From Candidatus Azambacteria bacterium (lineage in GTDB: Bacteria; Patescibacteriota; Minisyncoccia; GWC2-36-17; M10-OD1-4): DNA of 22,240 nucleotides. The DNA is taken from assembly GCA_016200995.1 (NCBI GenBank), contig JACQDS010000015.1:1-22240 (forward strand), given 5' to 3'. The position numbers and the translations under genes are program-made. The notes under the pieces were generated by a model. It was not told the DNA's origin and ran no database searches. It worked only from the letters and a program-made list of their open reading frames with translations. Below are positions 1 to 22,240 of the stretch, in pieces (the first letter of the stretch is position 1; every line of letters starts with the position of its first letter).

Positions 1-144
1 ATTTTCATCTTTTATTATTTTCTTTAAAGTTTTTACGAGATCTTCATTTCGTATTGTTTTAAAAGGCATACCCAAAATACCTTTTTCATCGGAAAGCGCG
101 AGTCCGACTCTTTTGTCTACATAATCAATTCCAAGATACCTCAA
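1..144 (-). CDS. ruvX: RuvX/YqgF-family Holliday-junction resolvase-like protein, N-terminal part
   Basis: The 48 codons visible up to the window edge begin LRYLGIDYVDKRVGLALSDE. This is the first beta-strand and acidic motif of the RNase H-fold YqgF/RuvX family (usual form GIDYGxKRIGLA). Family members are linked to Holliday-junction resolution or 16S rRNA 5'-end maturation. The start is taken as TTG at 142-144, because that places the Asp of the motif near residue 6, as is usual, and no ATG is available. There is no Shine-Dalgarno sequence; the leader is a simple tandem repeat. The gene follows map on the same strand, so it may be the last cistron of the ribosomal array. The active-site residues further on lie outside the window. 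Confidence 0.75.
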   Translation of the reverse strand, partial: MRYLGIDYVDKRVGLALSDEKGILGMPFKTIRNEDLVKTLKKIIKDEN

Positions 145-145
145 G

Positions 146-183
146 TTAGCTTTTAGCTTATAGCTTTTAGCTTATAGCTTTAA
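146..183. repeat. AGCTTATAGCT-type tandem repeat before ruvX
   Basis: This is a run of 7-8 bp units alternating TTAGCTT and ATAGCTT. It sits directly upstream, in mRNA sense, of the ruvX TTG start and after the map stop. The same unit recurs at 6209-6241 and 14124-14166, each time just before a start codon. Function is unknown. Slippage-generated sequence or a translation-initiation element are both possible. Confidence 0.75.
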
Positions 184-208
184 TTTAAAAAGCTAAAAAG
201 TTAGAAAA

Positions 209-982
209 CTAGGAAGCTATAGTTAATACATCAAATCCATCTTTCGTGACAACAACGGTATGTTCAAAATGAGCGGAAAGTTTGCCGTCAAGCGTTTCTA
301 TCCCCCAGCCGTCATCGGAGTATTTTACCCTCCAATCTCCTTCCGTTATCATCGGCTCAAGAGCGAGGACCATTCCGGCTTTTAGCGTCTCTCCTGCGCC
401 TTTTTTCCCAAAATTAAAAACATAAGGGTCCTAGTGAACCTTATAGCCAACCCCATGACCGGCCAGATCTCTGACGATGCCAAAATCGCTCTCCTTTTTT
501 ACAAAAGATTGAATTGCGTATCCTATATCTCCCGTGGTTGCGCCCTCTTTTATGGCGTTGATCCCTTCGTAAAGCGACCGCTATGTCACAAAAACAAGCT
601 TCTCCGCAACCTTGCCGCCTTTTCCGCCTACTATCTTTGTTCTTGCCGCATCAACACATAGATCCTTAAACCAAAGCCCAAGATCAAATGAAAAAAGATC
701 GCCTTTTTTTAGCTTTCTTTCCGAAGGAATTGAGTGCACCACCTCTTCATTTATGCAAGTGCACATCGTTGCCGGATAAGGATAGAGCGCTCCTCTTGGA
801 TTATAGTTTTTAAAAGAGGGGGTCGCCTTTTTTTTAAGTATCAGGCTTTCGGCAAGTCCGTCCAGATATTTTGTCGTGACGCCGGCTTCAACATTTTTTT
901 CAACCTCGTCCAAAACCTCCGCAAGCTTATATCCGGCCTCTCTTAAAATACTTATCTCATCTTTTGTTTTGATGGTTGTCAT
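209..982 (-). pseudogene. map: Methionine aminopeptidase type I with two in-frame amber codons
   Basis: A single uninterrupted frame of 257 codons encodes a complete type I methionine aminopeptidase, which removes the initiator Met from nascent proteins using a dimetal centre. All expected residues are present: His83, metal ligands Asp100 and Asp111, His176 in GHGVG, His183, Glu209 in ALEPM and Glu240 in FEHT. Two TAG codons interrupt it. One is at 581-583 (codon 134, in VT-stop-RSLYEG) and the other at 431-433 (codon 184, in VH-stop-DPYVF). Family members normally carry Glu at both places, so each fits a GAG-to-TAG change. Without readthrough the product stops after 133 residues and loses three metal ligands. 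The gene lies 2 bp after adk, an arrangement common in this operon. It could be a recent pseudogene, an amber-readthrough gene, or sequencing error. Confidence 0.85.
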
Positions 983-984
983 TC

Positions 985-1644
985 TTAACCTTCTATAGCC
1001 TTGATCATATCTTTCGTCACGTCATCAACGGACTGATCGCCATTTATACGGATAAGCTGGCCTTTTTTTTCAAAAAAATCTATCACTTGAGAAACCTCAT
1101 CGTGAAACCATTTGATCCTTGTTTTTATCGCTTCAGGATTATCTTCCGGCCTTATCCTCATAACTCCTCCGCAATACTCGCATATTGCCTCTGTTTTTTC
1201 TTGAGAGATATAAGCGCTTTTACCGCATTTCTCGCAGGTTCTTCTATTGATAAGCCTCCTGAAAGACTCTTCCGGCGAAACATCTATTAAAATAGCTTTG
1301 ATATTGCTTCTGCCGTACCAATCCAAAACATCTTCCAAAAGCTCCGCTTCCATTATCTTTCTCGGACTTCCGTCAAATAAAACGCCTTTTTTTTCAGACA
1401 CGTGAGCGAGCTTGTTCATCCAAAGGTAAAAAGGCAGCCAAGTCGGGACAAGCTTGCCTTCGGCCAACTCCTGCTTCATTCTTCTTGCGACTGCATTATC
1501 CTCTTTTGAAAATTGCCTTAAGAGGTCGCCTGTGCCTATGTATTCAAGGTTGTATCTTTCCCGCAAAATGCCTCCTTGAGTCCCCTTTCCGGATCCGGAA
1601 ATGCCGAGCAAAATTATATTTAAAGGTTTTTGTTCTTCGTTCAT
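985..1644 (-). CDS. adk: Adenylate kinase
   Basis: 219 residues. The enzyme interconverts ATP+AMP and 2 ADP in the cytoplasm. The Walker A loop GISGSGKGT is at residues 14-22, followed by the AMP-binding segment TGDLLR near 38-43. The LID domain carries four cysteines (137, 140, 155, 158) in two CxxC pairs, the zinc-binding LID type. DNPEAIKTR near 168-176 supplies the conserved Asp and Arg. The usual DGFPR motif reads DGSPRK, a variant I regard as lineage-typical rather than damage. The position after secY and before map is the classical spc-operon arrangement. A TATAAT box ends 6 bp before the ATG, so a leaderless transcript is possible. Confidence 0.95.
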   Translation of the reverse strand: MNEEQKPLNIILLGISGSGKGTQGGILRERYNLEYIGTGDLLRQFSKEDNAVARRMKQELAEGKLVPTWLPFYLWMNKLAHVSEKKGVLFDGSPRKIMEAELLEDVLDWYGRSNIKAILIDVSPEESFRRLINRRTCEKCGKSAYISQEKTEAICEYCGGVMRIRPEDNPEAIKTRIKWFHDEVSQVIDFFEKKGQLIRINGDQSVDDVTKDMIKAIEG

Positions 1645-1650
1645 TGTTCT

Positions 1651-1656
1651 ATTATA
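1651..1656 (-). promoter_or_regulatory. Candidate -10 box for adk-map (leaderless)
   Basis: A perfect TATAAT lies 6 bp upstream of the adk ATG in an A/T-rich tract. The -35 region 17 bp upstream (TTTATT-like) is weak. If used, transcription would start at or within a base or two of the ATG, giving leaderless mRNA. Confidence 0.4.
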
Positions 1657-1728
1657 CTTTTAATTTTAAAAAAAATAAAGCCGCGAGTGGACACGGTTTT
1701 AAAAAACACTAAGAATTTTCATATTTTG

Positions 1729-1776
1729 CTAAAACTTTCAGTTTTTCCAGAAGCGCGCCAAAAATGAAAGTTTTAG
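1729..1776 (-). terminator. Long hairpin overlapping the secY stop codon
   Basis: The 12-bp perfect inverted repeat CTAAAACTTTCA / TGAAAGTTTTAG has arms at 1729-1740 and 1765-1776. An inner TTTTT/AAAAA pairing extends it, separated by one bulged base. The secY TAA lies inside the first-transcribed arm. No clear U-tract follows in the minus direction. It may be a weak terminator, an mRNA processing site or a 3'-end stabiliser between secY and adk. Confidence 0.5.
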
Positions 1777-3047
1777 TATTTGTCGTACTCGTGCATCACA
1801 AGCTGTGCCTTGACCTGCTTGATAATGTCAATAACAACAGAGACGACGATAAGCAAAGCCGTTCCGCCGATCGCCAGAGTGGCTATACCGGTGAAATATC
1901 TGAATATATAAGGTAAGACGGCTATCAGTCCGAGAGACAAAGCTCCAAAAAGCGTGATCCTGTTTACGATCTTGAACAAAAAATCCGTTGTCGGCTGGCC
2001 GGGTCTGATGCCGGGGATGAATCCGCCTTGCTTTTGGACATTTTCCGATATCTGCTTAGGATCAAATGTGATCGCTGTATAAAAGTATGTGAATAAAACA
2101 ACCAAAATGAAGTAAGCGGATGTGTAAAGCGCTCCGCCTTGCTGAAAAAAGCTTAAAAACCATTCTGATCCGGACTTTATCCAGCCAATGCTTGAAAGCC
2201 TGCCGAAATTGGCTATCATCTCGGGAAATAAAAGTATTGAAATGGCAAAGATGATCGGAATAACTCCGGCTTGATTCACCTTTAAAGGCAGGTATGTTGA
2301 AACTCCGCCGTAAACTTTTGAGCCTCTGATCCTTTTTGCATAAGAAACCGGAATGTTTCTTGTGCTTTCGTTCATATAAACTATCCCGGCAATGACCAAA
2401 AGAGCGGATACGATAAAGCCTACGATCATCGGTATAAGCGACGGGTCAAAGTTTGCGTAAAATTGCTTAAATTTAGTTGGAATTCCGGCAATAATACCGG
2501 CAAAGATCAAAATTGATATTCCGTTCCCTATCTTTTTTTCCGTGATCAGCTCGCCGATCCACATCAAAAAGACAGTGCCGGCGGTGATGACTATAAGATT
2601 AGTAATAAGATTGAAAATGCTAAGCTTGTCTATGATGTGCTGGTTTTGCAGAAGCGCTAAAAGACCGTAGCCTTGGAGCAAGGCCAAAGGAATGGTCGCC
2701 ATTCTTGTGTATTGGTTGAATTTTTGCCTGCCCGCCTCGCCGCCTTCGTTGTACATTTCCTTTATCGTTGGAAAAACAACCGTCAAAAGCTGCATTATGA
2801 TAAGCGCGGTGATGTAAGGTCCGACGCCAAGCATCACGATGGACATATTGCTTAAAGCGCCTCCCGAAAATATATTTAAAAGTCCGAAAAATTGATTGCC
2901 CTCAAAAAAGCTTTTTAGCCTTTCAGTATCAATGCCGGGCACCGGTATGACCGCCGCAATTCTTGAGACAACCAAAAGCCCGAGCACAAAAAATATCTTG
3001 CTTCTCAGATCCTTTATTTTAAAAACTTGTTTGATCTTTTCTAGCAT
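1773..3047 (-). CDS. secY: Preprotein translocase subunit SecY
   Basis: 424 residues. This is the channel-forming subunit of the SecYEG inner-membrane translocon. The N-terminus shows the cytoplasmic helix, then a first membrane segment ending VVSRIAAVIPVPGID, the typical SecY entry. About ten hydrophobic segments follow. Family blocks present include GGEAGRQKFNQYTR after TM2 and IRGSKVYGGVSTYLPLKVNQ with AGVIPIIFA before TM7. The C-terminal tail QVKAQLVMHEYDKY is also typical. Length is normal. It follows rplO by 12 bp, as in the classical spc operon, so membrane-channel synthesis is coupled to ribosomal protein synthesis. Confidence 0.97.
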   Translation of the reverse strand: MLEKIKQVFKIKDLRSKIFFVLGLLVVSRIAAVIPVPGIDTERLKSFFEGNQFFGLLNIFSGGALSNMSIVMLGVGPYITALIIMQLLTVVFPTIKEMYNEGGEAGRQKFNQYTRMATIPLALLQGYGLLALLQNQHIIDKLSIFNLITNLIVITAGTVFLMWIGELITEKKIGNGISILIFAGIIAGIPTKFKQFYANFDPSLIPMIVGFIVSALLVIAGIVYMNESTRNIPVSYAKRIRGSKVYGGVSTYLPLKVNQAGVIPIIFAISILLFPEMIANFGRLSSIGWIKSGSEWFLSFFQQGGALYTSAYFILVVLFTYFYTAITFDPKQISENVQKQGGFIPGIRPGQPTTDFLFKIVNRITLFGALSLGLIAVLPYIFRYFTGIATLAIGGTALLIVVSVVIDIIKQVKAQLVMHEYDKY

Positions 3048-3059
3048 GGCTCGCTTGGA

Positions 3060-3497
3060 TTATTTGATCTCTCCGCCGGCTTTGACTATCTTCTCTTTTG
3101 CCGATTCGGAGACCTGACAGCCGGAAAATTTTAAGCTTAAAGAAAGCTCGCCTTTTCCAAGGATCTTTACTTTTGGATAATTGCCTCCAACTTTTGAAAT
3201 GAGTCTGCTTTCTACGAGAGTTTGGGGATTGACATCCTCTCCTTTTTTGAAAGCCTTTGAGATCTCGCCGACGTTCAAAATGGCCGGTTTTGTTTGGATG
3301 CTTATGAACTTATTTGTTCCTCTGCCTCTGAGCTTGGGGATCTTTTTGATAAAGTCTCTTTCGGCCGGGCGGATGTTCGCTCCGGATCTTGATCTCTGGC
3401 CGTTCATTCCCCTGCCGGATGTCTTGCCTCTGCTTCCCCCTCTGCCAACTCTCTTTCTTCTCTTAAGTTTTTCAAATTTTATGTCTTTTAACTGCAT
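3060..3497 (-). CDS. rplO: Ribosomal protein uL15
   Basis: 145 residues. This large-subunit protein binds 23S rRNA around domain II-V contacts. The glycine/arginine-rich N-terminal block (RKRVGRGGSRGKTSGRGMNG, residues 14-33) is the uL15 signature that threads into rRNA. The C-terminal globular domain ends with the conserved AKEKIVKAGGEIK. The gene directly follows rpsE; rpmD (uL30), which sits between them in most bacteria, is absent. The 11-bp spacer has no clear Shine-Dalgarno sequence, suggesting translational coupling. Confidence 0.95.
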   Translation of the reverse strand: MQLKDIKFEKLKRRKRVGRGGSRGKTSGRGMNGQRSRSGANIRPAERDFIKKIPKLRGRGTNKFISIQTKPAILNVGEISKAFKKGEDVNPQTLVESRLISKVGGNYPKVKILGKGELSLSLKFSGCQVSESAKEKIVKAGGEIK

Positions 3498-3508
3498 AGC
3501 TTTTTATG

Positions 3509-4123
3509 TTATTTGTTCTCTCCTTCTTTTTCCGCATTTTCCGGCTTTATCTCTTTGGCTTCGATCTTTTTTGCGCTCTTTTTGAATTTAAGCATCTTTA
3601 AAGCCTCCACCGTCGCCCTGGCATTGTTGATCTTGTTTTTGCTTTTGCTTAAAACCTTGGCCGAAATATTTTTGATGCCGGCAAATTCACAGACGACTCT
3701 GACAGCCCCTCCGGCAACTATACCTCTTCCGGCAACCGCCGGCCTAAGAAGTACTCTTGCGCTCTTTTTTTTGACCTCCACCTCGTGAGGAATAGTTCCT
3801 TCAAATATATTAACCCTTATCATTCTCTTTTTTGCATCGTTGACCGCCTTCTCCATAGCCAAGCTCACATCGCCTCCTTTTGCGACGCCAACTCCAACTC
3901 TGCCGTTTCTATCGCCGATGACAGCCGCGATCCTAAAGCTGAATCTTCTTCCTCCCGCCATCACACGAGTCACTCTGGCAATATCAAGAATCTTCTGGTC
4001 AAACTCAGACTTCTCTCTTTTTTCGGATTTGAAAGCTCTCGGCCTTCTTGGTCCTCTTTCCGCTCTTTTTTCTCCGGTCTTCTCTGTTTTCTTTTCTATT
4101 ATTTTTTCGGTTGTTGTTTCCAT
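3509..4123 (-). CDS. rpsE: Ribosomal protein uS5
   Basis: 204 residues, longer than the usual roughly 165. The S5 N-terminal dsRNA-binding-like domain (VTRVMAGGRRFSFRIAAVIG to GVAKGGDVSLAMEKAVNDAK) and the C-terminal fold (PAVAGRGIVAGGAVRVVCEFAGI) are intact. Both ends carry extra charged sequence: about 45 residues of Lys/Glu/Arg-rich N-terminus, and about 25 residues of Lys/Glu-rich C-terminus ending EKEGENK. uS5 helps form the mRNA entry tunnel and affects decoding fidelity. The gene lies between rplR and rplO with 6- and 11-bp spacers. Confidence 0.95.
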   Translation of the reverse strand: METTTEKIIEKKTEKTGEKRAERGPRRPRAFKSEKREKSEFDQKILDIARVTRVMAGGRRFSFRIAAVIGDRNGRVGVGVAKGGDVSLAMEKAVNDAKKRMIRVNIFEGTIPHEVEVKKKSARVLLRPAVAGRGIVAGGAVRVVCEFAGIKNISAKVLSKSKNKINNARATVEALKMLKFKKSAKKIEAKEIKPENAEKEGENK

Positions 4124-4129
4124 AATGGT

Positions 4130-4465
4130 TTAGAATTTCAAGCCGCCTTCTCTGGCGCCTTCCGCTAATGATCTTACTCTGCCGTGGAATTTATGTCCGC
4201 CTCTGTCAAAAACAACCTCTTCAATCTTTTTCTCTTTTGCTTTTTTCGCTATGTCAACACCAACCATCTTCGCAAGATCGCTTTTTGTATTTTTATCTTT
4301 TTTCATTTTTACATCTGAAGAAGCGACGAGCGTCTTGCCTTTTTCGTCATCAATCAGCTGGGCGTAGATATGGTGAGATGATCTAAAAACCGACAATCTC
4401 GGCTTTGATGCCGTGCCTGAAAGTTTCGCTCTTATTCTTTTGTGTCTTTGTATTCTATCTGACAT
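4130..4465 (-). CDS. rplR: Ribosomal protein uL18
   Basis: 111 residues, normal length. It binds 5S rRNA and helps dock it to the central protuberance of the large subunit. The signatures [19 protein letters not shown] and [20 protein letters not shown], with the terminal AREGGLKF, are diagnostic. The basic N-terminus [14 protein letters not shown] is the rRNA-binding tail. The gene lies between rplF and rpsE in the spc order. Confidence 0.96.
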
Positions 4466-4479
4466 ATTTTTATTTTGCT

Positions 4480-5016
4480 TTAAGCGGCAGCTTTCTTGCC
4501 ATCTTTTCTTCTTATGACCTCTCCCTGGTATCTGATACCCTTGCCCTTGTACGGCTCCGGCTTCTTGAGCTTTCTAATATTTGCCGCTGTCTGGCCCACC
4601 AATATTTTATCAATTCCGGAAATATTGATCTTGTTTTTCTCAACTTTAAAATGAATGCCTTTTGGAGCTGGAAATTCCACCGGATGAGAAAAGCCGAGGG
4701 CTAAAACAAGCTTTTCGCCTTTTGCCTCAACTTTGTATCCAACACCTTCAATCTCAAGATTTTTCTCATGGCCGTTGACAACGCCGTCTATCATATTGGC
4801 AATAAGCGATCTTGTCAGACCCCAGAATGCGGAACCTTTCTCGGTTCCTTCCGGCACAGAAATAAAAATGCTTCCGTCTTTTACATCAACATTGACAAAA
4901 GGCATCTTCTCCATAGAGATCTCTCCCTTTGGACCCTTCACAGCCACAGTATTGCCATTTACGGAAACCTGGACCTTCTCTTTTATTATTATCGGTTGTT
5001 TTCCTACTCTGCTCAT
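4480..5016 (-). CDS. rplF: Ribosomal protein uL6
   Basis: 178 residues, normal length. It is a two-domain protein near the factor-binding site and sarcin-ricin loop, where EF-G and EF-Tu act. The start [20 protein letters not shown] and the second-domain signature [19 protein letters not shown] are diagnostic. It ends KDGKKAAA. The gene lies between rpsH and rplR with a 14-bp spacer before rplR. Confidence 0.97.
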
Positions 5017-5035
5017 TTTATTATCTTTGATCTAA

Positions 5036-5428
5036 TTACCACACTTCGCACAAAAGCTCTCCGCCGACTTTATTTTTCCTTGCCTCTTTGTTGCTCATCA
5101 CTCCCATCGGTGTTGAAATTATTGAAAGACCGAATCCCTGTCTGATATTGAAAAGCTCGCCATACCCTTTGTAAATTCTCTGGCTTGGCTTTGAGATTCT
5201 TTTTAAGTCCGATATTCTCGGCTGACCGTTCTCTTCGTATTTTAATTTTATCTCTATCGTTTTTCTGATCTTCTTGCCCTTTTTCTCGCAAGAATCGATA
5301 AAACCCGCACCCTTAAGGACATCGGCGATCGCCATTTTTATTTTTGAATAAGGAATATGAACGATCGGTTTTCCGACCATTCCGGCATTTCTTATTCTTG
5401 TTAACATATCTGCGATTGGGTCTGTCAT
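5036..5428 (-). CDS. rpsH: Ribosomal protein uS8
   Basis: 130 residues, normal length. It is a primary 16S rRNA binder in the central domain; in E. coli it also represses the spc mRNA, but that control cannot be judged here. The start MTDPIADMLTRIRNA and the C-terminal block GVMSNKEARKNKVGGELLCEVW are diagnostic. Its leader is a tandem AAAGTTTA-type repeat with no Shine-Dalgarno sequence. It is flanked by rpsN and rplF. Confidence 0.97.
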   Translation of the reverse strand: MTDPIADMLTRIRNAGMVGKPIVHIPYSKIKMAIADVLKGAGFIDSCEKKGKKIRKTIEIKLKYEENGQPRISDLKRISKPSQRIYKGYGELFNIRQGFGLSIISTPMGVMSNKEARKNKVGGELLCEVW

Positions 5429-5461
5429 AACTTTTAACTTTAAAACTTTAAACTTTGAACT
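5429..5461. repeat. AAAGTTTA-type tandem repeat before rpsH
   Basis: In mRNA sense the leader reads as about four imperfect copies of AAAGTTTA or AAAGTTTT ending at the rpsH ATG. It differs in sequence from the AGCT-type repeat but has the same period and the same placement before a start codon. Confidence 0.65.
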
Positions 5462-5466
5462 AATTT

Positions 5467-5652
5467 TTACCAGCTTGATTTTTTAACTCCCGGTATTTCG
5501 CCTTTGTTTGCCATCTCTCTGAAACATATCCTGCAAAGATCAAAATCTCTGATATATCCGTGCTTTCTTCCGCATTTAAAACATCTTCTCACTTTTCTTG
5601 TGGAGAATTTCGGTTTCTTTTTTGATCTTGCTACTGTTGATGTTTTTGCCAT
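5467..5652 (-). CDS. rpsN: Ribosomal protein uS14, zinc-binding type
   Basis: 61 residues, the short zinc-dependent (C+) form of uS14 in the head of the small subunit. Cys24 and Cys27 (CFKC) and Cys40 and Cys43 (CRIC) form the zinc site. [18 protein letters not shown] is the family signature, and the C-terminal GVKKSSW is typical. The gene lies between rplE and rpsH, separated from rplE by only 4 bp. Confidence 0.97.
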
Positions 5653-5656
5653 AAAT

Positions 5657-6205
5657 TTACTTCTCTTCCTTCTTTAAAGGAAATCCTAATAATCTGTACA
5701 ATCTTTCCGCCACCTCTCTGTTTTTGTTTGTCGTCACGACCGTCACCTGAAGTCCGAAGATTCCTCTTGCGCTGTCTTTGTTGATCTCAGGAAAAACTAT
5801 CTGCTCTTTGATGCCTATCGTTAAGTTTCCATGCTCATCTATATTTTTTGTGTCCAAGCCTCTGAAATCTCTTGTTCTTGGAAGCGAGATCGAAACCAAC
5901 CTGTCTATAAAATCATACATCTTCTCGCCTCTTAAGGTCACTCTGACGCCGACATCGGTGCCTTCTCTGAGCTTAAAAGCCGCGATGGACTTTTTCGCTT
6001 TTGCCTTTACTGCCTTTTGTCCCGCTATGGCGGTCAAGTCGCTGACTATTGAATCCACCAAAGCGGTGTCTTTTGAGATTCTGCCTGTCCCTGAGTTTAT
6101 GATAACCTTCTGTACTTTAGGAACTTCAAAATCATTCTCAAGACCGAACTCCTGCTTGAGTTTTTTCACTATCTCTTTTTCGTATTTTTCCTTTAATCTG
6201 TTCAT
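5657..6205 (-). CDS. rplE: Ribosomal protein uL5
   Basis: 182 residues, normal length. It binds 5S rRNA and contacts P-site tRNA. Signatures include [54 protein letters not shown] and [10 protein letters not shown]. The leader carries the AGCT-type tandem repeat immediately before the ATG and lacks a Shine-Dalgarno sequence. It sits between rplX and rpsN. Confidence 0.97.
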
Positions 6206-6208
6206 CTT

Positions 6209-6241
6209 TTTAGCTTTTAGCTTATAGCTGTTAGCTTTTAT
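6209..6241. repeat. AGCTTATAGCT-type tandem repeat before rplE
   Basis: On the plus strand the run TTTTAGCTTATAGCTGTTAG, continuing GCTTTTA, lies 3 bp upstream of the rplE ATG in mRNA sense. It shares its unit with 146-183 and 14124-14166. Confidence 0.75.
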
Positions 6242-6250
6242 TTAAAAAAT

Positions 6251-6556
6251 TTATAATACTGCGCTACACTTCTTGCAAATTCTTACTTTTTCTTCTTTTG
6301 AAATATTATATCCTACCCTGGTCGGCTTTGAGCATTTTCCGCATACTACCATAACATTTGAAGAATGCATAGGGGTCGCTTTCTCAACTATCTGGCCCTT
6401 TTCCCCTTGCCTTCTCGGCCTCATATGCCTTTTTCTCAAATTCGCGCCTTCAACAACCACTCTCTCTTTTTGAGGAATCACCTGAAGGACCTTTCCGCTC
6501 TTGCCTTTGTCCTTACCCGATAAAACTATTACATTGTCTCCTTTTTTTACTTTCAT
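6251..6556 (-). CDS. rplX: Ribosomal protein uL24
   Basis: 101 residues. It is an assembly initiator of the large subunit, located near the exit tunnel. The KOW motif spans about residues 3-30 (KKGDNVIVLSGKDKGKSGKV). The C-terminus carries two CxxC pairs (Cys72/75 and Cys94/97), consistent with a zinc ribbon, which many uL24 proteins lack. The order rplN-rplX-rplE is conserved. Confidence 0.96.
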   Translation of the reverse strand: MKVKKGDNVIVLSGKDKGKSGKVLQVIPQKERVVVEGANLRKRHMRPRRQGEKGQIVEKATPMHSSNVMVVCGKCSKPTRVGYNISKEEKVRICKKCSAVL

Positions 6557-6590
6557 AATACTTTATAACTTTCAGTTTTATTCTTTTAAC

Positions 6591-6956
6591 TTATATAACC
6601 TCTGGCGCAAGCGATATTAATTTCGCATAGCCTTTGTCTTTTATCTCTCTTGGTATCGGCCCGAAAACGCGTCCGCCCTTCATATCGTCGCCATCAAGTA
6701 TCACGGCGGCGTTGTCGTCAAATCTTATATATGAGCCGTCTTTTCTTCTTATGGCATTTCTCTGTCTGACGATCACAGCCTTGACGACATCGGACTTCTT
6801 AACGGCCTTTCTCGGCTCGGCAACCTTAACAGCGGCGACTATGATGTCTCCTATCTGAGCGTATCTCCTTTTTGAGCCTCCCAACACCTTGATGCATTGA
6901 ATTCTTTTTGCTCCGGTGTTATCGGCTACTTTTAACATTGACTGCGGTTGAATCAT
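6591..6956 (-). CDS. rplN: Ribosomal protein uL14
   Basis: 121 residues, normal length. It lies at the subunit interface and is the usual docking site of the silencing factor RsfS. The start [19 protein letters not shown] and the block [20 protein letters not shown] are diagnostic. It follows rpsQ by 4 bp. Confidence 0.97.
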
Positions 6957-6960
6957 AGTA

Positions 6961-7203
6961 TTATTTTAAAACTATCCACTTTTTATCTTTTGATATCGGC
7001 CTTGTCTCCTGTATCCTGACTTTGTCTCCGACCTTAAATTCATTTTTCTCGTCATGCGCTTTGAATCTTTTGGAGACCATATGATACTTGTTGTAAGTCT
7101 TGTGCTTTTTATATTCGGACACCAAAACCACTACCGTCTTATCCATTTTGTCGGAAACCACCACGCCCTCCAATATTCTCTTTTGTACTGTTTTGTTTTC
7201 CAT
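6961..7203 (-). CDS. rpsQ: Ribosomal protein uS17
   Basis: 80 residues, normal length. An OB-fold primary binder of 16S rRNA 5' domain. [20 protein letters not shown], the central [20 protein letters not shown] and the ending [15 protein letters not shown] are family signatures. It is flanked by rpmC and rplN, as in the classical order. Confidence 0.96.
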
Positions 7204-7226
7204 GATAATAAAAAGCTTTATAACAT

Positions 7227-7409
7227 TTATTTTTGATTAAGTAAAGTCTTTACTCTTGCGATCTCCCTCTTTACCTTTTTTATTTCGCTGAAATTTTTAA
7301 GCCTATTGAAAGATAGATCAAATTTCAAGTCTTTGAGCTTGGCCGCGTCTTCAACCAGCACCTTACTTAACTCCTCTTGCGATTTTGATTTTAATTCCGC
7401 CTTTTTCAT
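7227..7409 (-). CDS. rpmC: Ribosomal protein uL29
   Basis: 60 residues, normal length. It is a two-helix protein beside the peptide exit tunnel, near the docking sites for trigger factor and SRP. The C-terminal [20 protein letters not shown] is the recognisable uL29 block. It is separated from rplP by 92 bp, the longest gap in this part of the array, and that gap holds a large palindrome. Confidence 0.93.
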
Positions 7410-7411
7410 CT

Positions 7412-7489
7412 CGTTAGAAATGAATCTTATTAGAGAATAGGAGATGTAACGCCTTGATTAGCTTTTTTAAACATCTTCTATTTCTAACG
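7412..7489. repeat. Imperfect palindrome between rplP and rpmC
   Basis: The outer arms CGTTAGAAAT (7412-7421) and ATTTCTAACG (7480-7489) are a perfect 10-bp inverted repeat. Inside them, AATAGGAGATGT (7436-7447) and ACATCTTCTATT (7471-7482) pair with one G-T. ATGAATC at 7420-7426 can alternatively pair with GATTCAT at 7490-7496, so mutually exclusive folds exist. It could be a small palindromic insertion or a regulatory RNA fold in the rpmC leader. Confidence 0.6.
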
Positions 7490-7501
7490 GGATTCATATC
7501 T

Positions 7502-7918
7502 TTACTTTAATCTTTTAACGAATTTTGTTTTGACCGGCAGTTTGTAAGAGGCCTTTTTGAAAGCCTGTTTTGCCGTCTCTTCCGTCACGCCGTCCATCTC
7601 AAAAAGAATTCTGCCCGGCTTGACTGAAACCACATACCTATCCACCGAACCCTTTCCTCCGCCCATGGGAGACTCGGCGCCTTTTCTCGTCACCGGCTTG
7701 TCCGGGAAAACTCTGATCCAGATCTTTCCGCCTTTTTGAACTGTTCTTGTGATGACACGTCTTGCAGCTTCAATTTGCCTTGAATCTATCCAAGCCCTCT
7801 CTTCGGATTTCATTCCGTAGCTTCCGTAGCTGACCGCAGCGCCTCTTCTGTCTATTCCGGACCATCTGCCGCGTCCTTTTTGCCACTTTCTATGTTTTAC
7901 TTTCTTTGGTACTAACAT
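7502..7918 (-). CDS. rplP: Ribosomal protein uL16
   Basis: 138 residues, normal length. It contacts the elbow of A-site tRNA and is needed for large-subunit function. The start [18 protein letters not shown], the block [15 protein letters not shown] and the conserved [20 protein letters not shown] are diagnostic. It follows rpsC by 5 bp. Confidence 0.97.
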
Positions 7919-7923
7919 ATCTT

Positions 7924-8592
7924 TTACTTAACCTCATTATTAAAAACCTCGCCTTTGTATATCCAAACTTTTATTCCTATCACTCCGTACCTGCAATATG
8001 CGTTTGTTTGGGCATAGTCAATATCCGCTCTCAAAGTCTGCAAAGGTATATTGCCTTTTGCCAGCCACTCTCTTCTTGCCATTTCATTGCCGTCCAATCT
8101 TCCGGAGACCATCACCTTCACTCCTTCAACATCATGGCTTTGCATAGCTTTTTCTATCGCCTGCTTAAGAACCCTTCTGAAAGGAATTCTTTTCTCGATC
8201 TGATCCGCCATCTGTTGTCCGAGTATTCTCGCATCCGCATCCGGCTTTGAAACCTCTTCTATCTGAAGCTTAACATTGATCTTCGCAAGTTTTTCCGTCT
8301 TTATGGTTTTATAAAAATTCTCGATCTCTTTTTTCAAAGATTTCACTCCGGCTCCGCCTTTGCCGATGATGAGCCCCGGTCTTGATGTGTGAATTACGGC
8401 TTTGACCTCATTTGCCGATCTTTCTATCTCAATTCTGCTTAAGCCTTGCTTTTTGAATTTGTCGGTCAAAAACTTTCGCAAAAGATAATCCTCACGCAAA
8501 AATCCTTGATATTTTTTCGCGCTGAACCATCTTGATCTCCAAGTTGTTGTCTCTCCTATTCTAAATACTAGCGGATTAACCTTCTTTCCCAT
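7924..8592 (-). CDS. rpsC: Ribosomal protein uS3
   Basis: 222 residues. Part of the mRNA entry channel and its helicase activity. The start [20 protein letters not shown], the KH-type segment [20 protein letters not shown], and [20 protein letters not shown] followed by [12 protein letters not shown] in the C-terminal domain are diagnostic. It follows rplV by 5 bp and precedes rplP. Confidence 0.97.
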
Positions 8593-8597
8593 AATGA

Positions 8598-9053
8598 TTA
8601 CTTAGATTTTTTACTTGTTACTTTTTTAACCGACTTTTTCGCTGTTTTGTTCACGGCTTTCTTTGCTGTTTTCTTTTCATCTTTAGCCTCTTCCGACTCA
8701 TTAGCCTCCTTTTTGCTTTTCACTTTCTCGTCCAAAACCATCAATATCTTTGTCGTTCTTTTATGTATATGCGCCGCCCTGCCCATCGCTCTTGGCATTA
8801 TCCTTTTTAGAACCGGTCCGGCATTGACTATCATCTCCGAGATATATAAATTTGACTCGTCAATTTTAAAATTATTCTTTGCGTTCGCAACCGCAGAATC
8901 AAGAAGCTTCATTATCGGCTGAGATGATCTTTTCACCAAAAATCTGAGCTGAGCTCTTGCGCTTGCAATCGGAAGACCCTTGATCAAGTTTGTCACCAGC
9001 CTGACCTTTCTTGGCGATATTCTTAAATTGTTTAGCTGTGCTTTTACCTGCAT
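8598..9053 (-). CDS. rplV: Ribosomal protein uL22 with Lys/Ala-rich tail
   Basis: 151 residues. The first roughly 110 form the normal uL22 domain lining the exit tunnel (LRISPRKVRLVTNLIKGLP; the conserved beta-hairpin block GPVLKRIMPRAMGRAAHIHK). The last roughly 40 residues are a Lys/Ala/Glu-rich histone-H1-like tail (KKTAKKAVNKTAKKSVKKV) beyond the usual length. Such basic tails probably add rRNA contacts. The gene sits between rpsS and rpsC. Confidence 0.96.
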   Translation of the reverse strand: MQVKAQLNNLRISPRKVRLVTNLIKGLPIASARAQLRFLVKRSSQPIMKLLDSAVANAKNNFKIDESNLYISEMIVNAGPVLKRIMPRAMGRAAHIHKRTTKILMVLDEKVKSKKEANESEEAKDEKKTAKKAVNKTAKKSVKKVTSKKSK

Positions 9054-9062
9054 AAATTTATA

Positions 9063-9341
9063 TTATTTGCCTTGCTCTACTGTTTTCTGAAGCTTGCCGC
9101 CATGCTTGATGAATTTTCTTGTCGGAGAAAACTCTCCCAGCCTGTGCCCGACCATATCCTCGGTAATAAAGACCTCAATATGCTGTTTGCCGTTGTATAC
9201 TCCGAAAGTATGTCCCACCATCTCGGGCGCGATCATAGAAGCCCTTGCCCAGGTCTTGATGACCTCGCCGGGTTTCGCCTTGGCTGCTTTTTTAAGCAGT
9301 TTCTCGTATACATATGGCCCCTTCTTTAAACTTCTTGACAT
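9063..9341 (-). CDS. rpsS: Ribosomal protein uS19
   Basis: 92 residues, normal length. In the small-subunit head next to uS13. [40 protein letters not shown] and [18 protein letters not shown] are diagnostic. It follows rplB by 4 bp. Confidence 0.97.
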
Positions 9342-9345
9342 ATCT

Positions 9346-10185
9346 TTATGACTTCTTAATGTTTGATCTTCTTCTTACTATCAATCTGTCTGAACCCTTT
9401 CTTTTCTTTCTGGTCTTTTTTCCTAATGCATGCTTGCCCCATGGGGTCTTTGGATATTTCAAACCGATTCCCTGTCTGCCTTCTCCTCCACCGTGCGGAT
9501 GATCCACCGGATTCATAGCCGAGCCTCTGACGGTCGGCCTCTTGCCAACCCATCTTGATCTGCCAGCTTTTCCGTGATTGACCAAAGCGTACTCTGTGTT
9601 TGAAACAACTCCGATGGTCGCCAAACAGCCGTCCTGAACCTTTCTGATCTCTTTTGAAGGCATTAAAAGCTGAGTGTATCCGCCTTCATTTGCCATCACC
9701 TGCGCCGCAGAACCTGCTGATCTCACTATCTGTCCGCCTTTGTTCGGCTCGATCTCGATATTATGAACAAAAAATCCAACCGGTATCTTTTTCAAAGGCA
9801 ATCTGTTGCCGTCTTTTAAAGGAGCGTCATTTGAAGTGATGACCTTATCGCCTACTTTCATGTTTTTCTCCGCTATAACATACCTTTTCTCTCCATCGGC
9901 ATAAACCAAGAGCGCGATGAACGCGGATCTATTTGGGTCGTATTCCAAAGAAACAACCTTTGACGGAATATCAAACTTGTCCTGCTTGAAATCAACACAT
10001 CTGTAGACTCTCTTGTTTCCGCCACCTTTGTGTCTTGTCGTTATTCTACCGGCTTTTGATCTGCCAACTCCCCTCTTGTAGCCTTTTGTCAAAGACTTCT
10101 CGGGTTTGTTGGTCGTCAAAACAGAGTAGTCAACTACTGTTCTTCCTCTCTGTCCGGGTGTTGTTGGTTTAAATCTCTTTAACAT
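9346..10185 (-). CDS. rplB: Ribosomal protein uL2
   Basis: 279 residues, normal length. It is one of the proteins needed for peptidyl-transferase centre formation. The start [20 protein letters not shown], the central [20 protein letters not shown], and the C-terminal [20 protein letters not shown] are all present. That last block includes the conserved His in HPHGGGEG. It lies between rplW and rpsS in S10-operon order. Confidence 0.98.
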
Positions 10186-10192
10186 ATATTTA

Positions 10193-10597
10193 TTATACTC
10201 CTGCGTCTATTTTATCCCCTTCTTTCAAAGTGACAATCGCCTTTTTAAAGCCGGATTTTCTTCCGTGATGCGCTCCGAGTCTGACATTCTTGCTTGCCGT
10301 GTTTATCATAGCGATATTAACAACCTTAACATTGTAGATCTTTTCAACCGCTCTTTTAACATCAACCTTGTTTGCCGACTTCTCAACTTTAAAAGCGTAT
10401 TTGTTCTCCTGTCCCATCATCGCCGTCTTTTCCGTAATGTACGGCTGCTTGAGGATATTATAATACACAAGACCTGCTGATTTTGCAATGCCTTTTTTAT
10501 CGGTCTTTGCTTCCAAAGCGGCGGATTTCTTCGTCTGCTTCACCTCTTTCTCCGCGCTCTTTTTTACGCTTTTTTTGATTTTATCTAAAATAGCCAT
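10193..10597 (-). CDS. rplW: Ribosomal protein uL23 with Lys-rich N-terminal extension
   Basis: 134 residues against the usual roughly 95-100. The uL23 domain starts near residue 48 (ILKQPYITEKTAMMGQENKY) and includes VDVKRAVEKIYNVKVVNIAM. It forms the exit-tunnel docking site for trigger factor, SRP and SecY. The first roughly 45 residues are Lys/Ala-rich (KSVKKSAEKEVKQTKKSAAL), similar in style to the tails on uS5 and uL22. It overlaps neither neighbour and is 1 bp from rplD. Confidence 0.95.
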   Translation of the reverse strand: MAILDKIKKSVKKSAEKEVKQTKKSAALEAKTDKKGIAKSAGLVYYNILKQPYITEKTAMMGQENKYAFKVEKSANKVDVKRAVEKIYNVKVVNIAMINTASKNVRLGAHHGRKSGFKKAIVTLKEGDKIDAGV

Positions 10598-10598
10598 C

Positions 10599-11258
10599 TT
10601 ATTTCTTTAATTTGGTATATGTGCTGTTTATGACATCCAAAGAATCTTTCAAAACCACCGCGTATCTGAAATCAAGAAGATCTCCGACATTCAAACTGTC
10701 CGCGCTGATAACTTTTACATTTGGTATGTTTCTGAAAGAAAGATTGATCTCATTGTCGGATTTTGGAACGACAAACAATGTTCTTCTCTTGCCTTTCAGG
10801 TCAAAAACCTTTCCGGTGAATGCTTTCAAAAACACATTGGCATCCTTTGTCTTTATGCCTTTAATGGATAAACTGTCCAAAAACGCGATCTCTTTGTCAT
10901 TAAGCTTTGATGTTAAAGCCATAAACAACGCTTTCTGCTTCTGTTTTTTGTTTATACTCTTTGAAAAATTCCTCTCGTTTCTTGGTCCGAAAGCGACGCC
11001 TCCGCCTACCCAGATAGGCGATCTGATAGAGCCGTGTCTCGCTCTGCCTGTTCCTTTTTGCTTCCAAGGTTTTATGCCTCCTCCTCTGACCTCGCTTCTG
11101 TCTTTTGTGTGAGCAATATTAATTCTGGCATTTGCCTGTTGAGCAACATAAACTTGATGAATAAGGCTTGGATTGAACTCCACGCCAAAAACATCTTCAG
11201 AGAGTTCAAGATTTCCTGATCTGTCGCCTTTTTGATTGTATAAATCAACACTTATCAT
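10599..11258 (-). CDS. rplD: Ribosomal protein uL4
   Basis: 219 residues, normal length. It has a globular domain plus a loop reaching the exit tunnel. The loop block GGGIKPWKQKGTGRARHGSI with SPIWVGGGVAFGP is diagnostic. In E. coli uL4 feeds back on the S10 operon leader. The rplC leader here has a terminator-like hairpin, but whether uL4 acts on it is only a guess. It follows rplC by 8 bp. Confidence 0.97.
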   Translation of the reverse strand: MISVDLYNQKGDRSGNLELSEDVFGVEFNPSLIHQVYVAQQANARINIAHTKDRSEVRGGGIKPWKQKGTGRARHGSIRSPIWVGGGVAFGPRNERNFSKSINKKQKQKALFMALTSKLNDKEIAFLDSLSIKGIKTKDANVFLKAFTGKVFDLKGKRRTLFVVPKSDNEINLSFRNIPNVKVISADSLNVGDLLDFRYAVVLKDSLDVINSTYTKLKK

Positions 11259-11266
11259 AATATTAT

Positions 11267-11872
11267 TTATTTCTGGCTTACTATTTCCACAAGCGTTCCT
11301 TTTCTCCCCGGCAACGCTCCGGATATCGCTAAAATTCCGTTCTCCGCATCAACCTTCACAACTTTCAATCCCTTGGTAAACACTCTGTCGGATCCTGTTC
11401 TTCCGGCCATTCTTCTGCCTTTAAAAACCCTTTGAACTCCGCCGGCGCCGATGGAACCCGGAGATCTTAAATTGTGCGCCTGTCCGTGGCTTCCGGGACC
11501 GCCGCTAAAATGATGTCTTTTAACGACTCCTTGAAAACCCTTTCCTTTTGAGATGCCTGAAACATTAACTCCATCACCGACCGCAAATGTTGATATCTCG
11601 ATCTTGTCTCCAACTTTGTAGTTTTCCGCATCCGTTCTGAATTCCTTCAAAAAAAGAAATTGCCCGAGATCTTTTAAATGCCCCTTCTCCGGTTTGTTGA
11701 TATTTTTTTTGTGCCCGGAACCTATCTGAACAGCCTTGTAGCCGTCTTTTTCTTCCGTTCTTATCTGTGTGACGGTGCATGGATCAACCTCAACCAAAGT
11801 GACAGGAACAACCTTGCCGCCTTCGTCAAAGATCTGGGTCATATTCAATTTTTTGCCTATAATAAACTTCAT
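11267..11872 (-). CDS. rplC: Ribosomal protein uL3
   Basis: 201 residues from the ATG at 11870-11872. The product begins MKFIIGKKLNMTQIFDEGGK, as uL3 does. A TTG 24 bp further upstream would add MLTFYFKE but lies in a terminator-like hairpin and gives an atypical N-terminus. KGKGFQGVVKRHHFSGGPGS and the GSIGAGGVQRVFKGRRMAGR block form the extension reaching the peptidyl-transferase centre. It is the first gene of the long array; rpsJ, normally joined to it, is separated by 143 bp containing structure and a -10 box. Confidence 0.96.
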   Translation of the reverse strand: MKFIIGKKLNMTQIFDEGGKVVPVTLVEVDPCTVTQIRTEEKDGYKAVQIGSGHKKNINKPEKGHLKDLGQFLFLKEFRTDAENYKVGDKIEISTFAVGDGVNVSGISKGKGFQGVVKRHHFSGGPGSHGQAHNLRSPGSIGAGGVQRVFKGRRMAGRTGSDRVFTKGLKVVKVDAENGILAISGALPGRKGTLVEIVSQK

Positions 11873-11888
11873 TTCTTTAAAATAAAAA

Positions 11889-11903
11889 GTGAGCAAAGCT
11901 CAC
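11889..11903 (-). terminator. Terminator-like hairpin in the rplC leader (attenuator candidate)
   Basis: In mRNA sense the stem GTGAGC-TTT-GCTCAC is followed by TTTTTATTTT and then the rplC ATG 16 bp later. An upstream AAGCT (within 11911-11916) can pair with the AGCTT of the stem, giving a competing fold. A stem with a U-tract between a promoter and the first gene suggests attenuation. Confidence 0.45.
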
Positions 11904-11941
11904 AATTAAAAAGCTTAACTTACAAAAATAAACAAATTGTA

Positions 11942-11947
11942 ATTATA
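11942..11947 (-). promoter_or_regulatory. Candidate -10 box for the rplC operon
   Basis: A perfect TATAAT lies between the rpsJ 3' hairpin and rplC. The -35 position falls inside that hairpin and reads TCACTT or CACTTG, a poor match. The predicted transcript would start near 11935 and have a leader of about 63 nt. Confidence 0.4.
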
Positions 11948-11957
11948 CGCTGTTCAT

Positions 11958-12007
11958 AGATTGCAAGTGATTTCGCAAAAATAATTTCGCGAAGTCATCT
12001 GCAATCT
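11958..12007 (-). terminator. Long hairpin after rpsJ
   Basis: An inverted repeat of about 19 bp with two mismatches: AGATTGCA pairs with TGCAATCT, GTGA with TCAT, and TTCGC with GCGAA, around a 12-nt loop. It begins 8 bp after the rpsJ stop. No U-tract follows in the minus direction, so termination is uncertain; an mRNA end-protection or processing role is equally possible. Confidence 0.5.
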
Positions 12008-12015
12008 AACGAAAA

Positions 12016-12342
12016 CTACATCATCTTTATCTCAATATCAACTCCGGCCGGCAAAGAAAGATTTGTCAATGCGTCTATGGTCTTTGCGCTTGGATTTAAA
12101 ATATCCACTATTCTTTTGTGAACCCTCATCTCGTAGTGATCTCCGGCGCTTCTGTGAACAAAAGTTGATCTTGTGATGGCATATTTTCTCGTTTCTGTCG
12201 GCAATGGAACAGGACCGGCAATGCTTCCGCCTTGTCTTTCAGCCGCCTCAACGATCTGTCTTGTGCTGTTATCGATGATCTTATTGTCGTACGCTCTGAT
12301 CTTGATCCTTAACTTTTGTACTTGTTCTTCTTTCTTTGACAT
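12016..12342 (-). CDS. rpsJ: Ribosomal protein uS10
   Basis: 108 residues ending in TAG. KLRIKIRAYDNKIIDNSTRQ, the central GPVPLPTETRKYAITRSTFV and HYEMRVHKRIVDILNPSAKT are diagnostic. It belongs to the small-subunit head; in other bacteria it also pairs with NusB in antitermination. Here it is cotranscribed with tuf rather than directly with rplC. A strong hairpin lies between tuf and its ATG. Confidence 0.97.
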   Translation of the reverse strand: MSKKEEQVQKLRIKIRAYDNKIIDNSTRQIVEAAERQGGSIAGPVPLPTETRKYAITRSTFVHRSAGDHYEMRVHKRIVDILNPSAKTIDALTNLSLPAGVDIEIKMM

Positions 12343-12352
12343 ATATTCATTT

Positions 12353-12385
12353 CAAAGCCTCCCCTCCTTTCGAAGGGAGGCTTTG
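12353..12385. terminator. GC-rich hairpin between tuf and rpsJ
   Basis: An 11-bp perfect stem CAAAGCCTCCC / GGGAGGCTTTG with an 11-nt loop. No T-tract follows on either strand. In mRNA sense the second arm contains GGGGAGG about 15 nt before the rpsJ ATG. The fold could therefore hide a distant ribosome-loading site or cause partial attenuation between tuf and rpsJ. Confidence 0.6.
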
Positions 12386-12396
12386 ATCATTAAACA

Positions 12397-13590
12397 TTAA
12401 GCTGAAATACTCAATACAACTCCTGCTCCAACTGTCTTACCTCCTTCACGGATGGCAAACCTCTGCTTCTCTTCAAGAGCAACCGGAGTTATCAATTTAA
12501 CCTTAACCTTAATTGTATCTCCAGGCATAACCATCTCTGTTCCGGCTGGCAATATGATATCCCCCGTCACATCTGTCGTTCTAACATAAAACTGGGGTTT
12601 GTATCCTGTGAAAAATGGAGAATGTCTTCCGCCTTCCTCTTTTGTAAGAACATAGATCTCAGCCTCAAAGTCGGTATGCGGAGTGACAGAACCGGCTTTT
12701 GCAAGAACCTGTCCTCTCTCAACATCCTCTTTCTTTTGGCCTCTGAGCAATATTCCCGCGTTGTCTCCAGCCATAGCCGAGTCAAGACTCTTGTTGAACA
12801 TTTCAATTCCTGTGATAACGCCTTTTTGAGTAGGTCTGATACCGATGATCTCAATGTCATCACCAACTTTAACCTCTCCTCTTTCAACTCTTCCTGTGAC
12901 GACAGTTCCTCTGCCTTCAATTGAGAAAATATCTTCGATAGGCATAAGAAACGGCTTTGATGTCTCTCTGACAGGATCCGGGATCCACTCGTCGCAAGCC
13001 TTCATAAGCTCAAGAAGTTTCTGAACATATACTCCATCTTTTGTTGTTTCCTCAAGAGCTTTAACTGATGAACCTCTGATGAAAGGAGTATTCTTTCCAT
13101 CAAATCCGTATTTTGTCAAAAGATCCCTGATCTCCTCCTCTACCAAGTCAACAAGCTCTGGGTCGTCCGCCAAGTCCATTTTATTCAAATACACAACCAA
13201 AGCCGGAACGCCAACCTGCTTTGCGAGCAAGATATGCTCTCTTGTTTGTGGCATAGGTCCGTCCGGAGCGGCAACAACCAAGATCGCGCCGTCCATCTGA
13301 GCGGCGCCGGTGATCATATTCTTTATATAGTCGGCATGCCCGGGAGCGTCAATGTGAGCGTAATGTCTCTTTGCTGTTTCATACTCTGAATGGTGCAAAG
13401 AAATGGTAATACCTCTCTCCCTCTCCTCCGGAGCTGCGTCTATTTGGTCGATAGACTCAAGTCTTGCCTTTTGTCCGGCAAGATTCAAAGCATGCAAGAT
13501 TGCAGCTGTTGTTGTTGTTTTTCCATGGTCAACGTGGCCGATCGTGCCGATGTTAACATGGGGTTTTGTGCGTTCAAATTTTTCCGCCAT
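12397..13590 (-). CDS. tuf: Elongation factor Tu
   Basis: 397 residues, normal length. The GTPase delivers aminoacyl-tRNA to the ribosome. G1 is GHVDHGKT (18-25), G2 is RGITIS (59-64), G3 is DAPGH (81-85; most bacteria have DCPGH), and G4 is NKMD. Domains 2 and 3 are complete, with [20 protein letters not shown] and the terminal [16 protein letters not shown] sigma70-type promoter at 13720-13748 gives a leader of about 120 nt containing a 20-bp palindrome. The following gene is rpsJ. Confidence 0.98.
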
Positions 13591-13680
13591 TTTTTTATTT
13601 TTACAGCCGACTGCAATTAAGCTTGAAATTATTAGTGTTCATCAGACCCAATAATTTAAAGCCAATCGCGAAAGCCAGCT

Positions 13681-13700
13681 TTAAAATTAATTAATTTTAA
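13681..13700. repeat. Perfect 20-bp palindrome in the tuf leader
   Basis: TTAAAATTAATTAATTTTAA equals its own reverse complement. It sits downstream of the tuf -10 box and about 90 bp before the ATG. It could be an operator for a dimeric protein or an RNA hairpin; the A/T-only composition makes chance more likely than for a mixed sequence. Confidence 0.6.
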
Positions 13701-13719
13701 TGTTTAAAAATGTTTCAAT

Positions 13720-13748
13720 ATTCTAATCCAAAAATCCTATAAAGTCAA
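13720..13748 (-). promoter_or_regulatory. Sigma70-type promoter for tuf-rpsJ
   Basis: The -35 TTGACT (13743-13748) and -10 TAGAAT (13720-13725) are separated by 17 bp. It starts 14 bp after the stop of the Phd-like gene, separating tuf transcription from fusA. Confidence 0.75.
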
Positions 13749-13761
13749 TAGCTTTTTTTGC

Positions 13762-14118
13762 CTAAAACGGCAAGTCCTCAAGCCGAACCTCTCTTAAATC
13801 TTTCTTTATCCTCTCCACTTCATAATCCACTCTGAACCTCTCTTTAAACTCTCCTTTTTTTGCCGGCTCATTTTCACTTCTTTCTCGCTCAAGCTCTTTT
13901 TCTATCATTTTATCTATTGAATCCATTCCGTAATTTTCAAAGTCGCCGATATCTTCAAACCCTCTCCCGTCTCTCTCCAAAATGCGCTCGCTTTCCGGCG
14001 TCTTCAAACTTCTGGCATAATCATCAAAAGGCACCACCACATATGAAGGCTTGCCGTTTTCCATCACAACTATACCTCTTTTTGATACTTCCAATATTTT
14101 TTTGATATCATCAAGCAT
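13762..14118 (-). CDS. Phd/YefM-type antitoxin-like protein, no toxin partner seen
   Basis: 118 residues. The first roughly 40 (LDDIKKILEVSKRGIVVMEN, then GKPSYVVVPFDDYARSL) resemble the Phd/YefM N-terminal fold, with a helix followed by strands carrying the GKP-x-YVVVPFDDY pattern. The remaining 75 residues are highly charged and Glu/Arg/Lys-rich, probably partly disordered or coiled. Classical members bind their own operator and neutralise a toxin, but no Doc, RelE or PIN-like gene is adjacent. It lies between fusA and tuf, with a repeat-type leader and no Shine-Dalgarno sequence, and ends in TAG. A housekeeping regulator of neighbouring translation genes is a possible but unsupported role. 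Confidence 0.6.
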   Translation of the reverse strand: MLDDIKKILEVSKRGIVVMENGKPSYVVVPFDDYARSLKTPESERILERDGRGFEDIGDFENYGMDSIDKMIEKELERERSENEPAKKGEFKERFRVDYEVERIKKDLREVRLEDLPF

Positions 14119-14123
14119 TTTTT

Positions 14124-14166
14124 CAGCTTATAGCTGTTAGCTTATAGCTTTTAGCTTTTGAAGCTA
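14124..14166. repeat. AGCTTATAGCT-type tandem repeat before the Phd-like gene
   Basis: The plus strand reads CAGCTTATAGCTGTTAGCTT, then ATAGCTTTTAGCTTTTG and AAGCTAG. It lies 5 bp upstream of the start codon in mRNA sense and fills most of the 72-bp gap after fusA. It shares units with 146-183 and 6209-6241. Confidence 0.75.
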
Positions 14167-14190
14167 GAAGCCGGAAACTGAAAACTAAAG

Positions 14191-16233
14191 CTACTTCCTT
14201 CCGGCGATGACCTCCTGCGCAACATTTTTCGGCGCCTCCTCATAACTTGAAAATTCCATACTGTATGAAGCCCTGCCTTCCGTCATTGATCGCAACTGCG
14301 TTGAATAGCCGAACATCTTTGCCAAAGGAACTTGCGCCGTGATGACTTTGATGTTTCCTCTGTCTTCCATGCTGTCTATCCTGCCTCTTCTTGAATTTAA
14401 GTCTCCCGTCACATCACCGACAAAATCCGGTGGCGTGATAACGGCGACTTTCATAATGGGCTCCAAAATTATAGGATTTGCGGCGGTAAGAGCTTTTCTT
14501 GTTGCCATGGAACCGGCGATCTTAAAGGCCGCCTCTGATGAGTCAACATCATGGTAAGAACCGTCAAATAGAGTGACCCTGACATCCTGGATAGGATATC
14601 CGGCAACAACACCTTTCTCAACCGCCTCTTTTGCGCCCTTCTCAACAGCCGGCACAAACTCCTGCGGAATAACTCCTCCTCTGATCTCGTTTTCAAATTC
14701 AAATCCGGCATTTTTCTCAATAGGCTCAACCCTGACTTTAACATGTCCGTATTGGCCTCTTCCGCCGGACTGCTTGACATACTTCTCCTCCGCCTCGGCT
14801 GTGCCTTTGATTGTTTCTTTGTAAGCTACTTGCGGAGCGCCGACTGAAGCGCTGACCTTAAACTCTCTGAACATTCTATCCACCAAAACCTCAAGATGCA
14901 ATTCACCCATTCCGGAAATGATCGTTTCGCCGGTTTCATGATCAACCTTAATCTTAAATGTCGGATCTTCATCGGCAAGCCTTCTTAAAGCTATACCCAT
15001 CTTCTCTTGGTCGGCTTTTGTTTTTGGTTCAATTCTTAATGAGATGACCGGCTCAGGGAATACGATCTTTTCAAGGATGATCGGCTTTGATTCGTCGCAA
15101 AGTGTGTCTCCAGTCGTCGTCTCTTTGAGCCCGACAGCCGCGCCGATATCTCCGGCATTTATCTCATCAACCTCTTCTCTTTGGTTTGCATGCATTCTTA
15201 AGATTCTTCCAATCCTCTCTCTTTTCTGTTTTGTTGAATTGTAAACATAAGAGCCTTTTGTGATCTTTCCGGAGTAAACTCTGAAAAAGGCCAATGAACC
15301 GACAAACGGATCGTTGGCGATCTTAAACGCCAAAGCGGAAAATGGCGCTTCGTCGCTCGCATCTCTTGTCTCCTCGACGTCCGTGTCAGGATTTGTGCCT
15401 TTTATGGAAGGAACATCCAAAGGAGAAGGCAAGTAGTCAACAACCGCGTCCAACGCCAATTGCACGCCTTTGTTCTTCAAGGCCGTTCCGCACAAAACAG
15501 GATTAACGACTCCGCTAAGCGTCGCTTTTCTCAAAGCTGATTTGATATCAGCCTCTGTTATCTCTTTTCCTTCAAGATATTTTTCCGCCAAAACATCATC
15601 TTCGGAAGCTATCATATCAAGCATCTCTTCTCTCCATTTGGCTGTTTCCAACTTCATATTTTCAGGCACCTCTTTCACCTCCACTATCTCGCCCATCTCT
15701 CCTGAAAATGTAATATATTTTTGATTGATAAGATCAATGACGCCTGAGAAATCAGACTCAACTCCGACCGGTATCTGAACCGGTATTGCCTTTGGATTCA
15801 ATCTGTTTCTGATCGACAAAAGATCCTTGTGCCAGTCGGCGCCAGTTCTATCAAGTTTGTTTATGAAGCAGATCCTTGGAACTTTGTATTTGTCCGCTTG
15901 GTGCCAGACGGTTTCTGATTGCGGTTCTACTCCGGCAACGCCGTCAAAAACAACTATTCCTCCGTCCAAAACACGCAAGGACCTCTCAACCTCAACGGTA
16001 AAGTCCACGTGTCCGGGAGTGTCTATAATATTGAATCTATGTTCGCTTGATTTGTCGTTTTCCCTTTCCTGTTCCATCCAGTCCATCACAGCTTCTCCCT
16101 CATGCACCTCGCCTATCTTATGGGAAACTCCGGTATAAAATAAAATTCTTTCTGTGACGGTTGTCTTTCCCGCGTCAATGTGGGCTATAACTCCTATATC
16201 TCTTGTTCTATTCAGTGGATAAATACGCGACAT
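14191..16233 (-). CDS. fusA: Elongation factor G lacking the switch I/G2 motif
   Basis: 680 residues. EF-G drives ribosomal translocation and, with RRF, recycling. G1 AHIDAGKTT (17-25), G3 DTPGHVDF (71-78), NKLD and the C-terminal domains II-V are intact ([18 protein letters not shown]; domain [23 protein letters not shown]). The frame passes from DWMEQERE (51-58) straight to [17 protein letters not shown]. Normal EF-G has RGITITSAATTCFW between these, so about 14 residues are missing in frame, including the Mg-coordinating switch I threonine. Adding 14 gives 694, the usual length. The junction is at 16059/16060. The stop is TAG. Neighbours are rpsG upstream and the Phd-like gene downstream. 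GTP hydrolysis by this product is doubtful if the sequence is correct. Confidence 0.95.
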
Positions 16234-16249
16234 AATCTATAAATTGAAG

Positions 16250-16279
16250 TGACCGGAAAGAACCGGTCATCTTTTTTTT
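16250..16279 (+). terminator. Intrinsic terminator facing plus, between rpsG and fusA
   Basis: The 7-bp stem TGACCGG-AAAGAA-CCGGTCA is followed on the plus strand by TCTTTTTTTT. The genes here run on minus, where the stem is preceded by A8 and followed by CTTCAATTT, a poor tract. It would therefore stop antisense transcription more readily than rpsG-fusA transcription. Confidence 0.55.
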
Positions 16280-16296
16280 AATTATTAAAAATGATA

Positions 16297-16764
16297 TTAC
16301 CAGGAAAAATGAGCAAACGCTTTGTTTGCCTCGGCCATTCTTTGAGTATCCTCTCTTTTTTTGATGGCCGATCCTTCGTTTTTGGAAGCAAGCATTATCT
16401 CGTCCGCCAATCTATTGGCCATTGAATCTCCTTTTTTCGCTCTGGCGGCCTGAATGAGCCACCTTAAAGCCAAGGCTAATTTTCTCTCGCCTCTGACCTC
16501 TCTTGGAACTTGATAATTCGCTCCTCCGACTCTTTTTGATTTGATCTCAAGCACCGGCGAGATATTTCTAATGGCCAGATCAAATATTTCTATCGGACTT
16601 GATTTTGAAAGCTCCTCAACTTTACTCATAGCGCCATAAACCACTCCTTCCGAAACGGAAAGCTTGCCGTCAAGCATTATGGTTTTGATAAGCTTTGTTA
16701 TGACAACGCTGTTGTATTTAAGATCCGGCTCAACTATTCTTTTGTATTTTTGTTTTCTTCTCAT
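16297..16764 (-). CDS. rpsG: Ribosomal protein uS7
   Basis: 155 residues, normal length. It nucleates the small-subunit head and lines the E site. The start MRRKQKYKRIVEPDLKYNSV, the block RVGGANYQVPREVRGERKLA and the C-terminal KREDTQRMAEANKAFAHF are diagnostic. Its leader is a tandem repeat with several AAGGAA/AGGGAA Shine-Dalgarno-like copies. It lies in the classical str order rpsL-rpsG-fusA. Confidence 0.97.
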   Translation of the reverse strand: MRRKQKYKRIVEPDLKYNSVVITKLIKTIMLDGKLSVSEGVVYGAMSKVEELSKSSPIEIFDLAIRNISPVLEIKSKRVGGANYQVPREVRGERKLALALRWLIQAARAKKGDSMANRLADEIMLASKNEGSAIKKREDTQRMAEANKAFAHFSW

Positions 16765-16812
16765 TTCCCTATTATTTCCTTATTATTTATTTCCTTATTA
16801 TTTCCCTATTAA
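16765..16812. repeat. Tandem repeat with repeated SD-like cores before rpsG
   Basis: In mRNA sense the leader is built of AATAGGGAAAT and AATAAGGAAAT units, about four copies, ending directly at the rpsG ATG. Each unit contains AGGGA or AAGGA, so several possible ribosome-binding cores are stacked; only the last is at a usable distance. Confidence 0.7.
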
Positions 16813-16826
16813 TCTTCTTGAAAATT

Positions 16827-17240
16827 TTACGCTTTCGGCCTCTTTGCGCCATATTTGGATCTCTCCTGCTTTCTTCCATCAACACCCGTAGCGTCCAAAA
16901 CACCTCTGACTATATGATACCTTACTCCCGGCAAGTCCTTGACCCTTCCGCCTCTTATCACAACAACAGAGTGCTCCTGCAATGTGTGGCCTTCCCCAGG
17001 AATATATGCCGTCACCTCCATGCCGTTTGTCAATCTGACCCTCGCGATCTTTCTCAAAGCGGAGTTCGGTTTTTTAGGAGTGGTTGTTGAAACTTTAACA
17101 CAAACACCTCTCTTAAAAGGGGATGCGAATTTCTTCGGTCTATTTTTGAGATTGTTAAAACCTCTCATAAGCGCCGGCGACTTTGATTTTCTTTTTGCGC
17201 TTTTTCTTCTTTTTCTAACTAACTGATTTATTGTTGGCAT
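16827..17240 (-). CDS. rpsL: Ribosomal protein uS12
   Basis: 137 residues. It lies at the decoding centre and is the streptomycin-related protein. The start [20 protein letters not shown], the loop [20 protein letters not shown] with the conserved PNSALRK lysine, and [20 protein letters not shown] are diagnostic. It is first in the str-type operon, with a promoter at 17284-17312 and a leader of about 35-40 nt. Confidence 0.97.
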
Positions 17241-17283
17241 ATTTAAAAAATAAGTGTTTTGAAAAATTTATTAAAGTAAGAAT

Positions 17284-17312
17284 AATTTATCAAATAATTC
17301 AATGAAAGTCAA
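17284..17312 (-). promoter_or_regulatory. Sigma70-type promoter for rpsL-rpsG-fusA
   Basis: The -35 TTGACT (17307-17312) and -10 TAAATT (17284-17289) have 17 bp spacing. It begins 10 bp after the stop of the upstream M50 protease gene. Confidence 0.7.
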
Positions 17313-17322
17313 GGTTCTGGCT

Positions 17323-17979
17323 TTACATCCCGCCAAAGGCCAGATAGATTATAGGAACGGAGAAAAGCCAGGAGAAAAAATTAATGAAAGAGTATATCAA
17401 TATACCAATAATATTTGTCAAAAATACGACCGCAAGAAGAATGAAAAACCCCCACTGCTCCATGAATGGCGCAAACCTCTCAAATGCTCTCGGAGCGAAA
17501 GTTTCAAATATCCTGTAGCCGTCAAGCGGAGCTATCGGCAAAAGATTGAACACAAACAAGGAGAGGTTGATGTATGTCAGGAATGCGAGAAACTTCACTA
17601 AAAAGTTAACCTCCGAAAGTCCGGCGGATAAAACTATCTTTAAAAAAATTATCGCAAAAACAGCGATGACAACATTTGCCAATATGCCGGCAAAAGAAAC
17701 CAAAAATTTCCCGAAATTGCCTCTTTGGACATTAGCGATATTTACCGGCACCGGCTTTGCCCAGCCAAAGCCGACCAAAACAAGCATCAAAGAGCCGAGA
17801 ACATCCAGATGCGCAAGCGGGTTGAGCGTCAAACGACCCATACTGAAGGCCGTCTCATCGCCAAGCTTGTAGGCGGCATAGCCGTGCGCGACCTCGTGAA
17901 TGGTGATGGCGATAAGCAAGGCAAAAAGCCAAGGAATGATAAGCGTAGGGTTGTCTGCAAAAAGTTGAAATAAAAGCAT
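17323..17979 (-). CDS. Site-2 protease family (M50) membrane metalloprotease
   Basis: 218 residues, mostly hydrophobic, with about six membrane segments. The zinc-binding HEVAH is at 28-32 inside the first long hydrophobic segment. The third ligand motif NLLPIAPLDG is at 145-154. GRLTLNPLAHLDVLGSL and GFGWAKPVPVN are typical of the small SpoIVFB/YwhC-like subgroup, which lacks PDZ domains. These enzymes cleave substrates within the membrane; the substrate here is unknown. The gene is upstream of rpsL but separated by a promoter. An extended -10 box lies about 27 bp upstream. Confidence 0.93.
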   Translation of the reverse strand: MLLFQLFADNPTLIIPWLFALLIAITIHEVAHGYAAYKLGDETAFSMGRLTLNPLAHLDVLGSLMLVLVGFGWAKPVPVNIANVQRGNFGKFLVSFAGILANVVIAVFAIIFLKIVLSAGLSEVNFLVKFLAFLTYINLSLFVFNLLPIAPLDGYRIFETFAPRAFERFAPFMEQWGFFILLAVVFLTNIIGILIYSFINFFSWLFSVPIIYLAFGGM

Positions 17980-18005
17980 TTTAAAAAAATTAATTTAACA
18001 AACTT

Positions 18006-18011
18006 AGTATA
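18006..18011 (-). promoter_or_regulatory. Extended -10 box for the M50 protease gene
   Basis: TATACT preceded by TGA forms an extended -10 (TGn-TATACT). The -35 position (TTTTAA) is weak. It overlaps the divergent rpmB promoter region. Confidence 0.45.
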
Positions 18012-18018
18012 TCAGACC

Positions 18019-18047
18019 TTGATTTTTTTTAAAAGGCATGTTAAATT
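18019..18047 (+). promoter_or_regulatory. Sigma70-type promoter for rpmB
   Basis: The -35 TTGATT (18019-18024) and -10 TAAATT (18042-18047) are separated by 17 bp. The predicted leader to the ATG at 18077 is about 23 nt. Confidence 0.65.
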
Positions 18048-18076
18048 GTTCAAATCATCTAATTAAACATAAAAAT

Positions 18077-18265
18077 ATGTCTAGGAAATGTTCGGTCTGC
18101 GACAAGACCTCAAAAGTAAATACGGTATTGGTAAAGCTTAGAGGAAATTACAATCCAACCACAAAAAGAAGAAAATATCCAAACCTTCAATGGACTACCA
18201 TAAACGGAGAAAGAACGAAAGCCTGCACGAAATGCATCAGAACGATGAATAAAACGATAAAATAA
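18077..18265 (+). CDS. rpmB: Ribosomal protein bL28, zinc type
   Basis: 62 residues from ATG 18077. An upstream ATG in frame would add 13 residues that no bL28 has. The start MSRKCSVCDKTSKVNTVLVK and the body KRRKYPNLQWTTINGERTKA match bL28. Cys5/Cys8 and Cys50/Cys53 form two CxxC pairs, the zinc-binding form. It is the only ribosomal gene of the window on plus. It has its own promoter and a strong terminator, so it is a single-gene unit divergent from the M50 gene. Confidence 0.94.
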   Translation: MSRKCSVCDKTSKVNTVLVKLRGNYNPTTKRRKYPNLQWTTINGERTKACTKCIRTMNKTIK

Positions 18266-18271
18266 ACTCAT

Positions 18272-18308
18272 AAGAAAAAACGCCTCAAAAAGAGGCGTGT
18301 TTTCTTAT
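18272..18308. terminator. Bidirectional intrinsic terminator (rpmB / small RNA)
   Basis: The core stem ACGCCTC-AAAAA-GAGGCGT (18280-18298) is extended by AAGAAAA/TTTTCTT pairing. TTTTCTTATT follows on plus and TTTTTTCTTATG on minus. It can end rpmB on plus and the candidate RNA on minus. Confidence 0.85.
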
Positions 18309-18452
18309 TCCCCATCAAGATAAAATATGAACGTAAGCTAAATCCAAGTGGGTGCCCGCAGCCGTGGATTCCGGACGAACCAGCAATACAGAGCAATGTA
18401 AGGCTCCAAGAAAGACATAGTTGTCCTTAGTTCATTTAGTATTTGATGGAGC
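18272..18452 (-). ncRNA. Candidate structured small RNA, family not identified
   Basis: A region of about 180 nt bounded by a strong minus promoter (18459-18487) and an intrinsic terminator. The predicted ends pair: CCATCAA near the 5' end with TTGATGG before the terminator, then ATGAAC/GTTCAT and TAAG/CTTA with one bulge. Inside are stems GACA-acta-TGTC, GAGC-cuuacauu-GCUC and AATCCA/TGGATT. Size and a closed end-to-end helix with internal loops would fit a 6S-type RNA, but I see no decisive 6S, SRP, tmRNA or RNase P motif. A 26-codon frame (18338-18418, start MSFLEPYIALY, preceded by AAGGA 5 nt upstream) also exists inside it, so a tiny peptide gene is an alternative. Confidence 0.5.
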
Positions 18453-18458
18453 AATTTA

Positions 18459-18487
18459 ATTATATACCCGTTCAAAGAAAAATCAAA
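18459..18487 (-). promoter_or_regulatory. Strong sigma70-type promoter for the candidate small RNA
   Basis: A perfect TATAAT (18459-18464) with TTTGAT 17 bp upstream (18482-18487), or TTGATT at 16 bp. The predicted start is near 18452, exactly at the 5' end of the closing stem. It lies just after the 18494 gene. Confidence 0.7.
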
Positions 18488-18493
18488 GACCGG

Positions 18494-18697
18494 CTATTTC
18501 TTTTCCAAAAGATGCTTTGTTATCACCTTCTCAAGTTTTTTTACGTGATCCTCTTTTGCTTTCTCAAGCTCATCCCAAAGCGCCATGCACTCGTCGCAAT
18601 CTGAAGCATCCTTTTTATACATATGCTTAATTCTCCAGAGGCTTTTGTGCTCCTGGACTACTTGCATCATAAAATTGTAAATATGATTATCAAACAT
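18494..18697 (-). CDS. Small CxxC protein of unknown function
   Basis: 67 residues; I do not recognise a family. The protein is helical and charged, with one CDEC pair (Cys34, Cys37) in the middle and a C-terminal Lys/Glu-rich helix (ELEKAKEDHVKKLEKVITKH) that could form a coiled coil. One CxxC pair per chain could bind metal in a dimer. The start is well supported: GGAGGTGA lies 9 nt upstream of the ATG, and an extended -10 box lies before that. It ends in TAG. It is a single-gene unit upstream of the candidate RNA promoter. Confidence 0.75.
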   Translation of the reverse strand: MFDNHIYNFMMQVVQEHKSLWRIKHMYKKDASDCDECMALWDELEKAKEDHVKKLEKVITKHLLEKK

Positions 18698-18720
18698 TCA
18701 TATTCACCTCCTTTGCTTTT

Positions 18721-18726
18721 ATTATA
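18721..18726 (-). promoter_or_regulatory. Extended -10 promoter for the small CxxC protein gene
   Basis: TGG-TATAAT forms an extended -10 with a perfect hexamer, about 24 bp upstream of the ATG. No good -35 is visible, which extended -10 promoters tolerate. The strong GGAGG ribosome-binding site follows. Confidence 0.6.
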
Positions 18727-18764
18727 CCATATTGCATAAGTTCCGAAACGCATGAGACTTCTCC

Positions 18765-18919
18765 CCGGGAACACACCCCGCGCCTTCACCCGCTATTGCC
18801 TCTTCTGCGGAGGCCTACGCTTGTCCTCGCAACGGCGAAGTTTTTGATAAAGATAATTTGCATCAAAAACGCAAGGCTTATGCCTCTCCGTCAGGTTGCG
18901 TCGCGGGGTGTGTTCCCGG
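18765..18919. mobile_element. Inverted-repeat element A (155 bp, 18-bp perfect ends)
   Basis: CCGGGAACACACCCCGCG (18765-18782) is matched by its exact reverse complement at 18902-18919. Inside, further stems exist: GCCTC/GAGGC (18798-18814), CGCAAC/GTTGCG (18828-18833 with 18895-18900) and GTTTTTGAT/ATCAAAAAC (18840-18870). No protein of plausible family is encoded. The arms are visibly more G+C-rich than the surroundings. It resembles a MITE-like or other palindromic element, or a large structured RNA; no target-site duplication is obvious. Confidence 0.55.
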
Positions 18920-18932
18920 AAAGATTAACAAG

Positions 18933-19093
18933 AAGAAGGAATATTCATAAAAAAGAATATCCCGCAGGCAAAAAAGCTTGGTCTTCCAACTTGGAGACCG
19001 AGTCTCCAAGTTGGAAGTTTTTTGCCGAGGGTAAAGAAATTTTTTCCGCCGGAGAAAAAATATTCTGGTTCTTTTTTATGAATATTCCTTCTT
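18933..19093. mobile_element. Inverted-repeat element B (161 bp, 25-bp perfect ends)
   Basis: The 25-bp arms at 18933-18957 and 19069-19093 are exact reverse complements (outer part AAGAAGGAATATTC). The centre holds a second strong hairpin: CTTCCAACTTGGAGAC (18983-18998), loop CGA, and its exact complement at 19002-19017. Outside that, GGCAAAAAA and TTTTTTGCC pair. It lies 13 bp from element A, with similar length but unrelated sequence. The central stem followed by T6 could also act as a plus-strand terminator. Together the two elements fill most of the gene-free stretch 18727-19137. Confidence 0.6.
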
Positions 19094-19137
19094 TTGCAAT
19101 AAACTGCCAATAGCACATTACAAAGGAGGGCGCCGCA

Positions 19138-19488
19138 ATGGTAAAATTGAAAATTGTAGCTCGAAATAATAATTCCAATTTATTGGGGAGATTGGCATGG
19201 ATCCATAAATGCATCTCAAGAGAGCACGGAAAAAATATTCCGGACTGCGTCTGCCATTTAAAAGGTATATCCAGAACGATCCAGCGAGTTGTTAAATCTC
19301 CGCATTGCGACGACCATTACGAGATAAAAGATGGGCCTCACGTAAAATATCTTTCAAGAAAAGAATTTTGGACTCAAGATCAATTAAAGACATTAAGCCG
19401 GCTCCAAGGCAATCTTGGAGCGAAAAGATTAATAGAGCTGATCAAAGATTTCAAGACCTCGCGTCCATTCTTAATTCATTCAAGATAA
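19138..19488 (+). CDS. Orphan protein of unknown function, basic, Cys/His-containing
   Basis: 116 residues; no family recognised. The protein is soluble, with no signal or membrane segment. Cysteines and histidines cluster in the first two thirds (KCISREHG, DCVCHLKG, SPHCDDHYE), which could bind metal, and the C-terminal half is helical and basic (LQGNLGAKRLIELIKDFKTS). GGAGG 8 nt before the ATG supports the start. No convincing promoter is visible in the palindromic element upstream. A strong terminator follows 2 bp after the stop. Confidence 0.7.
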   Translation: MVKLKIVARNNNSNLLGRLAWIHKCISREHGKNIPDCVCHLKGISRTIQRVVKSPHCDDHYEIKDGPHVKYLSRKEFWTQDQLKTLSRLQGNLGAKRLIELIKDFKTSRPFLIHSR

Positions 19489-19490
19489 CA

Positions 19491-19521
19491 AAAATCCGGA
19501 GCTATATCAGCTCCGGATTTT
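19491..19521. terminator. Bidirectional terminator inside the VKOR 3' end
   Basis: A 12-bp perfect stem AAAATCCGGAGC / GCTCCGGATTTT with loop TATATCA is followed by TTTTCATTTTT on plus. It ends the orphan gene at 19138-19488. Its right half also encodes the last residues (NPELI) and TAG stop of the convergent VKOR gene. Confidence 0.85.
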
Positions 19522-19948
19522 CATTTTTCATTTTTAAGCTCAAGATAGATATGGATATGACCGTAATATACGATGCAACACACATCGGACAAATGGCATG
19601 AAGCATATAGTAAACAAAAACTCCCAAAGAAAGAGAATAGACAACGCCAAAACCTGCGCCGTAAATAAGAAGTTTCTCAAATATCGCGCTCTTTTCCGGC
19701 TTTCTGCTTAAAATAAGATAAGCAAGAGCCGCGATGAAAATGTAAAACAAAATGCCAAGCAATGCCTGCGGAATTCCGAAAAGCTCCGAATATGGACCTT
19801 TGTTCACTATGTCGCAATTTATAACTTCCGAGACATTGCAGACGCTGTCGCCCATCGGCTTGTAATGATCATACAAGGAATAGCTTGTTATGAAAATTCC
19901 AAAGATCGCGAGCGCGAATATCGCTTTTGTTATTTTTGAATTTCGCAT
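19502..19948 (-). CDS. Vitamin K epoxide reductase (VKOR) family membrane protein
   Basis: 148 residues with four to five hydrophobic segments. Bacterial VKOR homologues replace DsbB: they reoxidise a periplasmic thioredoxin-like partner and pass electrons to quinone. The loop pair Cys37 and Cys45 (CNVSEVINC) and the active CPMC (Cys120, Cys123) are present, with LFGIPQALLGILFY after the loop as in the family. The start overlaps the thioredoxin-like gene by 19 bp, indicating coupling. The stop TAG lies in the shared terminator hairpin. Confidence 0.93.
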   Translation of the reverse strand: MRNSKITKAIFALAIFGIFITSYSLYDHYKPMGDSVCNVSEVINCDIVNKGPYSELFGIPQALLGILFYIFIAALAYLILSRKPEKSAIFEKLLIYGAGFGVVYSLSLGVFVYYMLHAICPMCVASYITVISISILSLKMKNENPELI

Positions 19949-20319
19949 TTTGCCGTTTCCGCTAATTTCTTTATACTCTGCTCGCCTTCAAAAACAGTGC
20001 CGTCCGGAAATTTCCAGGTCGGATAGCCTTTAACGCCGGCGTCATTGCATTCTTGGGTTTGGCCTTTTTGATTTCCCGGCAAGGCGCATTCAACATATTT
20101 TATATATTTAAAAGATTTGCCAAACTCCTCTTTCTGGGCTTTGCAGTGCGGACACCACCAAGCTCCGTACATGACAACGCCTTTTTCCGCCAAACATTGA
20201 GCGACTTGGTCGTGCTCTCCGGGTTGTTTACTTTTATTATAAAAGAAAAACCCGATGCCGACTAAAACCAAAATCACCACAACTATAGATATTATTTTTT
20301 CCAATTTTTTCTTCTCCAT
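19930..20319 (-). CDS. Membrane-anchored thioredoxin-like oxidoreductase
   Basis: 129 residues. A short charged N-terminus and a hydrophobic segment (about residues 9-27) anchor the protein with the domain outside the membrane. The thioredoxin motif WCPHC has Cys56 and Cys59, and the cis-proline motif GYPTW is at 99-103. Extra cysteines (42, 78, 91, 125) are present. It resembles the C-terminal thioredoxin domain that is fused to VKOR in some bacteria; here it is a separate gene overlapping VKOR. Inferred role: disulfide formation in exported proteins. Confidence 0.9.
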   Translation of the reverse strand: MEKKKLEKIISIVVVILVLVGIGFFFYNKSKQPGEHDQVAQCLAEKGVVMYGAWWCPHCKAQKEEFGKSFKYIKYVECALPGNQKGQTQECNDAGVKGYPTWKFPDGTVFEGEQSIKKLAETAKCEIQK

Positions 20320-20329
20320 ATTTCAAATA

Positions 20330-20791
20330 TTATTCAAGTATGCCGTCTAAATTGACATCGTATAGCATCCTTTCGTTAACGTGCTTGTAATTCATTATCT
20401 CATCCTCGCGAAACCAAACTTTAATCTCTCTCTCCGCTTCCGCCGGAGCGTCCGAGCAATGGATCAGGTTTCTCACCGCTCTGTTGTCTCTGTTTGCCAA
20501 AGCGTATGAATCCAACGTCAGATCTCCTCTGATGGTACCGACATCGGATGTCAAAGGCTCTGTGCCACCGACTATTTTTTTGACAATGCCAACAGCTTGA
20601 TTACCTTCAATAATCATCGCCAAAACAGGACTGCATGTCATAAAAGAAAAATTCGCCTCCAAAATATCCCTGCCATATTCCAAAGCGCTCTTTTCAGGCT
20701 CCTTGCCGGCATCTTTTAAATTTTTGATAGCTGTGTTGCCTTTCGTCTCGCACCATTTATCATCCTTGATCTTTCTTTTGTCATAGCTCAT
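20330..20791 (-). CDS. ndk: Nucleoside diphosphate kinase, N-terminally truncated
   Basis: 153 residues from ATG 20791. The core and C-terminal part of an NDK are clear: TCSPVLAMIIEGNQAVGIVK, VGTIRGDLTLDSYALANRDN, and the phosphohistidine motif NLIHCSD with His111. Expected at the N-terminus are the first strand and the (I)KPDG motif, about 45-50 residues; the frame instead starts at MSYDKRKIKD, which aligns to the middle of long-type NDKs. An in-frame extension to 20884 adds only residues read through a terminator, not the missing domain. A promoter lies directly in front. Without the KPD lysine the nucleotide kinase activity is doubtful. First gene of ndk-thioredoxin-VKOR, 10 bp before the next. 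Confidence 0.82.
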   Translation of the reverse strand: MSYDKRKIKDDKWCETKGNTAIKNLKDAGKEPEKSALEYGRDILEANFSFMTCSPVLAMIIEGNQAVGIVKKIVGGTEPLTSDVGTIRGDLTLDSYALANRDNRAVRNLIHCSDAPAEAEREIKVWFREDEIMNYKHVNERMLYDVNLDGILE

Positions 20792-20816
20792 TATACAATT
20801 TAATTTTAATAGATAC

Positions 20817-20845
20817 AATCTAGCATAAAAATAATAAAATTGGAA
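20817..20845 (-). promoter_or_regulatory. Promoter for the ndk-thioredoxin-VKOR operon
   Basis: The -35-like TTCCAA (20840-20845) lies 17 bp before TAGATT (20817-20822), which is preceded by TGC, an extended -10. The predicted start is near 20810, about 20 nt before the shortened ndk ATG. Confidence 0.5.
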
Positions 20846-20849
20846 GTAT

Positions 20850-20876
20850 AAAAAATCGCCGGCATTACACCGGCGA
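20850..20876 (-). terminator. Intrinsic terminator of the orphan gene 20881-21468
   Basis: In the minus direction the stem TCGCCGG-TGTAATG-CCGGCGA is followed by T6. It begins 4 bp after the TGA stop of the upstream gene. Confidence 0.85.
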
Positions 20877-20880
20877 ATCT

Positions 20881-21468
20881 TCAATCTATCACAATTTGAA
20901 TCTTTCTTGTTCTAACGTTATGCTGATAACGATAATTCTTTATTTGCGAATCATCGCCTATCAGCATATCAGCGTGAAAAATACCACCAAATTTTGAAAA
21001 GTGATGATCATACGGATCCTCATTCATCACAAGATGAACATCTAAACTATTTTTAAATCTAAATATCCTCTTAAAAAGGCTGCCTTTTACAAACGAGCTT
21101 ACCTTCCCTATTTCATAAGCCTCTCTGCTTTCTGAAGGAAACGCATAATGAATGCCACCGCCACATAATGGATCACCGCCATATCGCATAATTCTTTTTT
21201 GCGGATATCGCCCATGACACCCTAATAAAGCATCTTTCGAAAATATGGAAAAAACTTTCGAAAATATGATATCAACAGGAACCAATCCGTCATCACTCCT
21301 TCTTTTTAAATGGAAATCATCTCCTGGAAAAAATAAGAGATTTTGCAAGCCATTATCCACTGGTATTAGCTGTGCTGGATCTAAGAAAAAAGAGAGTTCT
21401 TTATCTCCGGAAAAATACAAAGAATGCCTTCTTTTTTGTTCTGCTATATTGCAACGATTTACTCCCAT
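20881..21468 (-). CDS. Orphan protein of unknown function
   Basis: 195 residues from ATG 21468; no family recognised. The start is chosen because GAGGTG lies 6 nt upstream. An ATG 18 bp earlier lacks any ribosome-binding site. The protein is soluble, with no signal peptide, and mixes aromatic and basic stretches (LFFPGDDFHLKRRSDDGLVP; FVKGSLFKRIFRFKNSLDVH). Several His/Cys pairs (GCHGRY, DPLCGGGIHY, DPYDHHF) could bind metal, but no known motif is formed. It ends in TGA, the only TGA stop I found in the window. It has its own strong promoter and terminator, so it is a single-gene unit. Confidence 0.65.
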   Translation of the reverse strand: MGVNRCNIAEQKRRHSLYFSGDKELSFFLDPAQLIPVDNGLQNLLFFPGDDFHLKRRSDDGLVPVDIIFSKVFSIFSKDALLGCHGRYPQKRIMRYGGDPLCGGGIHYAFPSESREAYEIGKVSSFVKGSLFKRIFRFKNSLDVHLVMNEDPYDHHFSKFGGIFHADMLIGDDSQIKNYRYQHNVRTRKIQIVID

Positions 21469-21515
21469 GACACGCACCTCGCCCATTGTTAAGGTTCACT
21501 CTGAAAAACAATTTT

Positions 21516-21544
21516 ATATTATAGAAAAATATATTCTATGTCAA
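21516..21544 (-). promoter_or_regulatory. Strong sigma70-type promoter for the orphan gene 20881-21468
   Basis: A perfect -35 TTGACA (21539-21544) and -10 TAATAT (21516-21521) at 17 bp. An overlapping TATAAT exists at shorter spacing. The leader is about 40 nt. Confidence 0.75.
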
Positions 21545-21564
21545 TAAAATTAAGACTGGCGTTC

Positions 21565-22240
21565 TTAATATTGGGTTTTGAAGTTTAGTTCTGATCCGTC
21601 GGTTGTTATCTTCACCCTGCCGTTTATGTCTGTCCGGAAAAGCTTTATCTCTTTCAACCTTTCCAACACAATATCTGAAGGGTGATGATACGGATTATTT
21701 TTCCCGACCGATATCACAGCTATTTCAGGTGTCGTTTTTTCAAGAAAAATCTCCGAACTGGAAGTTTTTGAACCGTGATGATTGATCTTTAAAACATCAA
21801 CATCAATATCAAGACCGGAATTTGCGAGCTCAAGCTCTTCTTTCAGCTCGGCATCGCCGGCAAAAAGAAATTTCTTTCCCAAAAAATTCAAAACAACCGC
21901 CATTGAAAAATCATTCGGATTTTGAACTGAAAGGTTAGCGACATCTTTGAACGGATACAAGACATTCAAAAAGGCAGTCTCTCCCAAATTGATATGCTCG
22001 CCGGCCTTTGCTTCTATTTTATTTATTTTTTTCTCCTCAATGATCTTTTTTATCTCGTCGTAAAAACTATTTTGATAATCTATGCTAGAAAACATTATAT
22101 TATCCACTTTGTATCTTTTTAAAAGCTCTATCAACCCGAAGATATGGTCTTTTTGCGGATGAGAAAAAACAACCAAGTCTATCTCTCTGTCGTAAAAAGG
22201 CATCACGGATGAAAGCTCGGACAAAAGAGAATTGTCCGGA
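21565..22240 (-). CDS. ComEC-type metallo-beta-lactamase domain, C-terminal part
   Basis: At least 225 residues; the frame is open to the window edge, so the start is not seen. The visible N-terminus PDNSLLSELSSVMPFYDREI and SHPQKDHIFGLIELLKRY match the beta-lactamase-fold domain at the C-terminus of ComEC/Rec2 or its free-standing relatives. The HxHxDH motif reads HPQKDH, with Gln for the second His, a substitution I take as compatible with this subgroup. GDAE and the NHHGSKTS motif follow, then ISVGKNNPYHHPSDIVLERL. ComEC moves single-stranded DNA across the membrane and this domain is thought to degrade the other strand. Membrane segments, if present, lie outside the window. Confidence 0.85.
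   Translation of the reverse strand, partial: PDNSLLSELSSVMPFYDREIDLVVFSHPQKDHIFGLIELLKRYKVDNIMFSSIDYQNSFYDEIKKIIEEKKINKIEAKAGEHINLGETAFLNVLYPFKDVANLSVQNPNDFSMAVVLNFLGKKFLFAGDAELKEELELANSGLDIDVDVLKINHHGSKTSSSEIFLEKTTPEIAVISVGKNNPYHHPSDIVLERLKEIKLFRTDINGRVKITTDGSELNFKTQY

Follow-up and report, generated by a model that had tools for sequence, protein, structure and literature searches.

The fusA gene in a 22,240 bp stretch of a draft genome (the window, G000:C42:1-22240) encodes an elongation factor G (EF-G) that lacks RGITI and the residues after it, and this gap, plain in the sequence, is most likely absent from the organism. We consider it highly likely that the absence of 60 bp is an unmarked local error of assembly or joining in the draft, and not a new EF-G; the EF-G of the organism itself is very probably ordinary. 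An assembly error is favoured because unrelated kinds of damage affect further conserved genes of this draft, because no relative read carries the deletion, and because the junction coincides with the "nn" stretch of two public drafts. The draft comprises 612,635 bases in 96 contigs and is 86.72% complete.

The fusA gene and its missing codons

The window carries ribosomal protein genes, the EF-Tu gene and fusA on the minus strand (Table 1); the names were assigned by reading, except for EF-G, which was identified by profile. The open frame of fusA is uninterrupted from 16233 to 14191. In a profile search its product matches TIGR00484 over the whole length (residues 1-680) with 1065.1 bits, over the curated cut-off of 659.4, and all of the EF-G domains G, II, III, IV and V are found (PF00009, PF03144/PF22042, PF14492, PF03764 and PF00679). 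The protein is the same as elongation factor G in its domain set and profile score, and the gene also adjoins putative rpsG and rpsL (named by reading); it differs from elongation factor G in the lack of 20 residues, RGITIT through the next strand and loop. We file the gene as fusA with a probable sequence error and not as a variant EF-G. Between EF-Tu and fusA lies a gene for a 118-aa protein (13762..14118, minus strand) with a weak PhdYeFM antitoxin match below the Pfam cut-off; both sister genomes (G001 and G002) contain a relative of it.

Table 1. Positions of the genes discussed and of the fusA junction in the window
Feature	Positions	Strand	Remarks
fusA, elongation factor G, 680 aa	14191..16233	minus	TIGR00484 match; lacks 20 internal codons that the relatives read have
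Junction codons GAA (Glu) / AAC (Asn)	16057..16062	minus	60 bp of relatives absent between them
EF-Tu gene (named by reading)	12397..13590	minus	397 aa; ungapped against the sister protein; has its own RGITI
map, type I methionyl aminopeptidase	209..982	minus	two in-frame TAG (581..583, 431..433); sister protein TIGR00500
ndk, nucleoside diphosphate kinase	20330..20784	minus	out-of-frame loss of about 139 bp after the first five or six codons

In the fusA product DWMEQERE is joined straight to NDKSSEHRF at 16059/16060, the last Glu codon occupying 16062..16060 and the Asn codon 16059..16057. A preliminary description of this DNA had reported the passage and the absence of RGITI at this junction, and was right about both its place and its nature, as read from the open frame and the junction codons; its statement that the deletion keeps the frame is likewise borne out. 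The missing stretch had been put at about 14 residues (42 bp), whereas the relatives give a loss of 20 codons (60 bp). P0002, the closest protein outside the window (named as from Patescibacteria group bacterium; 91% identity to the window EF-G in alignment A2), and the proteins of both sister genomes are 700 aa long with 20 extra residues at this point; the 20-aa gap recurs in the comparison with the sister genomes, and the codons were compared in four relatives. The alignment to related EF-G proteins and the sister comparison proposed in that description thus agree with it on RGITI, which all relatives read have kept, and correct the size of the gap. Nor does the loss coincide exactly with switch I, contrary to the earlier statement: RGITIT, the end of switch I, is gone, but the earlier part of switch I is still there, and the strand and loop that come next are missing as far as DKS. 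Across the six frames of the window there is a single RGITI-like match, on the minus strand at 13416, inside the EF-Tu gene.

An EF-G is expected to carry RGITI, whose threonine we take to be the Mg-coordinating residue of switch I, and the assembled protein is without it. Switch I spans residues 39-63 in Staphylococcus aureus EF-G (PMC11190147). GTPases of this class have a switch I threonine or serine that coordinates Mg and that, in the majority of these enzymes, touches the gamma phosphate through its backbone NH (PMC9599734).

In the model of P0002, which is of low confidence, the strand after RGITI is predicted at residues 67-72, inside the lost stretch. Structure predictions made with 25 sequences each gave a mean pLDDT of 68.0 for the window EF-G and 64.0 for P0002, both of low confidence, and pLDDT does not tell the two models apart; they are too poor for a judgement on folding, and the placement of that strand is all that we take from them. 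Judged from its sequence, an EF-G without RGITI and the following strand is predicted to fail in GTP hydrolysis and in translocation, and its folding would probably fail too. The loss of function that the preliminary description inferred for such a protein is reasonable, yet the evidence points to the assembly.

Other damaged genes of the draft

Several conserved genes of the draft are broken besides fusA. At each of the two TAG positions of map, both sisters have Glu, and the draft contains only one match to map; the stops are either consensus errors or the mark of a broken gene. On the evidence of two genes we dropped the idea that TAG is recoded as Glu, since map itself ends with TAG and murD is interrupted at a Lys position by TAA. 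The stop in murD (TIGR01087), the only one in that gene, lies in frame at 679..681 of locus L057 on contig 4 of the draft, where G002 has the Lys. In ndk both the start (MTKERS) and the later part of the gene are preserved (the length of its loss was obtained by comparison with G001); the Pfam NDK match begins at profile position 54, and the draft has one ndk match. A histidine kinase gene on contig 24 (L113 3824..3833) misses about 96 codons and changes frame relative to G002, its identity resting on the best profile matches of the sister protein, which are below the cut-offs.

Lesions were compared with those of the sister genomes in a sample of 35 readable contigs of the 96 plus the window. 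In a recount over all pairs of pieces, in which a stop, a frameshift, or a gap or split of 15 aa or more counted as an event, the numbers are small: the draft as target gave 4 events in 71 genes with queries from G001 and 5 in 71 with queries from G002, and G001 as target gave 0 events in 95 genes and 1 in 67 (a 28-aa gap). With G002 as target there were 2 events in 95 genes, namely a split of 187 aa and a stop within a piece that has 34% identity; the second comparison gave 2 in 71, one of them a stop in that same locus (L093) and the other a gap of 19 aa. Counted by distinct genes, the draft is hit in fusA, map, murD, the kinase and one doubtful case, G001 in one gene and G002 in three. The lesion in ndk was added by eye, as the remaining start of the gene is too short for the recount rule. 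The split gene of G002 (L102 2012..2023) lacks 187 aa relative to G001 and continues in the same frame.

A survey with non-overlapping frames also gave lesions for the draft as target, here with gaps of at least 8 aa. Proteins of G001 matched 73 genes of the draft, with 3 stops (2 in map and 1 dropped), 2 gaps and 2 N-terminal losses; those of G002 also matched 73, with 3 stops (2 in map and 1 in murD), 1 gap and 1 N-terminal loss. The dropped stop is that of L120, where the G001-to-draft alignment has 50% identity and is unreliable. An N-terminal mismatch in L114, which may be a difference in start codon or a lesion, was omitted from the lesions. The control comparisons contained no stops: G002 proteins against G001 (95 genes) gave 1 gap and 1 C-terminal loss, G001 proteins against G002 (97 genes) 1 gap, 2 split matches and 1 N-terminal loss, draft proteins against G001 (67 genes) 1 gap of 28 aa and 1 C-terminal loss, and draft proteins against G002 (72 genes) 1 gap. 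These counts supersede a survey with antisense frames among the queries, in which a stop or gap appeared in 9 of 96 proteins (G002 against G001) and in 6 of 85 (G001 against G002). Gaps as such are found in the sisters too; it was only the draft that showed stops in conserved genes with good matches. The excess of lesions in the draft over its sisters is modest, and we regard it as support and not as proof.

The remainder of EF-G is well preserved. We scored 274 sites at which 98% or more of 116 other proteins agree, and the window EF-G has 1 substitution and 11 gapped columns at them; across the 117 proteins substitutions at these sites range from 0 to 7, and the single one of the window falls inside this range. 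The statement of the preliminary description that everything else is intact therefore holds for fusA but not for the window, in which map and ndk are broken. Neither relaxed constraint nor compensating change is apparent at the 274 sites. Four other motifs that were looked for, and that presumably serve nucleotide binding in the window EF-G, are all present.

With the rest of EF-G under normal constraint, the loss, if real, must have happened very recently. This would fit a genuine deletion in a strain that is in the minority or dying out, with an inactive protein and a fresh lesion, whose haplotype the assembler happened to choose, and a junction without Ns is also in keeping with such a deletion. 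This explanation, however, would have fusA, map, murD and ndk all freshly broken in one draft, for which an imperfect consensus is the simpler account, and we judge it unlikely.

EF-G in relatives and the search for a second copy

RGITI is a constant feature of the related proteins examined. In a database search it was kept by all 119 other proteins among the 120 listed of 8000 scored (114 established by script and 5 by reading of the printed lines); the window's own protein, P0001, which is without it, represents one sequence on one contig. At the level of genes, we searched 54 genomes, the draft included, and obtained 29 fusA loci of relatives, in all of which RGITI is present. A match of EF-G strength was absent from three of the 54 genomes (G003, G008 and G021), and G032 yielded fragments only. 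The gap is not common to the close relatives read, as would be expected of a local assembly error.

The second EF-G that the preliminary description had considered was searched for, and no second fusA was found in the 612,635 bases of the draft. Other matches to EF-G, on C15, C52 and C93 and in EF-Tu, are far weaker; we take them for other translational GTPases, with names inferred. With an intact relative as query, no fragment carrying the missing piece was found in the draft up to E = 10. An undetected second copy could lie in the missing part of the genome, as the draft is incomplete.

These results bear on a fixed and working EF-G without RGITI, in which another residue or factor replaces the switch I threonine, or which is backed by a second EF-G in the missing genome. 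Such a variant draws on the incompleteness of the draft, which leaves room for an unseen copy, and on the presence of the four other nucleotide-binding motifs. It is opposed by the absence of the deletion from every relative read, by the failure to find a second fusA or a fragment of the missing piece, and by the lack of compensating changes, with one substitution at the conserved sites; the strand behind RGITI, as placed by the low-confidence model, would be gone too. We give this variant very little credence. Still less do we credit a Patescibacteria lineage with a living EF-G that lacks both RGITI and the strand behind it, and in which translocation proceeds while GTP hydrolysis is altered or absent. 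If the deletion were true, the view that EF-G needs the switch I threonine would be overturned. A programmed event restoring the piece, for example by joining a segment at the DNA or RNA level, is practically negligible: we found nothing in its favour, the piece is nowhere else in the window and undetected in the draft, and none of the Rfam families attains its gathering score there.

Origin of the gap

An assembly error, the explanation that we prefer, also accords with the position of the junction. When shared k-mers in the fusA genes of the 29 relatives were assigned to bins of 30 nt, the bin just before RGITI ranked top of about 70 bins for 17-mers (958 of 4216 starting there), 20-mers (386 of 1734) and 23-mers (122 of 696); for 26-mers it ranked third, with 44 of 298, the two bins ahead of it having 54 each. 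The junction at 16059/16060 is the end of these 30 nt.

Similar breaks occur in other public drafts. A pattern scan of genome_contigs (84,980 species genomes by its description), run without a positive control and with records of the draft's own genome possibly absent, returned three fusA matches with a shortened stretch, two of which contain "nn" within it. In these two, L045 (DKFC01000047.1) and L046 (PMSQ01000117.1), the frame changes across the stretch. They are broken in or just after the codons of DWMEQEQE and, like the window, have lost the RGITI part; unlike the window, which keeps the frame and has no Ns, they carry the "nn", which we read as a scaffold gap, together with the frame change. 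There are no Ns at the window junction or in the 35 unmasked contigs sampled, and thus no visible scaffold gaps. A look by eye for microhomology at the junction yielded nothing of use, because the lost bases are not known.

We propose that the 60 bp were dropped from the consensus during assembly or scaffolding of the draft genome. The DNA coding for DWMEQERE is common word for word to many species, so that a short-read assembler may meet branches there, and the contig would have been ended or bridged. If the ends were then joined with neither the missing bases nor Ns between them, an in-frame chimera would result. The mixed-community origin of the draft, the exact assembly step and the intact gene in the cell are inferred. 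Local assembly errors have been described together with what they do to coding sequences, with 13 in one CPR genome before curation, and the sign given for such an error is that no single read supports the consensus at that place (PMC7111523). The window resembles the local assembly and scaffold-join errors of metagenome-assembled genomes covered there, in which unsupported joins give incomplete or wrong coding sequences while the organism is unchanged; it differs in that its join is without Ns.

Several observations speak against an assembly error. The lost length is exactly divisible by three, an outcome with a chance of one in three. The absence of Ns at the junction, the modest excess of lesions, the third rank of the bin for 26-mers and the third public match (L044), which is short without Ns, point the same way.

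The case carries a warning: where a draft genome shows an in-frame loss in a very conserved gene, the loss can pass for biology. Stretches common to several species are likely points of breakage when mixed communities are assembled from short reads; when a universal motif is lost in one draft, the other genes of that draft should therefore be checked first.

The third match in the public drafts is the fusA gene of a betaproteobacterial draft (L044 5845..5925), in which CFWI passes straight to DTPGH without Ns. Its stretch is about 7 codons below the shortest of the stretches compared, and it may be real or an artefact.
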